From: Eubacterium limosum
GTDB taxonomy: Bacteria; Bacillota; Clostridia; Eubacteriales; Eubacteriaceae
Assembly: GCF_000807675.2 (NCBI RefSeq)
Contig: NZ_CP019962.1
Coordinates: forward strand, 3,286,001-3,350,000
Length of the DNA: 64,000 bases
Direction of reading: 5' to 3'
Of this stretch, positions 1 to 64,000 are shown one piece after another. The position numbers and the translations under genes were made by a program. Under the pieces are notes generated by a model that saw only the letters and a list, made by a program, of their open reading frames with translations, ran no database searches and was not told the origin of the DNA. Positions within the stretch are counted from its first letter, which is position 1, and each line of letters opens with the position of its first letter.

Positions 1-746
1 TCAGCCATGTGGGTGGCGCCGACTGTGGAGGCTTCGTCGATACAGCCGTCACCGGCTTCGCCGTAGACGACCAAGGCGTGCTCATAGCCGATTTCGTGCA
101 TGATGTCTGGGACAAATTCCAGCATATCCAGGGAGTAGACCCCGCGGACCGCGTATTTTGGCAGGGCGGGATTGGCCAGGGAGGCGGAGATGTTTAAAAC
201 GCTGCCGAAGGAGATCTGTGACAGCACCCGGCCGAGGGCAGTGGGGTGGACCTCTGGGCTCATGCCGTTAAAGATGCCGATGCCCGCGTTCTCAATGCTG
301 GCCTTTACTATGTCCACACTGCAGTCCACATCCACGCCCAGGGCCTCCACCGCGTCGATGGTGCCGCACACAGAGGTGAGCGCCCGTGAGCCGTGCTTGG
401 CCATGGGGACGCCGTCTGCGGCGGCGATGATGCCAGCGACCGTGCTGATATTAAAGGTCTTAAAGGTATCCATGCCGGTACCGCAGTTTTCCACCACAGG
501 CACAGCGGTCTGAGGCGCGACCTTGCAGGTGTCAATTTCGTAGATGGCCTCAAAGCTGCCGGCTACTTCTGCGGCGGTCGGGCCCTTGGCGCTGAGGGCG
601 GCCAGAAAAGCCCCCTGCTGCATGGGCGTCTGGCGGTCGCCCAGGATCTCCATAAACATTTCCTTGGATTCTTCTTTGGTCAGATTTTCACGGTTAATGA
701 GGCCGGTGATCACCTGGCCGTATTCTTTCATAGTCACTGCTTCCAT
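1..746 (-). CDS. TrpD-like phosphoribosyltransferase paralogue (partial, 3' end beyond window)
   Basis: About 248 codons are visible, starting at ATG 746 after a GGAGGAG site and running off the left edge. The protein has the anthranilate phosphoribosyltransferase fold signatures in order: a phosphate-binding loop ENCGTGMDTFKTFN, then KHGSR, then VCGTIDAVEALG. The genuine trpD of this window (26093-27103) has GTGGD, KHGNR and SKCGAADCLEALG at the same places, so this is a diverged paralogue whose loop has Met for the second Gly of GTGGD. It lies 24 bp downstream of a zinc dehydrogenase and behind a cobalamin riboswitch, so a role in tryptophan synthesis is unlikely. A role in cobalamin-linked metabolism is an inference from that leader; the substrate is unknown. 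Confidence 0.8.
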   Translation of the reverse strand, partial: MEAVTMKEYGQVITGLINRENLTKEESKEMFMEILGDRQTPMQQGAFLAALSAKGPTAAEVAGSFEAIYEIDTCKVAPQTAVPVVENCGTGMDTFKTFNISTVAGIIAAADGVPMAKHGSRALTSVCGTIDAVEALGVDVDCSVDIVKASIENAGIGIFNGMSPEVHPTALGRVLSQISFGSVLNISASLANPALPKYAVRGVYSLDMLEFVPDIMHEIGYEHALVVYGEAGDGCIDEASTVGATHMA

Positions 747-770
747 TATTTTACTCCTCCATATGGTGTG

Positions 771-1808
771 TTAATCAAAAACGACGATGGTTGACAGGGT
801 TTCAAGCTGACGTACGCGCTCAAGGCCGTGCCGCAGCTCCTCGAGCGGAATGCGCTCGGTGATCAGATCCTTTACGACCAGGCTGCCGTTCTCCAGCAGC
901 GCCTTGGCCCGGCGGCTGTGGGCGATGCTGCACCCGTAGGCGCCGGTCATGATCTGCTCCTTGTAGTGAAGGGTGTTGATCTCGGGCTGAGTGGCGCCGT
1001 CTGGGATAATACCGCTGAAATGGCCGAAGCGCCCCTGCTTTTTGAGCACCCGGAGCGCCAGGTTCATGGCGTCTGCGGCCGCGCAGCAGGGGATGACCGC
1101 GTCCACGCCCTGGCCGTCTGTCTGTTCTTTAATGGCGCCCTCGGCGTCCTGTCCGCTCGCGAAAACCGCGTCAAAGCCCAGCGTCTCGGCCCGGGCTGCC
1201 CGTTCGGGGTCGGTCTCGAGCAGAAAGACCTTACGCACGCCCAGGGCTCTTGCCACACGCAGGTTGAGGATGCCCATTCGGCCTGCGCCGATGATCAGCA
1301 GGGTGTCGTCAGGCACAAGCTTCAGCTTTTCCTGGACGTTGACGCAGCAGGAGAGGGGCTCGATAAAGGAGATCTCCTCAAAGCTCAGCGCGTCATTTTC
1401 AATGATATTGATGATCTGGCCGCGGACGCCTTCCTCAGGCACCACCAGGTATTCCTGGAAGCCGCCGTCATAGTTAAAGCCCATGATGCGCATGTGGTCG
1501 CAGAGGTTATCATCGCCCTCTTTACAATAGGCGCACTCGCCGCAGGCAATCCCTGGGTGCACGTGTACCCGCTGCCCCTTCTGGTAGCCTGTGACCGCAG
1601 CGCCCACTCCGGCGATAACACCGGAAATTTCATGGCCCAGCACACGCGGGTATACCAGGTCGCGCTGACCCATGGTCAGGCATTTGAGATCGGTTTTACA
1701 TAAATTGCAGGCCATGACCCTGACGAGGACTTCGTGGTCGCCGCAGGCCGGAATGGGCCTTTCGGTCATTTCCAGCTGGCCGGGGCCTGTTAAAACAACT
1801 GCTTTCAT
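771..1808 (-). CDS. Zinc-type medium-chain alcohol/sorbitol dehydrogenase family protein
   Basis: This 345-residue MDR-family oxidoreductase should be cytoplasmic and NAD(P)-dependent. Near residues 35-65 it has the catalytic zinc ligands (NLCKTDLK, GHEISG). Near 90-110 is a structural-zinc cluster with four cysteines (CGECAYCKEGDDNLC). A Rossmann motif IIGAGRMGIL follows around residue 170. The start at 1808 is chosen because AAGGAG lies 8 bp upstream; an in-frame start further upstream at 1835 lacks a good ribosome site. It is the first gene behind a cobalamin riboswitch and terminator and is probably co-transcribed with the TrpD-like gene. Threonine- or sorbitol-dehydrogenase-like activity is possible, but the substrate cannot be read from sequence. 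Confidence 0.85.
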   Translation of the reverse strand: MKAVVLTGPGQLEMTERPIPACGDHEVLVRVMACNLCKTDLKCLTMGQRDLVYPRVLGHEISGVIAGVGAAVTGYQKGQRVHVHPGIACGECAYCKEGDDNLCDHMRIMGFNYDGGFQEYLVVPEEGVRGQIINIIENDALSFEEISFIEPLSCCVNVQEKLKLVPDDTLLIIGAGRMGILNLRVARALGVRKVFLLETDPERAARAETLGFDAVFASGQDAEGAIKEQTDGQGVDAVIPCCAAADAMNLALRVLKKQGRFGHFSGIIPDGATQPEINTLHYKEQIMTGAYGCSIAHSRRAKALLENGSLVVKDLITERIPLEELRHGLERVRQLETLSTIVVFD

Positions 1809-1831
1809 TTGGTATCTCCTTATTTTTTCAA

Positions 1832-1866
1832 ACAAAAAAAGCCCGACCTTAATCTAAGGTGCGAAC
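1832..1866 (-). terminator. Riboswitch expression-platform terminator
   Basis: On the minus strand a short hairpin (ACCTTA / TAAGGT, loop GAT) is followed by CGGGC and a run of seven T. It lies between the cobalamin aptamer and the dehydrogenase start, where an intrinsic terminator controlled by the aptamer is expected. Confidence 0.65.
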
Positions 1867-1910
1867 TTTCCATCATTCCCACAGGCCTCCATCGCTCAGA
1901 TAAAGACCGT

Positions 1911-2073
1911 CAAACCACTTCAGGCAGGTTTTCTGACTGAGGATTAACGCCGGGCTCCCTTCCCATCCTATTGGACAGTGGTGATGAGCCGGGCAATCCA
2001 CTTACAGCGGCGGGCCCGTCTAAGAATCTCACTTAGTTCCCTATTATCTGCCATGCAGCACCTGAAATGTTTT
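1911..2073 (-). promoter_or_regulatory. Cobalamin (AdoCbl-type) riboswitch aptamer
   Basis: Read leftward, the segment holds the cobalamin aptamer landmarks in order: CAGGTGCTGCATGGC, then GGGAA followed by a GTGAGATTC-type stretch, then CGCCGCTGTAAGTGG, then GATGGGAAGG, and finally AGTCAGAAAACCTGCC. The ends pair (AAAC..TTCAGG with CCTGAA..GTTT) to form P1. Known members of this class lower expression of the downstream gene when B12 is abundant. The controlled genes here are the dehydrogenase and the TrpD-like protein. Confidence 0.92.
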
Positions 2074-2204
2074 ATGCTTTTTTATTATCATATCACATTT
2101 GCTTTGGGTGTCAAGATAAAATGTAAAAGTTTTAATCCAAACGTGATATAATAGCGGTATTAACTATGCGGCGACGCTGTTTATAAAAAATGAGGAGGAA
2201 AAGA

Positions 2205-2675
2205 ATGGGACATTTTGGATTTTCATACATCGGTGTACTGTATCTGCTGATGCTGTTCATCCCCAACCTGATCTGGACAAGAAGACAGCCGGAGGGCTAT
2301 GAGTTCAGAAATGAGAATAAACTGCTGGTGTGGTGCGAGCGCGTCGGGCAGGTGGGGGTGAGCTGCTGCGCCCTGATCTTTACGGATTTTAATCTTCGCC
2401 CCCTGACGCCCTGGAGCCTGTGGCTGGCGCTGTCCTTTGGGCTGATGCTGCTGTACGAGGGCTACTGGGTCCGGTATTTTAGAAGCGGGCAGAAGCTTAA
2501 GGATTTTTATTCAAGCTTTTGCGGTGTGCCGCTGGCAGGTGCTACGCTGCCGGTGGTTTCGTTTCTGCTCCTGGGGATCTACGGGAGGGTCATCTGGATG
2601 GTGGTGTTTGTGGTGATTTTGGGCATCGGGCATATCGGGATTCACTGGCAGCATTTTCGGGAGCTTAGGGAGTGA
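2205..2675 (+). CDS. Conserved hypothetical polytopic membrane protein
   Basis: A 156-residue protein with about four or five hydrophobic segments (near residues 5-20, 45-60, 68-85, 105-125 and 128-145) and conserved-looking Trp/Arg positions (NLIWTRR, LYEGYWVRYFRSG). The start at 2205 follows GAGGAGG at a normal distance; a start 15 bp upstream would lie over the ribosome site. It seems to be a single-gene unit. I do not recognise the function; it is likely an inner-membrane protein. Confidence 0.75.
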   Translation: MGHFGFSYIGVLYLLMLFIPNLIWTRRQPEGYEFRNENKLLVWCERVGQVGVSCCALIFTDFNLRPLTPWSLWLALSFGLMLLYEGYWVRYFRSGQKLKDFYSSFCGVPLAGATLPVVSFLLLGIYGRVIWMVVFVVILGIGHIGIHWQHFRELRE

Positions 2676-2726
2676 CAGGTATACTGGCTGAAGGTCAAAG
2701 GATTACGAAAGCTTGAGGCCCTTGCC

Positions 2727-2830
2727 GCTGTCCGTGAATTAAAAACACCCTCTCTCCGTAAAATGCGACACCTGCGGTGTGCACTTTAATCTCGAACCGG
2801 GTGTTCTTTAATCCGCGGACAGCTTTTTTT
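2727..2830 (+). ncRNA. Long hairpin with nested stem and T-tract
   Basis: The arms 2727-2750 and 2799-2823 are almost perfectly complementary: GCTGTCCG, ATTAAA and AACACCC pair with GGGTGTT, TTTAAT and CGGACAGC, with only a few mismatches. The loop holds a further perfect hairpin (ACACC TGC GGTGT). Seven T follow directly. It could be an oversized terminator for the membrane-protein gene or a small structured RNA. No coding potential is seen. Confidence 0.55.
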
Positions 2831-2850
2831 GTACAATCCATTGACTTAGA

Positions 2851-3191
2851 AGGCTGCCGCGTCCTTAATATCAGCGGTTTTCGACACAAACAAAGCCCGC
2901 AGATACCCTCTTTCTCGTCTGTCCCGTTTTGCTTTAGCGTGGTGTGATCTCTGTCGAGAAAGCAGCGCAGCCCGTTTCAGGTCAGTGGTTGATCGGTGAT
3001 GTGTTTTACAAAAATATCCTGCCTTTTTAAATGAGAACTTGTAAAAACTGATCACTCCGATGGCCTGAAACGGGACTAAGTCGCTTTTGAGATCAGCGTA
3101 AACGCCATGCTAAAGCAAGTTAGGGGCAGACATCGCTGGTATCTGCGGGCGGCAGTCTGTCACTTTTTAGTGCGTAGCCTCTCTTTTTTTT
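2851..3191 (+). ncRNA. Candidate structured RNA or foldback element, about 340 nt
   Basis: Helix-forming segments occur in nested order around a centre near 3025: AGGCT/AGCCT, GCCCGCAGATACC/GGTATCTGCGGGC, GTCTG/CAGAC, GCTTTAGC/GCTAAAGC, GATCTC/GAGATC, CCCGTTTCAGG/CCTGAAACGGG, GATC/GATC and TTTTACAA/TTGTAAAA. The bases between paired blocks differ on the two sides. Eight T close the 3' side at 3184-3191. No credible open reading frame occupies it. Either a large noncoding RNA or a decayed inverted-repeat element fits. Confidence 0.5.
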
Positions 3192-3284
3192 AATAAACTA
3201 AATTTAATCTAGATTTTACATGCCTTTAACACAACATATGCTATAATCATATTATGTTAAAATTGAGCGAGAATTGGAGAGAAA

Positions 3285-3986
3285 ATGAAAAAAATCCTGA
3301 TTATAGAAGATGAACTTAATATATTTGAGCTGATTAAATTCAATCTGGAAGCCCAGGGCTTTGAGGTGGCGGGGGTCCATGAGGGGACCGGCGCGGTTGA
3401 GAAAATCGTGGACATCCGGCCAGATCTGATCATTCTGGATTTAATGCTGCCGGGCAAGGACGGGCTTACCATCTGCCGTGAGGTGCGGGCGGATAAAAAC
3501 CTGTCTTACATTCCAGTCATCATGCTCACCGCCAAGAGCGAGGAGTTTGACAAGGTTCTTGGCCTGGAGATGGGCGCGGACGACTATATGACCAAGCCCT
3601 TCAGCGTGAAGGAGCTCTACGCCCGGGTGAAGGCTGTCCTGCGGCGCACCGAGATGATCAAAAGCTCAGACACAGAGGAGATCGCAGTGGGCAGCCTGCG
3701 CATCCTGCCCGGCTCCTTCGAGGTATACAAAAACGGCAAAAAACTGTCGCTGACGCTGAAGGAGTACGAGCTGCTCCTGTATCTGGCAAACAATAAGAAC
3801 AAGGTGCTGACCCGGGATCAGCTGCTGGACGAAATCTGGGGCTATGAGTATTACGGCGAGACCCGGACAGTGGATGTCCATATCCGTTACCTGCGGAAGA
3901 AGATTGAGGACGACCAGGAAAAATACATCGAAACCGTGCGCGGCGTGGGCTACCGCCTGGTAGAAAACCTGGGAAGTGATCAATGA
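3285..3986 (+). CDS. PhoB/PhoP-like OmpR-family response regulator
   Basis: A 233-residue cytoplasmic regulator with an N-terminal receiver domain (acidic pair IIEDE, phospho-acceptor Asp in LILDLMLPG, switch region MLTAKS and Lys in TKPFS). A C-terminal winged helix follows (residues about 130-230; DQLLDEIWGYEYYGETRTVD and VRGVGYRL). The start at 3285 follows GGAGAG. The stop overlaps the kinase start by 4 bp (ATGA), so the pair is translationally coupled. Sequence style is closest to PhoB/PhoP regulators; a phosphate-starvation role is inferred and no pst genes are present here. Confidence 0.9.
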   Translation: MKKILIIEDELNIFELIKFNLEAQGFEVAGVHEGTGAVEKIVDIRPDLIILDLMLPGKDGLTICREVRADKNLSYIPVIMLTAKSEEFDKVLGLEMGADDYMTKPFSVKELYARVKAVLRRTEMIKSSDTEEIAVGSLRILPGSFEVYKNGKKLSLTLKEYELLLYLANNKNKVLTRDQLLDEIWGYEYYGETRTVDVHIRYLRKKIEDDQEKYIETVRGVGYRLVENLGSDQ

Positions 3987-5740
3987 AAAAACGCATCACC
4001 ATTGTCTTTTCAATCCTGATCGTGCTGGTCACTGCCTTTTCAGGCGTTTTCTCCTATGTGATCTTCAAGAATGCCTACTATGAATCCACTGAGAGCAACC
4101 TGAAAAGCAACAGCGAGTATATTGTCGAGGACCTGATGCCCGGCTACATCAAGACCGGCGACGTCACCGGGCTGGAGCATTATGCCAACAGCACCAACCA
4201 GCGCATCAACATCATTGATGTGGAGGGGAACGTCCTGTTTGAGTCCCTGAGCGGTATCGGTTCGCTGGATAACCACCTGAGCCGGCCCGAGGTCCAGGGC
4301 GCCATGAAGGGGACGCCCACCACCTCGGTGCGCTATTCCGACACCATTATGAAGAACATGCTCTATCTGGCAGCGCCATACTATCAGGATGGGCAGATAA
4401 CGCATATTGTAAGAATCGCGGTGCCTCTTGACGTCATGGAGGATGTGAGCTACAGCATTATCAACAACCTGATTTTTGTGGCTCTGGCCAGTATCCTCAT
4501 CGCCATTGTGATTTTTGCCTTCCTCTTAAACAACGAGACAAGGCCCCTGGACGAGGTCACCATTTTCGCCAGAAAGATTGCCCGGGGCGATTATAAGACA
4601 AAGCTCACCATGCTCAGGGACGATAAAATCGGCGACCTGGTCGACTCCCTCAATACCATGGCCGAGCAGCTGGACGCTTCCTTCAGCAAGATCAACCGCA
4701 AGAATATTGAGCTGTCCTCTGTGCTGTCCAGCATGAACCAGGGCATCATCGCTGTGGACCGGGACAACAAGATCATCCTGATCAACGATACGGCCCGGGG
4801 CATCTTTAACATCGACCTGAAGAAGGAAATCAAGGGGAAGAATATTCTGGAGGTTTACCGCGATCCCTTTGTGTACGAGCTTCAGGATAAGCTGGCAGAG
4901 ACCGAGGACGGGCGGCTGGACTACGAAACCCGCATCGAAGAGCGTGTCTACAAGGTCACAAGCTCCCAGATGCTGGACAAGGGCGACCAGACCTACAACG
5001 GCAATATCATCATTCTGGAGGATATTACCATGATTAAGGGGCTGGAAAATATCCGCCGGGACTTTGTGGCCAATGTGTCCCACGAGCTGAAGACCCCCAT
5101 CACCACCATCCGCGGCTTCATTGAGACCATTCAGGAAAACCACATTACCGACGAGGCCACCCTGGACCGCTTTTACAGCATCATCGCCGATGAGAGTGAA
5201 CGCCTGACCCGCCTGGTCAACGATATTCTGATCCTCTCGCACCTGGAAAACAACCAGCGCAGCGGCGAGGACAAGCGCGAGGTCATCGGTGTGAACCAGG
5301 AAATCCTGCGGATCTTCGACATTCTCAAAATGACGGCCGAGTCCAAGCGTATCGAGCTGCGCTATCAGAAGGAGGGCGACATCAGCGTCATCATCAACCC
5401 GGACGATTTCAGGCAGATGATGATTAACCTGGTGGACAACGCCATCAAATACACGGACGAGGGCGGCAGGGTAGATGTGTCGGTCTACGAAAACGGCGCG
5501 TATTTCTGCATTCTGGTAGAGGATACCGGCTGCGGTATCCCCGAGGAAGACATCCCGCGGATCTTTGAGCGTTTTTACCGTGTGGATAAGAGCCGATCCA
5601 AGGAAAACGGCGGCACCGGCCTGGGCCTTGCCATCGTCAAGCACATTGTCCAGAACAACAAGGGAACCATCGAGGTGACCAGCTCAGTGGGAATAGGCAC
5701 TACTTTTAAGGTGACCCTGCCAAAGAATTGTGACGCGTGA
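3983..5740 (+). CDS. PhoR-like sensor histidine kinase
   Basis: A 585-residue membrane kinase. A signal-anchor helix (about residues 7-28), an extracytoplasmic sensor region and a second membrane helix (about 165-188) are followed by HAMP, a PAS-like domain (SSMNQGIIAVDRDN onward), HisKA with the phospho-acceptor His in FVANVSHELKTPITT, and an ATPase domain (NAIKYT, DTGCGIPEED, GGTGLGLA). Length and order match PhoR/WalK-type kinases. It overlaps the regulator by 4 bp, and a strong terminator follows at 5900. Confidence 0.92.
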   Translation: MKKRITIVFSILIVLVTAFSGVFSYVIFKNAYYESTESNLKSNSEYIVEDLMPGYIKTGDVTGLEHYANSTNQRINIIDVEGNVLFESLSGIGSLDNHLSRPEVQGAMKGTPTTSVRYSDTIMKNMLYLAAPYYQDGQITHIVRIAVPLDVMEDVSYSIINNLIFVALASILIAIVIFAFLLNNETRPLDEVTIFARKIARGDYKTKLTMLRDDKIGDLVDSLNTMAEQLDASFSKINRKNIELSSVLSSMNQGIIAVDRDNKIILINDTARGIFNIDLKKEIKGKNILEVYRDPFVYELQDKLAETEDGRLDYETRIEERVYKVTSSQMLDKGDQTYNGNIIILEDITMIKGLENIRRDFVANVSHELKTPITTIRGFIETIQENHITDEATLDRFYSIIADESERLTRLVNDILILSHLENNQRSGEDKREVIGVNQEILRIFDILKMTAESKRIELRYQKEGDISVIINPDDFRQMMINLVDNAIKYTDEGGRVDVSVYENGAYFCILVEDTGCGIPEEDIPRIFERFYRVDKSRSKENGGTGLGLAIVKHIVQNNKGTIEVTSSVGIGTTFKVTLPKNCDA

Positions 5741-5757
5741 TGCAAAGGCGGAAGTCA

Positions 5758-5842
5758 GGGGAGAATGGAAATTGAAAATGGAAAATTATGGTGCAAATCC
5801 GTCTTGCAGATTTGATAATATGTGGCCTTTGGCCGCTTTGGG
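5758..5842 (+). repeat. Partial MITE-like repeat (same family as 8008-8184)
   Basis: It begins with GGGGAGAATGGAAATTGAAA and ATGGAAAAT, a degenerate copy of the motif that opens the element at 8008. Two compact hairpins follow (CAAATC..GATTTG and GGCC TTT GGCC). It appears truncated, because it runs directly into an unrelated repeat fragment at 5851. Confidence 0.45.
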
Positions 5843-5850
5843 CTGTCTAA

Positions 5851-5890
5851 AAACCTGAGAGACGAAGCCTTTGACCTAAGGAAGAAAAAA
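5851..5890 (-). repeat. Truncated, inverted 3' end of the 227-bp repeat family
   Basis: The reverse complement reads TTTTTTCTTCCTTAGG, then TCAAAGGCTTCGTCTC, then a short T-rich tail. This is the conserved 3' block of the structured repeat at 19.3-19.9 kb and 34.1 kb. The matching 5' half is absent, so this is a fragment. Confidence 0.6.
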
Positions 5891-5899
5891 GCATCCTGT

Positions 5900-5933
5900 G
5901 ATGATGTGCTGTTTTGGCACATCATCTTTTTTT
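5900..5933 (+). terminator. Intrinsic terminator of the PhoB/PhoR-like operon
   Basis: A perfect 10-bp stem (GATGATGTGC / GCACATCATC) with a 7-nt loop is followed by seven T. Confidence 0.9.
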
Positions 5934-5993
5934 ATGGCCGCGGGCAGTTTTGGCCGGAATAGAAAGTTAAAAAAATATCAATTCAAATAAAGC

Positions 5994-6022
5994 TTTACCA
6001 GTAAGGTGCTGGGTGCTATAAT
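5994..6022 (+). promoter_or_regulatory. Sigma-A-type promoter for the radical-SAM unit
   Basis: TTTACC and TATAAT are separated by 17 bp, about 110 bp before the ATG at 6134. The leader carries a small hairpin (GCCTG GGGAA CAGGC, 6103-6117) just upstream of the GGAGGAGG ribosome site. Confidence 0.6.
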
Positions 6023-6133
6023 GGATATAATAAATTATTAGATTGAATAAAAATTCTTATAACGGTATGGCCGCGGAAGCCCGTACAGAAGCCATCGTGA
6101 GAGCCTGGGGAACAGGCGTGGGAGGAGGATAAT

Positions 6134-7075
6134 ATGAACCAGAGGAATCCCTATTTAAAACATGTAAAGCGGATCGAATTCAGCGTGACACACCGCTGCC
6201 GGAGCCGGTGCGCGCACTGCTCACTGGGCCCGGACAGGCTTGCCGGGGCGCTCTCGCCAGAGGAGGCCGTCGCTGCCCTTGAGGCGGTGGACCGCGCCTG
6301 CGCGCTGGAATCGGTCCTGACCTTTGGCGGCGAGCCGCTGTTGTGCGTGCCCACTGTCTGCGCTGTGCACCAGCGGGCAGAGGCCCTTGGCATCCCCAGG
6401 CGGCAGCTGATCACCAGCGGCTGCTTTACCCACGACAAGGCGCTCCGGGAGCATACAGCCGACCGGCTGGAGGCCAGCAGCGTCAATGAAATCCTTTTAT
6501 CTGTGGATGCCTTTCACACCGAGCACCTGCCGCTGGCGGAGCAGTATGCCTTTGCCCGTGCCCTGTGTGAAGCCGGGCTGGGCAGCGTCACCGCCCTGCA
6601 CCCCGCGTGGCTTAAAGGCCCGGAGAGCCGCGATCCCTATGACGCGAAAACCAGGGCATGCCTCAGCCGGTTCGAGCCGCTGCGCCTGCCTGTGGGGGCG
6701 GGAAACCGCGTTTTTCCTGGGGGGAACGCCAGCATTTACCTCGCTGATTATTTCCAGAGGACGCCGTTGGATACTGCCTTTCAGTGCGGCACGGCTGCCT
6801 ATACCGAGCGTCCCGACGCCCCGACCGCTCTGGCGGTGGACCCGGACGGCAGCGTGCGGGTGTGCGGCTTTGTCATCGGGAATCTGCACCGTGAGGCGAT
6901 GGCCGATATACTGGGAGGCTATAACCCCAACCGGCAGCCCCTCATGCGCGCCCTGCTCGAGCGGGGCATCCGCGGCCTGATCGCCGCCGCCAGAGACTGC
7001 GGGGTCGAGGTGAGCCCCGGGGACTACGATTCCCCCTGCGCGCTCTGCCGCGCGGTCGCCCGTCAGCTTAATTAA
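6134..7075 (+). CDS. Radical SAM domain protein
   Basis: A 313-residue protein with the radical-SAM cluster motif CRSRCAHC at residues about 22-29 and a glycine-rich SAM-binding strand TFGGEPLL near residue 75. A C-terminal region has extra cysteines (VRVCGFVIG, and DSPCALCRAV near the end) that could bind an auxiliary Fe-S cluster, as in SPASM/Twitch proteins. The start follows GGAGGAGGATAAT. It lies 46 bp upstream of an Fe-S reductase-like gene, and the two probably form one operon. Substrate unknown; peptide or cofactor modification are both possible. Confidence 0.8.
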   Translation: MNQRNPYLKHVKRIEFSVTHRCRSRCAHCSLGPDRLAGALSPEEAVAALEAVDRACALESVLTFGGEPLLCVPTVCAVHQRAEALGIPRRQLITSGCFTHDKALREHTADRLEASSVNEILLSVDAFHTEHLPLAEQYAFARALCEAGLGSVTALHPAWLKGPESRDPYDAKTRACLSRFEPLRLPVGAGNRVFPGGNASIYLADYFQRTPLDTAFQCGTAAYTERPDAPTALAVDPDGSVRVCGFVIGNLHREAMADILGGYNPNRQPLMRALLERGIRGLIAAARDCGVEVSPGDYDSPCALCRAVARQLN

Positions 7076-7121
7076 AGAACAGAACCCGGCTGAAAAAGCA
7101 GGATATAAGGAGGAGTAAAAA

Positions 7122-7967
7122 ATGGAAGTGAAGGAAATAAAAGCTTTGATGGATGCTTTGCTGCAAACAAGCGGCCTCAATGTGCGGAGCCGTGAGACGG
7201 GCGAGGCCAATGCCGGGCCAGGAGGGCTCATGCTTTATGAGGAGGCTCTGGTGGGCGTGGCCGCAGCGGATGATCCGCTGTTCAGGCGTTTCAGGGAGCC
7301 CGGCGTGGTGGGACCCCACTACCTCCTGCCAGAGGACTGGCTGCCCGGCGCCCGGAGCGTTGTGTCAGTTTTTCTGGCCTATACCGAGGCAGTGCGGGTG
7401 TCCAACCGCGCGGATAAGGCCCTGCCGAGCCAGGAGTGGCTCATCGGCCGCATCGAGGGCCAGCAGCTCATCCAGAATCTTCTCTGTGAAACCCTGATGG
7501 ACGCGCTCAGGCGCAGCGGCGGCTCAGTCAATGCCCCTATGCTGGACCCGCGCTTCCGCTCCTGGTCCGACGCGGGCGGCCCAGAGGAGCCGGGCGGACC
7601 GGCCTTTACCAGCAACTGGTCCGAGCGGCACACCGCCTACGCCTGCGGGCTGGGCAGCTTTGGCTTATCCAGGGGAATCATTACCGAAAAGGGCATGGCC
7701 GGCCGGCTTTTCAGCGTGGTCACCACTCAGGCGATCGCGCCCAGCCTGCGGCCCTACACAGACCGTTACGAATACTGCACCCAGTGCGGCGCCTGCGTCC
7801 GCCGCTGCCCGGCCGGGGCCATCACCCTGGAAAAGGGCAAGGCGCATCCGCCCTGCGCCGCTTTTTTAGACCACACAATGGAGCTGTTTTCACCGAGATA
7901 CGGCTGTGGCAAATGCCAGACCGCAGTGCCCTGTGAAGCCTGCAGGCCGAAGTTGCCAAAGAAATAG
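7122..7967 (+). CDS. QueG-like 4Fe-4S protein (epoxyqueuosine reductase family)
   Basis: A 281-residue protein resembling the reductase family of QueG and of reductive dehalogenase-like proteins. It has a core with PHYLLPEDWLPGARSVVSVF, a YACGLGSFGLSRG-type segment, and C-terminal iron-sulphur ligands CTQCGACVRRCPAGA followed by a second cysteine group (CGKC..PCEAC). It is shorter than typical QueG (about 340-380 residues). The start follows AAGGAGGAG. Pairing with a radical-SAM gene suggests a redox partner role (inference). QueG itself uses cobalamin; whether this member does is not visible. Confidence 0.7.
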   Translation: MEVKEIKALMDALLQTSGLNVRSRETGEANAGPGGLMLYEEALVGVAAADDPLFRRFREPGVVGPHYLLPEDWLPGARSVVSVFLAYTEAVRVSNRADKALPSQEWLIGRIEGQQLIQNLLCETLMDALRRSGGSVNAPMLDPRFRSWSDAGGPEEPGGPAFTSNWSERHTAYACGLGSFGLSRGIITEKGMAGRLFSVVTTQAIAPSLRPYTDRYEYCTQCGACVRRCPAGAITLEKGKAHPPCAAFLDHTMELFSPRYGCGKCQTAVPCEACRPKLPKK

Positions 7968-8007
7968 AGTGTCGACAAAGCTTGTCATGAAGCGGTTTGG
8001 TATTAAT

Positions 8008-8184
8008 GGAGAATTGAAAATGGAGAATGAAAGCCCCCTTTTACTTACGTAAAAGCGATTAAAACAGCGGCCTGAGGCCGCAAATCTAATCAAAATGCGC
8101 AGCATTTTGTTCCTGTCATTCTCCAGCTTTGCATTAGGTTTGTTCCCCAAAGTTATTCTAACTTTGGACTCACCGTCATTCTCC
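8008..8184 (+). repeat. MITE-like element with four internal perfect hairpins
   Basis: It opens with GGAGAATTGAAAATGGAGAA and closes with two copies of TCATTCTCC, the inverse of GGAGAATGA. Between them are four compact perfect hairpins: CTTTTAC..GTAAAAG, GCGGCC..GGCCGC, AAAATGC..GCATTTT and CCAAAGTTA..TAACTTTGG. No open reading frame is present. A partial relative lies at 5758. Confidence 0.6.
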
Positions 8185-8224
8185 CTTGCCCTTCAACTTT
8201 TGCCGACAGCCTAAAACAGGCCGC

Positions 8225-8339
8225 TTTTTCATAACGCAATTTTCCGAAGTCAGCCCATGTGTTATGAGAAATGGCCAAAACCTGCATAAACAGGCGCTTT
8301 GCGGCCTGTCAAAATACATAACGTCATAACGCACATAGC
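8225..8339 (+). repeat. Left 115-bp inverted repeat with CATAAC sites
   Basis: The arm starts TTTTTCATAACGCAA and ends TCATAACGCACATAGC. It carries CATAAC-type sites near 8230, 8260 (opposite strand), 8285 (variant CATAAAC), 8318 and 8325. The same sites sit at matching positions in the right arm, and the blocks GTGTTATGAGAAAT and CATAAACAGGCG are identical in both. Confidence 0.85.
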
Positions 8340-8365
8340 ATGGCGCGTTTTGAAGAGAGGAAATA

Positions 8366-10168
8366 ATGATGCAAACAGATGAAAAAGACGCGCGCCTGGA
8401 AACAGCGCCCAAGCCGCCTGAGGAGATGCTGGAGGTGGTGATGATTGATGATGAGGAAGAAGAGCGTGAGCGGTGGAAGGACAAGGCGGGTATCACAGTG
8501 GTGCCGCCCAGAAGAACCGTCAGTCTGCCCATCATCGAGGAAATTGATGAGAACGGTGAGACCCGGTACGGCTATGGCGAAGAGGAAATAAAGGAATATC
8601 AGGGAGAAATCTACTACGAAGGGGAATGCCGCCAGCTTGACCAGGAAGAATACAAGCGAACGCTTGAGGCCATTAAACAGGCACAGGCCTGGAAAGACGG
8701 CTTCAAGCCGCTGCGTCCCCTGGAGGAGAATACTACCCTGCCCAGGTTCCCGATGGAGAATCTGCCCATCGAGCTTTTCGAGTACTGCAAGAATCTGTCC
8801 GAATCCATGGAGATGTCCGCTGATCTGGCCGGCACCGCCATGCTGGGCACCCTGGCCGCCCTTTTGCAGGGGCGTTACGGTATCAGCCCCGAAACCGGAT
8901 GGTACGAGCCCCTGGGCCTCTTTGTCCTGGGCGTGGCCCGGCCCGGAGAGGGGAAAAGCCACCTTATGAAAGCAGTGACCAACCCTCTTTTTAAGCACCA
9001 GACAAAGCTCTTTAGAGACTATGCCGACAAGGCCATCTCGGTGGAGGTGCGGCTGGACATGGCCCGCAGCGCCTACGAGGCCATGCGCAAGGCGTGCGGC
9101 GGTCTTAAGGGGGATGAAAAGGAGGCCAAGCTCATCGAGATGGAGGATCAGCTGCGCGAGATCAAAGCCCTGGAAAAATCCGCGCCGCCCAGGCTGGTGG
9201 CCAACGACGTCACCTCCCAGAAGCTGGCAGGCCTGCTCCAGGAAAACAAGGGCCGGATCAGCATTATCTCCGCCGAGGGCGCCGTGTTCTCCAACATCGC
9301 GGGCCTTTACGACAGCCAGCCCAATTTTACCAACTACCTCCAGGCCTACTCCGGCGAGACCATCATCGTGGACCGGGTTGGCCGCCCCGGGGAGTATATC
9401 AACGATCCCCGCCTGACCATGAACCTCATGGTTCAGCCCGATGTGCTGGACCGGGTGGTCAAGAACAAAATCCTGCTGGAAAGGGGCCTGCCCGCCCGTT
9501 TCCTGTTCAGCCTGCCGGAGAGCAAGCTGGGCAAGCGCAAAATTGAGGGCGCGCCCAAGCTCGATGAGGAAGTAAAAAAACGTTATGAAAATCTGCTGGA
9601 AGAATTGATCGCCCTGGCCGAGGAGGATGCCTATGAGATGCTGACCCTGAGTGAGGATGCCGCCGAGCTGTTCAAGGGCTTCCGAAAAGCCGCGGACGAA
9701 CGGAACAACGGCGATCTCGCCAACCTCAAGGAGTGGACCTCCAAGCTGCCCGGACAGGTGCTGCGACTGGCAGGGCTCATGCATGTGGCCAAATACCGAA
9801 AAGAGGCAGGAAAAACGCCTGTGGACTATTTTAGCATGAAGGAGGCCTGTGATTTGGCCTGGACTTACTATATCGACCACGCCCGGCACGCCCACCAGAT
9901 CATGGGCGATGACAAAAACATGGAGAAAGCCGGAAAACTGCTCAAGGCCATTGATAAGCATAACTTTGAGGTCTTTACCGCCTACGACGCTGCGAGGAAT
10001 CTGAGAGACCTGAGCTTCAAAAAAGGCGCGGACGCGGAAATTTTCCTGAATATTCTGGTAGATTACGGTTATTTAAAAATAGAGCGGGACCAGAATGGCA
10101 GGCGTGTTTTTTACAAATATATTGTCAATCCCAAATGGATCGCTCAGTCTGAGGACCGCCCCGGCTAA
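8366..10168 (+). CDS. DUF3987 (YfjI-type) primase/helicase-like protein
   Basis: A 600-residue protein. An acidic N-terminal tail (residues 1-120) precedes a DUF3987-like core: ADLAGTAMLGTLAALLQG, then a Walker A loop LGVARPGEGKSHLMKAV near residue 195. Further on are ISIISAEGAVFSNIAGLY and DPRLTMNLMVQPDVLDRV, both typical of the family. A winged-helix-like C-terminus follows (FLNILVDYGYLKIERD). Such proteins are usually found on plasmids, prophages and integrated elements, where they are thought to act in replication. The start at 8366 follows GAGAGG; ATG 8369 is equally possible. No replication or mobility genes adjoin it. Confidence 0.85.
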   Translation: MMQTDEKDARLETAPKPPEEMLEVVMIDDEEEERERWKDKAGITVVPPRRTVSLPIIEEIDENGETRYGYGEEEIKEYQGEIYYEGECRQLDQEEYKRTLEAIKQAQAWKDGFKPLRPLEENTTLPRFPMENLPIELFEYCKNLSESMEMSADLAGTAMLGTLAALLQGRYGISPETGWYEPLGLFVLGVARPGEGKSHLMKAVTNPLFKHQTKLFRDYADKAISVEVRLDMARSAYEAMRKACGGLKGDEKEAKLIEMEDQLREIKALEKSAPPRLVANDVTSQKLAGLLQENKGRISIISAEGAVFSNIAGLYDSQPNFTNYLQAYSGETIIVDRVGRPGEYINDPRLTMNLMVQPDVLDRVVKNKILLERGLPARFLFSLPESKLGKRKIEGAPKLDEEVKKRYENLLEELIALAEEDAYEMLTLSEDAAELFKGFRKAADERNNGDLANLKEWTSKLPGQVLRLAGLMHVAKYRKEAGKTPVDYFSMKEACDLAWTYYIDHARHAHQIMGDDKNMEKAGKLLKAIDKHNFEVFTAYDAARNLRDLSFKKGADAEIFLNILVDYGYLKIERDQNGRRVFYKYIVNPKWIAQSEDRPG

Positions 10169-10179
10169 AAACGGCCCGG

Positions 10180-10294
10180 GCGATGTGCGTTATGAGGTTA
10201 TGAGTTTTGCTGTCCTGCAAACCGCCTGTTTATGCGGGTTTGAGCGATTTCTCATAACACATGGGCATGTCCGGGAATTTTGCGTTATGAAAAA
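10180..10294 (-). repeat. Right 115-bp inverted repeat with CATAAC sites
   Basis: The reverse complement aligns without gaps to 8225-8339. Differences cluster in three short patches, while the CATAAC-type sites and the flanking GCACAT and AACGCAA bases are kept. It begins 12 bp after the DUF3987 stop codon. Confidence 0.85.
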
Positions 10295-10369
10295 TAAAGC
10301 CCTTCAAGTAACAATAAGAGAAACTTTGTATTAAAAAGTAAGATTTTCAGCCCTAATAAAATAAATTGG

Positions 10370-10398
10370 TTGCAATAAAACGGTGGAGAGGATATAAT
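10370..10398 (+). promoter_or_regulatory. Promoter of the sortase-D locus
   Basis: TTGCAA and TATAAT are separated by exactly 17 bp. Transcription would start near 10405, giving a leader of about 350 nt before the first gene. Confidence 0.75.
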
Positions 10399-10426
10399 AA
10401 GGATTAAGAAAAATTCAATAAAAAAA

Positions 10427-10514
10427 GCGGCATCCGAACCGTGCTGGTACCACGATTCGGCTTGCGCAGGGTGATAGCACCACCATACACAACGTCCCAG
10501 CCGGGGCGTACCGC
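10427..10514 (+). ncRNA. Structured leader RNA of unknown class
   Basis: Four helices can be drawn: an enclosing GCGG/CCGC (10427-10430 with 10511-10514); CCGAA-C-CGTG pairing with CACG-A-TTCGG (10434-10460); GGTG ATAG CACC (10470-10481); and ACGTCCC AGCC GGGGCGT (10492-10509). I compared it from memory with c-di-GMP-I, TPP, SAM, fluoride, THF and guanidine aptamers and found no match. Confidence 0.5.
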
Positions 10515-10646
10515 ATACTGAATATTATAGGCTATTTTTCTTTCAAAAACAAGAGGGAAGTGGCGATTCGTTATAATAATGACAAAGAAATATTCAGTAA
10601 GCTTTGTTTTGTGTACGTATTTTCAGTATTTAATGACTTTATTATT

Positions 10647-10683
10647 GCTGTGTGGTGGTGCCTCCCCATGCAGCATTTTTTTT
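10647..10683 (+). terminator. Terminator inside the sortase-locus leader
   Basis: A GC-containing hairpin (GCTG..GTGG..GG with CTCC..CAT..CAGC) is followed by ATTTTTTTT, about 70 bp before the first gene. Its place downstream of the structured RNA suggests attenuation. Confidence 0.6.
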
Positions 10684-10700
10684 ATGATTTTTCTGAAAAA

Positions 10701-10733
10701 GCCGCGGGGGCGCGTGACGTCCGCCCGCGCGGC
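10701..10733 (+). promoter_or_regulatory. Very stable GC hairpin before the ribosome site
   Basis: GCCGCGGGGGCG (10701-10712) pairs with CGCCCGCGCGGC (10722-10733) at 11 of 12 positions. No T-tract follows, so it is not a terminator. It ends 9 bp before the AGGAGG site and may affect ribosome access or mRNA stability. Confidence 0.6.
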
Positions 10734-10752
10734 AACCATATCAGGAGGCAAA

Positions 10753-11355
10753 ATGAAAAAATTAAGAACAAAACTCGTCACTCTGCTGGCCACTGCGGCC
10801 CTGCTGTTCGCGGCCTGCGGCTCCGCCTTTGCGGCCACGCCCAACGACCAGGTGATCGCAGCCTTAAGCGGCGCGGGTGTGCCAGGTGACCTTGTCGGCA
10901 TCGCCGAAAACTTTTTGAAGGCCGATCCGGCCACTACCCTCACACAGGCTCAGGCCGACGCCATTGTGGGAAACATCAGCGCGGCCAGAGAAGCGGCGGC
11001 TGCCGTGAAGGACCAGGGCAACGCCGCGATGCTAAACGCCGTGTCCGGCTACTTTACCGCAGCCTGTAACGAAGCCGGCTTTTCCGGCGCTGTCGGCGAC
11101 ATTGTCAACGGCTCCGTGACCTTTACCGTCACCGCGCCGGGCAAGAGCGTTTCCTTTACCGTATCCGCGGCCAGCGGCGGCGGCGTGGTTGTAGGCGGCG
11201 GCAGCGTGAGTGAAAGTGGCAGCGCAGCCACCACTGTCACCGGCGTGGGCAAGACCGCGGTGGACAACACCGCCTTTATTCTCGCAGGCGTTCTGGGCGC
11301 TGCTACCCTGGCGGCCGCCGGGTTCGTTGCTCTGAGAAGAAAAGCCATCCGCTGA
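10753..11355 (+). CDS. Secreted, C-terminally anchored surface protein (putative sortase substrate)
   Basis: A 200-residue protein with a signal peptide (MKKLRTKLVTLLATAALLFA, cleavage probably after SAFA). An alanine-rich helical middle, a Ser/Gly/Val-rich stretch and a cell-wall-sorting-type tail follow: VGKTAVDNT, a hydrophobic helix, then RRKAIR. The tail has the layout of LPXTG proteins, but the pentapeptide place reads VGKTA instead of LPXTG. The next gene is a class D sortase, some of which accept LPXTA-type signals. The start at 10753 follows AGGAGGC; an upstream in-frame extension would run through the leader hairpins and is rejected. Confidence 0.8.
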   Translation: MKKLRTKLVTLLATAALLFAACGSAFAATPNDQVIAALSGAGVPGDLVGIAENFLKADPATTLTQAQADAIVGNISAAREAAAAVKDQGNAAMLNAVSGYFTAACNEAGFSGAVGDIVNGSVTFTVTAPGKSVSFTVSAASGGGVVVGGGSVSESGSAATTVTGVGKTAVDNTAFILAGVLGAATLAAAGFVALRRKAIR

Positions 11356-11366
11356 GAGGAAAAGCG

Positions 11367-12182
11367 ATGGATGATACCAGAAAAAAACACCGGCGGACCC
11401 AGCCGCGCAATCTGCCGGCTCCGGCGTCAGGCTCGTCGGGAAGAAAGAGAAAAAGACAGCACTTTCCGCGCGCGCTGCCACAGCCCGCGTCCGGAGTGAC
11501 CATCGACGAAGTGAAAAAATCATCCGCTCGCAGAAAAAGAAGCGGGATCGCGGCGAACACCGCCCCCACCCGCGCCCATAAGACAGGGGTTTTTTGGTTA
11601 GCCCCTGTCTTTCTTTTGATTGCGACGGTCGCGGTCCTCTGCGTGGCCTGCCTGCCCTATGTGGATATGGCAGTGTCCGCCTTTAAGGTATACCTGAACG
11701 ACAGCAGCACCGAGATCGCCCCGGCCGAGGCGGGAAAATACCCGGCCTTTGGCACCGAGTTCGCCACGGTCCAGATCCCGTCGATCAATCTGATCTATCC
11801 GGTTATGCAGGGCGATACCGAGGCCCTGCTGAGCCAGGGTGTCTGCCATTTTTACGGCTCCGACCTGCCCGGCGAAAACAGCTCGATCCTGTTCACCGCC
11901 CACCGGACCACCCACTTCTCAGGCATCGGCGCCCTCGAGCCCGGCGACAGCGTGACTGTGGACACCTCCTGGGGGACTTACGAATACGCCGTGGACGAGG
12001 CCATGATTCTTTACCCGGCGGACATTGCAGGCCTGCTGAACGCCAGCCAGGAGACCCTGTACCTGATTACCTGCTATCCCTTTAATTTTATCGGCGGCGC
12101 GCCCCAGCGCTACGCAGTCCGATGCCACCTGGTGAGCGGGCCGCCCCACAGCTTTGGAGAGGAGGCCGCCGCCCGTGAATGA
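11367..12182 (+). CDS. Class D-like sortase
   Basis: A 271-residue transpeptidase. An unusually long basic cytoplasmic N-terminus (about 70 residues) precedes one membrane helix (about 72-92) and a sortase domain. The catalytic His is in ILFTAHRTTHF, the Cys in LITCYPFNF and the Arg in APQRYAV; the TCYPF signature is that of class D sortases. The start follows GAGAGGAAAAGCG, 11 bp after the surface-protein gene, and the 3' end overlaps the next gene. It most likely anchors the upstream protein to the wall (inference from adjacency). Confidence 0.88.
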   Translation: MDDTRKKHRRTQPRNLPAPASGSSGRKRKRQHFPRALPQPASGVTIDEVKKSSARRKRSGIAANTAPTRAHKTGVFWLAPVFLLIATVAVLCVACLPYVDMAVSAFKVYLNDSSTEIAPAEAGKYPAFGTEFATVQIPSINLIYPVMQGDTEALLSQGVCHFYGSDLPGENSSILFTAHRTTHFSGIGALEPGDSVTVDTSWGTYEYAVDEAMILYPADIAGLLNASQETLYLITCYPFNFIGGAPQRYAVRCHLVSGPPHSFGEEAAARE

Positions 12183-13560
12183 CGGAAAAGATTTTTTCAG
12201 GATGCTCCTGTCCTTTGGGCTGGTGTTTGTGCTCCTGGGCCTGCAGCTCGTGCTCTTTACCGACAAGGTGATTTTTAACCCCAGAACCTATGAACCCTAC
12301 TACACCCGGGACGATTATTTTGGCCGTATGGCCGCAGAATCCGACAACAAGCTGGAGATCATCGCCCGGTACAACAACGTGCCCCAGGAGATCCTCCAGG
12401 CGCCCGTGGACGAGGCTTTTCTGAAAAGCTACGCCAGGCAGTGCACCGAGCATTTGATCGCGTATCTGAGGGGAGAAAGCCGCGAATATAAGCCCTCCTT
12501 TGACCGGACAGCCCTGCAGAGCTCGGTCGAGCACTACGTGGCCCAACACCTGGCCGAATCAGGGCTCAGCTATGACGAGAACGCCGCCGCCCAGGTCACC
12601 AGCATTGTGGACGCCTCGGTGGACGCGCTCAACAATACGGTCATGATCCTCAATCCCGACCTCCTGACCCAGTTTGGCGTGGCCGGGATGATCCGCCGGG
12701 GCTTTGGCCTGGCTGGCAGCTTGGAGCTTGGCCTGGCCCTTGCGGCCCTTGTGCTCACCGCCCTGCTCGCCTTACTCAACTGGAAGCATTTTATGCGCAC
12801 CCTCTGGTGGGCGGGCAGCTCCCTGGCCATCAGCTCCGGCGTGCTGATGATCGTGGGGATTTTCCTCACCGCCATCAACCTGCCCGGGCGGCTGGGCGCA
12901 GCCGACAGCTATATCCGCTTTCTGGCCGAGACCGGCATCGCCGGTATCCTGAGGAGCTTCTGCCTCTGGCAGCTGGGCGCCATACTGCTGGCCGGGGCGA
13001 TGATGGAGGCCTACGCCTTCCATCGCCAGCGCAAATTTATGCTGGCACGGGCCGGCCGGCTCAGGCACCAGCTTGCGCGCGAGGACCCCACCACCGGGAA
13101 GATCGGCCCCGTATCCCTCATGGAGATCGACGAGGCCGAGGTGTTGACCCCCGAAGACATAGAAGCCCTTGTCCGGCAGGAGACAGGGTCTGAAAACAGC
13201 CCGGCGCGGCAAAGCCCGAGGGACCGCTCCTTTTACGCGGTGGATATCCGCCGGAAATGGATTTTTACACCCGCTGAAATACGGCCTCTCATTGCCAGAA
13301 ACCGCCGGAAGGACCTTGTCTTTACCGCGGAGGCTTACACCATCACCTACCCGAGAGGCACCCTGTCGCTGCCGAGGGACTGCCCAGAGGTCAGCCTGGC
13401 GCTGGACTGGGAGCTGCAGGCCCGCAGCCGGGCCGATACGCGGGGCTTTGGGGACAGCGGCAGTGCCGCTGTGTTGCGCATCTCCGGCGCAGAGCGGCTG
13501 CCCGGCGCGGGGATAATCCGCCTCAGGCTGGACGGCGCGCCTGTCTCCAGGGTCCCTTAA
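12175..13560 (+). CDS. Sortase-locus membrane protein of unknown function
   Basis: A 461-residue protein. It has an N-terminal membrane helix (about 8-26), an external helical region of about 140 residues, and three further membrane helices (about 180-205, 215-240 and 265-290). The C-terminal half is charged and cytoplasmic, and contains a partly repeated pattern (FTPAEIRPLI and LTPEDIEALV). The GTG at 12175 is preferred because GAGAGGAGG lies about 10 bp upstream; it overlaps the sortase stop by 8 bp, suggesting coupling. I do not recognise the family. Confidence 0.7.
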   Translation: MNDGKDFFRMLLSFGLVFVLLGLQLVLFTDKVIFNPRTYEPYYTRDDYFGRMAAESDNKLEIIARYNNVPQEILQAPVDEAFLKSYARQCTEHLIAYLRGESREYKPSFDRTALQSSVEHYVAQHLAESGLSYDENAAAQVTSIVDASVDALNNTVMILNPDLLTQFGVAGMIRRGFGLAGSLELGLALAALVLTALLALLNWKHFMRTLWWAGSSLAISSGVLMIVGIFLTAINLPGRLGAADSYIRFLAETGIAGILRSFCLWQLGAILLAGAMMEAYAFHRQRKFMLARAGRLRHQLAREDPTTGKIGPVSLMEIDEAEVLTPEDIEALVRQETGSENSPARQSPRDRSFYAVDIRRKWIFTPAEIRPLIARNRRKDLVFTAEAYTITYPRGTLSLPRDCPEVSLALDWELQARSRADTRGFGDSGSAAVLRISGAERLPGAGIIRLRLDGAPVSRVP

Positions 13561-13636
13561 ACTTTTAATCGTGGTCTGCTTAAAGAAAGCCCTTTCGGGT
13601 AAATAGAAAAATAACAAACTGAAAGGAGAATTTACC

Positions 13637-13948
13637 ATGAAGGATAAAAACAATTCACCAGAAAAAGACGCCCGCGAACGCGACGATGAAATATTTTTTG
13701 GCGCAAAGGTTAACCAGGATCAGCGTGACGCCGATGTCAATACCCAGGAGGATGACGCTTTCCGCTTTGGAGCGCCAGTGACCGCCACTGAAGAAAAGAA
13801 AGCAGAACAGCGCGAGGAAAAATCCGAAAACGAACGGGAACGCGAGGACGAGGTTTTCTTCGGCGCCAAGCTTAACGCTGATGCTGACGATGACGTCAAC
13901 GCCGAAAAGGACGACCGCTTCCGCTTTGACGCTCCTGACGAAAAATAG
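13637..13948 (+). CDS. Small, highly charged two-repeat protein
   Basis: A 103-residue hydrophilic protein without signal peptide or membrane helix. It has two copies of one unit: DDEIFFGAKVN..DADVN..EDDAFRFGAP (about residues 15-47) and EDEVFFGAKLN..DDDVN..KDDRFRFDAP (about 70-100), joined by a Lys/Glu-rich linker. A GAAAGGAG site precedes ATG. It follows the sortase membrane-protein gene by 76 bp. The repeated FFGAK and FRF motifs in disordered sequence suggest a peptide-ligand or scaffold role (inference only). Confidence 0.7.
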   Translation: MKDKNNSPEKDARERDDEIFFGAKVNQDQRDADVNTQEDDAFRFGAPVTATEEKKAEQREEKSENEREREDEVFFGAKLNADADDDVNAEKDDRFRFDAPDEK

Positions 13949-13957
13949 TGCGAGCAG

Positions 13958-14036
13958 AGATGATGTGCCGAAACGCCGCCTCATCTCCGGCAGAGACAAG
14001 ACGATACGCCGAAACGACGTATCATCCCGGCAGGAT
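13958..14036 (+). repeat. Two tandem hairpin repeats (about 42 bp each)
   Basis: Both units have the form stem - GCCGAAACG loop - stem - CCGGCAG. The stems are AGATGA/TCATCT (13958-13986) and GATACG/CGTATC (14003-14023). Stem bases differ while the loop and spacer stay the same. Confidence 0.5.
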
Positions 14037-14103
14037 CTGAGCGGATGGAAAATGGGGCGCACTCTTTTGGCTCTATGGCTCGCTGATAAAAATTCAAACC
14101 TCT

Positions 14104-14138
14104 GAGCAGGTACGCTGTTTCGGCGTATCTGCTTTTTG
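14104..14138 (+). terminator. Terminator of the sortase-D locus
   Basis: GCAGGTACGC pairs with GCGTATCTGC (one G-T pair) around a TGTTTCG loop, followed by five T. The next 130 bp hold only a palindromic hairpin (TTTAAAAATGAC with GTCGTTTTTAAA, 14182-14211) and no gene. Confidence 0.8.
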
Positions 14139-14271
14139 TATGCCCTGAAAGAATTGCTGCAAGAGGGTTTTGATAATAATGTTTAAAAATGACGCAAATG
14201 TCGTTTTTAAATCAGGCGGCCCATTCAGAGCGCCCTGCGATGTTATCATCCCGCCGCATCGGCAAAACCTC

Positions 14272-14300
14272 TTGACAATTAGTATGCTAAATATTAGTAT
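14272..14300 (+). promoter_or_regulatory. Promoter of the EtfB-like gene
   Basis: TTGACA and TAGTAT are separated by 17 bp. The spacer and -10 region hold a direct repeat TTAGTAT..TTAGTAT that could be a repressor site. Confidence 0.65.
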
Positions 14301-14416
14301 TACAAAAGAAGCTTGTCACTAAAGCTGCCTCTGCCAGGAAAAGGGGCATAAGACCCAGAGAGAGCCGTTTATTTTAAGCGAAGCTTCAAATTCCAGAGGA
14401 AAGAGGGAAGCGTGAA

Positions 14417-15181
14417 ATGATCCAATGTGTGGTATGTATCCGGCCGCTCTCGGACAATGTGCCTGTGCTGGCCGATTCGGCGGAGGAAAAGCTGACAGCC
14501 CCGTCCGCCCCAGGAGGCATGAATCCGGACGATAAGGCGGCGGTGGAGGCAGCTCTCCGGCTGAGGGAGGCCGAGGGCGGCACCGTGGCGGTCCTCTGCG
14601 CCGGGCAAAAGACAGCAGAGAAAATCCTGCGGGAGGCTCTGGCCATGGGCTGTGACGAGGCGGTCCGGGCAGAGGTGCCGTTTCCAGACGGTACCTTCGC
14701 CGGGGCGGCGGCCAGCGCTTTGAAGGCCGCCCTGGAAAACCGCAGCTGGGACCTGATCCTGATGGGCGGGCAGGCCATTGACAGCGATGTGGCCCAGACC
14801 GGCGCACTGCTGGCAGAGGCGCTGAGCCTGCCACAGCTCACCCAGGCCCAGACGCTTACCCTGAGGGGAGGGCAGGTGTGCGCGCAGTGCCTTTTCGATG
14901 GCCGGGAGGTGCTTCTGGAAGCGCCGCTGCCCTGCCTGGCCACGGTGACTGATAAGCTGGCCGCACCGCGCTACGCCACCTTTGCGGGCATCAGAGAAGC
15001 CTACGATAAGCCGCTGCGGCGCCTTGAATATAAGAGAGAAGCCGCCAGGGAGGGAGCCCTCCGTGTAAAGACGATCGTGAACCGCCAGCGCGGCAGAAAA
15101 GGGGAAATCCTGAGGGATCCATCCCCCCAGGCGGCGGCAGACCAGCTGCTGTCCTTTATCCGGGGCGAGGGCCTGCTCTAG
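14417..15181 (+). CDS. Orphan electron-transfer flavoprotein beta-subunit-like protein
   Basis: A 254-residue cytoplasmic protein of the EtfB/FixA family: an N-terminal CVVCIRPLSD strand, then NPDDKAAVEAALRL, then the nucleotide-binding segment DLILMGGQAIDSDVAQTG at about residues 112-130. A C-terminal AAADQLLSFI tail follows. No EtfA subunit, dehydrogenase or ferredoxin gene adjoins it, and it has its own promoter and terminator. It may pair with an EtfA elsewhere, or act as a flavin/AMP-binding protein without electron transfer. Confidence 0.85.
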   Translation: MIQCVVCIRPLSDNVPVLADSAEEKLTAPSAPGGMNPDDKAAVEAALRLREAEGGTVAVLCAGQKTAEKILREALAMGCDEAVRAEVPFPDGTFAGAAASALKAALENRSWDLILMGGQAIDSDVAQTGALLAEALSLPQLTQAQTLTLRGGQVCAQCLFDGREVLLEAPLPCLATVTDKLAAPRYATFAGIREAYDKPLRRLEYKREAAREGALRVKTIVNRQRGRKGEILRDPSPQAAADQLLSFIRGEGLL

Positions 15182-15207
15182 CGCGGCCGCCTGAGAAAAA
15201 TAAAAAG

Positions 15208-15243
15208 CCCTGCCGCACAACTGGATGATGCTGTGCGGCAGGG
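15208..15243. terminator. Bidirectional terminator between the EtfB-like gene and dxr
   Basis: A perfect 12-bp stem (CCCTGCCGCACA / TGTGCGGCAGGG) is flanked by A-rich sequence on the left and TTTATGTTGGTTTT on the right, serving both converging genes. Confidence 0.9.
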
Positions 15244-15255
15244 TTTATGTTGGTT

Positions 15256-16404
15256 TTACAGGCTTTTAGCCACCGTTCGGGCCCACTCGTCCACGTCCAG
15301 GATGTCCTCAAGGGTTGGGGCTTTAACCGGAACGTGCTGGTTCATGACCGCCTCGTTGATTCTCGGGATATCCAGGAAGGCGATTTCCTCCTTCAGGAAA
15401 CGGGCGACCGCAACCTCATTGGCAGCGTTCAGGGCCGCGGGCATGGAGCCGCCGGCCCTCAGGGCTTCATAGGCCAGCGCCAGGCAGCGGAAGGTGTCCT
15501 TGTCCGGCTTTTCAAAGGTCAGGGTGCCCACCTCGGCGAGGTCCAGAGTCGGCTTTGTGTTTTCGACACGGCCGGGGTAGAAGAAAGCGATCTGGATCGG
15601 CAGGGCCATGTCCGGCAGACCAAGCTGCGCCATGACCGCGCGGTCTTTGTACTCAACCATGGAGTGGATAATGCTCTGGGGGTGAACCACCACGTCGATC
15701 TGGCCCGGCTCCAGGTCAAAGAGCCATTTGGCCTCGATCACCTCCAGCCCTTTATTCATCAGGGTGGCGGAGTCGATGGTAATCTTTGGCCCCATGGACC
15801 AGCTGGGGTGCTTCAGCGCCTGGGCGAGGGTCACCTGCTCCAGATAAGCGCGGTCCTTACCGCGGAAAGGGCCGCCGGAGGCCGTGATGATGACCTTCTT
15901 CAGCTCCTCGTGCGCATTGCCCATGAGGCACTGGAAGATGGCGGAGTGCTCACTGTCCACAGGCAGCAGGGCCACGCCCTTCTTCGCCACAGCCTCCATG
16001 ACAATGGAGCCGCCTGCCACCAGGGTTTCCTTGTTGGCCAGGGCGATGTCGATCCCGGCCTCAATGGCGGCCAGCGTGGGCCGCAGGCCGACCATGCCGG
16101 ACACAGCGGTCAGCAGCATTTCTGCAGAGTCGCAGGTCGCCACAGCGATGAGCCCCTCCATGCCGGAGAGCACCTCGATGTCCGGAAACTCCGCCTGGAT
16201 ACGCTTTCTCAGGTCAAAAGCAGCGTCCGGGTCCATCACACCCACCAGCTCAGGCTGGTATCTGCGGATTTGTTCCTCCATGGCGTCAATTTCGTTGAAG
16301 CAGGAAATACTGACAACGTTCAGCTCCTCAGGAAATTCGTCGACCACCGACAGCGCCTGCGTGCCGATGGACCCCGTAGAGCCTATGATACTGATATTTT
16401 TCAT
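15256..16404 (-). CDS. dxr: 1-deoxy-D-xylulose 5-phosphate reductoisomerase
   Basis: This 382-residue enzyme converts DXP to MEP with NADPH, the first committed step of the MEP isoprenoid pathway. The sequence shows the NADPH loop ISIIGSTGSIG, ALANKETLVAGG, the metal/substrate motif PVDSEHSA, the flexible-loop ASGGPFR and NKGLEVIEA. Length is normal for the family. ATG 16404 follows GAGGTGACACG. Unlike in many Firmicutes, no rseP, cdsA or ispG gene adjoins it; it is a single-gene unit with a possible operator at 16455. Confidence 0.97.
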   Translation of the reverse strand: MKNISIIGSTGSIGTQALSVVDEFPEELNVVSISCFNEIDAMEEQIRRYQPELVGVMDPDAAFDLRKRIQAEFPDIEVLSGMEGLIAVATCDSAEMLLTAVSGMVGLRPTLAAIEAGIDIALANKETLVAGGSIVMEAVAKKGVALLPVDSEHSAIFQCLMGNAHEELKKVIITASGGPFRGKDRAYLEQVTLAQALKHPSWSMGPKITIDSATLMNKGLEVIEAKWLFDLEPGQIDVVVHPQSIIHSMVEYKDRAVMAQLGLPDMALPIQIAFFYPGRVENTKPTLDLAEVGTLTFEKPDKDTFRCLALAYEALRAGGSMPAALNAANEVAVARFLKEEIAFLDIPRINEAVMNQHVPVKAPTLEDILDVDEWARTVAKSL

Positions 16405-16454
16405 CGTGTCACCTCGAATAATCTTTATTTATCTCTTTATTATATCATAATGTA

Positions 16455-16501
16455 GCCCCACTTAGTAAAAAAGATGTAAAATTCATCCTGCTAAGTGAGG
16501 C
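16455..16501. promoter_or_regulatory. Inverted repeat in the dxr promoter region
   Basis: GCCCCACTTAG and CTAAGTGAGGC form an 11-bp inverted repeat with one mismatch, with a smaller inverted repeat GATG..CATC inside. On the minus strand it lies just upstream of a TATAAT-type -10 element (about 16438-16443) that would drive dxr. It has no T-tract, so an operator is likelier than a terminator. Confidence 0.45.
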
Positions 16502-16549
16502 TGAATTGCTTGTGTTTCTCTTAAAATGTCGCCAGAGTCCATAAAAATC

Positions 16550-16578
16550 TTGAACCTCTGCGGGTTTAAGCGTATAAT
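16550..16578 (+). promoter_or_regulatory. Promoter of the DUF234-type ATPase gene
   Basis: TTGAAC and TATAAT are separated by 17 bp, 36 bp before the ATG. The TTAGGAGG ribosome site follows. Confidence 0.7.
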
Positions 16579-16614
16579 TATCATAGGATAATTTTTTGTT
16601 AGGAGGCATCGAAT

Positions 16615-18039
16615 ATGAGACCTTTTATAGGCAGAAAGCAGGAGCTTCAGCTTCTTGAAAACGCGTATACCAGTAAAAATGCCTTTGTCATGGTTAACGG
16701 ACGGCGCCGTGTGGGCAAAACCGCCCTTGTCCGTCATTTTCTGAAGGGCAAGCGGGCGTTTTACTTTACCGCGAAAGAAGAGGTTGATGTTTTAAGCCGA
16801 CGGCGCTTCCTTAAAACTTTTGCAGAATACTGCGGAGAAACCCTCAGCTCTTCGGCAAAGCTGCCGGACTGGAAGGAAATTTTCAAGGCCTTTGCCGAGC
16901 GGGTAGAGACCTCCAGAAAAGTGCTGGTCATCGACAATATCGCTTACCTGATGCTGGCCGACCCTTCCTTTGCCAGAGCTTTAAAATACGCGTGGGAGCG
17001 TTACTTCAAGCAGGCGTCCGTGATGCTGATCGTGGTAATGCCCAACAACAGCCTTTTAGTCAATCTTGAAAGCAAGAGCAACACCCTGATCGGCTGCGTG
17101 ACCACCCAGCTGAAGCTGAAGCCCATCAGCTTTGTGGAGATGATCAAGGACTACCCCCATCAGGATTTTAACCAGCTGATGACCCTGTACGCCATTGCGG
17201 GAGGAGTTCCCAAATACTGGGAATTTTTTGCCGCCTGCGAAAAGACCATAGACTACATGGGCGTGGTCCGTGAGGACATGCTGGGCCAAAACAGCCTTTT
17301 ATACGAGGAGCCCATGAACCTGATCGAGCGGGATGTCTGGGAACCAGCCTACTACAACGCGGTGTTAAAGGCCGTAGCCGACAATTACCACCGCCCGGCC
17401 GATATTGCCAGGTATCTGGAGATGAAGCCAGGCGCAGTGAGCCACTGCCTGAACAACCTGGCGGTCCTGGGCTACCTGGAGGCCAGAGTGCCCATTACGG
17501 AGAAAAAGACCGGTCCCTCCAACCGTAAAGTCCAGTACTATTTTTCCGATCCCTTTATGGATTTCTGGTATACCTTCATTTTTGAAAATAAAGAACACCT
17601 GGAGGCAGGCCAGGAGCTTCAGATTTTTGAAGCCATCAAGCGCGCTTTTCCAGGCTATATCCAATTCTGGTTTAAAACAGCCTGCAAGGAGATTTTTGCC
17701 GCGGCCTGCAAGCAGGGGGGCATCCCCTTTAAAATCGACCGCATCGGCACATTTTGGAACAAAAATGAGGAAACTGTGGACATTGTGGCAGTGGACGAAC
17801 AGCGCAAGCGCATCTTTTTAGGCGACTGTCTGTACAGCAACAAGCCCTACACCATGGAAGCCTACGATGATTTTGTGGAAAACTGCAGCGATATAAGAGA
17901 GTTTAAGGTCTTTAAGGACTATGACTGGACACACGGCGTCTTTACCGCCAACCCCTTTGACCCCGCCCTCATGGATTACGCCATGATCACCTCCGATGTC
18001 TATCTGTTTAACGGGATCACGGTTTACTCCAGAAAATAA
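16615..18039 (+). CDS. AAA-family (archaeal-ATPase/DUF234 type) ATPase
   Basis: A 474-residue protein with an N-terminal FIGRKQELQLLENAY, a Walker A loop VNGRRRVGKTALVRHF (about residues 25-40), and a C-terminal DUF234-like nuclease-fold region (from about residue 330; PYTMEAYDDF). The Walker B strand reads VLVIDNIAYLM: the usual catalytic Glu after Asp is Asn here, so hydrolysis may be impaired. The usual CGSS sensor is replaced by MPNNS. A winged-helix segment (HRPADIARYLEMKPGAVSH) lies in between. Function of the family is poorly known; such genes are usually solitary, as here. Confidence 0.85.
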   Translation: MRPFIGRKQELQLLENAYTSKNAFVMVNGRRRVGKTALVRHFLKGKRAFYFTAKEEVDVLSRRRFLKTFAEYCGETLSSSAKLPDWKEIFKAFAERVETSRKVLVIDNIAYLMLADPSFARALKYAWERYFKQASVMLIVVMPNNSLLVNLESKSNTLIGCVTTQLKLKPISFVEMIKDYPHQDFNQLMTLYAIAGGVPKYWEFFAACEKTIDYMGVVREDMLGQNSLLYEEPMNLIERDVWEPAYYNAVLKAVADNYHRPADIARYLEMKPGAVSHCLNNLAVLGYLEARVPITEKKTGPSNRKVQYYFSDPFMDFWYTFIFENKEHLEAGQELQIFEAIKRAFPGYIQFWFKTACKEIFAAACKQGGIPFKIDRIGTFWNKNEETVDIVAVDEQRKRIFLGDCLYSNKPYTMEAYDDFVENCSDIREFKVFKDYDWTHGVFTANPFDPALMDYAMITSDVYLFNGITVYSRK

Positions 18040-18045
18040 AAAAAC

Positions 18046-18081
18046 ACGCAGACAGCCTCAGGAGCTGCCTGCGTATTTTTT
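18046..18081 (+). terminator. Terminator of the ATPase gene
   Basis: ACGCAGACAGC pairs with GCTGCCTGCGT (one mismatch) and is followed by ATTTTTT. Confidence 0.85.
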
Positions 18082-18090
18082 ATGGGTTCA

Positions 18091-18186
18091 TTATTTGGAT
18101 TTTCCAAGGGCCACACAGCTGAGAACCAGACCAGTCGTGCCCGCCGCCAGCGCCACAATGCTGAGCACAAAGGATGCCACTTTCAT
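18091..18186 (-). CDS. 31-residue hydrophobic peptide downstream of the LytTR/DUF3021 pair
   Basis: A short reading frame, MKVASFVLSIVALAAGTTGL then VLSCVALGKSK, has a GAGGTG ribosome site at normal distance. It consists of two hydrophobic stretches with small residues and a basic end, like a membrane micropeptide or bacteriocin-like peptide. It is 46 bp downstream of the DUF3021 gene and has its own TATAAT-type -10 element (about 18220-18225, minus strand) inside that gap. In streptococcal LytTR systems, bacteriocin-like peptides are frequent targets; that this peptide is a target is inference. Confidence 0.6.
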   Translation of the reverse strand: MKVASFVLSIVALAAGTTGLVLSCVALGKSK

Positions 18187-18232
18187 TTTAACACCTCATT
18201 TCGATAAAGTAGGTGTCTCTATTATAGCACGT

Positions 18233-18688
18233 TTACGGCCTTTTTTCATAAAGACGGGCGTTTATTTTGGAAATTTTTCGCCGGATGATCAGGTACTGGA
18301 CGATCCAGATAATCAGGTAAAGGACGGCAAAGATCACGAAATAGATCAGTATGCTGATAAAACCGGGGGTTACCCAGCGGCAGGCAATGGAGATGGGCAG
18401 CAGGGTAAAGGTCAGCAGCAGAAAATGGATGACCGTTTTCCTCAGAAGGCTCCACCGCTCCACTGCCCAGATGGAAGACCCGAACCCGCAGATAAAGCCA
18501 AGAGCCGCGCTGGCCAGGTACTGGAAAAGAGCCGCGTTCATCAGGCCGCCCATCAAATCGATGAGCTCGAGGGATACCGGGGAGTAGCTGTCAAAGACCA
18601 GAGAAATCGCCAGCGCGATGGTCGTGGAGATGGCAATGCCGATGGGAATGCCCAGAAGTCCGAAGCCCAGTGCTTTTTTTACAGTCAT
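18233..18688 (-). CDS. DUF3021 four-helix membrane protein
   Basis: A 151-residue protein with four membrane helices (about residues 8-30, 45-70, 85-105 and 110-135) and a basic C-terminal tail RRKISKINARLYEKRP. Size, topology and its place 10 bp after a LytTR regulator gene match DUF3021 proteins. By analogy with LytTR regulatory systems in streptococci (HdrM/BrsM), it probably holds the regulator inactive at the membrane. That role is inferred from organisation. Confidence 0.8.
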   Translation of the reverse strand: MTVKKALGFGLLGIPIGIAISTTIALAISLVFDSYSPVSLELIDLMGGLMNAALFQYLASAALGFICGFGSSIWAVERWSLLRKTVIHFLLLTFTLLPISIACRWVTPGFISILIYFVIFAVLYLIIWIVQYLIIRRKISKINARLYEKRP

Positions 18689-18698
18689 TTTAATTACC

Positions 18699-19139
18699 TC
18701 ACAATCCTAAATATTTTTTGATTTTGGAGACATAGCGTCTTGACACATAGGCCTTGTCCCCGTTGGTCATCCGCAGGCTGATGGTGCCGCTGATACTGGT
18801 GTCCAGGCTGGTGACATGGCCAAAATTGACAATTTCAGAGTTGGAAATCCGGACAAAACTGCTACCCGAAAGCATTTCCTCCAGCGCGTACAGCCGGAGC
18901 TTTACCCGGTAGGTCTGCTGGGCGCACCGGGCAAAAGTTTTCTGATCCTCCGTATAAAAACGGAAAATCTCCTTTTTGTCCAGCAGGTAGATCCGGTCGC
19001 CGGAAATTGCGGTGATCATGCTGGGGTGGTCAGCCGAAAGGCGATCAGCCAGGGCAGTGATTTCAGCGGTCAGGGCGTTTGTGCAGATAACCACCCGGGG
19101 TTTTTGCAGCCCAGGGTCAATTTTTATTTCAACATCCAT
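18699..19139 (-). CDS. LytTR-domain transcriptional regulator
   Basis: A 146-residue DNA-binding protein without a receiver domain. The C-terminal LytTR domain starts near residue 50 and includes YLLDKKEIFRFYTED, SSFVRISNSEIVN and AYVSRRYVSKIKKYL. The N-terminal 50 residues are a small alpha/beta segment. ATG 19139 follows AAGGAGG. Two direct CCACTTA repeats 21 bp apart lie just upstream of the promoter (19220-19247), the spacing expected of LytTR sites, so autoregulation is likely. Confidence 0.88.
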   Translation of the reverse strand: MDVEIKIDPGLQKPRVVICTNALTAEITALADRLSADHPSMITAISGDRIYLLDKKEIFRFYTEDQKTFARCAQQTYRVKLRLYALEEMLSGSSFVRISNSEIVNFGHVTSLDTSISGTISLRMTNGDKAYVSRRYVSKIKKYLGL

Positions 19140-19180
19140 TTTGAGAAGCCTCCTTGGTGTTTCCGTTAACGGTTGATTTA

Positions 19181-19208
19181 ATTATACGTGAAACCAGCCC
19201 GGACGCAA
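19181..19208 (-). promoter_or_regulatory. Promoter of the LytTR-DUF3021 operon
   Basis: On the minus strand TTGCGT and TATAAT are separated by 16 bp, about 40 bp before the regulator ATG. Confidence 0.6.
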
Positions 19209-19219
19209 GGCTTTTTCGC

Positions 19220-19247
19220 TAAGTGGTCGTAAACAGCCGGTAAGTGG
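19220..19247 (-). promoter_or_regulatory. Putative LytTR operator, direct repeats 21 bp apart
   Basis: CCACTTA occurs at 19241-19247 and 19220-19226 in the same orientation as the operon, ending 11 bp upstream of the -35 element. Two-turn spacing of direct repeats upstream of -35 is the normal layout for LytTR activators. Confidence 0.55.
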
Positions 19248-19287
19248 CAGGTTGACGGCAGGCAGAGGGTAGGGTAAACTTTTAAGA

Positions 19288-19947
19288 GCAGCGGCGCGGA
19301 CTGCGCCTTTTATCCAGATAAGAAAAAGGGACCAGGCGCCGCGGACACGGCCGGGAATTGTGCCGCTTTAGTGGGACAGCCGGACACTGGCAAGATCAGG
19401 TATCAACGCCAGCCAAGAAGCTTCAGGCGTGAAGGCAGTACCCGCAGGCCGCCTTTTTCTTCCTTAGGTAAAAGGCTTCGTCTCAAGAGGTTTTTTGGCG
19501 AACTGAACAGCGGCGGCGCAGTGCGGACTGCGCCTTTTATCCAGATAAGAAAAAGGGATCAGGCGTCGCGGACACGGCCGGGAATTGTGCCGCTTTGGCG
19601 GGACAGCCGGACACTGGCAAGATCAGGTATCAACGCCAGCCAAGAAGCTTCAGGCGTGAAGGCAGTACCCGCAGGCCGCCTTTTTCTTCCTTAGATAAAA
19701 GGCTTCGTCTCAAGAGGTTTTTTGGCGAACTGAACAGCGGCGGCGCAGTGCGGACTGCGCCTTTTATCCAGATAAGAAAAAGGAACCAGGCGCCGTGGAC
19801 AAGGCCGGGGATCGTGCCGTTTTAGTGGGACAGCCGGACACTGGCAAGATCAGGTATCAACGCCAGCCAAGAAGCTTCAGGCGTGAAAGCAGTACCCGCA
19901 GGCCGCCTTTTTCTTCCTTAGGTAAAAGGCTTCGTCTGCTGGGTTTT
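19288..19947 (+). repeat. Three tandem copies of a 227-bp structured repeat
   Basis: The sequence repeats with an exact period of 227 bp (for example GGACAGCCGGACACTGGCAA at about 19374, 19601 and 19828). Each copy has a 5' strand GCCTTTTATCC..TAAG..AAAAAGG that is complementary to its 3' strand CCTTTTTCTTCCTTA and GGTAAAAGGC, closing a branched interior. The 5' hairpin GCGCAGT/ACTGCGC is partly deleted in copy 1. Each copy ends in GGTTTTTT. Since 227 is not a multiple of three, a reading frame cannot repeat, so noncoding function is favoured. A fourth copy is at 33957 and a fragment at 5851. Confidence 0.9.
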
Positions 19948-20000
19948 TTTGTCATACTGTATAGCGGCAGCGCCGCGGGTAATGGATTTTGAGGTGAGAA

Positions 20001-20522
20001 ATGAAAAGTGATGAAATATTAATGATCGGCGACAGCCTGATCGAATATGGCGACTGGGACGATCTGCTGGGAACAGAGGTTATCAACCGGGGCATGGGCG
20101 GCGATACCACAGAGGGTGTGCTCATGCGCATCGGCAGGAGCCTGAAGCGGGAGCCGGGCAAAATCTTTTTAATGGTCGGGGTGAATGACATCATCACCGG
20201 GGAGAGCACTGGCTTTATCTCCCGCAATTACGAGGCGATCCTGGAGAAAATAAAGGCGCTCTCGCCTGAAAACGCCGTCTTTGTGCACAAGGCTCTGCCC
20301 TGCAGCCCCGAAAAGCTCTTTTTTGTTTTTGACAACAGCCGGGTAACAGCTCTCAACCGGGAAATTGAGCGGCTGGCAAAAAAATACGACGCAAAATGCG
20401 TCGATCTGTGGGATGTCCTGACGAAAAACGGAGAGCTGCTGCCCGAGTACACCACCGACGGCGTACATCTGACAGCGCCGGCCTACGCGCTGTGGGCAGA
20501 CAGGCTTAAGCCTCTTCTTTAG
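20001..20522 (+). CDS. SGNH/GDSL-family hydrolase
   Basis: A 173-residue esterase/acetylhydrolase-like protein without a signal peptide. Block I is MIGDSLIEYG with the catalytic Ser, the oxyanion Gly is in NRGMGGDTT, block III is MVGVNDI, and block V is TTDGVHLTAPAY with the catalytic Asp and His. A GAGGTGAG site precedes the ATG. The 3' end overlaps the converging PAP2 gene by 17 bp. The substrate is unknown. Confidence 0.9.
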   Translation: MKSDEILMIGDSLIEYGDWDDLLGTEVINRGMGGDTTEGVLMRIGRSLKREPGKIFLMVGVNDIITGESTGFISRNYEAILEKIKALSPENAVFVHKALPCSPEKLFFVFDNSRVTALNREIERLAKKYDAKCVDLWDVLTKNGELLPEYTTDGVHLTAPAYALWADRLKPLL

Positions 20523-21051
20523 GGGCTGGCAGGGCCTTTGTCTCAAGGGCATAGGCGGCAGAGCCAAGCCCGATCCCCAGAGCGGTAGCCGCCGCAATAT
20601 CTGAGGGATAGTGGACAAAAAGGTACATCCTGGAAAAGCTGATGAGCGCTGCCAGCGGAATGGCGCCAAGGCCAAAGGACTTTTTGTTCAGTGTCAGGAC
20701 AGTGGCGGCAGTCACTGAGGTCAGCGTATGGCCGGAGGGGAAGGACGCGCCAAAGGGGCGCCGGATCTTCAGAGCTACTGTTTGGTCAACGTCACAGGGC
20801 CGCGCGCGGTGGAAAAGATTTTTAACCAGAATATTGTTGGCGAAAACGTCAAAGGATACCGCCGCTGCGAGCGTAAACCCGCAACGGCGGTATTTTTTTG
20901 AGAGCATCATCAGCCCGCCGATGCCAATCCAGACAGCGCCGGCAGTCCCGAGCTTTGTCGCCCCGATCATCACCTTGTCCAGCGCCGGCGAGCAGAGGTT
21001 TTTCTGTATTTTTTTCAATATTTTAAGATCAAATTTCGTGATGTTTTTCAT
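20506..21051 (-). CDS. PAP2-family membrane phosphatase
   Basis: A 181-residue protein with five to six membrane helices and the three phosphatase motifs: KNLFHRARP (KX6RP type), FPSGHTLT (PSGH) and SRMYLFVHYPSDI (SRX5HX3D). It probably dephosphorylates a lipid phosphate such as undecaprenyl pyrophosphate or phosphatidate. ATG 21051 is chosen as the first start that gives the family N-terminus; the GGAG site is rather far upstream (about 13 bp). The last codons overlap the SGNH gene on the other strand. Confidence 0.88.
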   Translation of the reverse strand: MKNITKFDLKILKKIQKNLCSPALDKVMIGATKLGTAGAVWIGIGGLMMLSKKYRRCGFTLAAAVSFDVFANNILVKNLFHRARPCDVDQTVALKIRRPFGASFPSGHTLTSVTAATVLTLNKKSFGLGAIPLAALISFSRMYLFVHYPSDIAAATALGIGLGSAAYALETKALPAPKEEA

Positions 21052-21177
21052 AGAATGTTGTCTTCTCCTTATATCGTAAAGCACATTATACCTGAAAATG
21101 GATTGATTTTCATTAAAAGCAGAATGACGTTCGTTTTCAAATGTGCTATAATGAGGAAAAGGAAAGGGGTGAGCGGA

Positions 21178-21735
21178 ATGAAAAAGCTGTTGATTGGAAT
21201 GGCCGTGCTGGCTGTGTGCTTTGTTTCTACCGGGTGCAGGCAGGGCGGCGATATCGTCGGAACCTGGAAGGAAGAATATTTTGAGAAGACCTGCCCGATA
21301 GAGGATGATATGCAGAACCACCAAATCGTGTTCAACGACGACGGAACGTTTTCAGACGGACGGGGCGTTAATGTGGACGGGCACTACAAAGTTCTGTCCT
21401 TTGAAGGCAGCTACGGCAGCAATCCCGACTCCGGTTATCTGAAATTAAGCCGAATATCCTACCTGCCGTCTGAGGAAACCCTGTTTATTGACAAGGACGC
21501 GACTGCGTTTTATGAAAAGCAGATGACAGGGTCAGACGATTGGGAGAAGAAGCCTCTGATCGACGCGCCTCCCGGTAAATTTGACGAGGGACTGGCCCTG
21601 ACGAACTATGCCAGAAGAATGGATAATCGCGAATTTTCCTATAAGTTGCTGGGCAATAAGCTCTACATTATGAGCAAAAAAGTAAATGTTGAGAAGGGCA
21701 GTATGGTCAGTGGAATATATACGTTTGTGCGATAA
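21178..21735 (+). CDS. Type-A lipoprotein, copy 1
   Basis: A 185-residue predicted lipoprotein: signal peptide with lipobox VSTGC (Cys near residue 19), then GTWKEEYFEKTCP, a segment shared almost word for word with the third gene of this cluster. GGAAAGGGG precedes ATG 21178. It is the first of four lipoprotein genes arranged A-B-A-B. The GTW opening and the later beta-rich sequence resemble small lipocalin-like ligand-binding domains, but no function is known. Confidence 0.78.
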   Translation: MKKLLIGMAVLAVCFVSTGCRQGGDIVGTWKEEYFEKTCPIEDDMQNHQIVFNDDGTFSDGRGVNVDGHYKVLSFEGSYGSNPDSGYLKLSRISYLPSEETLFIDKDATAFYEKQMTGSDDWEKKPLIDAPPGKFDEGLALTNYARRMDNREFSYKLLGNKLYIMSKKVNVEKGSMVSGIYTFVR

Positions 21736-21760
21736 GGGTATGGAGAGGAGGCAGGCTGAA

Positions 21761-22255
21761 ATGAAACGAGTAATGCTAATCATGGTGATGGTGGGCCTCC
21801 TGGCACTGCTGCCAGGCTGCGCGCCCGAGAAATCACCGTTAGTCGGCGCCTGGCATGAGGATAACGCCGGGGAACTGCCAATGGAGAGTCTGGAAATTAA
21901 ATTTAGTGATGTTGGAAAATATGATGCTGTCAGGAATTTTGTGTTTGGCGGACACGATTATTATGGCTATGGTCCTTCCGGTACCTACGCCATCGCGGAT
22001 AACCACCTGGTCTTTACCGCCACGGGTGCCTCAGGCTATGCCAGCGACGACTCCTACAGCGATCTGTACCAGTCCGGAATGCGTGAAGCGTACCCCGAGC
22101 GGACTGAGCGCTATTATGAAATCGACGGCGATACGTTGTATCTCTATGAAACAGAGGAAAAAAGAGAGACGCCGGGCGTCTTTCTGACCGGCACCTTCCA
22201 CCGCGGAGAAATTAATAAATGCAGCATATACGAAGCGTATTATCATTATGACTGA
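21761..22255 (+). CDS. Type-B lipoprotein, copy 1
   Basis: A 164-residue predicted lipoprotein with lipobox LPGC near residue 20. The mature part opens SPLVGAWHED and contains YGPSGTYAI, RYYEIDGDTLYLYE and KRETPGVFLTGTFHRGE. The same landmarks recur in the fourth gene. It lies 25 bp after the first type-A gene, with GGAGAGGAGG near the start. Confidence 0.78.
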   Translation: MKRVMLIMVMVGLLALLPGCAPEKSPLVGAWHEDNAGELPMESLEIKFSDVGKYDAVRNFVFGGHDYYGYGPSGTYAIADNHLVFTATGASGYASDDSYSDLYQSGMREAYPERTERYYEIDGDTLYLYETEEKRETPGVFLTGTFHRGEINKCSIYEAYYHYD

Positions 22256-22306
22256 TAAAAAAAGAGCAGGCTCGAGACCTGTAAAATGAAGGAAAGGGGT
22301 GGCGGA

Positions 22307-22813
22307 ATGAAAAAGCATTGGGCAGCGCTGATGGCAGTGCTGGCCTGCGTCATCCTGACAGGGTGCGGCCAGGACAGCACCCTTGTTGGGACATGGCAGG
22401 AGGATTATTTTGAGAAGACCTGCCCGGAAAGCACAGATAAAACGCAGTATCATGCAGTCGTATTTTACGATGACGGCTCCTATGATGAAACACTGTTTTT
22501 CAATGAAAATGGACGCTTTGTCAGTGATTCTGTCAGCGGTGGATACGGCGATTACGGTAATCAGCTCAATACAACGGTCATGAGCGGTGGCGGGAGTGTT
22601 CGGGAAGAAAGAATTAAAACACCTGTTTTGGATCTGCTGCCGGGAAAGTTTGAAAGATATGGGGGATGGGATAAAAGTTTCAGCCTTATGACAAGAGGCG
22701 GAAGTTATGGTTACCGTGTAAGCGGCGATACGCTTTGTATTACGGACTTAAAGGTGGAGCTGGAAAAAGGGATGGGCAGCACCTTAAGCGGTCGGTACCG
22801 CCGTGTCCGGTAG
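22307..22813 (+). CDS. Type-A lipoprotein, copy 2
   Basis: A 168-residue predicted lipoprotein with lipobox LTGC. It matches copy 1 around GTWQEDYFEKTCP and LLPGKFE, and the DNA before the start (GGAAAGGGGTG) is nearly the same as at copy 1, consistent with a duplicated gene pair. The middle is diverged (FFNENGRFVSDSVSGG). Confidence 0.78.
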   Translation: MKKHWAALMAVLACVILTGCGQDSTLVGTWQEDYFEKTCPESTDKTQYHAVVFYDDGSYDETLFFNENGRFVSDSVSGGYGDYGNQLNTTVMSGGGSVREERIKTPVLDLLPGKFERYGGWDKSFSLMTRGGSYGYRVSGDTLCITDLKVELEKGMGSTLSGRYRRVR

Positions 22814-22843
22814 AAGTTTTTCATATTAAAGGGAGGTTACAGA

Positions 22844-23356
22844 ATGAAACGTATCATCACCGCCGCCGCACTGTTAGGCTTGGTACTGCTATTGTCTGGG
22901 TGTGGCGACCAAAAGTCGCCCCTGGAAAATGTGTGGCATGAGGATTTCAGCGACACGCCACAGGTCGTCGAACTTCGGAATACCGGAACCTTTAGAGCAC
23001 ATCAGATTCACAAAGCCGACAATGGTTTATACTATGCTTATGGGCCGAGTGGTACCTATGGCGATACAGAGGAACAGTTGATTTTCGCGTGCTCCGGCAG
23101 TAACTACAGCGCGGATGACGATGTGGAGATCGAAGCACAGACCATCGCCCAGAAATTAAAGGAGCAGTACCCTAGCCGAATGGAAAGGTATTATAGGGTG
23201 GAGGGCGATATACTCTGGCTTTATGATAATCCGGATAAAAGAGAGACACCGGATGTGCCGCTGACCGGTAAATTCCACCGTGGCACACCAAAGGAATGCA
23301 GCGATTTTAAGGGAAAGGATTATTTTGGATATTATTCGGAATCGGTCAAAAACTAG
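22844..23356 (+). CDS. Type-B lipoprotein, copy 2
   Basis: A 170-residue predicted lipoprotein with lipobox LSGC. It shares with copy 1 the blocks KSPLENVWHED, YGPSGTYGD, RMERYYRVEGDILWLYD and KRETPDVPLTGKFHRG. It is the last gene of the cluster, 42 bp before the trp promoter region; no clear terminator separates them. Confidence 0.78.
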   Translation: MKRIITAAALLGLVLLLSGCGDQKSPLENVWHEDFSDTPQVVELRNTGTFRAHQIHKADNGLYYAYGPSGTYGDTEEQLIFACSGSNYSADDDVEIEAQTIAQKLKEQYPSRMERYYRVEGDILWLYDNPDKRETPDVPLTGKFHRGTPKECSDFKGKDYFGYYSESVKN

Positions 23357-23397
23357 ATTGCTCAAAAAAAAGAACAAAAACTTTAACCCATAAAAGC

Positions 23398-23426
23398 TTG
23401 ACAGCATAAATCTTGAGTGCTAAAAT
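23398..23426 (+). promoter_or_regulatory. Promoter of the trp operon
   Basis: TTGACA and TAAAAT are separated by exactly 17 bp, about 60 bp before the T-box. Confidence 0.8.
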
Positions 23427-23484
23427 AAAGCACAATTAAAACAACAACTGAATACTTGCCTTAAAAACCATTGACGTGAAGATA

Positions 23485-23760
23485 AAAACAGTTCGTGCAC
23501 TTACAGAGAGCCGGGAATGCTGAGAGCCTGGCAGAACGCAGCCTGTTAAATGGATCACCGAGGGCGCAGTGAACAGAGCGCAAGCTCCCATTACTCTGCG
23601 ACGCACCTTCTGCGTTATTGAAGAGGCGGTTGATGGACCGCTGCAAAGAGCATGGGATCTTTTTGCGTCCCGTGAATAAAGGTGGCACCGCGGGTGTTTT
23701 CATAGAATTTACAACACTCGTCCTTTAATATAAAGCTTATATTACAGGGCGGGTGTTTTT
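23485..23760 (+). promoter_or_regulatory. T-box riboswitch (tryptophan)
   Basis: The leader has the stem-I AGAGAG landmark, the conserved T-box core AAAGGTGGCACCGCGG (about 23679-23694) and a strong terminator (AACAC-CG-CCT-TAATAT with ATATTA-AGG-CG-GTGTT, then T7; 23713-23760). A TGG at 23551-23553 is the likely specifier, fitting tRNA-Trp and the operon that follows. Uncharged tRNA-Trp should favour read-through. Confidence 0.93.
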
Positions 23761-23770
23761 TTGATGTTTT

Positions 23771-24035
23771 GTCCAATTTTTGAAAAAAATTGGCAGGGGT
23801 AAAGGAGCGTTAGCGGTTACCCCGGTAACAAAACGAACGCAAAACATTGCGGAAATTCACAAATCCAGATAGTTATTTCAGCAGTGTTTTGTGATCAATA
23901 TCTGTCCAATTTTTGAAAAAATTGGCAGGGGTAAAGGAGCGTTAGCGGTTACCCCGGTAACAAAACGAACGCAAAACATTGCGGAAATTGACCAATCCGC
24001 ATAGTTATTTCAGCAGTGTTTTGTGATCATTACAT
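23771..24035 (+). repeat. Duplicated structured module between T-box terminator and trpE
   Basis: Two tandem copies of about 133 bp (from 23771 and 23904) are nearly identical. Each can form CCAATTTTT/AAAAATTGG, GGGGTAA/TTACCCC, and a 13-bp helix CGCAAAACATTGC with GCAGTGTTTTGTG (23838-23850 with 23881-23893; 23970-23982 with 24013-24025) that encloses GAAAT/ATTTC. Nearly all differences between copies fall in the terminal loop of the last hairpin. The second copy ends about 10 bp before the AAAGGAG site of trpE. Confidence 0.75.
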
Positions 24036-24048
24036 AAAGGAGAATCCT

Positions 24049-25515
24049 ATGAAAATACCATCATTAGAAACAGTACAGAGACAATCAGAGGGCTTTGCGG
24101 CCTTTCCTGTCAGCTGTGAAATCTTTGCGGACATCAAGACACCGATTCAGGTGCTGAAAATATTAAAGGGCATCAGCTCACGCTGCTACCTGCTGGAGAG
24201 CGTCGAGGGTGTTGAGAAGTGGGGACGCTACTCTTTTCTCGGCTTTGACCCGGTGGTTGAGGTGAAGTGCAGGGACGGGCTTATGGAAATCAAAAACGGC
24301 ACTGCGGTCAGGATAGAGACCGATGATCCAGGACAGGAGATAAGACGCATCCTGTCCGAATACAGAAGCCCTAAGGTGGCCGAGCTCCCGCCCTTTACCG
24401 GCGGCTTTGTCGGATATTTTTCCTACGACTATCTGAAGTACAGCGAGCCGACCCTGCGCTTTAGCGGTGACGACAGCGCAGGCTTTAACGATCTTGACCT
24501 TATGCTGTTTGAAAAGGTCATTGCCTTTGACCAGCTGCGGCAGAAGATCGTGATCATGGTTACCATCAAAACAGATCATCTGGCGGTGAACTATAACCGG
24601 GCCGTCAGGGAGCTGGATTACCTGGTGGGCCTGATCCACAGCGATGTGCCGGCGGGCGGCGAGCCGCCAAGACTGCTCAGCGATTTCAAGCCCCATTTTG
24701 CTAGGGAAGCCTACTGTGAGATCGTGGACAAGACGAAGGGCTATATCCGCGAGGGCGATATTTTTCAGGCAGTGCCCTCCAACCGCCTGACCGCTGAGAT
24801 GGAGGGGAGCCTCCTTAATACCTACCGCGTGCTGAGGACCATCAACCCCTCGCCCTATATGTATTATATTGCGTGCGATGACCTTGAAATCGCCGGGGCA
24901 TCCCCCGAGACGCTGGTAAAGCTTCAGGACGGTGAGCTCTCGACCTTTCCGATTGCCGGCACCAGCCCGAGGGGCGGGACCAGTGAAGAGGATGCTGAGC
25001 TTGAGGAGCGTCTGCTCAAAGACCCCAAGGAGCTGGCAGAGCACAATATGCTGGTAGATCTCGGGCGGAACGACCTCGGCAGGGTAAGCCGGTACGGCAG
25101 CGTCAATGTGCAGGAATATCTGAAAATCCAGAAGTATTCCCATGTCATGCACATCACCTCTGTGGTAACCGGGCAGCTGAGAGAAAACATGGATCAGCTT
25201 GACGCGGTTGCGGCAGTGCTCCCAGCGGGTACACTCTCGGGTGCGCCTAAGATAAGAGCCTGTGAGATCATCAATGAGCTTGAAGGGATACGGCGGGGCA
25301 TTTACGGCGGCGCCATCGGCTATATCGACTTCACCGGAAACATGGATGTCTGCATTGCCATCCGGACAGCAGTGAAGAAGGACGGCCGGGTCTACATCCA
25401 GTCAGGCGGCGGTGTGGTCGCAGACAGCGATCCGGAAAAGGAATACCAGGAGAGCATCAACAAGGCCATGGCTGTGGTTGAAGCGGTAAAACAATCGGTG
25501 GAGGTAATGGACTGA
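24049..25515 (+). CDS. trpE: Anthranilate synthase component I
   Basis: This 488-residue enzyme makes anthranilate from chorismate with TrpG. An N-terminal regulatory half (LLESVEGVEKWGRYSFLGF, the LLES feedback-inhibition motif) precedes the chorismate-binding half with NPSPYMYYI, GASPETLV, PIAGTSPRG, DLGRNDLGRV, AGTLSGAPKIRA and GGAIGYIDF. The ATG at 24049 follows AAAGGAG; an upstream in-frame start lies within the leader repeat. The TGA overlaps trpG by one base. Confidence 0.97.
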   Translation: MKIPSLETVQRQSEGFAAFPVSCEIFADIKTPIQVLKILKGISSRCYLLESVEGVEKWGRYSFLGFDPVVEVKCRDGLMEIKNGTAVRIETDDPGQEIRRILSEYRSPKVAELPPFTGGFVGYFSYDYLKYSEPTLRFSGDDSAGFNDLDLMLFEKVIAFDQLRQKIVIMVTIKTDHLAVNYNRAVRELDYLVGLIHSDVPAGGEPPRLLSDFKPHFAREAYCEIVDKTKGYIREGDIFQAVPSNRLTAEMEGSLLNTYRVLRTINPSPYMYYIACDDLEIAGASPETLVKLQDGELSTFPIAGTSPRGGTSEEDAELEERLLKDPKELAEHNMLVDLGRNDLGRVSRYGSVNVQEYLKIQKYSHVMHITSVVTGQLRENMDQLDAVAAVLPAGTLSGAPKIRACEIINELEGIRRGIYGGAIGYIDFTGNMDVCIAIRTAVKKDGRVYIQSGGGVVADSDPEKEYQESINKAMAVVEAVKQSVEVMD

Positions 25516-26096
25516 TGATATTAATCATTGATAACTATGACAGCTTTTCATACAATCTTGTGCAGCAGGTCGGCAGGGTAAACCCTGACCTGAAAGTCAT
25601 CCGGAACGACGCTTTGAGCCTGGACGAAATCGAGGCGCTGCACCCATCCCACATCATTCTGTCACCAGGCCCCGGGCGGCCTGCCGACGCCGGAGTCTGT
25701 GAGGCAGTGGTTCACCGGTTTTTCGGGAAGCTTCCGATTTTAGGCGTGTGCCTTGGGCATCAGGCCATCTGCGAGGCCTTCGGCGCAGAGGTCACCTACG
25801 CCAGCGAGCTGATCCACGGGAAAAGGAGCAGCATTCACATTGCCAACGGGAGCCCGCTGTTCAAAGGCCTGCCGCCCATTATGGACGCGGCCCGCTATCA
25901 TTCGCTGGCTGTCAGGCGGAGCAGCCTGCCCGACGAGCTGCTGATCATCGCTGAGGACAATGCCGATGAGGTTATGGGCGTCAAGCACCGGGATTTTGAT
26001 GTGTACGGGCTCCAGTTTCATCCGGAATCCATATTGACACCAAAGGGAAACATCATTATTGAAAATTTTTTAGCGCTGGGAGGTAAAGTACAATGA
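25515..26096 (+). CDS. trpG: Anthranilate synthase glutaminase component
   Basis: A 193-residue class I glutamine amidotransferase that supplies ammonia to TrpE. It shows IIDNYDSFSYNLVQ, the catalytic Cys in LGVCLGHQAI, and the His-Glu pair in YGLQFHPESI. It is not fused to TrpD. The start shares one base with the trpE stop and the 3' end overlaps trpD by 4 bp, so translation is tightly coupled. Confidence 0.97.
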   Translation: MILIIDNYDSFSYNLVQQVGRVNPDLKVIRNDALSLDEIEALHPSHIILSPGPGRPADAGVCEAVVHRFFGKLPILGVCLGHQAICEAFGAEVTYASELIHGKRSSIHIANGSPLFKGLPPIMDAARYHSLAVRRSSLPDELLIIAEDNADEVMGVKHRDFDVYGLQFHPESILTPKGNIIIENFLALGGKVQ

Positions 26097-27103
26097 TACA
26101 GGATGCGATCTACACTGTTTTAAACGGACAGGACCTTGATCTGGACGCCACTAAAGAGGCCTTCAACCAGATTATGGAAGGAAAGGCGACCAACGCTCAG
26201 ATTGGCTCCTTCCTCACCGCCATGCGGATGAAAGGCGAGACCATTGAGGAGATCACGGCCTGCGCAACAGTGATGCGTGAAAAATGCACAAAGCTCGACC
26301 CGGGGATGGACGTGCTGGAAATTGTGGGCACCGGGGGTGATGAAGCCAACACCTTTAATATTTCTACGGTTTCAGGCATTGTGGTCTCAGCCGGCGGGGT
26401 GCCGGTTGCCAAGCACGGGAACCGGAGTGTTTCCAGCAAATGCGGCGCCGCGGACTGCCTGGAAGCCCTGGGCGTAAAGATTGACCTGAACGCAGAGCAG
26501 AACGCGCGGATGCTGAGGGAGGCAGGGATCTGCTTCATGTTTGCGCCGGTTTACCATGCCTCCATGAAGTATGCTGGCCCAGTCCGCAAAGAAATTGCAG
26601 TCCGCACCATTTTTAATATACTGGGGCCTCTGGCCAATCCTGCCGGCGCGAATATGCAGCTGCTGGGCGTCTACGACGAGAATCTGGTAGAGCCTCTTGC
26701 CAGAGTGCTCTCAAACCTGGGCGTTAAGCGGGGAATGGTAGTTCACGGACACGACGGGCTGGATGAGATTACCCTGTGCGACACAACCACCATCTGCGAG
26801 ATAAACGATGGCCAGCTCAACAGCTTTTTCCTCTCACCGGAGCAGCTGGGGCTGGCGCGCTGTACAAAGGATGCGCTGGTGGGCGGAGATCCTCAGGAAA
26901 ACGCTGAGATCGCCCGGGAGATCCTGAGTGGTGTTCACGGCCCCAAACGCGATGTGGTGCTCTTAAACGCCGCGGTATGCCTGTATATGACCTATAACCA
27001 GATGACGCTCCGGGAATGTGTGCGCTATGGGGAGAACCTGATCGACAGCGGAAAAGCAATGGAACAGCTGAATCGTTTTATCGCTTTGTCCAACGAGGTG
27101 TAG
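26093..27103 (+). CDS. trpD: Anthranilate phosphoribosyltransferase
   Basis: A 336-residue enzyme joining anthranilate to PRPP. The canonical loop GTGGDEANTFN, then KHGNRSVSSKCGAADCLEALG, then FNILGPLANPA are present. It overlaps trpG by 4 bp (ATGA). It is a useful reference for the diverged paralogue at 1-746, where the same loop reads GTGMD. Confidence 0.97.
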   Translation: MIQDAIYTVLNGQDLDLDATKEAFNQIMEGKATNAQIGSFLTAMRMKGETIEEITACATVMREKCTKLDPGMDVLEIVGTGGDEANTFNISTVSGIVVSAGGVPVAKHGNRSVSSKCGAADCLEALGVKIDLNAEQNARMLREAGICFMFAPVYHASMKYAGPVRKEIAVRTIFNILGPLANPAGANMQLLGVYDENLVEPLARVLSNLGVKRGMVVHGHDGLDEITLCDTTTICEINDGQLNSFFLSPEQLGLARCTKDALVGGDPQENAEIAREILSGVHGPKRDVVLLNAAVCLYMTYNQMTLRECVRYGENLIDSGKAMEQLNRFIALSNEV

Positions 27104-27107
27104 AGTG

Positions 27108-27893
27108 ATGATTTTAGATAAATTAGCGGCCAGCGCCAGGGTGCGGGTCGACCGGTTAAAGGCAGAACGGCCTTTGGAAAGCGTAAGAGAGGAAGCCCTG
27201 TCAATAAAACCCGAAAAGCCCTTTTGCTTTGAGGCAGCGCTGAAAAAAGAGGACATTGCTTTTATCTGTGAGATCAAGAAAGCATCCCCCTCAAAGGGGC
27301 TTATCGCTCCGGATTTTCCCTATGTGCATATCGCCAGAGATTACGAGGCTGCCGGCGCAGACGCGATCTCAGTCCTCACAGAGCCCGAATACTTTTTAGG
27401 CAGCGACGATTATCTGAGTGCGGTCAAGAGGGCGGTGAACATCCCGGTTATCCGAAAGGATTTTACCATTGACCCCTATCAGATTTACGAGGCCAGGATC
27501 ATCGGGGCAGACGCTGTATTACTGATCTGTGCGCTTCTCGACACAGAAGTCCTGACAGAATATATCCGCATTGCCGATACCCTGGGTCTGACAGCGCTGG
27601 TGGAGGCGCATGATGCGGCAGAGGTCGCCTCGGCCCTTGAGGCAGGCGCCCGGGTGATCGGCGTTAACAACCGGAACCTTAAAACCTTTGAGGTCGACAT
27701 CGAAAACAGTGCGCGTCTCAGGCAGCTGGTGCCTGAGCATATCACCTTTGTCTCGGAAAGCGGCATTAAAACCCCCGGAGATATTGACGCGCTCAGGAAA
27801 AACGGAACAGACGCAGTGCTCATCGGCGAGACTCTGATGCGCAGCAGCCGCAAGGCGGAGGAGCTGGCAAGGCTGCGGGGAGAGCGAGTCTAG
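27108..27893 (+). CDS. trpC: Indole-3-glycerol phosphate synthase
   Basis: A 261-residue TIM-barrel enzyme. Recognisable features are FICEIKKASPSKGLI with the catalytic Glu/Lys, VLTEPEYFLGS, PVIRKDFTID, LVEAHDAAEV, GVNNRNLKTF and VSESGI. GTG 27105 is in frame immediately before, but ATG 27108 is preferred, 7 bp from GAGGTG. It starts 4 bp after the trpD stop. Confidence 0.97.
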   Translation: MILDKLAASARVRVDRLKAERPLESVREEALSIKPEKPFCFEAALKKEDIAFICEIKKASPSKGLIAPDFPYVHIARDYEAAGADAISVLTEPEYFLGSDDYLSAVKRAVNIPVIRKDFTIDPYQIYEARIIGADAVLLICALLDTEVLTEYIRIADTLGLTALVEAHDAAEVASALEAGARVIGVNNRNLKTFEVDIENSARLRQLVPEHITFVSESGIKTPGDIDALRKNGTDAVLIGETLMRSSRKAEELARLRGERV

Positions 27894-27894
27894 T

Positions 27895-28524
27895 ATGGAC
27901 ACAAAGATTAAGATATGCGGCCTGACAAGGCCCCAGGATGTCGAAGCAGTCAATGCGGCCCGTCCAGACTATATCGGCTTTGTATTTGCCGAGAGCAGAC
28001 GCCGTCTGACACCACAGCAGGCCCTTTCGCTGAAAAGACAGCTCGACCCGGAAATCCAGAGTGTGGGTGTTTTTGTCAACGCCAGTCTGGAGACGGTTCT
28101 GGACATTACCAGCCAGGGTATTCTTGACATCGTCCAGCTTCACGGCGATGAGCCCCCCGCCTTTGCCGAAAGGGTGCGCCGCAAGACCGGCTGCCCGGTG
28201 GTAAAGGCATTTAGAATCAGAGGGGAAGAAAGCCTGGCGGCGCTCAAAGCCTACAACCAGGCAGATTATCTGCTGTTGGACGCCTATAATAAGAATGTTT
28301 ATGGCGGCACAGGCAGGGCTTTTAACTGGGAGCTGTTAGATGAAAACAGGAGCAAAAAGCCTTTTTTTCTGGCAGGCGGGCTGAAGATTGAAAACATTGA
28401 AACGGCCATAAGGACCGTCCGGCCATACGGTGTGGATATCAGCAGCGGCGTGGAGACAAACGGGTGCAAAGACCCCGGTAAAATAGAGGAAATTATCAAG
28501 AGAATAAGGAGATTCGATCAATGA
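27895..28524 (+). CDS. trpF: Phosphoribosylanthranilate isomerase
   Basis: A 209-residue (beta/alpha)8 enzyme carrying out the Amadori rearrangement. It shows [13 protein letters not shown] with the catalytic Cys, [48 protein letters not shown] and [10 protein letters not shown]. It lies 1 bp after trpC and overlaps trpB by 4 bp. Confidence 0.97.
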
Positions 28525-29705
28525 CAAAAGGACGTTACGGACAGCACGGGGGCCAGTATATCCCTGAGACATTAATGAACGCTGTGATTGAGCTTGAGGA
28601 GGCCTACGAGCATTATAAAAAGGACCCGGCCTTCAATGCCGAGCTGAATGACCTGCTGAAAAACTACGCAGGCCGCCCCTCATTATTATATTATGCAGAA
28701 AAAATGACAAGCGATCTTGGAGGCGCAAAGATTTATCTGAAGCGTGAGGACCTGAACCATACAGGCTCACATAAAATTAACAATGTGCTGGGGCAGGTGC
28801 TTCTGGCAAAGAAAATGGGCAAAACCCGCGTGATTGCAGAGACGGGCGCCGGACAGCATGGTGTTGCAACCGCCACCGCCGCAGCGCTGATGGATATGGA
28901 ATGTGAAATATTCATGGGGAAGGAGGATACCGACCGCCAGGCCCTGAATGTTTACCGGATGGAGCTGCTTGGCGCAAAGGTCCACGCGGTGACAAGCGGC
29001 ACCATGACTTTAAAGGACGCCGTCAATGAAACTATGCGGGAATGGACCAGCCGGATCATTGATACCCACTATGTGCTGGGCTCAGTGATGGGGCCGCACC
29101 CCTTTCCCATGATGGTGCGCGATTTTCAGTCTGTGATCAGCAGAGAGGCCAGGGAGCAGATTCTGGAAAGGGAAGGAAAACTGCCTGCGGCAATTCTGGC
29201 CTGTGTCGGAGGCGGCAGCAACGCCATGGGGATGTTTTACCATTTTATAGAGGATCGGGATGTGCGGCTGATCGGCTGTGAAGCGGCAGGGAAGGGTGTG
29301 GATACCGACAAACACGCAGCCACCATCGCCAAGGGCACACTCGGCATTTTTCACGGCATGAAATCCTATTTCTGTCAGGATGTATATGGCCAGATCGCCC
29401 CGGTATACTCCATATCAGCCGGGCTTGATTATCCCGGTATCGGCCCGGAGCACGCCCACCTGCACGATCTTGGCAGGGCGGAGTATGTGCCTGTCACCGA
29501 TGACGAGGCCATCGGCGCCTTTGAATACCTCTCGCGGACAGAAGGGATTATCCCGGCAGTTGAGAGCGCTCACGCTGTCGCTTACGCCAGAAAGCTGGCG
29601 CCGTCCATGTCAGCGGATGAGAGCATCATTATCTGTTTATCGGGCCGCGGAGATAAGGACGTGGCAGCCATCGCACGCTATAAGGGGGTAGATTTACATG
29701 AGTAA
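28521..29705 (+). CDS. trpB: Tryptophan synthase beta subunit
   Basis: A 394-residue PLP enzyme condensing indole with serine. It shows [13 protein letters not shown], the PLP lysine in [39 protein letters not shown] and CLSGRGDKD. This is the TrpB1 type that works in a complex with TrpA, whose gene overlaps it by 8 bp. Confidence 0.98.
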
Positions 29706-30483
29706 CCATCGTATCGCAAAGGCCTTTGACCACGGCAAAGCCTTTATCAGCTTTATCACAGCGGGTGACCCGACCCTTGAAAAAACAGAGGCGTTCATCA
29801 CGCTCATGGAGCGGGCGGGAGCAGACCTCATTGAGCTGGGGATTCCGTTTTCTGACCCCATCGCTGAAGGACCAGTGATCCAGCGGGCAAATATCCGCGC
29901 GCTCAGTCAGGGCGCCACAACCGACAAAATTTTTGACATGGTGGCCCGGGTGCGTGAAAAGGTCCAGGTGCCTCTGGTGTTTTTGACCTATGTCAATCCG
30001 ATCTTTACCTATGGCATTGACCGGTTCTGCGCGAGGTGCAAGGAGGCGGGAATCGACGGTCTTATCATTCCGGATCTGCCCTTTGAAGAAAATGGGGAGG
30101 TCCGACCCATCGCAGAGAAATACGATGTGGATGTCATCTCGCTGATCGCGCCGACCTCTGAGCAACGTATCGGACAAATTGCCAGGGAGGCTTCGGGCTT
30201 TATTTATACGGTATCCTCCCTCGGGGTTACCGGCGTCCGGTCTGAGATCACAACAGACCTTCAGTCGATGATCAGGGTCATACGGGAGAATACAAGCACA
30301 CCGGCAGCTGTCGGCTTTGGTATCTCTACGCCGGAGCAGGCAGAGAGCATCAGCGCATACGCAGACGGAGTGATTGTAGGGTCAGCAATTGTGAAGATGA
30401 TCGAAGCGAACGGTGAAGCCGCAGGACCGGTCATCGAGGAATACGTCCGAAAAATGAAAGCGGCCTGTAAAAAAAATGGTTAA
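29698..30483 (+). CDS. trpA: Tryptophan synthase alpha subunit
   Basis: A 261-residue TIM barrel that cleaves indole-3-glycerol phosphate and channels indole to TrpB. Catalytic Glu lies in [51 protein letters not shown] and VGFGIST follow. It is the last gene of the trpEGDCFBA operon. Confidence 0.98.
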
Positions 30484-30495
30484 TTACCTTAGAGG

Positions 30496-30532
30496 ATGTC
30501 ATCCAGCTGTGACATCTTCTTTGTTTTTTTGA
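30496..30532 (+). terminator. Terminator of the trp operon
   Basis: GATGTCA and TGACATC form a perfect stem around TCCAGCTG, followed by TTCTTTGTTTTTTT. Confidence 0.85.
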
Positions 30533-30583
30533 AAACTTATGTTACAATAGAGCCGAAAATAGAGAACAGGAGGAACATAATAA

Positions 30584-30748
30584 GTGGAAGAATTCCCTAA
30601 GATACAAATGCAGTTTGATAAATTGGTGATGGTGGTCAACCATGCGGAGCGCAAGGAGACGGACCCTAATAAGGCAGAATATTTACATTGGCTGAGAACA
30701 CAGCTGGAGGCCATCGCTATTGATGAAAGCCAGCACCGTGAGTTCTGA
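30584..30748 (+). CDS. Small hypothetical protein (54 residues)
   Basis: A GTG-started reading frame with an excellent site (CAGGAGGAACATAATAA before GTG). The product is soluble and amphipathic, with MEEFPKIQMQFDKLVMVVNH followed by a polar C-terminal helix. No domain is recognised. It is 12 bp upstream of another small gene with its own GAGGAGG site, so the two form a likely operon. Confidence 0.6.
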   Translation: MEEFPKIQMQFDKLVMVVNHAERKETDPNKAEYLHWLRTQLEAIAIDESQHREF

Positions 30749-30759
30749 GGAGGCGGAAA

Positions 30760-30885
30760 ATGCAGCTACCGGCATGGATGTGGGGCGTTGTGCTGTTGTG
30801 CTTCTGTGTTGCGATTTTTTACCGCAACAAGCATAAGGACGATGATCATGATGACAATGAAGACCGCCGGCACCGCCGTTGGTAA
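30760..30885 (+). CDS. Small single-pass membrane protein (41 residues)
   Basis: ATG 30760 follows GAGGAGGCGGAAA. One N-terminal hydrophobic helix (MWGVVLLCFCVAIFY) is followed by a cytoplasmic tail alternating acidic/His-rich (KDDDHDDNED) and basic (RRHRRW) blocks. The His/Asp cluster could bind a metal, but that is speculation. Confidence 0.6.
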   Translation: MQLPAWMWGVVLLCFCVAIFYRNKHKDDDHDDNEDRRHRRW

Positions 30886-30967
30886 GGTGCCGGAAAGGGC
30901 TTTTACCAGCTAATATTAAGAATGAATCGATATACTGTAAAGCAGAATTTAAAGGAGTAGCGGTTAT

Positions 30968-31711
30968 ATGGAAAAATTTAAACAAACATTTTTGAGCAAA
31001 AAGGGCCTGATCATCGTTGCCGGTGCAGCCGCAGCAGTATTGGTGGCAGTAGTCCTTTTCTTTGCGATTAACAGTGTGCGAAACAGCGGAAACCACGTAA
31101 AGGGTGTAGACGTTTCGGCCTATCAGGGTGATATTGACTGGAAAAAACTGGCGGACCAGGACATATACTTTGCCTTTATTAAAGCGACAGAGGGAAAAGA
31201 CCATGTGGACAAAAATTTTGAGAAGAACTGGAAAGAAGCGCGCAAGACTCACCTGAAAGTCGGCGCATACCATTTTGTGAATTTTGACCAGGATGGAAAA
31301 ACACAGGCCGATCATTTTATCAACACAGTTCCCAAAGAAAACGACAGTCTGCCGCCGGTTATCGACCTTGAGCTTTATGGGGATTATCTGAATAAACCGA
31401 TGGATAAGAACAAGGTACAGGCCATCGTCAATGATATGATCGTAAGGTTTAAGGATTATTATGAAAAGACACCAATCATCTATACCAATTACAATACCTA
31501 CAATACCTATCTGTCCGACGCTTTTGCTGAGATTCCAATCTGGATCTGCGATATTTCAGATCAGGAGCCTGATCTGAAGGGCGGCCATGAGTGGCTGTTC
31601 TGGCAGTATTCCCAGAGAGAGATCCTCAACGGCTACAGCGGCGAGGAACGGTTTATTGATATGGACCTTTACAATGGTGACCTCCGTCAATTTAAAAAAC
31701 AGTTTGAATAA
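30968..31711 (+). CDS. Membrane-anchored GH25 lysozyme-like muramidase
   Basis: A 247-residue protein with an N-terminal membrane anchor (about residues 13-36) and an extracellular GH25 domain. It shows VKGVDVSAYQGDIDWKKL with the first catalytic Asp, FIKATEG, VGAYHFVNF, PPVIDLE with the second acidic pair, and WLFWQYS. It probably cleaves peptidoglycan at the cell surface. AAAGGAG precedes the start, and a terminator follows directly. Confidence 0.92.
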   Translation: MEKFKQTFLSKKGLIIVAGAAAAVLVAVVLFFAINSVRNSGNHVKGVDVSAYQGDIDWKKLADQDIYFAFIKATEGKDHVDKNFEKNWKEARKTHLKVGAYHFVNFDQDGKTQADHFINTVPKENDSLPPVIDLELYGDYLNKPMDKNKVQAIVNDMIVRFKDYYEKTPIIYTNYNTYNTYLSDAFAEIPIWICDISDQEPDLKGGHEWLFWQYSQREILNGYSGEERFIDMDLYNGDLRQFKKQFE

Positions 31712-31716
31712 AAAGA

Positions 31717-31744
31717 AAACAGGCGCCAGACGCCTGTTTTTTGT
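31717..31744 (+). terminator. Terminator of the GH25 gene
   Basis: AACAGGCG and CGCCTGTT form a perfect stem around a CCAGA loop, followed by TTTT. Confidence 0.85.
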
Positions 31745-31902
31745 TTGGATAGTAACAGAAAATAATATGGGTTACGTGTGCAAGATGTTTACAGAACAGC
31801 CAGATGGGTATAACAGTAAAGACAGATTTTATTACTGTGATCTCCTAACAAGCCTGATACCTCTTCTTGCTTACCCCCGGTCATTTCCCGCCGGGGGTAT
31901 TT

Positions 31903-32328
31903 TTATTTCAGGTCATAGGTGTCGGAATCGGGATAGCAGGTGATTTTCTGAGTCTTTTTATCCTTCTTTACGGTATAGTCAATCTGAGAAATGTAGAGCT
32001 TTCCTTCATCCAGGGAATGCACATAGCTCTGGGTGACCTTTGAGAGGTCACGGCTGGATTTGGAGTTGACGCTGTCTGTACTCTCCTCAATGGTATGGGA
32101 AGAATCCTTAATGCCGTAGGTAACCTTCAGGTCGGTAATCTCATAATCTGAATTGTTGACTGCTGTGCTGATGATCTGTGTGTTCTTATCATCGACAGGG
32201 ACAAATCCGTAGGTGATAAAAAGTCCGCTGCCCTCATCGAATTTTACCAGAGGTTCGGACTGGCCGCAGCTGCTCACTGTAAACAGGGTGGTGACAATCA
32301 TTAACAATATAAATAATCGCTTTTTCAT
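31903..32328 (-). CDS. Hypothetical lipoprotein
   Basis: A 141-residue protein with a signal peptide and lipobox VSSC near residue 21. The remainder is a beta-rich domain (LFITYGFVPVDDKNTQIIS, DYEITDLKVTYGI) like FxLYD/DUF-type extracellular modules. ATG 32328 follows GAGGACAC. On the right lies an intergenic region with a separate small-RNA candidate. A GC-rich hairpin (ACCCCCGG / CCGGGGGT, about 31875-31899) follows the stop codon but lacks a minus-strand T-run. Confidence 0.7.
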   Translation of the reverse strand: MKKRLFILLMIVTTLFTVSSCGQSEPLVKFDEGSGLFITYGFVPVDDKNTQIISTAVNNSDYEITDLKVTYGIKDSSHTIEESTDSVNSKSSRDLSKVTQSYVHSLDEGKLYISQIDYTVKKDKKTQKITCYPDSDTYDLK

Positions 32329-32475
32329 GTGTCCTCTCATCAAAAGTGTTTTATTTGTTTCTATCAATTATATCAGAAGTTTATTAAAAGAAAAAGAAAA
32401 AACAGGTTCTGTTCATGAACAATAAGGTTTTGATAAGCCTCTGAAACTTAAATTAAAAAAAATTAAAAAATAGGG

Positions 32476-32504
32476 TTGACAAAGCAGGCGTGAGGCACTA
32501 TAAT
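32476..32504 (+). promoter_or_regulatory. Consensus promoter of the candidate small RNA
   Basis: TTGACA, a 17-bp spacer and TATAAT: a perfect sigma-A match, about 245 bp before any start codon. Confidence 0.85.
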
Positions 32505-32510
32505 ATATTT

Positions 32511-32639
32511 AAAGTTAGATAAACATAACAAATTAATTTTTCTAACTCCAACTATACTCCTTGATTTTATGAATTTTTACCATTCATAACTTGTTCTAAC
32601 CCGGAAAAGGCTCGCATCCCCAAGCGAGCCTTTTCTTTT
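32511..32639 (+). ncRNA. Candidate trans-acting small RNA (about 129 nt)
   Basis: A unit running from a consensus promoter to a strong terminator. Stem 1 is AGTTAGA/TCTAACT (32513-32547), stem 2 is TTATGAAT/ATTCATAA (32567-32589), and the terminator is AAAAGGCTCGC/GCGAGCCTTTT then CTTTT (32605-32639). Between stems 1 and 2 an unpaired stretch carries CTCCTT (32557-32562), complementary to Shine-Dalgarno sequences. No reading frame is present. It could also be an attenuated leader of the malic-enzyme gene, though that gene has its own promoter-like sequence. Confidence 0.6.
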
Positions 32640-32675
32640 GCTGCCGATAAGATTAGAAGTTTCTTGCAAATCGGC

Positions 32676-32704
32676 TTTAAACCCACATGGGGTTGTGTTA
32701 TAAT
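32676..32704 (+). promoter_or_regulatory. Probable promoter of the malic enzyme gene
   Basis: TTTAAA and TATAAT are separated by 17 bp, about 45 bp before the ATG. The -10 is perfect and the -35 weak. Confidence 0.5.
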
Positions 32705-32748
32705 AAGGCCGTTATTTCATTACATAAATGTAGAAACCGGAGGAAAAT

Positions 32749-33912
32749 ATGGATTACAATAAAGAAGCGCTGAAAGCCCATGAAGCGTGCAAAGGCAAAG
32801 TAGAAGTCGTTTCTAAGATGAAACTTGAAAATAAAGATGATCTGAGCATCGCCTACACACCGGGTGTTGCCGAACCCTGCCGCAAAATCGCGGAGAATAA
32901 AGAGGATGTCTATAAATATACTGCCAAGGGAAACCTGGTCGCGGTTTTATCTGACGGCTCGGCGGTTTTAGGCCTTGGCAATATCGGCGGTGAAGCCGCT
33001 ATGCCTGTTATGGAGGGCAAGGCTGTCCTGTTTAAATCCTTTGGCAATGTCGACGCATTCCCGATCTGTGTGAGCACACAGAACGCTGATGAGATTATTC
33101 AGACAGGCATCAATATCGCGCCGACCTTTGGGGGAATTAACCTGGAGGATATTTCTGCGCCGAAATGCTTTGAAATTGAGGAAAAGCTTCAGGAAGCCCT
33201 GGATATTCCGGTTTTCCATGATGACCAGCACGGTACGGCCATTGTTGTCTCCTCTGCGCTCATCAACGCCCTGAAAATTGTTAAGAAAGACATTTCTGAG
33301 ATCAAGGTAGCCATCAGCGGCCCGGGGGCTGCTGGGACAGCCATTGCAAAAATGCTGATGTCCTTAAATGTAAAAAATATCGTCATGTGTGACCGCACTG
33401 GCATCATTGATATCAGCCGTGACGGTCTGACCGGCCATAAGCTCTGGCTGGCTGAGCACACCAATCAGGAACACATTACCGGAAGTCTGGAAGATGCCAT
33501 CAAAGGCGCTGATGTCTTAGTCGGTGTGTCTGGCCCTGGTATTGTCACAGAGGAGATGGTCGCTTCTATGAATAAAGACGCCATTCTTTTTGCTATGGCG
33601 AACCCTATTCCTGAAATTATGCCGGATCTGGCTAAAAAAGCGGGCGCGCGTGTCATTGGCACTGGCCGGTCTGATTTTCCAAACCAGATCAACAATGTCC
33701 TGGCGTTCCCAGGGATTTTCAGAGGCGCGCTGGACGCAAGGGCGTCACGCATCACTGAAGGCATGAAGGTAGCGGCAGCCTATGCCATCGCTGACCTCGT
33801 AAGCGCAGAGGAACTGAATGAAGATTATGTTATGCCGAGCCCTTTTGATAAACGTGTGGCTCCAGCGGTTGCCAAGGCTGTTTACGATGCCTGGATGAAG
33901 GAAGTAAAATAA
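32749..33912 (+). CDS. NAD(P)-dependent malic enzyme
   Basis: A 387-residue enzyme of the short bacterial type, which converts malate to pyruvate and CO2. It shows [31 protein letters not shown], the substrate/metal region [25 protein letters not shown], a nucleotide-binding [14 protein letters not shown], and [15 protein letters not shown] precedes the ATG. With fumarase in the same window, it links C4 acids to pyruvate. Cofactor preference cannot be fixed from the sequence. Confidence 0.94.
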
Positions 33913-33956
33913 GAAAAAAGCCTGCTCGGTTTGAGTGAGGTTCAGACTGTTAAAGA

Positions 33957-34166
33957 AGTGGCGCAGCGTGAGACTGCGCCTTTTATCCAGATAAGAAAAA
34001 AGTCCAGGCGCTGCGGATAACGACAAAAAATCGCGCCGCTTTACCGGAATAGCCGGACATAAGAGCGATCAAACAGCCACGTTAGTGAAGAAATTGCAGA
34101 TGCAAAGGCAGCGCCCGCAGGACGTTTTTTCTTCCTTAGGAAAAAGGCTTCGTCTCTCAGTTTTTT
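33957..34166 (+). repeat. Fourth, diverged copy of the 227-bp structured repeat
   Basis: It shares the ends with the tandem array (GCGCAG..CTGCGCCTTTTATCCAG and TTTTTTCTTCCTTAGG..AAAAGGCTTCGTCTC), while the interior has diverged. At the same positions it keeps hairpins with other base pairs: GCGG..CGA/TCG..CCGC instead of GCGG..CAC/GTG..CCGC, and TTGC/GCAA instead of CTTCA/TGAAG. It also adds GGCGCTGC/GCAGCGCC to the closing helix. These replacements support an RNA-level structure. Confidence 0.8.
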
Positions 34167-34172
34167 GACATT

Positions 34173-34204
34173 AAAAAGCTCTCTCATGCTGAGGGAGCTT
34201 TTCT
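34173..34204. terminator. Bidirectional terminator
   Basis: AAAAGCTCTCT and AGGGAGCTTTT form a stem around a CATGCTG-type loop, with A- and T-rich ends. It lies between the structured repeat and the DUF3089 gene and can serve both strands. Confidence 0.75.
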
Positions 34205-34207
34205 CGA

Positions 34208-35209
34208 TTAAAGGGCGTATTTTTTGTCCGTCTGGGGATGACTCGCGAAGTAGGATTTTATGCGTGTTTTAACATTGTTTTGGAGATCGTAGTAGTAAAG
34301 CGGATAATCACCAGTGTGTAAAACACCGGAGGGGAAGGCTTCCTCCTGTCCGATGACCTTAAAGGCATCGGGGTCTGCGGTGCTGCAGATCACTGTGCCG
34401 CGTTCCAGGTCAAGGGCCGCGTCGGCATAGTGGGGAAGATCCTGCATGCCGACGAGCGAACCGGCGCTGTCACGTATGACCAGGCGCGAGCCAAGGCTCT
34501 GTGACGCTTCGGCTTTTTTGCCGGTGAGGGTCCAGGTGATGGGGTTGATGGATACTGCGTCTGGGAGCAGGGTGATGTTGTCACCCGTGACACCTGGGGA
34601 TTCTGTGTTATATGAAATGATAACGCCTGTGTCTTTTGCTCCCCGCGCAAAGGTTAAATGAGGATTGTCTTTTAAATATCCCCGGGTGATGGAGTAGCCG
34701 ATCACATAGGCGGCAATCATCCGCTCCTGAACCTCTGGATGCTCTTTTAAATAGAGGCTGAGGATAAACTGGAGCAGCAGCGAGCCCTGGGAATGGCCGG
34801 CCAGGATAAAGGGGCGGCCGTTGTTATGGTGCTTAATGTAATAATCAAAGGCTGACAGCACACAGGTGACAGGCCCCTTGGTAAAGAGCAGGTTGTTTTC
34901 CGGCGTATTGTCAAGAAGGCATTCGAGGGCAGCCTGGCGGTACGCAGGCGCGTAAAAATTGCCATAGGCTGAAAAGACAGAAGCCTTTGTCTGGAGATGC
35001 TCTGCGGCCCGGATACGCATGGCCTCATTGTTTACCTCGCAGATATTGGGACCATGCGGGGTTTTATAGTAGGCTGTGGGGTAGAGGTAAAAAATATCGA
35101 CGGGCTTGTCGTCAGGCTTTGCTATTTTTTTAGGAAGACACAGCCAGTTTTGAGTGAGGCTGTAGTCGACCGGGGTATCTAAATCGGGAAGATATGGATG
35201 CTGTTTCAT
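34208..35209 (-). CDS. DUF3089-type alpha/beta-hydrolase-like protein
   Basis: A 333-residue protein. The N-terminal part has KPVDIFYLYPTAYY, and the nucleophile elbow is ILAGHSQGSLLLQ with Ser near residue 140. A conserved-looking VIGYSIT and a late HTGDY, possibly with the catalytic His, follow. No signal peptide is visible, so it is likely cytoplasmic. AAGGAGTCC precedes ATG. Its substrate is unknown; family members are usually annotated only as lipase-like. Confidence 0.8.
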   Translation of the reverse strand: MKQHPYLPDLDTPVDYSLTQNWLCLPKKIAKPDDKPVDIFYLYPTAYYKTPHGPNICEVNNEAMRIRAAEHLQTKASVFSAYGNFYAPAYRQAALECLLDNTPENNLLFTKGPVTCVLSAFDYYIKHHNNGRPFILAGHSQGSLLLQFILSLYLKEHPEVQERMIAAYVIGYSITRGYLKDNPHLTFARGAKDTGVIISYNTESPGVTGDNITLLPDAVSINPITWTLTGKKAEASQSLGSRLVIRDSAGSLVGMQDLPHYADAALDLERGTVICSTADPDAFKVIGQEEAFPSGVLHTGDYPLYYYDLQNNVKTRIKSYFASHPQTDKKYAL

Positions 35210-35292
35210 ACGGACTCCTTTTATTTTATAGGATTGTATTATTAGCCTCTATTATAGCTTAAATATTTTTTTACAGCAAATGAAAAAAGGCC

Positions 35293-35323
35293 TTGACCTT
35301 TACGCCGCGTCAACGTCTATAAT
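35293..35323 (+). promoter_or_regulatory. MerR-type promoter with 19-bp spacer
   Basis: TTGACC and TATAAT are separated by 19 bp, and the spacer holds a dyad (TTACGC..GCGTCAA). A long spacer with a central dyad is the hallmark of promoters untwisted by MerR-family activators; here it drives the MerR gene itself. Confidence 0.75.
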
Positions 35324-35342
35324 GGGTGACAGGAGGAGCAGA

Positions 35343-36104
35343 ATGATGGAATATACGGTTAAAAAGCTGGCGGCCCTGGCAAAGGTCTCGCCGAGAACAC
35401 TGCGTTATTACGATGAGATTGGGCTGCTGAAGCCAGCGCGTATCAACAGCTCAGGCTACCGGATCTACGGGAAGCATGAGGTCGACCGCCTTCAGCAGAT
35501 TTTATTTTACCGTGCGCTTGGGATTGAGCTGGCAGAAATCATACAGATTTTGGACGCCCCGGGCTTTGACAGCCTGGCCGCTTTAAAAACCCACAGGGAA
35601 CAGCTCCTTCTTAAAAAGAAGCAGATTGACGATTTGATCAATACTGTGACCAAAACGATTGAGAGCAAGGAAGGAAAAATGACAATGGAAGATCACGAAA
35701 AGTTCAAAGGCTTTATTCAGAACAAGATTGACGAAAACGAGAATCGTTACGGTGAGGAGATCCGTAAAAAATATGGCGATGAGGCGATTGACAGAAGCAA
35801 CGCCCAGTTTAAGAACATGTCACCTGAAAAATACAGTGAATTTGCCGGTCTGGAAGAAAAAATCCTCGACCTTTTAAAGGAAGTAACCCGGCTGGGAACC
35901 ATCGACAATCCGGAAGGTGAGGAGCTTGCCCAGCTTCATAAACAGTGGATCACGCTGGCGTGGGGAAGCGCCAGCCCGGACGCGCACCGCGGGCTGGTCC
36001 AGATATACACAGAAGATGAACGCTTTAAGGAATATTATGAAAGTAAAGCGGGAAAGAACAGTGCGGAACTGCTTAAGCAGAGTGTGCTGAAGTTCATCCG
36101 GTAA
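35343..36104 (+). CDS. MerR-family regulator with TipAS-like effector domain
   Basis: A 253-residue regulator. The N-terminal winged helix reads YTVKKLAALAKVSPRTLRYY then DEIGLLKPARINSSGYRIYG. A coiled-coil dimerisation helix (about 80-115) follows, and the C-terminal TipAS-like domain has LHKQWITLAWG. TipAS domains bind drug-like ligands. AGGAGG lies 6 bp before ATG 35343 (ATG 35346 is also possible). No adjacent efflux pump is seen, so autoregulation is the only visible target. Confidence 0.9.
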   Translation: MMEYTVKKLAALAKVSPRTLRYYDEIGLLKPARINSSGYRIYGKHEVDRLQQILFYRALGIELAEIIQILDAPGFDSLAALKTHREQLLLKKKQIDDLINTVTKTIESKEGKMTMEDHEKFKGFIQNKIDENENRYGEEIRKKYGDEAIDRSNAQFKNMSPEKYSEFAGLEEKILDLLKEVTRLGTIDNPEGEELAQLHKQWITLAWGSASPDAHRGLVQIYTEDERFKEYYESKAGKNSAELLKQSVLKFIR

Positions 36105-36126
36105 ACCCTTAAGTCTATGAGCAACA

Positions 36127-36170
36127 GGGCCCTGCAGAGAAGGTAAGTCTGCAGGCTCTTTTTATTTTTG
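36127..36170 (+). terminator. Terminator of the MerR gene
   Basis: CCTGCAGA and TCTGCAGG form a perfect stem extended by partial GGC/GCTC pairing, followed by TTTTTATTTTT. Confidence 0.8.
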
Positions 36171-36280
36171 CGTAAAAAAGGGTTTAAAACAAATAAACAT
36201 AGTTTATCAAAAAAAATCTCAGCCGATTTTGATCTCCGAATATAAAATGATATAGAAATTTTATTTATCAGGAGGAAATC

Positions 36281-37535
36281 ATGAAAGAACAGAGAAGAAA
36301 CATCTACAAGCGGAAAGACGGCCGTTACGAGGGGCGTTACATTGTAGGGTATGAAGGCGTGTACGGAAAGGCCATATACCGGTCAGTCTACGCCCATACC
36401 TATGAGGAAGCGGTAGAAGTTTTGGAAGAGGCGGAGGAAAGGGTTCACGAGGAGGTTGAGCTTCAGCGGCTGCTGCGCAGACAACAAACACAGCAACAGA
36501 CAACCGGGATTTTACAGAGAGCCTTCAGCCACGACGAAATGCTGAAGGTAGTCCGGACACTGACGCTTCAGGAATGGATGATTGAGTGGCTGGAGGGGCA
36601 TAAGAAAAATACGATTCGGCCAACCTCCTACATGCGCTACTACAATGTGATCTACAAGCATATCATCCCGCAGATAGGCAGTTATAACCTGCTGGAGCTG
36701 ACGCCGGATATCATTCAGAAATTTGTCAAGTATTTATGTGAGGACGGGAAAAATGACGATACAGGCCTGTCGCCCGCAACGGTCAGGAGTTATATGATGA
36801 TTCTAAAGAGCGCGCTGGAGCTGGCAGTGGATCAGGAGCTGATGATCAAAAATCCCTGCAGAAAGGTGTCGCTGCCGCCCAAAAGATTCCATAAGCCGGT
36901 TTATCTGGAGCCGGATGAGTGTAAACGGTTGGAGTATGTGCTGCTGCACACAGATGACAACCCCAAATCCGTCGCGATTTTGATGGCTTTGAAAACCGGG
37001 ATGCGGCTCGGTGAGCTGGCGGCCCTCAAATGGGGCGATGTTGATTTCTCCAACCGGGTGATACATGTGCGGCATTCGCTTCAGCGAGTTAAGACCTTTG
37101 ACCCGGAGGGACCAAAGACAAAGCTGGTCGTTTCAGAGACGAAGACGACAAACTCTGTACGGGATATTCCCATGAACAACGGGCAGTATGAGTATTTAAA
37201 AGGCCTATCGCCGGATGGTCGTAGCCGACTCCTGGGGAAACATCAATGAAAACACCTTTGTCTTTCAAAATCAGTCGGGGAGCTTTATTGACCCGAGGGT
37301 GTACCAGCAGTATTTTAAAGTCGTCCTGAAAAAGGCAAAGGTCAAGGAGGTCAACTTTCACGCGCTCCGCCACACCTTTGCCACCATCGCCGCCAGCAAA
37401 AACATGCAGATATCTGTCTTGAGCAGGATATTGGGACATTCCAACGCAGCATTGACATTACAGTTATATATCCATTCCATCACAAATCAGGACAGGGCAG
37501 AAATGTCTAAAGTAGATTGGGAATATTCAGCCTGA
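36281..37535 (+). pseudogene. Tyrosine recombinase/integrase, broken by a frameshift
   Basis: Two overlapping frames together make one phage/ICE-type integrase. The first (36281-37249) holds an arm-type DNA-binding N-terminus (NIYKRKDGRYEGRY), a core-binding domain (LTLQEWMIEWLEGHKKNTIR) and the first catalytic Arg (TGMRLGELAALKWGD). The second (from about 37215) holds HALRHTFATIAA, LGHSNAALT and the nucleophile region TLQLYIHS. The switch of frame lies near 37205-37225. No excisionase, attachment-site repeat or other element genes are visible. It is either a pseudogene remnant or a sequencing error. Confidence 0.85.
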
Positions 37536-37588
37536 TCTTTTTTTACAGGCCAAAAAGACCGTATAATGAGGACACTTGTACCCGCAAC

Positions 37589-37617
37589 TTGTGCACTAAC
37601 ATGAAATGTGGTAAAAT
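37589..37617 (+). promoter_or_regulatory. Promoter of the AGCS symporter gene
   Basis: TTGTGC and TAAAAT are separated by 17 bp, 32 bp before the ATG. Confidence 0.55.
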
Positions 37618-37649
37618 GAACAGGTATATTTAGAAAAGGGAGGGAGAAA

Positions 37650-39074
37650 ATGAGTTTTTCTGAAATTATTGCGGTGGTCAATGACTTTGTGTGGGGACCA
37701 TACATGCTTGTGCTGTTAGTGGGTACAGGTGTCTTTTTGACCATACGCCTGAAGTTTTTGCCGTGGCGAAATCTGGGGTATGCCCTGAGATCGGTGTTTA
37801 CCCGTCCGTCCAAGGATGAAAATGCCAAGGAGCACAGCGGGGATATCTCGCCGTTCCAGTCTCTGATGACCGCTCTGGCCGCGACCATTGGCACCGGCAA
37901 TATTGTCGGTGTTGCCACTGCCATGGTATTGGGCGGCCCGGGCGCTCTGGTGTGGATGTGGATCAGCGCGCTGTTTGGGCTCTCCACCAAATACGGTGAG
38001 AGTGTTCTGGCGGTCAAATACCGTGAGACCAACTCGTCTGGTGAGATGGCTGGCGGCCCTATGTACGCCATGAAAAAGGGATTCAAGGTTAAATGGCTGG
38101 GAAGTCTGCTGGCGTTTTTGTTTTCACTTTTTGCTGTTATCGCGTCCTTTGGTATCGGTAACCTGACGCAGGCGAATTCCATCTCTGATGCGGTACAGAA
38201 TACCTTTGGGGTGCCGACCTGGATCACTGGTGTTGTCCTGACTGTTTTGGCGTTGATCGTTCTTTTGGGCGGTATCAAGAGTATTGGCCGTGTCTGCGGT
38301 TTTATTGTTCCGATCATGGCGGTGTTCTATTTTGTAGCCGGAATCCTTGTTATTATCATTAATTTTCACAATGTACCGGCTGGAATCGTTGAGATCTTCC
38401 GCATGGCTTTTTCACCTCAGGCAGTTGCCGGCGGTGTGGGCGGTTCCATCATTGCGAGTATGCTTTCAGCCATGCGCTGGGGCGTCGCGCGGGGGGTGTT
38501 TTCAAATGAAGCGGGTCTTGGCTCTGCGCCGATAGCGGCGGCAGCGGCTAAAACAGACCATCCCTCAAGACAGGGCTATATCAATATGACGGGTACCTTC
38601 TTTGACACACTGGTTGTCTGTACGATTACCGGCCTTGTTATCGCATCCTCAGGTGTACTTGGAATGACCGATGCGGCAGGTGAGATCTATACCGGAGCGA
38701 ACCTGACCATCAGGGCCTTTGAGTCAGCCATTGGACCAGTAGGGGCTTTGATCGTTACCATCGGTATTATGCTGTTTGCATTTTCGACCATACTGGGCTG
38801 GGAGTACTATGGCGAAAAGTCACTGGAATATTTGATCCCCTCAACTGTGGCGGTTAAAATTTACCGATTTGTCTTTTCAGTCGTCACGTTTTTTGGCGCG
38901 ACAACGGCACTGCAGATTGTATGGGATTTTTCCGATACCATGAATGGCCTGATGGCAATTCCAAATCTTATCTGCCTGTTGGTGCTCAACAAGGTGATCG
39001 CCCGGGAATGCTTTGATTATCAGGAAAATATCCTGATTCCTGAAAGGGAAATGCGAAAGCTCAAGAAGAAGTAG
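37650..39074 (+). CDS. Sodium:alanine/glycine symporter (AGCS family)
   Basis: A 474-residue inner-membrane transporter with about 11 helices. The family signatures are SPFQSLMTALAATIGTGNIV near residue 70, MWISALFGLSTKYGE, GGPMYAMKKG, the consensus GVFSNEAGLGSAPIAAAAA and LGWEYYGEKSLEYL. It imports alanine, glycine or a related amino acid with Na+. GGGAGGGAG precedes the start; it is a single-gene unit with promoter and terminator. Confidence 0.94.
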   Translation: MSFSEIIAVVNDFVWGPYMLVLLVGTGVFLTIRLKFLPWRNLGYALRSVFTRPSKDENAKEHSGDISPFQSLMTALAATIGTGNIVGVATAMVLGGPGALVWMWISALFGLSTKYGESVLAVKYRETNSSGEMAGGPMYAMKKGFKVKWLGSLLAFLFSLFAVIASFGIGNLTQANSISDAVQNTFGVPTWITGVVLTVLALIVLLGGIKSIGRVCGFIVPIMAVFYFVAGILVIIINFHNVPAGIVEIFRMAFSPQAVAGGVGGSIIASMLSAMRWGVARGVFSNEAGLGSAPIAAAAAKTDHPSRQGYINMTGTFFDTLVVCTITGLVIASSGVLGMTDAAGEIYTGANLTIRAFESAIGPVGALIVTIGIMLFAFSTILGWEYYGEKSLEYLIPSTVAVKIYRFVFSVVTFFGATTALQIVWDFSDTMNGLMAIPNLICLLVLNKVIARECFDYQENILIPEREMRKLKKK

Positions 39075-39084
39075 ATGAACTGAA

Positions 39085-39121
39085 AAAACCCCCTGTAAGT
39101 AAATGCAGGCGGGTTTTTGTT
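39085..39121 (+). terminator. Terminator of the AGCS gene
   Basis: AACCCCCTG pairs with CAGGCGGGTT (one bulge) around TAAGTAAATG, followed by TTTGTTT. Confidence 0.8.
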
Positions 39122-39864
39122 TAATTAATTTTTCTGGCAGTGACGACCAGCCGACCGTCATCCATGTCAAAAACACAGGTGGAAAGGGTCAGGATTTCAT
39201 CGTCAGGCTCAAGAACCACATTGGTTTTGTAGAGACTTCGGGCCTGGATGCGCTGGAAGTAAGAGAGAAAGTCCTCGTCACCCGCAAAATCGGGGCGTCT
39301 GTAGTCATAGTCGGCCTCGGTTTTATAGACAGAGAAGATTTCCCATTTTCCCGGATCACCGGCACGGTCATACTCGATGGTCTGGTGCGCTTTGAAAAAA
39401 TTCTCATCCAGATAGCTGTGGAGATCCCCGAAAGTGGAGGATTTCTGGATGTTGTGGCTGTGCCCGTATAGAACGCTGTTCTGGGCCTTTGGCACACGGT
39501 TAAAGTTGTAGGTATAATCGAGAAAAACAGCGCCCCATTGGGATTCCTCGCCCTCAAAGGTGGTGTACAGATACTTTTCGTTATTGTCGGTCTGGACAAC
39601 CGGATAATCAATGGTGGTGCCCTCTATTTTTATCCAGCCGACTGTGTCCGGGTTAACGGCTTTGAGGGCATCGAAATCAATGCCGGCATCCTCTGCGGTT
39701 GGCTGGGCAATGCTCACAACCTCTTCTTTTTTAAAATACTGGCGGATATAGGGCAGGCTGTAGTAGATCAGGCCAGCCAGTGAGGCGATGATGACAATAA
39801 TACAGATGCTGTTTATGATCCGGTTGCTTGCCTTCTTATTTTCGGTCTTTGGTTTTTTGCTCAT
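39121..39864 (-). CDS. Class B sortase
   Basis: A 247-residue membrane-anchored transpeptidase with one N-terminal helix (about 22-42). The sortase domain opens VGWIKIEGTTIDYPVVQ. The catalytic His is in VLYGHSHN, the Cys in LSTCVFDMDDGR and the Arg directly after it; the TLSTC signature is class B. ATG 39864 follows AAGGAAGCC; an upstream TTG is less likely. It is separate from the class D sortase at 11.4 kb and has no substrate gene beside it. Confidence 0.92.
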   Translation of the reverse strand: MSKKPKTENKKASNRIINSICIIVIIASLAGLIYYSLPYIRQYFKKEEVVSIAQPTAEDAGIDFDALKAVNPDTVGWIKIEGTTIDYPVVQTDNNEKYLYTTFEGEESQWGAVFLDYTYNFNRVPKAQNSVLYGHSHNIQKSSTFGDLHSYLDENFFKAHQTIEYDRAGDPGKWEIFSVYKTEADYDYRRPDFAGDEDFLSYFQRIQARSLYKTNVVLEPDDEILTLSTCVFDMDDGRLVVTARKIN

Positions 39865-39964
39865 TTTGGCTTCCTTTGTCAAAAATAGTAACGGGTTTAT
39901 TTTAGCATAATTACCTTAAAAAGAAAGTACCTGTGTTTTAAAAAGAAAAAAATTTTATTTGTGA

Positions 39965-39994
39965 TTGACAAAGACTTTGAGCATGTGTTATAAT
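39965..39994 (+). promoter_or_regulatory. Promoter of the rplU operon
   Basis: TTGACA and TATAAT are separated by 18 bp. Confidence 0.8.
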
Positions 39995-40003
39995 TAACGA
40001 GTT

Positions 40004-40074
40004 ATGAAGCCGCACATGTAAGGTTATAAGTCAGAAATGCACCTTTCGTGGCGAGACTGGTATGAGGAGGTGTT
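40004..40074 (+). promoter_or_regulatory. Putative ribosomal protein L21 leader
   Basis: The 80-nt leader between promoter and rplU (GCCGCACATGTAAGG to GTGGCGAGACTGGTATG) has the place and length of the L21 autoregulatory leader of Firmicutes. I could not confirm the consensus helices by eye. Confidence 0.45.
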
Positions 40075-40080
40075 TTTATT

Positions 40081-40395
40081 ATGTACGCAATCATTAAAAC
40101 AGGTGGTAAACAGTACCGTGTTCAGCAGGACGACGTGATCGAAATTGAAAAAATCAATCTCGAAGACGGCGCAAAAGATATTGCTTTTGACGAAGTTTTA
40201 GCTGTAAACAAAGACGGCGAATTAACCGTTGGTACTCCGGTTGTTGAAAATGCAGTGGTTAAAGCCGAAGTTTTAGAAGTTGCTAAGGCTTCAAAGGTAA
40301 TTGTTTATAAATACAAATCTAAAAAAGATTACCGTAAAAAACAGGGCCACAGACAGCCGTTTATGAGAGTTAAAATTACAGCAATCGAAGCGTAA
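40081..40395 (+). CDS. rplU: Ribosomal protein L21
   Basis: A 104-residue 50S subunit protein: [20 protein letters not shown] at the start and [19 protein letters not shown] near the end match bL21. It starts the normal Firmicute rplU-prp-rpmA operon and touches prp by one base. Confidence 0.98.
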
Positions 40396-40721
40396 TGATA
40401 ACAGTAACTTTTGAGAGAGACCGGGATACGATACGAAAAGTAGAGGTATCCGGACATGGAGAATATGCGGATTCGGGCGAAGATATTGTATGCGCAGGAG
40501 TCTCGATCTTAACCATCAGCATATTGAATGGCTTGAGTGAGATCGTTGGTTTAAAAGATATAAACCGTCGGGTAGAGGAGGGCTATACGTCCTTCGAAAT
40601 CCCTGAGATCAAAGACCCGGTGCAGAAAATTCAGGCAGACGCCTTGATGGATACCTTCCATTTAGGGCTGTGTGCCACAGAAGCCGCTTATAGAGATTAT
40701 GTTAAAATAATTGATAATTAA
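40395..40721 (+). CDS. prp: Ribosomal-processing cysteine protease Prp
   Basis: A 108-residue protease that removes the N-terminal extension of L27 in Firmicutes. The catalytic His lies in VSGHGEYADSG and the Cys in DIVCAGVSIL. Its place between rplU and rpmA and the cleavable extension on the L27 encoded next are mutually confirming. Confidence 0.94.
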   Translation: MITVTFERDRDTIRKVEVSGHGEYADSGEDIVCAGVSILTISILNGLSEIVGLKDINRRVEEGYTSFEIPEIKDPVQKIQADALMDTFHLGLCATEAAYRDYVKIIDN

Positions 40722-40736
40722 CAGGAGGTGAAAATA

Positions 40737-41024
40737 ATGATTAAAATGAACCTTCAACTGTTTGCCCACAAAAAAGGGGTAGGTAGTTCTAGAAACGGTC
40801 GTGACAGTGAATCCAAACGTCTTGGCGTTAAAAGAGGAGACGGTCAGTTCGTATTGGCTGGTAACATTTTAGTAAGACAGAGAGGAACTCATATTCATCC
40901 CGGCAAGAACGTAGGCCGCGGTGGCGATGATACTTTATTTGCGATGTGTGACGGTGTCGTAACTTTCGAACGTAAAGGCAAAGACAAGAAACAGGTCAGC
41001 ATTTATCCTCGAGAAGCAATGTAG
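40737..41024 (+). CDS. rpmA: Ribosomal protein L27 with Prp-cleavable N-terminus
   Basis: A 95-residue 50S protein. The N-terminus [17 protein letters not shown] carries the Firmicute extension; Prp should cut after LQLFA to expose HKKG. ATG 40737 follows AGGAGGTG; an in-frame GTG at 40728 is part of the ribosome site. Confidence 0.98.
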
Positions 41025-41054
41025 TTCTTTTAGGACGACAGTCGAATAATATCA

Positions 41055-41092
41055 AAAACCTCTTATTGTATTTTTATGATAAGAGGTTTTTC
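41055..41092 (+). terminator. Terminator of the rplU-prp-rpmA operon
   Basis: AAAACCTCTTAT and ATAAGAGGTTTT form a perfect stem, followed by TCTTA. Confidence 0.9.
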
Positions 41093-41132
41093 TTATATAT
41101 GGGTATATAAACATTGGAAATGAGGTGCTATA

Positions 41133-42413
41133 ATGTTTGTTGATCAAGCGCAGATATATGTAACTGCCGGTAACGGTGGTCATGGCGGAATGAGCTTCCG
41201 CCGGGAGAAATATGTCCCAAACGGCGGGCCAGATGGTGGAAACGGGGGCCGGGGCGGCAATGTCATTGTCCAGGCCGATAATGGCCTGCGAACGCTGCTG
41301 GCGTTTAAATACCGTAAAAAATACAAGGCGGAGAGCGGCGGTAATGGGACCGGAGGCCGCTCGACTGGCAAATCCGGTGAGGACCTGCTCATAAAGGTGC
41401 CGGTAGGCACAGTGGTCAAGGATAAGACAACAGGCAGGATTCTCTGCGATTTAAGCGAGGACAGCGAATCCTGTATCGTGGCCCAGGGCGGCCGGGGCGG
41501 ACTCGGGAACATGAATTTCTCGACTTCCACCAGACAGGCCCCGAGATTTGCCCAGGGCGGTGTCAAGGGCCAGGAGAGAACGCTGGTGCTGGAATTAAAG
41601 CTTCTGGCAGATGTTGGACTGCTGGGGTTCCCAAATGTTGGAAAGTCAACCTTCCTGTCCATGGTAACAGCAGCCAAGCCCAAAATCGCGAATTACCATT
41701 TTACGACCATTGTTCCAAACCTTGGCGTGGTAGCATGGAAGGACTATGATCCTTTTGTCATCGCGGATATTCCGGGAATTATTGAGGGCGCCCATGAGGG
41801 TACCGGCCTGGGAATCCAGTTTTTGCGCCACGTTGAGCGGACGAAGCTTTTAATCCACATGCTGGACGCCTCGGGCAGTGAAGGCCGGGACCCTCTGGCA
41901 GATTTTAAAGCGATTAATGAAGAATTAAAAGAATACAATGAACGCCTGGCGCAGAGGATGCAGGTGGTCGCCCTGAATAAGACAGACCTGATCGCGGATC
42001 CTGAGGAGCTGGAGCTTCTGGTGTCAGAATTTGAAGCGATGGGCTATGAGGTATTCCCTATATCCGCCGCTACAGGAAAAGGCATTGACGCCCTGCTGAG
42101 CCGCGTGATTCAGCTGCTGGACGAAATTGGCGAGGTAGAGCCGATCTTTGAGGTGGAAGCTGACGAGGATGTGGTATACAAGGCTGATTTTGATGAAGAA
42201 CCTTTCACGGTGCATAAAGATGGCAATGTCTATGTGGTCGAAGGTGATTTTGAACGGCTGATCAATTCCGTCAACTTTGAGGACTTTGACTCCATCGGAT
42301 ATTTCCAGAGAGTGCTCAAGGATAAGGGCATATTCAAAAAGCTTGAAGAAATGGGAATACAGGACGAGGATACCGTCCGGCTCCAGGATATTGAGTTTGA
42401 ATATTTTAAATAA
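41133..42413 (+). CDS. obg: Obg/CgtA GTPase
   Basis: A 426-residue ribosome-associated GTPase. The glycine-rich Obg fold (GNGGHGGMSFRREKYVPNGG) is followed by the G domain (GFPNVGKSTFLS, DIPGIIEGAHEG, NKTDL) and the C-terminal Obg-specific domain (FTVHKDGNVYVVEG). It acts in 50S assembly and stress control. GAGGTG precedes the start, and it opens a cluster of ribosome/NAD genes. Confidence 0.98.
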   Translation: MFVDQAQIYVTAGNGGHGGMSFRREKYVPNGGPDGGNGGRGGNVIVQADNGLRTLLAFKYRKKYKAESGGNGTGGRSTGKSGEDLLIKVPVGTVVKDKTTGRILCDLSEDSESCIVAQGGRGGLGNMNFSTSTRQAPRFAQGGVKGQERTLVLELKLLADVGLLGFPNVGKSTFLSMVTAAKPKIANYHFTTIVPNLGVVAWKDYDPFVIADIPGIIEGAHEGTGLGIQFLRHVERTKLLIHMLDASGSEGRDPLADFKAINEELKEYNERLAQRMQVVALNKTDLIADPEELELLVSEFEAMGYEVFPISAATGKGIDALLSRVIQLLDEIGEVEPIFEVEADEDVVYKADFDEEPFTVHKDGNVYVVEGDFERLINSVNFEDFDSIGYFQRVLKDKGIFKKLEEMGIQDEDTVRLQDIEFEYFK

Positions 42414-42450
42414 AATTGAGCGAGATATGCTATAATAGAAAGAGAGAAAA

Positions 42451-42780
42451 ATGCTAACAAGTAAACAGAGAAGCTATTTGAGAAAGCTTGCCATGGATAT
42501 TCCCGATATTATTTTTATCGGGAAAGACGGGATCACCCCTGAGGTTATTCAGCAGACAAGAGACGCCATTGTGGCCAGAGAGCTGATAAAGGGCAAAATT
42601 CAGCAGAATTCCATGGAAGAGGTGGAAGACGCCGCCCGGACACTGGCCGAGGCGACTAAGTCAGAGATTGTCTGCACCATCGGCAATAAATTCATATTAT
42701 ATAAAAAGAATCTTTTGAAAACAAAGATAGAAGTGCCGTCCAAAAATTCTAAGACACTGAAGAAGAAAAACAAACGGTAG
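42451..42780 (+). CDS. yhbY: YhbY-type CRM-domain RNA-binding protein
   Basis: A 109-residue protein: LTSKQRSYLRKLAMD, then IIFIGKDGITPEVIQ, with the GKDG loop typical of CRM/YhbY domains that bind pre-50S particles. A Lys-rich tail is added (about residues 88-109). It lies between obg and nadD, as in many Firmicutes. Confidence 0.92.
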   Translation: MLTSKQRSYLRKLAMDIPDIIFIGKDGITPEVIQQTRDAIVARELIKGKIQQNSMEEVEDAARTLAEATKSEIVCTIGNKFILYKKNLLKTKIEVPSKNSKTLKKKNKR

Positions 42781-42798
42781 CTTTTTAAAGAGGTAAGT

Positions 42799-43428
42799 AT
42801 GGAAAAAATAGGCTTATTAGGCGGGAGCTTTAATCCGGTTCATACCGGACACCTTTTGCTGGCAGAATCGGCCAGAGACCAGTATGGTCTGGATAAGGTG
42901 CTGTTTATACCTGCCGGCAACAATCCTTTTAAAGAGATGGATAAGGAGATCGACCGCAGGCACCGCCTGAAAATGGTGGAGCTTGCGACCCGGTCCAACC
43001 CTTATTTTGAAGTGCTGTCCATTGAGATCGACCGGCCAGGAATGACCTACACCGTCGATACGATCGAGCAGATCAAACAGACTTATCCGGAGAGTGAGTT
43101 TTATTTTATCACCGGCGCGGATATTATGTTTGAGATCACGCTTTGGAAGGGAGCGCCAGAGCTGCTGGCCTCTGTCAATTTTATCACGACCTTCAGGCCG
43201 GGCTATTCACACAACAAGCTGGACGCGCGGATCGAGGAGCTCCAGGAAATTTACGGCGCCAGGATCTATAAACTATTTACCTCAGAAATGGACATCGCTT
43301 CCTCCGATATACGGGGAAGGGTGAAAAATGGTTATTCCATAAAATACCTTCTGCCAGAAACGGTGGAGCAGTATATTACTGAAAATCGACTTTATTTAGC
43401 GAAGCAGCCCCTGGGAGATGCAGAATGA
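42799..43428 (+). CDS. nadD: Nicotinate-nucleotide adenylyltransferase
   Basis: A 209-residue enzyme making deamido-NAD from NaMN and ATP. It has the nucleotidyltransferase motif GGSFNPVHTGHLLLAE, FIPAGNNPFK, TYTVDTIE, TGADIM, and the SSSDIRGR-like ASSDIRGRV. It overlaps yqeK by 4 bp (ATGA). Confidence 0.96.
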   Translation: MEKIGLLGGSFNPVHTGHLLLAESARDQYGLDKVLFIPAGNNPFKEMDKEIDRRHRLKMVELATRSNPYFEVLSIEIDRPGMTYTVDTIEQIKQTYPESEFYFITGADIMFEITLWKGAPELLASVNFITTFRPGYSHNKLDARIEELQEIYGARIYKLFTSEMDIASSDIRGRVKNGYSIKYLLPETVEQYITENRLYLAKQPLGDAE

Positions 43429-44015
43429 ACGTTGCGGAAATTCAAAAAAAATTAAAAAAAGAACTAAAGCCCAAGCGTTATGAGCACACCTTAAACGTGG
43501 TGGACTCAGCCTTGAAGCTGGCGGAAATCTATCCCTGTGACGCGAACAAGGTGAAATACGCGGCCCTGCTGCACGACTGTGCCAAAAATTACAGTGACGC
43601 AGAGCTTCTGGCAACAGCGGAGAAGCATTACCTCAATGTTGATGAGATCACCCTGCGTGAGCCGCAGCTGCTGCACGGCCCCGTGGGGGCAGTGGTAGCC
43701 CGGACGGAGTACGGCGTTGAGAACAAGGAAATCCTCGGCGCCATCAAATACCACACAACCGGGCGGAAAAACATGAGTGTTCTCGAAAAAATTATCTATC
43801 TCGCTGATTTTATCGAGCCTGGGCGCAGCTACCCGGGCGTGGATAAGCTCAGGAAGATGGCTTTTGAAAATCTGGATGACGCGATGATCCAGGCGCTGAC
43901 CAACACCGTCCGCTATATCAGCGGAATCGGCGGCCTGATTCACGAAAGGACCGTCTCGGCACGTAACTATTTGATCCTTGAAAAAATGGATCGTGAAAAA
44001 AATGAAAAGGAGTGA
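43425..44015 (+). CDS. yqeK: YqeK HD-domain diadenosine tetraphosphatase
   Basis: A 196-residue HD-domain hydrolase of the Ap4A-cleaving YqeK family: KRYEHTLNVVDSALKLA, the HD pair in AALLHDCAKN, LHGPVGAVVA, KYHTTGRKNM and YLADFIEPGR. It is coupled to nadD upstream and rsfS downstream by short overlaps. Confidence 0.93.
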   Translation: MNVAEIQKKLKKELKPKRYEHTLNVVDSALKLAEIYPCDANKVKYAALLHDCAKNYSDAELLATAEKHYLNVDEITLREPQLLHGPVGAVVARTEYGVENKEILGAIKYHTTGRKNMSVLEKIIYLADFIEPGRSYPGVDKLRKMAFENLDDAMIQALTNTVRYISGIGGLIHERTVSARNYLILEKMDREKNEKE

Positions 44016-44365
44016 TTGATATCGAACCAAAAGAGTTTGCAGAAAAAGTAAAAGAGTGGATTGACGCTAAAAATGGAACCGACGTTGAAATTATTGATAT
44101 TGCGGAGGTTTCGACCCTGGGCGATTATTTTGTCATCGCCAGCGGTAATTCGGAACGCCAGGTTAAGGCCATTGCCGACAATGTCGAATATGAAGCCGAA
44201 AAGCTTGGTATTGTCCCGAAAAGCGTTGAAGGAGCACGGGAAGCCCGTTGGATTTTACTGGACTACTATGACGTGATCGTCCATATTTTCCATGCGGAGG
44301 AACGCCAGTTCTACAACCTGGAACGCCTCTGGAAAGACGGAACAAGACCTTCTACCTTTGAATAA
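44012..44365 (+). CDS. rsfS: Ribosomal silencing factor RsfS
   Basis: A 117-residue protein that blocks subunit joining by binding L14. It shows EIIDIAEVSTLGDYFVIASG, ERQVKAIADNVEYE, EGAREARWILLDYYDVIVHIF and FYNLERLW. The start is uncertain: GTG 44012 overlaps the yqeK stop but also the AAGGAG sequence, and an in-frame stop at 44003 rules out anything further upstream. Other in-frame candidates are ATT 44015 and ATC 44021. Confidence 0.94.
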   Translation: MIDIEPKEFAEKVKEWIDAKNGTDVEIIDIAEVSTLGDYFVIASGNSERQVKAIADNVEYEAEKLGIVPKSVEGAREARWILLDYYDVIVHIFHAEERQFYNLERLWKDGTRPSTFE

Positions 44366-44367
44366 GC

Positions 44368-44398
44368 AAGGGGCCGGATATTTATTCGGTCCTTTTTC
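44368..44398 (+). terminator. Terminator of the obg-rsfS cluster
   Basis: AAGGGGCCG and CGGTCCTT pair around GATATTTATT, followed by TTTCTTTG. Confidence 0.75.
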
Positions 44399-44493
44399 TT
44401 TGTTTATGGGGCGTGTCCGCTTGCGATTATGCTTTTCCTATTGTATAATTATAAAGTTAACAAACACCGAATTGTAAAAAGAGAGGTATACAG

Positions 44494-45579
44494 ATGAAAA
44501 TTGGAATTGTCGGATTACCCAACGTCGGTAAAAGTACAATTTTTAATGCGATAACAAAAGCCGGCGCAGAATCCGCCAACTATCCCTTTTGTACCATCGA
44601 CCCCAATGTAGGGGTGGTGACCGTACCGGATGAACGTCTGGAAGTGCTTGAGAAAATGTATCAGTCCAAGAGAGTGGTGCCCACCACCATTGAATTTGTG
44701 GACATTGCGGGCCTGGTCCGAGGCGCCAGCAAAGGCGAGGGTCTGGGCAATAAGTTTTTGTCCCATATCCGTGAGGTTGATGCCATCGCCCATGTGGTTC
44801 GCTGCTTTGAGGACGAGAATGTCGTTCATGTCGAGGGAAAGATCGACCCTCTGGACGACCTTGAAACCATCAACCTTGAGCTGATTTTAGCCGATCTGGA
44901 AATGGTAGACCGCCGGGTTGAAAAAACGCGTAAAGCCGCAAAGGGCGATAAAGCTGAAAAGGCGAACCTCGAAATTCTGGAAAAGCTGAAGGCTATTCTG
45001 GAAGCGGGAAGAATGCCTCTGGATACGGATTTTTCGGAGGATGAATGGCAGTATGTTTCCGGACTTCAGCTTATTTCCACAAAGCCAGTCCTGTACATTG
45101 CGAATGTGTCTGAGGACGACCTGATTTCAGACAACGCCATGGTCAAAGCTTTAAAAGAAAAGGTGTCCGGTGATAACCGTGAGGTCATTAAAATTTCCGC
45201 CAAGATCGAGGAAGAGATCGCTGAGCTCGACGATGAGGAAAAAGCCCTGTTTCTGACAGATCTGGGTCTTGAAGCCTCTGGGCTGGATCAGGTTATCCGC
45301 GCGGGTTACAAGCTGCTGGGCCTGATCACCTTCCTGACCGCCGGGCCAGAGGAAACACGCGCCTGGACCATCCGAAAGGGCACAAAAGCGCCGCAGGCAG
45401 CCGGAAAGATCCACTCCGACATTGAGCGGGGCTTTATCCGGGCTGAGATTACCACCTATGAACAGCTGGTGGAAGCCGGCTCGGACGTCAAGGCCAAAGA
45501 ACTTGGAGTGACCCGGATCGAGGGTAAAGACTACGTCATGCAGGATGGCGATGTCACATTTTTCAGGTTTAATGTATAA
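44494..45579 (+). CDS. ychF: YchF/OLA1-family ATPase
   Basis: A 361-residue Obg-like ATPase. It shows [49 protein letters not shown], and a C-terminal TGS domain ([32 protein letters not shown]). The NKXD-like motif is replaced by YIANVSE, as usual for this ATP-preferring family. It is a single-gene unit. Confidence 0.97.
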
Positions 45580-45588
45580 TAAAATTGT

Positions 45589-45621
45589 CCCGAAGCGTGT
45601 GCTGCATGTTTCGGGATTTTT
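45589..45621 (+). terminator. Terminator of ychF
   Basis: CCCGAA and TTCGGG pair around a GC-containing loop, followed by ATTTTT. Confidence 0.75.
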
Positions 45622-45639
45622 CTGTAAAAGAGGAAACAA

Positions 45640-47376
45640 ATGAGTAAATGTGTATTAGTGGGTGTCAATGCAAAATATGTGCACACCAATCTTGCCATAA
45701 GAGCTCTGAAAGCAGCCGCGCAGGCGGAAAATATCGAGCTTTGTGAGGTAACCATTAACGACCAGATGAACGTGGTGGTCGGCAGGCTTTTGAGAATGCA
45801 GGGAGATTACTATGGCTTTTCCTGCTATATCTGGAATATGGACTTTATTGCAAAAATCAGTGAAGTGCTGAAAAAGAGCAGGCCCAACTGCATTGTCTTC
45901 TGGGGAGGGCCTGAGGTTTCCTATGACAGCGGGCGCCTTCTGGAGGATCACCCATTCGTGGATTATATTATTTCCGGCGAGGGGGAAACCGTTTTTCCTG
46001 AATTTGTAAAGACACTGCAGAGCCGGGATAAAACCCCGCTTCTGAAAATGGAAAACGTCAACTGGTTTGGGCGCAATGTGTCCCATTCGCATGTAAGCGG
46101 CGAAAAGGTGGGGATTGTCGAGGATCTGGACGCACTGCCCTTCCCCTATGACGACCAAAATATCCAGCCGATTTCAGACAAAATCATTTATTATGAAAGC
46201 ATGCGGGGCTGCCCCTTCCAGTGTTCCTACTGCCTTTCTTCCACCCTGCAGAAGGTACGTTTTCTGCCCCTCGAGCGTGTTTTCAGAGAGCTGGATTTTT
46301 TCATCAGCCACGATGTAAAGCAGGTGAAATTTGTGGACCGCACCTTCAATGTCGATATCCGGCGGACCAAGGCCATCATCGCTTACCTGGTCAAAAAGGA
46401 ATGCGCTACGAATTTTCATTTTGAGATCGCGGGGGATCTGCTGGACGATGAGCTTCTTGAGATGATTGCAAAAGCACCAAAGGGCCTGATGCAGTTTGAG
46501 ATCGGTATCCAGAGCACTCATGATGAAACGCTGGAGGCGATCACGCGAAAGACTGATCTGGAAAAGATCCGGAAAAATGTGAAGCGTCTCATCGGGTTTA
46601 AAAACTGCCATGTGCACGTGGACCTGATCGCCGGGCTGCCAAAGGAAACCTATGCGGTTTTTAAAAAGTCCTTTGACGAGACCATTGCCATTGAGCCAGA
46701 TATGCTGCAGCTGGGATTTTTAAAGCTGCTGAAGGGGACAAAGATCCGAAAAGAAGCGGATAAATTTTATTACCGCTACGCGAGCTTTCCGCCTTATGAG
46801 GTGATCAGTAATGATTTTATCTCCTCGGATGAGCTTATGCGCTTAAAGGACATTGAGGACCTGGTAGACCGCTATTACAATTCCGGCGCCTTTTATCTGA
46901 GTTTGAAGTATATTTTTGAAAACCAGTGCTGGGGCTCACCCTTTGAATTTTTTGAGGCTTTCTCGGACTATTGGCGGGAGGAAGGCTTCTATGAGCTGGG
47001 AAAATCAAAGGAACAGCTCTACGGGATTCTGCAGACATTTACGACCTCAGGCGACGAGTCGCCCCATAAAGAAATGCTCGGGGAGCTGATCAAAATGGAT
47101 TATCTCAGGCAGGGGCACCGCTCCCTTCCCGTTTTTTTTGAAAACCGGACCCTCTCAAAAACAGCGGCCTTTGAGCAGCTGAAGGACGAAGGTTTTGTGG
47201 CTGCCTGTGTGCCTGCGCTCTCAGGACAGCCTGCCAAGCAGGTGATCAAGCGCGTCTTTTTCCAGTATTTTGAAGAAAACGCCCTTGACCTTGCCCAGAG
47301 GTATCTGGGGACAGAGCCGGGCAGGGGAAGCCTCTGCGTCTTTTATGAGGGTGCGATGATCCGGGTGGCCGGGTAA
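45640..47376 (+). CDS. B12-binding-type radical SAM protein with DUF4080 C-terminus
   Basis: A 578-residue protein. The N-terminal B12-binding-like domain (LVGVNAKYVHTNLAIRAL, FWGGPEVSYD, ISGEGE) lacks an obvious DXHXXG motif, so cobalamin binding is uncertain. The radical-SAM core has the cluster motif RGCPFQCSYCLSS near residue 190 and VDLIAGLPKET later. The C-terminal region matches the layout of DUF4080. The substrate is unknown. AGAGGAAAC precedes the start. Confidence 0.88.
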   Translation: MSKCVLVGVNAKYVHTNLAIRALKAAAQAENIELCEVTINDQMNVVVGRLLRMQGDYYGFSCYIWNMDFIAKISEVLKKSRPNCIVFWGGPEVSYDSGRLLEDHPFVDYIISGEGETVFPEFVKTLQSRDKTPLLKMENVNWFGRNVSHSHVSGEKVGIVEDLDALPFPYDDQNIQPISDKIIYYESMRGCPFQCSYCLSSTLQKVRFLPLERVFRELDFFISHDVKQVKFVDRTFNVDIRRTKAIIAYLVKKECATNFHFEIAGDLLDDELLEMIAKAPKGLMQFEIGIQSTHDETLEAITRKTDLEKIRKNVKRLIGFKNCHVHVDLIAGLPKETYAVFKKSFDETIAIEPDMLQLGFLKLLKGTKIRKEADKFYYRYASFPPYEVISNDFISSDELMRLKDIEDLVDRYYNSGAFYLSLKYIFENQCWGSPFEFFEAFSDYWREEGFYELGKSKEQLYGILQTFTTSGDESPHKEMLGELIKMDYLRQGHRSLPVFFENRTLSKTAAFEQLKDEGFVAACVPALSGQPAKQVIKRVFFQYFEENALDLAQRYLGTEPGRGSLCVFYEGAMIRVAG

Positions 47377-47413
47377 TCACACGCGCCATTTTACGGCATA
47401 AAAACATGCGTGT

Positions 47414-47485
47414 CTGGACAGCAAACCGGATAGTAAACCGGACACGGTTCCGGTTATGGTTCCGGATAGCAAACCGGACACATTA
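47414..47485 (+). repeat. Six tandem 12-bp units
   Basis: Units in exact register: CTGGACAGCAAA, CCGGATAGTAAA, CCGGACACGGTT, CCGGTTATGGTT, CCGGATAGCAAA, CCGGACACATTA. A second short repeat follows (two AAACCAAACCAA-type units, 47490-47516). No reading frame here has a credible ribosome site. Confidence 0.75.
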
Positions 47486-47520
47486 TATAAACCAAACCAA
47501 ATAAAACCAAACCAAAGAGA

Positions 47521-47642
47521 GAGGGCGCACCCGGAGAGCGTGTAGACAAAGTTTAAATGAAGCTGTAAAGCTAAAGTGGAGGCTTGCTCTAGCACTTCAT
47601 AATAACATTTGTCTACACTCTGAGAGAGAGGATAGCGCCCTC
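47521..47642. repeat. 122-bp inverted repeat between converging genes
   Basis: The arms pair at GAGGGCGC/GCGCCCTC (47521, 47635), GTGTAGACAAA/TTTGTCTACAC (47540, 47608) and ATGAAG/CTTCAT (47557, 47595), separated by unpaired stretches. It lies between two converging genes and ends 3 bp from the kinase stop codon. It could act as a terminator for both strands or be a small mobile repeat. Confidence 0.6.
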
Positions 47643-47645
47643 CCT

Positions 47646-49118
47646 CTACCGCATTAAAATAATCTTCATGGCTGTTCCCTGTCCCAGGGTGCTCTCGATC
47701 ACGAGCTCGCCCCGGTGGAGTTTTACAATGCTCTCGATGATGGAGAGGCCAAGGCCTGTACCACCGGTTTCCCTTGAACGGTCGCTGTCGACCCGGAAGA
47801 AACGCCGGCGCACATTTTCGAGTTCGCTCTCAGGAATGCCGATGCCTGTGTCGATGACAGACAGGATACACCTGTTTGCCGTCTCAGTGCAGCTGAAACA
47901 GATTTTTCCCTGCGCCGGGGTGTATTTCATGCTGTTGTCGGCAAGTGCCCTTAAAGCCTGTAATATGAGCGATTCATTGCATTTTACCAGACAGGGGTCG
48001 GCCCGGGTCAGCTCAAAGGAATGGGTGGCGTCGATCATTTCGCATTCATTGTATACCTTTGTGACAAGCTCGCCCAGGTCCGCCGGCTCAAATTTCTGTG
48101 TGAAATAGTTGTTTTCAAGGCGGGTGATCAGGAGCAGCTCCTCCACCAGCTTTTTCATATTCTGTATCTCTTCGTTAATAGAATCCACAGATTCTTCCAG
48201 GAGCTGCGGGTTTTCCTTGCCCCAAGAGGAGAGGATGTCCGAGTAGCCCTGGATGACGGTCAGAGGAATCCGAAGCTCGTGCGATGCGTCTGAGACAAAC
48301 TGCTTCTGAGCGTCAAAAGCTGATTCGAGCTGGCCGATCATCTGATTGAGGGATTTGATGAGCTGATCCAGCTCGTCGTCGTTTCCGGTCTCTTTGATAC
48401 GGGTGTTCAGGTTGTTTTCTGTGATGTTTTTAGCGGTCTCGGCGATCTCGATCAGCGGCTTAAGAGAGCGCTTGGTGCCGTAAATCCCGATAAAGATAAT
48501 GACCGCAAGGCAGACAATGCTGATGGCAATCTGGATACTGAACAGGGCGGTCATGTAGACGAAGCTGTCATTCAGATTTTTTACGACCTGGATGTAAATG
48601 GTGTAGTCGTCGCTGACAAGATAGCTTGAGCCGAGATAATAATACTCGTTTTTATTGTAGCGGAAAGAATCCACGTCCACATTGTCCTCGGTCTGGTCGG
48701 CGGGGTTGTCAATGTGCAGCTTGAAGATGTCGATGTTGTATTCCGAAAAGTTATCCTGGTTCAGAAGATCCTCCACGCCCTCGGAGGACAGATACACATC
48801 CCCGTAGTTATCCGAGATTTTATAAGAAATCAAGGTATTATCCTTGATATTGGGGTATATTTTTTCAGAGATAAAGTCCAGCCGGCTGCTGGTGGGAAGT
48901 GACAGCAGCGACTCTTCGTTTTCCTTGATCACGTTGATGATATAGCTGTTGAATTTTATGAGATTGCTCCGGTTTTCGTTTAAAACAATTTGCTGGGAAA
49001 AGTAAAACACCATCACAAAGGAAATGATCAGCAGAATGGAGAACGCCAGCACAAAAAACAGGACGATGCGCGTGTAGAGCTTCATCGGTTTTGGTTCCCG
49101 AACCCTATTTGATGACAT
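47646..49118 (-). CDS. Sensor histidine kinase (pair with regulator at 49105)
   Basis: A 490-residue membrane kinase. A first helix (about 18-38), an extracytoplasmic region of about 150 residues and a second helix (about 190-210) are followed by HAMP, HisKA (VSDASHELRIPLTVIQGY with the phospho-acceptor His) and ATPase domains (ADNSMKYT, DTGIGIPESE, GGTGLGLS). ATG 49118 follows GAGAGGG and overlaps the regulator by 14 bp; ATG 49085 is an alternative. The signal is unknown. Confidence 0.92.
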   Translation of the reverse strand: MSSNRVREPKPMKLYTRIVLFFVLAFSILLIISFVMVFYFSQQIVLNENRSNLIKFNSYIINVIKENEESLLSLPTSSRLDFISEKIYPNIKDNTLISYKISDNYGDVYLSSEGVEDLLNQDNFSEYNIDIFKLHIDNPADQTEDNVDVDSFRYNKNEYYYLGSSYLVSDDYTIYIQVVKNLNDSFVYMTALFSIQIAISIVCLAVIIFIGIYGTKRSLKPLIEIAETAKNITENNLNTRIKETGNDDELDQLIKSLNQMIGQLESAFDAQKQFVSDASHELRIPLTVIQGYSDILSSWGKENPQLLEESVDSINEEIQNMKKLVEELLLITRLENNYFTQKFEPADLGELVTKVYNECEMIDATHSFELTRADPCLVKCNESLILQALRALADNSMKYTPAQGKICFSCTETANRCILSVIDTGIGIPESELENVRRRFFRVDSDRSRETGGTGLGLSIIESIVKLHRGELVIESTLGQGTAMKIILMR

Positions 49119-49779
49119 AGCCGCGCCCTCTCACTGTCTGGATCAGCTTTCTTTCAAAGGGTTTGTCAATTTTGTCCCTCAGGTATTTTATATAAACGTC
49201 TACGATATTGTCATTTCCAAAATAGTCAAAGCCCCATACCTGGTCCAGAATCTGTTCCCGGGACTGGACAAGTCCGTGGTTGAGCACGAGGTAGTGCAGA
49301 AGGTCAAACTCTGTTTTTGAAAGCTCGATGCTATCGCCGCCGCGGGTGACCATAAAGGTATCAAGGTCGATGGACAGATCCTCAAAGCAAACACTGTTCC
49401 TGGGCGAGACAGCGGCTTTTTTACGGAGATTCGCCCGGATGCGCGCCAGTAGCTCGTCAAAAATAAAGGGCTTGGTGATATAGTCATCGGCTCCGAGATT
49501 GAGGCCGTTGACAACATCGCCGGTATCGTCCTTTGCGGTGAGAAATATAACGGGCAGCTCGGGAGAATGCTCGCGTATGTATTTTAGAACCTCGTAGCCG
49601 TTAAGCTGGGGAAGCATGATGTCCAGCAGAACCAGGCCGATGTCCGGGGTATTATTGAAAACATCAATGGCCTCACGCCCGTTAAAGGCCTTGGCTGTTT
49701 CAAAGCCTGCGTGGTTCAGCTGAAGCTCGATGATACGGGAAATTTTTTTATCATCCTCAACAATAAGTATGCAATCCAT
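49105..49779 (-). CDS. OmpR-family response regulator
   Basis: A 224-residue regulator with a receiver (ILIVEDDKK, phospho-acceptor in LVLLDIMLPQ, FLTAKDD, TKPFIF) and a winged-helix output domain (REQILDQVWGFDYFGNDNIV, VRGRGYVI). ATG 49779 follows AGGAGGAGG. It is transcribed divergently from the second two-component pair at 49940, and its promoter lies at 49808-49836. Confidence 0.93.
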   Translation of the reverse strand: MDCILIVEDDKKISRIIELQLNHAGFETAKAFNGREAIDVFNNTPDIGLVLLDIMLPQLNGYEVLKYIREHSPELPVIFLTAKDDTGDVVNGLNLGADDYITKPFIFDELLARIRANLRKKAAVSPRNSVCFEDLSIDLDTFMVTRGGDSIELSKTEFDLLHYLVLNHGLVQSREQILDQVWGFDYFGNDNIVDVYIKYLRDKIDKPFERKLIQTVRGRGYVIK

Positions 49780-49807
49780 GGGGTACCTCCTCCTTTTATC
49801 TTTCTTT

Positions 49808-49836
49808 ATTATAAGGATTCTGGGGGTGGGTTGCAA
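49808..49836 (-). promoter_or_regulatory. Promoter of the leftward two-component operon
   Basis: On the minus strand TTGCAA and TATAAT are separated by 17 bp, 29 bp before the regulator ATG. Confidence 0.75.
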
Positions 49837-49939
49837 TGAATTTCGCTTGTTCAGGCGCTTTAGCTCTTGAATTTATCCAAATTTAAGGATTGGCCTATAT
49901 ACTTAATAATAATAAAATTCCAAAAAATAGGAGAATAAA

Positions 49940-50608
49940 ATGCGCATATTATTTATAGAAGATGAAGTGAAAATTACAGATGCTCTCCAGGAGCTGTGTA
50001 AAATCCAAAATATAGATTGTGATGTGGCGAACGACGGTGAGGAGGGGCTTCTCTTTGCCCTGAATCCGATTTATGACGTCATTGTACTGGACATTATGCT
50101 GCCCATGAAGAGCGGCCTTGAGATTCTCAAGGAGGTACGGGACAGGGACATCACAACGCCTGTTTTAATGCTGACTGCCAAGGGGACGGTTGACGATAAG
50201 GTCAAGGGTCTTGACCTCGGCGCAGATGATTACCTGATCAAGCCTTTCTCCGCCAAGGAGCTCTTTGCCAGAATCCGCGCGCTGAGCAGACGCCCCGACC
50301 ATGAAATAAAAGGAGAAATCATCTCTTTTGAGGACGTCAGCTTTAACACCAAGAAGAACATGATGCAGACGCCGGAAAATGAGTATAAGCTCTCTGTGAA
50401 GGAAGCGAAAATCCTTGAAATGCTGCTGAAGCGTCCGAACCAGGTATTTACAAGAGAACAGATTTTAGACCGGGTGTGGGGCTTTGACAAAGAAGTCAAT
50501 GAAAACAACATTGAAATATATGTCCATAATCTCCGTAAGAAACTCGCCAATACGAACGTTAAGATTGACACAATCCGTGGTGTAGGTTACACTTTGAGTA
50601 AAAAATAA
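49940..50608 (+). CDS. OmpR-family response regulator
   Basis: A 222-residue regulator with a receiver (ILFIEDEVK, phospho-acceptor in VIVLDIMLPM, MLTAKGT, IKPFSAKE) and a winged helix (REQILDRVWGFDKEVNENNI, IRGVGYTL). It shares one base with its kinase gene (TAATG). AGGAG precedes the start. Confidence 0.93.
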   Translation: MRILFIEDEVKITDALQELCKIQNIDCDVANDGEEGLLFALNPIYDVIVLDIMLPMKSGLEILKEVRDRDITTPVLMLTAKGTVDDKVKGLDLGADDYLIKPFSAKELFARIRALSRRPDHEIKGEIISFEDVSFNTKKNMMQTPENEYKLSVKEAKILEMLLKRPNQVFTREQILDRVWGFDKEVNENNIEIYVHNLRKKLANTNVKIDTIRGVGYTLSKK

Positions 50609-51864
50609 TGTTTAAAGAGATCAAGAGGCAAATTACGCTGTTCAACACTTTGATTCTCATTGCTTTTCTTTTTTTATTTATCCTGCTGCTGGGCTTTCTC
50701 GTCCAGTGGAGCCTGGGACTCACCGGGGAGGTTTACCTGATGGATACCGCTAAGGGTATCATCAATAATTCCCCGGAGTCTGAAAAGGGCGACGGTATTT
50801 TCAATAATAATTCCATGCACGACAAAATGGGGTATGAATACATTGAATGGGATGAAAATAACCAGACCGTCAGCATGAAGGTCGAAGATAATGATTTGAT
50901 TATGCATGGCTACGAACTGGCAATGGATCAAAGCTTTAACAATGATTTTAAGGTTTTTAATCTTAACGGGGCAGATTACAGAGTTTATGTCACACGCTTC
51001 AGCCGTGATGATGAATCCCACACACTGGAGGTTTTTCAGCAGATCACGACCGAGCGCTCAATGATTACCTATGTCATTTCCTTTCTGCTGTTCATCGGCA
51101 GCGGGGGAATTCTCCTGCTGATTCCGATCAGCTATTTTCTGGCCGGGAAATCCTTGCAGCCGATCAAGGAAACCTTTGAGAATCAGAAGAAATTCATCGC
51201 CGATGCTTCCCACGAGCTCAGGACACCGCTGACGGTGATCCAGACCAATGTGGAGGTCTTAAAGCTGAAGGAGGATGAGGTGCTTAAGGATAATATCCGG
51301 TGGCTCAACAACATCAGCCTTGAGAGCGAGACCATGGCGCATCTGGTATCGGAATTGCTGCTGATCGCCCAGGCGGACAATAAAAAGGTTATCATGAAAA
51401 AGGAAGTATTTGATCTGAGCGCGCTTTGCGCCGAGATTATCGACTTGATGTTTGATGTTGCCAGGGAAAATGAGATTGCGCTGAAGGGCAGCATCGCAGA
51501 GGGCATTGACTATAAAGGCGATGAGGAGCGGATAAAACAGGCGATCCGTATTCTGGTTGACAACGCCATTAAGTATACGCCTGGAGAAGGGACAGTGACG
51601 CTCTCTCTGACTATGTCGAAGCGGAATGTCTGTATCGCGGTTAAGGATACGGGCGTTGGGCTGACAGAGGAGGCGAAAAAGAAAATATTCAGCCGCTTTT
51701 ACCGTGTGGATGACGCGCGGAACCGTGAAAAAGGCGGCGTGGGCCTGGGCTTAAGCATTGCGGATATGATTGTGAAGCAGCATAACGGCAAAATAAAGAT
51801 TGACAGTGTGCCCGATCAGGGAAGCACCTTTACGATTGTACTGCCCAAGACCATCTTAAAATAG
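50608..51864 (+). CDS. Sensor histidine kinase (pair with regulator at 49940)
   Basis: A 418-residue membrane kinase with helices at about 12-34 and 150-172 enclosing a sensor region of about 115 residues. HisKA follows (FIADASHELRTPLTVIQT, His near residue 205), then the ATPase domain (DNAIKYTPGEG, DTGVGLTEEA, GGVGLGLS). No clear HAMP domain is seen. The signal is unknown. Confidence 0.92.
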   Translation: MFKEIKRQITLFNTLILIAFLFLFILLLGFLVQWSLGLTGEVYLMDTAKGIINNSPESEKGDGIFNNNSMHDKMGYEYIEWDENNQTVSMKVEDNDLIMHGYELAMDQSFNNDFKVFNLNGADYRVYVTRFSRDDESHTLEVFQQITTERSMITYVISFLLFIGSGGILLLIPISYFLAGKSLQPIKETFENQKKFIADASHELRTPLTVIQTNVEVLKLKEDEVLKDNIRWLNNISLESETMAHLVSELLLIAQADNKKVIMKKEVFDLSALCAEIIDLMFDVARENEIALKGSIAEGIDYKGDEERIKQAIRILVDNAIKYTPGEGTVTLSLTMSKRNVCIAVKDTGVGLTEEAKKKIFSRFYRVDDARNREKGGVGLGLSIADMIVKQHNGKIKIDSVPDQGSTFTIVLPKTILK

Positions 51865-51870
51865 CAATAA

Positions 51871-51921
51871 AGATAAATTTCATGACGTTCTGAGTGTTCG
51901 GAATGAGATTTATCTTTTTTT
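51871..51921 (+). terminator. Terminator of the rightward two-component operon
   Basis: AGATAAAT and ATTTATCT close a longer hairpin, followed by six T. Confidence 0.8.
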
Positions 51922-51979
51922 ATGGTTTTAACATCCATAAAACGGACATTAAATAAGGAAAGAGAGTAATGAAATAAAA

Positions 51980-52444
51980 ATGAATGTTGTACTGTATCAA
52001 CCGGAAATACCACAAAACACTGGAAACATTGCGCGTACCTGCGCCCTGACAAACACAAAGCTGCACTTGATAAAGCCGCTGGGCTTTTCACTGGACGAGA
52101 AACACCTGAAACGCGCAGGGCTGGATTACTGGGATCTCCTGGATTTAGCGGACTACGATGATTTTGAGGATTTTCTGGCCAAAAATCCAGATCCCGAAAT
52201 CTATGTGCTCACCACCCACGCCAAGGCGTTTTATTCGGACATTGAATACACCGGGGACGCTTACCTTTTGTTTGGGCGCGAGACTGCCGGCCTGCCGGAT
52301 GAGATCCACAGCGCTTATCCAGACCACCGGTTCCGTATTCCCATGAAGAACCACGAACGGGCCCGTTCGCTTAACCTGTCGAATTCGGTCAATATTGTTT
52401 TATATGAGGCGCTCAGACAACAGGGCTTCCCTGAGCTGATTTAA
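51980..52444 (+). CDS. trmL: tRNA (cytidine/uridine-34-2'-O)-methyltransferase TrmL
   Basis: A 154-residue SPOUT methyltransferase acting on the wobble base of tRNA-Leu. Motifs: NTGNIARTCALTNTKLHLI, LLFGRETAGLPDEI, and RIPMKNHERARSLNLSNSVN, which forms the knotted SAM site. Its length is normal, and it is a single gene after a terminator. Confidence 0.95.
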   Translation: MNVVLYQPEIPQNTGNIARTCALTNTKLHLIKPLGFSLDEKHLKRAGLDYWDLLDLADYDDFEDFLAKNPDPEIYVLTTHAKAFYSDIEYTGDAYLLFGRETAGLPDEIHSAYPDHRFRIPMKNHERARSLNLSNSVNIVLYEALRQQGFPELI

Positions 52445-52594
52445 GCTTTGTGCAGCGTATCATGAAAAACAATGAAAAAAACTGAAAAAATTTTCAAAAA
52501 GTGTTCTAAATTCCATTAATTATGTGTTATAATATTTGAATGAAAAAGTAAACGATTCGTCATTAGAGTGAGAAACGTTTACGGGTAGGTGACT

Positions 52595-53773
52595 ATGAAT
52601 GACAGCAACAGTGGAAAAGCGAAAAGCCGCTTTTCTGAGTTTTGGAAAAAGTATTCAAACTATATCTTTTTTGTTTTCTTAATCGGCGCGACCGTTATTG
52701 TAATCCTGACGCAGGTGGATCTCAAGGAGTTTGCAGATACCCTGCGCCGCGCGAATATCGGTTTTCTTCTGCTGGGAATCGTTTGCGTTTTTATTTACTG
52801 GCTTCTGGAAGGGTACATGCTCCTGAAGCTGATGCAGCGCGATTATCCCGAGGAGAAGCTGTCTTTTGCGATGATCGTCACCATTATAGGGCAATATTAT
52901 AACCTGATAACACCCGGCTCCTCTGGCGGTCAGCCGCTCCAGCTCTACGAAATGTCCCGCAGGGGCTACAGTATGGGGACAGGAACCGCCGTGCTGGTCC
53001 AGAAATACGCGCTGTACCAGGTTACGGTCACACTCCTTGCCATTCTGGCCACACTGCTCAATCTTTCTGAGATTAACAGCGGCCTGGTTGCGGCGAGATG
53101 GCTGATTGCCTTTGGCCTCATCATTAATATCGCTGGGGTTATCCTTGTTTTTATCCTGGCTTTAAGCCCGAGAATGGCCCGCGGGATCATGAATGGCGTC
53201 GTTCGGTTTTTGCTGTTTATCCGTGTCTTTAAGGACCCGGATAAATATTATGCCAAGGTGGACCACTTTATCGGGGAATACTCAGAAGCCATCACTGCGC
53301 TCAAGGAGCACAAGCTGGAAACCTTTAAGCTTTTCATTGTCTCCATTGTGCAGATCATGATTTTTTACAGCATTAACTACTGGGTTTACTGTTCGCTGGG
53401 CTTAAGCGGTTCCAGTGCTTTTCTGGTCATATCCATGCAGGCGATCCTCTATGTAGCGGTTGCTTTTATCCCGACACCTGGGGCGGCAGGCGGCGCCGAA
53501 GCGGGCTTTGCCCTGCTGTTCGGGCCGATTTACGGCGCTGTTAACATGTCGGTGGCCCTGATCCTGTGGCGTATTATCACTTTTTACTTCATTATTTTAT
53601 TTGGGGGTATCTTCCTTTCCCTGAGGTCTGTCATCATGGGGAAAAAGGAATACAAAAAAATTACGCGGACCGAGGCTCTGGACATTGAGCATGTCATCAA
53701 ACAGGAAGAATTAGAAGAATCATTTAAGAAGAAAGAACAGCTGAAAGAAGGAGATAAATTTGAAGAAAATTGA
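52595..53773 (+). CDS. YbhN/UPF0104-type flippase-like membrane protein
   Basis: A 392-residue protein with about eight membrane helices and the features of the lysylphosphatidylglycerol-synthase-type transmembrane domain: LITPGSSGGQPLQLYEM and IPTPGAAGGAEAGF. ATG 52595 follows AGGTGA closely; an in-frame GTG two codons upstream overlaps the site. A GTAAACG..CGTTTAC inverted repeat lies in the leader (52546-52582). The last bases overlap the TTG start of the fumarase gene. The transported lipid or polymer is unknown. Confidence 0.85.
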   Translation: MNDSNSGKAKSRFSEFWKKYSNYIFFVFLIGATVIVILTQVDLKEFADTLRRANIGFLLLGIVCVFIYWLLEGYMLLKLMQRDYPEEKLSFAMIVTIIGQYYNLITPGSSGGQPLQLYEMSRRGYSMGTGTAVLVQKYALYQVTVTLLAILATLLNLSEINSGLVAARWLIAFGLIINIAGVILVFILALSPRMARGIMNGVVRFLLFIRVFKDPDKYYAKVDHFIGEYSEAITALKEHKLETFKLFIVSIVQIMIFYSINYWVYCSLGLSGSSAFLVISMQAILYVAVAFIPTPGAAGGAEAGFALLFGPIYGAVNMSVALILWRIITFYFIILFGGIFLSLRSVIMGKKEYKKITRTEALDIEHVIKQEELEESFKKKEQLKEGDKFEEN

Positions 53774-54602
53774 TGTTAAGTACATAAGAGACACTGTCGC
53801 AGAAATGTGTATTGAAGCAAACACTGTACTTACCGATGATATTCTCAAAGAAATGGAAGTCGCTCTGGCGCGGGAAGAATCGCCGAGCGCCATCGCCATT
53901 TTGGAAACGATGATTGAAAACTTTGAGGTAGCAGAAAAGAAAGAGATTCCCATCTGTCAGGATACGGGAATGGCGGTTATCTTTGTTACCATGGGACAAG
54001 ACCTGCAGATAACCGGCGGCTCCCTGGAGGACGCCATTCAGGACGGTGTCGAAAAGGGCTACCGCGAGGGCTATCTGAGAAAATCGGTCGTGGACGACCC
54101 TTTTATCCGAAACAACACAAACACCAATACCCCGGCCATCATTCACTATAAGGTCGTCCCGGGGGATGATCTTCAGATTAAGGTGATGCCAAAGGGCTTT
54201 GGTTCAGAAAACACCAGTGCCATGAAGATGCTTAAGCCATCGGACGGGATCAAAGGTGTTGAGGAATTTGTGCTGGAAACCGTTGAGAAGGGCGCGCCAA
54301 ACGCCTGCGCACCGATCATTGTCGGTGTGGGGGTGGGCGGTACCTTTGAAAAGGCCGCGCTGTTAGCCAAGGAGGCTCTGAGCCGGCCCATCGGGGTGCG
54401 CAATGCCAGGCAGCACATTCAGGGCCTTGAGGAAATACTGATCGAACGGTGCAACAATCTGGGAATCGGCCCCATGGGGCTCGGCGGTATCAACACGGTT
54501 TTGAGTGTCAATGTGGACGTTTTCCCAACGCATATTGCCGGTTTGCCCGTTGCTGTCAATATCTGCTGTTATGTTAACCGTCATGTGGAACGGACACTTT
54601 AG
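53760..54602 (+). CDS. Fumarate hydratase, alpha subunit (class I, two-subunit)
   Basis: A 280-residue subunit of an oxygen-sensitive Fe-S fumarase (or L-tartrate dehydratase-like enzyme). It shows PICQDTGMAVIFV with a cluster Cys, NNTNTNTPAIIHY, VMPKGFGSEN, GIGPMGLGG and CCYVNRHVERTL. The TTG start at 53760 is chosen for the GAAGGAGAT site and overlaps the upstream gene by 14 bp. The beta-subunit gene follows. Confidence 0.93.
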   Translation: MKKIDVKYIRDTVAEMCIEANTVLTDDILKEMEVALAREESPSAIAILETMIENFEVAEKKEIPICQDTGMAVIFVTMGQDLQITGGSLEDAIQDGVEKGYREGYLRKSVVDDPFIRNNTNTNTPAIIHYKVVPGDDLQIKVMPKGFGSENTSAMKMLKPSDGIKGVEEFVLETVEKGAPNACAPIIVGVGVGGTFEKAALLAKEALSRPIGVRNARQHIQGLEEILIERCNNLGIGPMGLGGINTVLSVNVDVFPTHIAGLPVAVNICCYVNRHVERTL

Positions 54603-54611
54603 GAGGCTTAT

Positions 54612-55175
54612 ATGAGTGTGATACGATTAACGACACCGCTTTCAAAGGAAGACGCCGTAAAATTAAAAGCCGGGGATCAGGTTCTGATTTCCGGAGTCAT
54701 TTATACGGCGAGGGACGCGGCACACAAAAGAATGGTTGAAACCCTTGAATCCGGCGGCGCATTACCTGTCGATTTTACCGATCAGATTATCTACTATGTA
54801 GGGCCCTGTCCTGCAAAACCGGGCGAGATCATCGGTTCTGCTGGGCCGACCACAAGCCACCGTATGGACGCTTATGCGCCTGTGCTGATGGAACACGGCC
54901 TGCGCGGCATGATCGGCAAGGGAAACCGCGGGGAGCTGGTCATCAACAGCATGATGATCAACCAGTGTGTTTATTTTGGATGTGTTGGCGGCGCGGGCGC
55001 ACTGCTGCAGGACTGTATAAAATCTGTCGAGATTCTGGCATACGAGGAGCTGGGGACCGAGGCGCTGCGTAAGCTGGAAGTAGAGGATTTTCCGGCGCTG
55101 GTCGTCATCGATTCCAAGGGCAATAACCTGTACGAAACGGAACGTCAGAAATACACGAATAAATTTATTGATTAG
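54612..55175 (+). CDS. Fumarate hydratase, beta subunit
   Basis: A 187-residue beta subunit: LKAGDQVLISGVIYTARDAAHKR, YVGPCPAKPGEIIGSAGPTTS, MIGKGNRG and YFGCVGGAGALL. Two-subunit class I fumarases are common in anaerobes. It lies 9 bp after the alpha-subunit gene. Confidence 0.94.
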   Translation: MSVIRLTTPLSKEDAVKLKAGDQVLISGVIYTARDAAHKRMVETLESGGALPVDFTDQIIYYVGPCPAKPGEIIGSAGPTTSHRMDAYAPVLMEHGLRGMIGKGNRGELVINSMMINQCVYFGCVGGAGALLQDCIKSVEILAYEELGTEALRKLEVEDFPALVVIDSKGNNLYETERQKYTNKFID

Positions 55176-55187
55176 GAGGAATAGGAA

Positions 55188-56438
55188 ATGTCACGTATGG
55201 TTATCGAGAGTTCTGTCCGGGAGGCCGGAACAGATCCGATTTTTAGAGTTGCAGGCGAGGCTGCACAGAGAACAAAGGAACTGGGAACCGAGGCAGTTAT
55301 CAATTCAACGATTGGGGCATTGATGGATGATCACGGCGATCTGGTTGCCTTCAAATCTGTGTTTGATGTTCTGAAGGGACTGCCGGATGAGCAGATCTGT
55401 GATTATGCCGGGATTCCGGGGATTCCAGAGTTTTTGGATAAAGTGGTTGACGCCTGCTTTAAGTCCTACAGGCCAGAAGGCCATATCCGCGCAGTGGCAA
55501 CACCGGGCGGGACTGGTGCTGTGCGCCACGCGGTGTGCAATTACACCGAGTTTGGCGACCAGATTCTGATTCCAGACTGGTATTGGGCGCCCTACAGCAC
55601 CATTGCCGATGAAAACAGACGTGAGACTACAACCTTTGAGCTGTTTGATGAAGCGGGCAATTTTAATATGAAAGCCTATAAAGCGGCGTTCACTGAGCTG
55701 CTTGAAAAGCAGAACAGAGTGCTGAGCATCCTGAATACACCGGCGCATAACCCGACCGGCTACAGTATTTCGCTGGATGAATGGAAAGAACTGACCGCGT
55801 TTTATACTGAAATGGCAAAAGCCAATCCTGATGCGAGAATCATCATTCTGTGTGATATCGCGTATATTGATTTTGCGGGTAAAGGTGAGGACGCGCGGGC
55901 TTTTATGCCGCTGCTTTCTGGACTGCCGGAGAATGTTCTGCCGCTTTACGCTTACAGCGCTTCAAAGGGCTTTACCATGTATGGCCTGAGAAATGGCGCC
56001 ATTATCTGTGTCGCGCCGACGGAAGAGATCGCAGAGGAATTTGCAGCGGCCTGCGCCTATTCAAACCGCGGTACCTGGTCAAATGGAACCAGAGGCGCCA
56101 TGCAGACGCTGGCAGATATTATGTCTGATGACAATCTGCTCGACCGCTTTATCGCAGAGCAGGATTTTCATAAGGGAATTTTACAGAAGCGCGCCAGGGC
56201 ATTCCTTGACGAAGCAGACAAAATTGGTTTGAAGCTCTGTAATTATTGTGATGGATTCTTTATCAGCATCCCCTGTGAAGATCCAAAGGCTGTCAGCGAT
56301 CTGCTGATGGAAAAAAATGTGTTCATTGTCGCGCTGGCAAAGGGGTTACGTTTTGCACCATGTGCCGTATCCGAAGAAAAATGCCGCAAAGCGCCGCAGC
56401 TTATTTTAGATGCCATTAAAGAAGTAGCAGGATGCTAA
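55188..56438 (+). CDS. Class I/II (aspartate/aromatic-type) aminotransferase
   Basis: A 416-residue PLP enzyme. It shows ATPGGTGAVRHAV, PDWYWAPYS, NTPAHNPTGYSI, DIAYIDFAGKGED, the PLP lysine in YSASKGFTMYGLRNG and RFAPCAVSE. It follows fumarase by 12 bp in the same direction, so aspartate-oxaloacetate chemistry is plausible, but substrate choice between aspartate and aromatic amino acids is not decided by sequence. Confidence 0.9.
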   Translation: MSRMVIESSVREAGTDPIFRVAGEAAQRTKELGTEAVINSTIGALMDDHGDLVAFKSVFDVLKGLPDEQICDYAGIPGIPEFLDKVVDACFKSYRPEGHIRAVATPGGTGAVRHAVCNYTEFGDQILIPDWYWAPYSTIADENRRETTTFELFDEAGNFNMKAYKAAFTELLEKQNRVLSILNTPAHNPTGYSISLDEWKELTAFYTEMAKANPDARIIILCDIAYIDFAGKGEDARAFMPLLSGLPENVLPLYAYSASKGFTMYGLRNGAIICVAPTEEIAEEFAAACAYSNRGTWSNGTRGAMQTLADIMSDDNLLDRFIAEQDFHKGILQKRARAFLDEADKIGLKLCNYCDGFFISIPCEDPKAVSDLLMEKNVFIVALAKGLRFAPCAVSEEKCRKAPQLILDAIKEVAGC

Positions 56439-56463
56439 AAATAAAATAAACGGAGGTGTTATT

Positions 56464-57477
56464 TTGAAAGTAAAAATTGTTGATGTTGCAAAAGAAGCAA
56501 ACGTATCGGTGGCAACAGTATCGCGTGTTGTAAACAACATTCCTTTGGTCAATGAAGAGACAAAGGAACGCGTGTTGGAGGCCATCAAAAAAACTGGGTA
56601 TAAGCCGAATGCCATTGCGCGAAGCCTGAAAATCCAGAAGACCAACACTCTGGGAATCATGATCCCGGATATTACCAACCCTTTCTATACAGAAATGGTG
56701 CGTGGTGCAGAGGATGTCTGTGGTATTTATAATTACAACATCATTCTGAGTAATACAGACTTTGACCACGAAAAGGAACAGAACTCCCTGGGCGTTCTTG
56801 TTGAAAAACAGTGTGATGGGATCATCTATGTCGGCAAGCATCTGACCGATGAGTTAAGAGATGATCTGATCGACGCTCCGAGCGAGATTGTTCTGGGCTG
56901 TGTGCCGGATGAATCCGGACAGCTGAGCGGCGTCCTGATTGACAATGAAGCCGCCGCTTATGACCTGGCCATTGAATGCCTGAAGATGGGGCACACTAAA
57001 TTCGCGATTTTCTACGATGAGTATAAGGAAGGCTACATTAACCAGAAACGCCTTCAGGGGATCAAGAAAGCCCTTGGCGAATGGAATGTTGAACTGGACG
57101 ATGACCTTGTCTATTTTGGAAGCCAGAGCACACTGGGCGGGTATCACATGATGGAAGAAGCCCTGGCCAGCGGAAGAGAATTCACGAATGTATTCTGCTT
57201 CAATGACCAGATCGCCCTGGGCGCAATGCGTGCGGCTGAGGATAACGGAAAGGTTATTCCAGACGATGTGAGCATCTGCGGCTTTAACAACTTCTGGATC
57301 GCAGAGTGGACCAGACCACAGATCACAACTGTTGGCCAGCCAATGTATGATATTGGGGCCATTGCCACAAGAATGCTGATCAAGATGTGCGAAAAGGAAG
57401 AGCGTGAGACAAAAACCGTCTTTGTCCCTTACGAAATGCTGATGCGCAATTCTGTCAAAGATCTGAAAAGTGAATAA
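56464..57477 (+). CDS. LacI/GalR-family transcriptional regulator
   Basis: A 337-residue repressor. The HTH and hinge are at the N-terminus (KIVDVAKEANVSVATVSRVV and ARSLKIQKTNTLG), followed by a periplasmic-binding-protein-like effector domain (IMIPDITNPFYTEMV, DGIIYVG). TTG 56464 follows GGAGGTG. It is the only regulator in the fumarase-aminotransferase run and could be CcpA-like, though nothing in sequence proves it. Confidence 0.9.
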   Translation: MKVKIVDVAKEANVSVATVSRVVNNIPLVNEETKERVLEAIKKTGYKPNAIARSLKIQKTNTLGIMIPDITNPFYTEMVRGAEDVCGIYNYNIILSNTDFDHEKEQNSLGVLVEKQCDGIIYVGKHLTDELRDDLIDAPSEIVLGCVPDESGQLSGVLIDNEAAAYDLAIECLKMGHTKFAIFYDEYKEGYINQKRLQGIKKALGEWNVELDDDLVYFGSQSTLGGYHMMEEALASGREFTNVFCFNDQIALGAMRAAEDNGKVIPDDVSICGFNNFWIAEWTRPQITTVGQPMYDIGAIATRMLIKMCEKEERETKTVFVPYEMLMRNSVKDLKSE

Positions 57478-57533
57478 AAAGAACTGTCGGCTGTCTTTAT
57501 GGCAGCCGATCCATGTATTTGAGGATATTAAAA

Positions 57534-58523
57534 ATGATTTTTATTAATAATACTTACAGCACGGACCCGACGTTTAATCTGGCATTTGAAGAATATGTCT
57601 TTGAATCCATGGACCAGGATGAAACTTATTTTATGTTGTGGCAAAATGACCATGCCATCATTGTTGGCAAGCATCAGAATACGATTGAGGAGATCAATCA
57701 GGATTTTGTCAAGGAGCAGGGTATCAAGGTGGTCCGCCGTTTAACCGGCGGTGGCGCGGTTTACCATGACCTGGGCAATCTGAATTTTACCTTCATCGTG
57801 AACAATGATTCCGGCAAGCCCTTTGATTTCCAGTCTTTTACCAGACCGGTTGTCAAAGCACTGCAGAGCTTAGGTGTCAATGCCGAGTTTAACGGGCGCA
57901 ATGACATTACCATTGACGGGAAAAAGTTTTCAGGCAACTCCCAGTACGCCAAGCGCGGCAGGGTCCTCCACCACGGAACCGTCCTCTTTAATTCAAAGCT
58001 GGACACGGTTCAGAGCGCCCTGAAGGTAAAAAAGGATAAAATTGAATCAAAGGGCGTAAAATCCGTCAAGAGCCGGGTGACCAATATTGCTGACTATCTG
58101 GACCCGGATTTTACACTGGAAGATTTTAAAAAGGCCCTTGTCAGCTATATGTTTGAGGACGGTGAGCTTAAAGAGCGCAGCCTTACCCAAGAAGATATTG
58201 CGGCCATCAAAAAGCTGCAGGAAGAAAAGTACGCCACCTGGGAGTGGAACTACGGCCGATCACCGGAGTATAACCTGAGAAGAGAAAGAAAATACCCTTG
58301 CGGCCTTGTAACTGTTTTAATGACAGTCGATAGGGGTATTATTAAAGACATACACTTCTACGGTGATTTCTTTGGCAATGGCGATATTACAAAGCTCGAG
58401 CGGCAGCTGGTAGGATCAAAGCCCGAGGAAAGTGTTTTGCGCCGTTTGCTGCAGGATAATGATCTGTCGGATTACATCAATGGCATGACAGATGATGAGT
58501 TCATCGATCTGATGCTTTATTAG
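57534..58523 (+). CDS. lplA: Lipoate-protein ligase
   Basis: A 329-residue two-domain ligase that attaches free lipoate to carrier proteins such as GcvH. It shows FNLAFEEYVF, VGKHQNTIEEIN, VRRLTGGGAVYHDLGNLNFT, the lysine region DGKKFSGNSQY and a C-terminal accessory domain (WEWNYGRSPEYN). ATG 57534 follows GAGGATATT; a hairpin CGGCTG/CAGCCG (57488-57508) lies upstream without a T-tract. Confidence 0.94.
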   Translation: MIFINNTYSTDPTFNLAFEEYVFESMDQDETYFMLWQNDHAIIVGKHQNTIEEINQDFVKEQGIKVVRRLTGGGAVYHDLGNLNFTFIVNNDSGKPFDFQSFTRPVVKALQSLGVNAEFNGRNDITIDGKKFSGNSQYAKRGRVLHHGTVLFNSKLDTVQSALKVKKDKIESKGVKSVKSRVTNIADYLDPDFTLEDFKKALVSYMFEDGELKERSLTQEDIAAIKKLQEEKYATWEWNYGRSPEYNLRRERKYPCGLVTVLMTVDRGIIKDIHFYGDFFGNGDITKLERQLVGSKPEESVLRRLLQDNDLSDYINGMTDDEFIDLMLY

Positions 58524-58537
58524 GGAGTGATGGACGA

Positions 58538-59707
58538 TTGGAATCAGAAAATATAACGCGCCTGCAGGCAAATGATAAAGAGATCATTTTGATTGGCACA
58601 GCGCATGTATCCCCCACAAGTGTATCTGAGGTAAAAGAACTCATCGAGACAGAGTGTCCCGATTCTGTCTGCATCGAGCTGGATGCCGGCAGGTACGAGT
58701 CCATGAACCAAAAAGAGCAGTGGGCAGATACAGACATTGTAAAAGTAATAAAGGCTGGAAAGGCAGGCTTTTTATTTGCCAATATCATCTTGTCAAATTA
58801 TCAGAGAAAGCTGGCCGAGCAGTTTGATATCCGCTCTGGCCAGGAGATGATGCAGGGAATTGAATCCGCTGAAAAATGCGGGGCTCAGCTGGTGCTGGCA
58901 GACCGCAGTATCCAGGTTACCTTTAACCGTATCTGGAAGGGCTGCAGCCTCTGGGAAAAGATGAAGCTGCTGACCACCATCATCATGAGCATCATTGATG
59001 ACGAAGAGATTACCGAAGAAGAGCTTGAGGAACTGAAAACGGAGGACATGCTGTCAGCGGCGCTGTCCGAACTTGGAAATTCCTTCAAGGGTGTAAAAAA
59101 ATATCTGGTTGACGAACGGGACCAGTACCTGGCGTACAAGATTAAAAACGCTCCGGGTAAAAAGGTCGTCGCGGTTCTGGGCGCGGCACATGTCCCCGGG
59201 ATCAGAGAAGAGCTCTACAAAGAACAGGATATTAAAGAGCTTGAGTCTTTACCGCCCAAGTCAAAGGCTGGTAAGATCATCGGCTGGTCTATCCCGATTT
59301 TATTAGTGCTTCTGGTATTGGCCACCTTTACGGTCAACCCCGGGTCGGGCTGGGAGCAAACGCGCAACTGGCTTTTGTGGACCACGTCGCTGGCTGGCGT
59401 CGGCGCGCTTCTGGCAGGAGGGCATATCCTTTCGATCCTTACCGCCATTGTTGCGGCTCCGATTTCCGCTTTAAGTCCCGTTTTGGCCGCCGGATGGTTT
59501 TCCGGTATCACGGAGGCTCATTTCAGAAAGCCCAAGGTGGAGGATTTTGAATCTCTGCCAAAGGATCTGGGTTCGCTAAAGGGCCTCTGGCATAATAAGG
59601 TGACAAAAATACTGCTGGTGGTTATTTTGACCAATGTCGGCTGCGCCATCGGCAATATTACGGGCAGCCTCAACATTATTGGTATTTTTATACAAACATT
59701 CTCCTGA
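58538..59707 (+). CDS. TraB/PrgY-family membrane protein
   Basis: A 389-residue protein. The TraB domain has EIILIGTAHVSPTSVSEVKE, CIELDAGRYESM, and KVVAVLGAAHVPGI with the conserved His. Four membrane helices fill the C-terminal third (from about residue 245). Founding members shut down pheromone activity in enterococcal plasmids; chromosomal members are poorly understood. TTG 58538 is the only in-frame start after GGGAG; a nearby ATG at 58530 is in another frame. Confidence 0.88.
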   Translation: MESENITRLQANDKEIILIGTAHVSPTSVSEVKELIETECPDSVCIELDAGRYESMNQKEQWADTDIVKVIKAGKAGFLFANIILSNYQRKLAEQFDIRSGQEMMQGIESAEKCGAQLVLADRSIQVTFNRIWKGCSLWEKMKLLTTIIMSIIDDEEITEEELEELKTEDMLSAALSELGNSFKGVKKYLVDERDQYLAYKIKNAPGKKVVAVLGAAHVPGIREELYKEQDIKELESLPPKSKAGKIIGWSIPILLVLLVLATFTVNPGSGWEQTRNWLLWTTSLAGVGALLAGGHILSILTAIVAAPISALSPVLAAGWFSGITEAHFRKPKVEDFESLPKDLGSLKGLWHNKVTKILLVVILTNVGCAIGNITGSLNIIGIFIQTFS

Positions 59708-59784
59708 CAAACCCAATCTACCGCATGAATTATTGTATAAACATGCAGAAAAATGAAAAAACAAGTAATTTTTATAAAAAATAC

Positions 59785-59813
59785 TTGTGTATGTATACAA
59801 TATGCGATATAAT
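59785..59813 (+). promoter_or_regulatory. Promoter of the amino-acid ABC transporter operon
   Basis: TTGTGT and TATAAT are separated by 17 bp. A palindrome (AAGTAATTTTTA with TAAAAAATACTT, 59764-59787) overlaps the -35 and may be an operator, and GTATGTATAC lies in the spacer. Confidence 0.65.
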
Positions 59814-59850
59814 GCTTTTAATCAATTTTCGTATATAAAAGGAGGAAATG

Positions 59851-60690
59851 ATGAAAAAGAAATTTTTGGTGTTGTCTTTGGCATTTATGCTGGTGTTCTC
59901 CGTGACATTGGCTGGTTGTAGTGGTAACGGTAAAGGCGATTCCGCCTCAAATGACGATCCGATTGCAGACGGTACCTTATCCGTTGCTGTTGATGATACC
60001 TATCTTCCAATGGAATTCAGGGATGATCAGAACAACCTGGTCGGCTTTGACGTGGATCTCGCAAAGGCGATCGGCGAGGATCTTGGTGTAAAGGTTGACT
60101 TTACAACCGTGGCCTGGGATGGTATCTTCAACGGCTTAAACGCAAAGCAGTATGACGCTATTATCTCCAGTACCAGTATCACACCGGAACGACAGGAAGG
60201 TTTCAATCAGACAAATCCTTACGTATCCAACGGTATTGTCATCGTATCCCGCAAGGATGCCACGCCTGTAAAAACCTTTGAAGAGCTTGCTGGTAAAACA
60301 GTCGGCGTACAGCTGGCCACAACCGCTGATAACGGCGCCCAGAAGCTGAAGGAACAGACTGGAACCAATGTAGAAATCAAACAGTATGACGGTATGTTAG
60401 ACGCTTTCGCCGCTCTTGAAGGAAAACAGATTGATAATGTTATGACCGATGTGGGCGTTGCCATGTACTATGTGGCCCAGAAGCCAGAGCTGTTTGAAGT
60501 AACATCTGAAGTTTTAACCAATGAACCAATTGCAGTTACTGTACGTAAAGGTGAAGATGCATTTACCGAAAAATTAAATGAAACATTGAAAAAATTACAA
60601 GAAAATGGTACAATGACAGAGATTTCTATGAAATGGTTTGGAGAAGATATGACAAATAATATCAACTCCGAAATCAAAGTCATTGAATAA
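59851..60690 (+). CDS. Polar amino-acid ABC transporter, substrate-binding lipoprotein
   Basis: A 279-residue lipoprotein with lipobox LAGC. The family-3 binding-protein motifs are YLPMEFRDDQNNLVGFDVDL, TVAWDGIFNGLNAKQYDAII, SSTSITPERQ and GKTVGVQLATT. It likely binds a polar amino acid such as cystine, glutamine or histidine. Two ATGs follow GGAGG; 59851 has better spacing. The permease and ATPase genes follow. Confidence 0.93.
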   Translation: MKKKFLVLSLAFMLVFSVTLAGCSGNGKGDSASNDDPIADGTLSVAVDDTYLPMEFRDDQNNLVGFDVDLAKAIGEDLGVKVDFTTVAWDGIFNGLNAKQYDAIISSTSITPERQEGFNQTNPYVSNGIVIVSRKDATPVKTFEELAGKTVGVQLATTADNGAQKLKEQTGTNVEIKQYDGMLDAFAALEGKQIDNVMTDVGVAMYYVAQKPELFEVTSEVLTNEPIAVTVRKGEDAFTEKLNETLKKLQENGTMTEISMKWFGEDMTNNINSEIKVIE

Positions 60691-60709
60691 TCCATAGAAA
60701 AAAACGGTT

Positions 60710-60741
60710 ATAAGTTCGGCAAACCACTTTGCCGGACTTAT
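60710..60741 (+). promoter_or_regulatory. Intercistronic hairpin after the binding-protein gene
   Basis: ATAAGTTCGGCAAA pairs with TTTGCCGGACTTAT (one mismatch) without a following T-tract. Such hairpins stabilise the binding-protein part of the transcript and give it higher output than the permease. Confidence 0.7.
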
Positions 60742-60763
60742 TACTTAAGAAGGAGCGATTAAT

Positions 60764-61429
60764 TTGTTAAACCAAACCCAGTTGTGGGCGATTTTTGACG
60801 GAACGATTGTTACCCTTGAGATTGCGGTTGTCGCGATTATCTTTGGTGCAATTTTTGGGGTAGTCATAGCCCTGGGACGAATCTCAAAGAATAAGATTTT
60901 TAATGGACTTTCATGGTTCTATATCTGGTTCTTCAGAGGAACACCACTCTTACTGCAATTATTCATTATCTTTTATGCGGTACCGATTGTTTATCTGGAT
61001 ATGACCGGCGCGACCTTTGAAATTGATCCGATGATCTGTGCGTTCATTACTTTTTCCCTGAACTCCACAGCTTATCTGGCAGAAATTATCCGTGCGGCCA
61101 TCGAATCCATTGACCACGGACAAATGGAAGCCGCCAAAGCTTTGGGCATGAGCTATAAACAGGCGATGGGTAAGATCATTATTCCCCAGACCTTTAAACG
61201 TCTGGTAGCCCCGGTGGGCAACGAGCTGATCATGCTTTTAAAGGATACCTCCCTTGTCTCCACGATCGCATTGTTTGATTTGCTTAGGACAGTCAAAACA
61301 ATGGCCAGTGCCACAGGCAGTTGGGTCTACTATATCTATGCGGCCGTCATTTATCTTTTCCTGACAACCATCCTTCAGGTGGTATTCGACAAATTGGAAA
61401 ATAAGCTTGGCGCATATGAAAAGAGATAG
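60764..61429 (+). CDS. Polar amino-acid ABC transporter, permease
   Basis: A 221-residue inner-membrane protein with five helices. It shows FRGTPLLLQLFIIFYAVP and the EAA-loop region DHGQMEAAKALGMSYKQAMG. Both are HisMQ-family signatures. TTG 60764 follows AAGGAG. The stop codon lies 12 bp before the ATPase start. Confidence 0.94.
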   Translation: MLNQTQLWAIFDGTIVTLEIAVVAIIFGAIFGVVIALGRISKNKIFNGLSWFYIWFFRGTPLLLQLFIIFYAVPIVYLDMTGATFEIDPMICAFITFSLNSTAYLAEIIRAAIESIDHGQMEAAKALGMSYKQAMGKIIIPQTFKRLVAPVGNELIMLLKDTSLVSTIALFDLLRTVKTMASATGSWVYYIYAAVIYLFLTTILQVVFDKLENKLGAYEKR

Positions 61430-61441
61430 GTGGTAACAACA

Positions 61442-62200
61442 ATGAGTATGGTAAAATTAGTCAATGTAAAAAAATCTTTCGGCTCCCTTGAGGTTTTAAA
61501 GGGAATCGATTTTGAAGTAGCATCCGGTGAAGTGGTCTGTATCATCGGGCCAAGCGGCTCCGGCAAAAGTACAATGCTGCGCTGCCTTAACCGCCTGGAA
61601 CGCATCACAGAAGGCGAAATCTATATTGAAGACGAGCTGATGGAAAAACGCAAAAACGGAAAGGATCTGGAAAAAATTGACCCTGGAAAATTACAGAATC
61701 TCTGCTGCGATTTAGGGATGGTATTCCAGAACTTTAACCTTTTCCCACACTTATCCGTTTTAGATAATATTACGATAGCCCCCAGAATTGTGCGCAAGGC
61801 CGATTCGGCTGAGACAGAAAAGCGGGCCCTGGAGCTGCTCGACATGGTTGGGCTTGCCGATAAGCGGGATGAATACCCGGTGCGCCTGTCCGGCGGTCAG
61901 CAGCAGCGTGTAGCCATCGCGAGAGCGCTGGCCATGAACCCGAAGATCATGCTGTTTGATGAACCGACCTCAGCCCTTGACCCTGAGCTGGTAGGGGAAG
62001 TGCTTGCCACCATGCAGGAACTCGCCAATGACGGCATGACAATGCTGATCGTAACCCACGAAATCGGGTTTGCCCGTGAAGTGGCCGACCGCGTCATTTT
62101 CATGGACGAAGGTGTGATCTGCGAACAGGGAACACCCCAGGAGGTTATTCTTAATCCGAAGGAAGAACGTACACAGAGCTTCCTGAATAAGATTCTTTAG
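61442..62200 (+). CDS. Polar amino-acid ABC transporter, ATPase
   Basis: A 252-residue GlnQ/HisP-type ATPase: Walker [18 protein letters not shown]-loop [10 protein letters not shown], signature [15 protein letters not shown], Walker [15 protein letters not shown] and the H-loop IVTHEIGFA. An acidic insertion ([16 protein letters not shown]) lies before the Q-loop. ATG 61442 follows AGGTGG. Confidence 0.96.
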
Positions 62201-62215
62201 TGGTGTAATGTATTT

Positions 62216-62244
62216 CAAAAAATGCCCTCAGGGGCTTTTTTTTA
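62216..62244 (+). terminator. Terminator of the ABC transporter operon
   Basis: GCCC TCAG GGGC with A-rich left and T-rich right flanks, ending in eight T. Confidence 0.8.
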
Positions 62245-62309
62245 TACATCTTTTTATGCTACAATAATAAAGATGTCGCATTTCAGATATGTCTTCTAAA
62301 GGAGGAGCT

Positions 62310-63155
62310 ATGGTACACTCAAATTATCATATTCATTCGAACTATTGTGACGGCAAAAATTCATTGGAAGAAATGGTACAGGCAGCTGTACAGGAGGGGC
62401 TCACAAGCATTGGCTTTACAGGCCACGCGCCCCTGCCCTATGAGAACGACTGGACCATGAAAAAGGAAACAGTCCACAGCTATATGGACGAGGTCCGGAC
62501 TCTGGCAGAAAAGTATCAGGAACACATCGACATCAGCCTGGGCATGGAAATCGACTATTTCTTGGACACAGAGGACATCAGCAGCGATTCAAAGGCGCTG
62601 ATCCCTGAGCTGGATTTCTTCATCGGCTCGATCCACACCATCGGAAAGATGAAAAATGGATTGATGGCAGATATTGACCACACTCCCGAGATCTTTGAAG
62701 CGGGGATAAAAGACTGCTTTGACGGCTCGGTTCCGGCCTTTATCCAGCGTTATTATGAGGCTCTGGGAAACATGGCCCTCACGATTCAGCCCGATATTAT
62801 CGGACATATGGATATCATCAAGAAAAACAATGCGGATAACCGTTTTTTTGACGACCAGGAGCCCTGGTATCAGGAAGCCGCAGGTGCCTGTCTTGATAAG
62901 ATTAAGGCTTCAGGCTCAATCATCGAGGTGAATACTGGCGGCATGATTCGCTATGGAGACCGCTGTCTTTATCCAGAACGCTGGCTGATGGAGGAAATCC
63001 TGGAAAAAGAGATCCCCATCACCTTAAACGGCGATTCGCATACGACAGAGGGAATCCGCTATGCATATGAGGACGTTTTAGCGCTTCTGAAAAAAGTCGG
63101 CTTTAAAGCCATTATGGTGCGAAAAAAGGGCAGCTGGGCTGAGGAGAGTATCTGA
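62310..63155 (+). CDS. hisJ: Histidinol-phosphatase, PHP type
   Basis: A 281-residue PHP-domain phosphatase that removes phosphate from histidinol phosphate. Metal ligands are in NYHIHSNYCDGKN, GFTGHAPLPYEN, LGMEIDYF, GSIHTIGK, IIGHMDIIKKN and LNGDSHT. ATG 62310 follows AAAGGAGGAG. No other his genes are here; solitary hisJ genes are common in Firmicutes. Confidence 0.92.
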   Translation: MVHSNYHIHSNYCDGKNSLEEMVQAAVQEGLTSIGFTGHAPLPYENDWTMKKETVHSYMDEVRTLAEKYQEHIDISLGMEIDYFLDTEDISSDSKALIPELDFFIGSIHTIGKMKNGLMADIDHTPEIFEAGIKDCFDGSVPAFIQRYYEALGNMALTIQPDIIGHMDIIKKNNADNRFFDDQEPWYQEAAGACLDKIKASGSIIEVNTGGMIRYGDRCLYPERWLMEEILEKEIPITLNGDSHTTEGIRYAYEDVLALLKKVGFKAIMVRKKGSWAEESI

Positions 63156-63160
63156 GCGCC

Positions 63161-63754
63161 ATGGAAAAGCCTAAGAACCTGAAAAAGTGGATTTATGTCG
63201 GCGCCATGGCAGCGGCTCTGGTGATCTTTGTTCTGTGGCTCTTCTTTCAGGAGGACAGCCGGCAGAAAGCAGTCCTTAAGGCATCTGATACAGAAGCTGT
63301 CCATGCCGAAAACAACCCTGAAAACGCCACGGAGATCTACGTGCATATTACCGGGGCGGTCAATAACCCAGGCGTTATCAAGCTGGACCAGGGAGCAAGA
63401 CTGATCGACGCCATTGAAAAACTGGGCGGCCTGACAGAAAACGCGGATACCGACAGTGTTAACCTCGCGTCAGTACTGGAGGATGAGGATAAAATCCACA
63501 TTTACACCAAAGACGAAACCATAGAGACAGGCGCCGTCAGTGTGTCTGGTACATCTGGAACGGGAAGAGTCAATATTAATACAGCCAGTCTGGAGGATTT
63601 GAAAACCCTGCCGGGAATCGGCGACGCCATCGGGAAGAGTATCATCGACTACCGGGAGAAAAACGGCGCTTTCAGATCCCTTGAAGATTTGAAGGAGGTT
63701 GACCGCATCGGTGATAAGGTTTTTGAGAAGCTGAAGGATTCAATCACACTATAA
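63161..63754 (+). CDS. comEA: ComEA-family DNA-binding protein
   Basis: A 197-residue protein with an N-terminal membrane anchor (about 10-30), an SLBB-like domain (IYVHITGAVNNPGVIKL) and two C-terminal helix-hairpin-helix motifs (NINTASLEDLKTLPGIGDAI, SLEDLKEVDRIGDKVFEKL). It binds incoming double-stranded DNA in competence. It lies 5 bp after hisJ; comEC is not visible in the window. Confidence 0.93.
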   Translation: MEKPKNLKKWIYVGAMAAALVIFVLWLFFQEDSRQKAVLKASDTEAVHAENNPENATEIYVHITGAVNNPGVIKLDQGARLIDAIEKLGGLTENADTDSVNLASVLEDEDKIHIYTKDETIETGAVSVSGTSGTGRVNINTASLEDLKTLPGIGDAIGKSIIDYREKNGAFRSLEDLKEVDRIGDKVFEKLKDSITL

Positions 63755-63908
63755 AAATTATTTTTTTACGAGTTTGTGAAAAGGTTGACAAAGTTTTAAC
63801 AAAATAATAAGATGAAATGACAGAAAAGTATCAGGATTAGTTATTTACTTTTTGGCCATATGTGTTATACTTTATATTATAAAAGTTACATGAATGGCAG
63901 GTGGTTGA

Positions 63909-64000
63909 ATGGAGCTATCAGAAAGACAAAATCAGATTGTGGAAATTGTTAAGGCCAGAGAGCCCGTGAAAAGTGTCGAAATTGCAGAGCAGCTCGGCGT
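63909..64000 (+). CDS. HTH regulator, N-terminal fragment (runs off the window)
   Basis: About 30 codons from ATG 63909 encode MELSERQNQIVEIVKAREPV and then KSVEIAEQLGV. This is a winged-helix start of the kind seen in CcpN/YqzB-type and DeoR-like regulators. A GCAGGTGG site precedes it. The family cannot be fixed without the rest. Confidence 0.6.
   Translation, partial: MELSERQNQIVEIVKAREPVKSVEIAEQLG

Follow-up and report, generated by a model that had tools for sequence, protein, structure and literature searches.

The window analysed here is a stretch of 64,000 bp from the genome of Eubacterium limosum ATCC 8486 (bases 3,286,001-3,350,000 of a single contig of 4,422,837 bp), and it carries copies of one repeat at several places. 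Three tandem copies start at 19291, 19518 and 19745, with an exact period of 227 and with 100, 97 and 91% identity to the first copy. TRF called this array at 19296-19937 (2.8 copies, score 1200), and profile matches placed the copies, all on the plus strand, at 19284-19504, 19507-19731 and 19734-19959. The left end of the first copy is altered, without a clear CAGNNTGTCAAA end, and the right end of the third is TTTTTTTGTCATACTG. The longest open reading frame listed over the array (107 aa, 19371-19694) spans a copy junction. A fourth, complete copy lies on the plus strand at 33943-34172 (profile match 33947-34170), behind a malic-enzyme gene recognised by Pfam (32749-33912), and has the ends CAGACTGTTAAAG and TTTTTTGACATT. 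It is preceded by a strongly decayed hairpin copy (33918-33942, plus strand) and followed by a terminator stem-loop, AAAAAGCTCTCTCATGCTGAGGGAGCTTTT (34173-34203, plus strand). A right-end fragment was detected on the minus strand at 5842-5899 by a profile match and inverted pairs, adjoining another stem-loop at about 5896-5935. The initial annotation had proposed the tandem copies, a further copy near 34 kb and an inverted 3' fragment near 5.85 kb, and self-comparison, TRF and the profile matches bear all of them out.

A search of the window with the end-motif pattern, allowing three mismatches, returned 10 matches, compared to a mean of 0.99 and a largest value of 4 in shuffles; the match at 46888 is probably due to chance. 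End-motif matches at 3,400,940, at 3,627,234 and at 38,599 of the window were judged by eye to be coding or gene-side chance matches. The window also contains a cobalamin riboswitch (1906-2080, minus strand, 102.9 bits) and two tandem copies of a 132-bp unit (23770-24029, 96% matches), the sequence of which is unrelated to the element.

The element is about 235 bp long, has no coding capacity and is non-autonomous and MITE-like. Its ends are CAGNNTGTCAAARA-like terminal inverted repeats, the element starting with a CAGNNTGTCAAARAAGTGGC-like and finishing with a TTTTTGACANNCTG-like sequence. Inside these lies a long, polarised subterminal inverted repeat with arms of some 30 bp (GAGACnnnGCCTTTTA...). 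The complementarity of the 5' and 3' blocks, described earlier as a closing helix, is real. The left arm (TCCAGAT) and the right arm (CCTAAGG) are distinct almost without exception, and the element therefore has an intrinsic polarity. The middle is variable, except for conserved blocks such as AGCCGGACA and CCCGCAGGAC. With two mismatches allowed, the conserved-end pattern gave 117 matches genome-wide, compared to 7 for the reversed pattern.

To count copies in E. limosum and its relatives, we searched fetched stretches with a profile built from 30 copies. The relatives were two congeners, G001 and G002, and E. callanderi FD (G003); two test genes are 87-92% identical to those of E. limosum in the former two and 95-96% identical in the latter. 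The search gave 102 full-length matches, from which one was subtracted (L156:4910, minus strand, one place read twice), leaving 51 copies in E. limosum, 6 in G001, 29 in G002 and 15 in G003 (101 altogether). By blastn over 61 genomes of 24 genera, with at most 12 candidates scored per genome, the element was found in four genomes, all of them Eubacterium, and was not detected in G004, a fifth, less complete genome of the genus. A public genome collection, which may omit the E. limosum genome itself, yielded 12 places, all in E. callanderi FD. No match was found in plasmid, phage and viral collections, from which records near the E. limosum genome may be omitted, and carriage by a phage, plasmid or virus was rejected on this result. 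The element is thus short and multi-copy, without coding capacity, and has terminal inverted repeats, target-site duplications and empty sites, the last two of which are described below. By these features it is best read as a MITE rather than as an RNA gene. This agrees with the earlier alternative of a structured mobile repeat of the genus, given the many occupied sites, the empty sites and the restriction to Eubacterium in the 61-genome search.

Two further sequences were seen alongside the family. At L046:4836-5053 (E. limosum 1,461,335-1,461,552) a longer, 218-nt middle replaces the usual interior, and it recurs at L045, L043 (partial), L144, L149 and L173, including the G002 ortholog of the 19.3-kb array. 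This middle has a very strong predicted RNA fold (-82 kcal/mol) and is conserved across species; Rfam gave no match to it at gathering score. Its 3' end carries a hairpin motif, GATTCACACC...GGGTTCTCT, which also occurs in nine genomes outside the genus among the 61 searched (L209-L217 and L221-L224 in other genera of the family; also L046, L220 and L208). The places read outside the genus lie within or beside tRNA gene clusters, and there the 5' end of the tRNA gene itself is repeated after the motif, at some places tandemly. The 4 bp flanking the motif vary jointly (AAGC/GCTT, AAGT/ACTT, AACC/GGTT and AACT/AGTT). This motif is a second small structured repeat. At L090:5251-5515 (E. limosum about 485,250), a sequence of about 265 nt has the same CAGACTGTCAAAAA and TTTTTGACACGTTG ends as the element and a different interior, and it is possibly a second non-autonomous family served by the same enzyme.

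When flanks were added to the copies, locus-specific hairpins were found on both sides of many of them. In 28 of the 51 E. limosum copies, the match between left and right flank exceeded the 99% level set by 600 controls with mismatched flanks; six of these 28 lie within tandem arrays. The flank score was at least 20 in 34 of the 51, the 95% level of the controls being 19. No flank duplication was detected at a score of 20 in the remaining 17, which include the window array; this array and the 34-kb copy are both among the copies with weak flank duplication. For the duplication statistics, distinct sequences with a flank score of at least 30 and a length of at most 45 were retained and L042 and L044 were removed, which left 45 duplications from the four genomes. 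Target duplications are 17-39 nt in size. The median hairpin score of the 45 was 11.8, compared to 6.0 in random windows; it exceeded the 95% control level in 32 and the 99% level in 22, and 13 were not above the 95% level. The length of the duplication was correlated with that of the hairpin (Spearman rho 0.64). Since the array cases and the choice of window might inflate this correlation, the analysis was repeated without arrays and blind. With seven array cases removed (n=38), rho was 0.64, the median edge offsets were 0 and 0 nt, and in 24 of 38 the hairpin and the duplication coincided at both edges to within 3 nt. When a fixed window blind to the duplication was used, the best hairpin was centred inside the duplication in 35 of 38 and rho was 0.65, compared to a mean of 0.07 and a maximum of 0.51 in 200 trials on random windows of the same sizes.

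The duplicated hairpins often resemble terminators. A run of at least four A on the left or of T on the right was present at the outer foot in 33 of the 45 duplications, on both sides in 8 and on neither in 12; the frequency of TTTT in random 12-mers is 7.4%. The usual layout is an A-run, hairpin, element, hairpin and T-run, and several loci have the duplication directly adjoining the terminal inverted repeat at either end of the element. There are exceptions: L056 duplicates a gene end that is not a clear terminator, and L169 repeats only about 9 nt. Collectively, these results show that many copies lie within palindromic stem-loops, often intrinsic terminators, and that the whole stem-loop is duplicated around the element. 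In most transposons the duplication length is fixed by the transposase, and IS families with fixed-stagger duplications of 23-29 bp exist. A fixed stagger was rejected here because the duplication length follows the hairpin.

Empty sites were examined in the four genomes. The 34-kb copy is missing from G001-G003, in which the orthologous place holds one intact terminator, AAAAAGCTCTCTCANNCTGAGGGAGCTTTT. This single hairpin corresponds to the stem-loop on the right of the element in E. limosum, and the decayed left hairpin is additional to it. Conversely, a G002 element (L150:4965) lies between two hairpin copies, and its counterpart in the window is a single terminator hairpin (44370-44392, plus strand). 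Further empty sites were found for G002 L165 relative to E. limosum and E. callanderi, for L069 relative to L157 and for L157 relative to L069. None of the empty-site alignments inspected had two hairpins. At sites shared between species, copies were 91-97% identical at eight and 81-88% identical at the others. Part of the family therefore predates the species. Other sites are unique to one species, and some of these absences may be precise losses. Comparison of the orthologous loci shows the 19.3-kb array to be an old insertion: in G001 and G003 remnants with internal deletions persist, a single copy with a different interior is present in G002, and three copies are found only in E. limosum among the four genomes. 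One terminator is occupied in opposite orientations in E. limosum (L048:4872) and E. callanderi (L141:4934), reflecting either two insertions or an inversion between palindromic flanks.

For 30 elements flanked by good duplications, comparison of the left and right hairpin gave 40 differences in 758 positions, and the nearest relative in the same genome averages 82% identity. Duplications are perfect in 10 of the 30, the nearest relatives of which are 77-90% identical. Loci with perfect duplications include 1,472,129, 3,141,580, 3,559,436 and 4,070,423 of E. limosum. Near-intact duplications around copies with distant relatives fit cut-and-paste movement of old lineages, or loss of the donor. 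Near-identical copies within one genome are rare, unlike in a typical recent MITE burst, and this counts against the MITE-like reading.

To relate element orientation to replication, we used GC skew. In the sampled skew, the sign switches near 0.67-0.81 Mb and near 3.70-3.82 Mb of the E. limosum genome, with one inside sample, at 2.95 Mb, being negative; dnaA is located at 0.690 Mb. With the boundary at 0.78 Mb, 48 of the 51 E. limosum copies are oriented with the leading strand. With the boundary at dnaA the count is 47 of 51, the copy at 753,457 becoming a fourth exception. Local skew around the E. limosum copies was positive at 45, negative at three and near zero at three, and in the relatives it was positive at 5 of 6 (G001), 28 of 30 (G002) and 13 of 15 (G003). 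Collapsing copies that were at least 88% identical, and likewise tandem neighbours, left 74 non-redundant sites, of which 69 followed the leading strand. The split was 44:6 where both neighbour genes were leading and 16:2 where both were lagging, counts that are redundant and derive from simple ORF calls, nine of ten test proteins from which had Pfam matches. Orientation set by transcription was rejected, as the leading-strand bias holds also where both neighbours are lagging. These counts show element orientation tracking the replication fork, whatever the direction of the neighbouring genes. Skew and dnaA together place the origin (~0.69 Mb) and the terminus (~3.78 Mb) about 3.1 and 1.3 Mb apart on either side, and the replichores would be unusually unequal if the assembly is right.

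The initial annotation had inferred selection on RNA structure, and possibly an undescribed noncoding RNA, from compensatory changes between copies. Single copies do fold better than shuffles (z -2.8, -3.1 and -2.3), although this is to be expected, because the long inverted repeat would give it. For covariation, five divergent copies, copies shorter than 205 nt and copies at least 88% identical to a kept one were removed; this gave 75, and removal of two L164 copies left an alignment of 73. RNAalifold returned the closing helix only (20 pairs, -2.64 kcal/mol, covariation term -0.22), with a change on both sides in at least one copy at 8 of the 20 pairs. The covariation null consisted of alignments simulated on a FastTree tree, an approach like R-scape in spirit that is not R-scape. 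Against it, one of 26,565 pairs, located in the closing helix, reached an E of about 0.05; two more, both outside that helix, followed at E 0.1. Pairing of the closing helix is thus weakly supported, and no interior helix is. The two interior hairpins are present in both of the copies originally compared, but as compensatory features of the family they were rejected over the 73 copies. Hairpin 2 is not retained: two of its pairs are canonical in 22 of 73 and 11 of 72, although a third is canonical in 65 of 71. In hairpin 1 a 3-bp core persists (62, 71 and 73 of 73), with changes confined to one side. In the window, no Rfam family matched the repeat at gathering score and only a chance hit was found at E up to 5; a known RNA family was rejected on the lack of an Rfam match, for the repeat as for the long interior. 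The consensus fold is the terminal inverted repeat only, and the inference of an RNA under selection is not supported as it was put. Matched changes in inverted repeats can also be explained by recognition of the two ends by a single DNA-binding protein.

That the repeat is a structured noncoding RNA or 3'-UTR element, amplified through an RNA useful to the host, is very unlikely. It would account for the folding, for the one covarying closing-helix pair and for the conserved central blocks, and the position behind genes would place many copies in transcripts. However, the orientation follows the fork even where both neighbour genes are opposed to it, the duplicated hairpins and the empty sites point to insertion, no interior helix is supported and no Rfam family was found. 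The pattern can be explained without an RNA role, and any such role would be secondary. Less probable still is that the flanking hairpins were not made by insertion at all, and arose by local duplication of a terminator or by gene conversion of one side onto the other. Tandem arrays show that local duplication occurs here, but a lone hairpin without the element is present at the empty sites of the pairs L165/L056, L069/L157 and L150/window, and the duplications of several loci run directly up to the terminal inverted repeat at either end. A third alternative retains mobility and assigns it to single-strand or RNA-mediated machinery, either a Y1/HUH transposase of the IS200/IS605 or RAYT type or something like a group IIC intron, acting on a hairpin on the lagging-strand template. 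The strong replication-linked orientation bias (69 of 74 sites) and the presence of Y1_Tnp (PF01797) matches in all four genomes agree with this alternative. To our knowledge, neither single-strand transposition nor group II introns leave a duplicated hairpin, and group IIC introns insert beside a stem-loop without duplicating it. IS608 and ISDra2 target the lagging-strand template (PMC6006769). For group IIC RNPs, both recognition of a stem-loop in DNA and use of lagging strands at forks are described (PMC10190682), which they would share with the element. Group IIC introns comprise a ribozyme and a reverse transcriptase, whereas the Eubacterium element has no Rfam match, including none to a group II intron. 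Its ends are inverted and not of the hairpin type. Several of the Y1_Tnp matches are broken by stops or are fragments, and no element copy lies within the nine fetched loci of ~3 kb around such matches; Y1 transposase was rejected as the obvious partner on these two observations. RAYT genes are usually flanked by REPs, and REP/REPIN sequences resemble the element in being non-autonomous, palindromic and intergenic, their spread being attributed to a Y1 protein (TnpA-REP) that acts on single strands (PMC6006769). They are not known to duplicate a target hairpin, and they differ in sequence and size from the element. We regard this alternative as unlikely, although more probable than the RNA element.

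The reading that we prefer, a non-autonomous, MITE-like mobile element that inserts in and duplicates stem-loops and is oriented by replication, is likely to be correct. Its mobilising enzyme may be a DDE transposase of IS1182-like type that the relatives sampled here lack, a possible but somewhat doubtful assignment; replication-coupled single-strand machinery is the next-favoured enzyme. A search of the four genomes with the transposase profiles PF01609 (DDE_Tnp_1), PF13751 (DDE_Tnp_1_6) and PF01797 gave, for the first two, a match only to one E. limosum IS, with none for PF13751 in G001-G003. This IS1182-like IS has a 498-aa reading frame and five copies (L113-L117, at 914,672, 1,945,611, 2,255,264, 2,759,722 and 3,682,292). 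Although the core GTGTCAAAA is common to its ends and those of the element, all five copies lie within or next to stretches rich in G and none was found in G001-G003; this IS was therefore rejected as the obvious partner. In the 1,414,221 fetched bases, no IS with matching ends and duplication was found, bar one chance pair bounded by known copies.

Among open-licence papers, we found no named Eubacterium MITE and no description of an element that targets and duplicates terminator hairpins. The closest likeness is to IS1272 of the IS1182 family, which also has terminal inverted repeats and targets stem-loops of unrelated sequence, including ones directly downstream of genes (PMC5678879). IS1272 carries a transposase, replaces its stem-loop and leaves no target duplication, whereas the Eubacterium element duplicates the stem-loop, has no transposase and is replication-oriented (PMC5678879). 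We did not file the element under the IS1272 type, because its stem-loop is duplicated and not replaced. Duplication of the whole stem-loop is drawn for IS1272 as a hypothetical pathway b, with no example in the portion of the Discussion covered (PMC5678879). By analogy, the element would behave like this duplicating branch, which here would be the usual outcome. Bacterial MITEs are similarly small, non-autonomous, multi-copy and intergenic, with inverted-repeat ends, a target duplication and a stable stem-loop if transcribed (PMC10969869). The Eubacterium element differs from MITEs generally in its hairpin-set duplication of 17-39 nt, its strong replication-linked orientation and its rarely near-identical copies. 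We know of no duplication of terminator hairpins by the pneumococcal BOX, RUP and SPRITE repeats, which are unrelated to the element in sequence. They resemble it as small genus-level repeats that give structured transcripts behind genes.

The strand bias suggests that the hairpin is met as a single strand at the fork, since a symmetric cruciform alone would not yield a bias. In the mechanism that we propose, a trans-acting enzyme would join the 3' ends of the element to the two 5' feet of a stem-loop that has been extruded as the replication fork passes. Gap repair would then copy the hairpin, giving the duplication. In the resulting A-run, hairpin, element, hairpin and T-run, the gene would still terminate at the far hairpin, and the insertion would therefore do almost no damage. 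The element could subsequently be excised precisely by slippage or exchange involving its two hairpins, and unequal exchange would give tandem arrays such as that in the window. This full scheme, in which hairpin shape is recognised at the fork, joining is to the 5' feet, the hairpin sets the duplication length, the fork fixes polarity and a selfish element recreates the terminator at almost no cost, is offered tentatively, as quite possibly right.

The family combines a duplication that follows the secondary structure of the target, a target that is often an intrinsic terminator and a polarity that follows the fork. It also advises caution, as mobile inverted repeats behind genes can mimic structured 3'-UTR RNAs with compensatory changes. 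In E. limosum, an acetogen used for syngas conversion, the copies also seed tandem duplication, as with the three copies of 227 bp here. If the mechanism is borne out, the copies would document, in nature, that hairpins are extruded at terminators in living cells and that a selfish element can follow a 'safe harbour' strategy, and they could guide the placement of DNA behind genes with termination intact.
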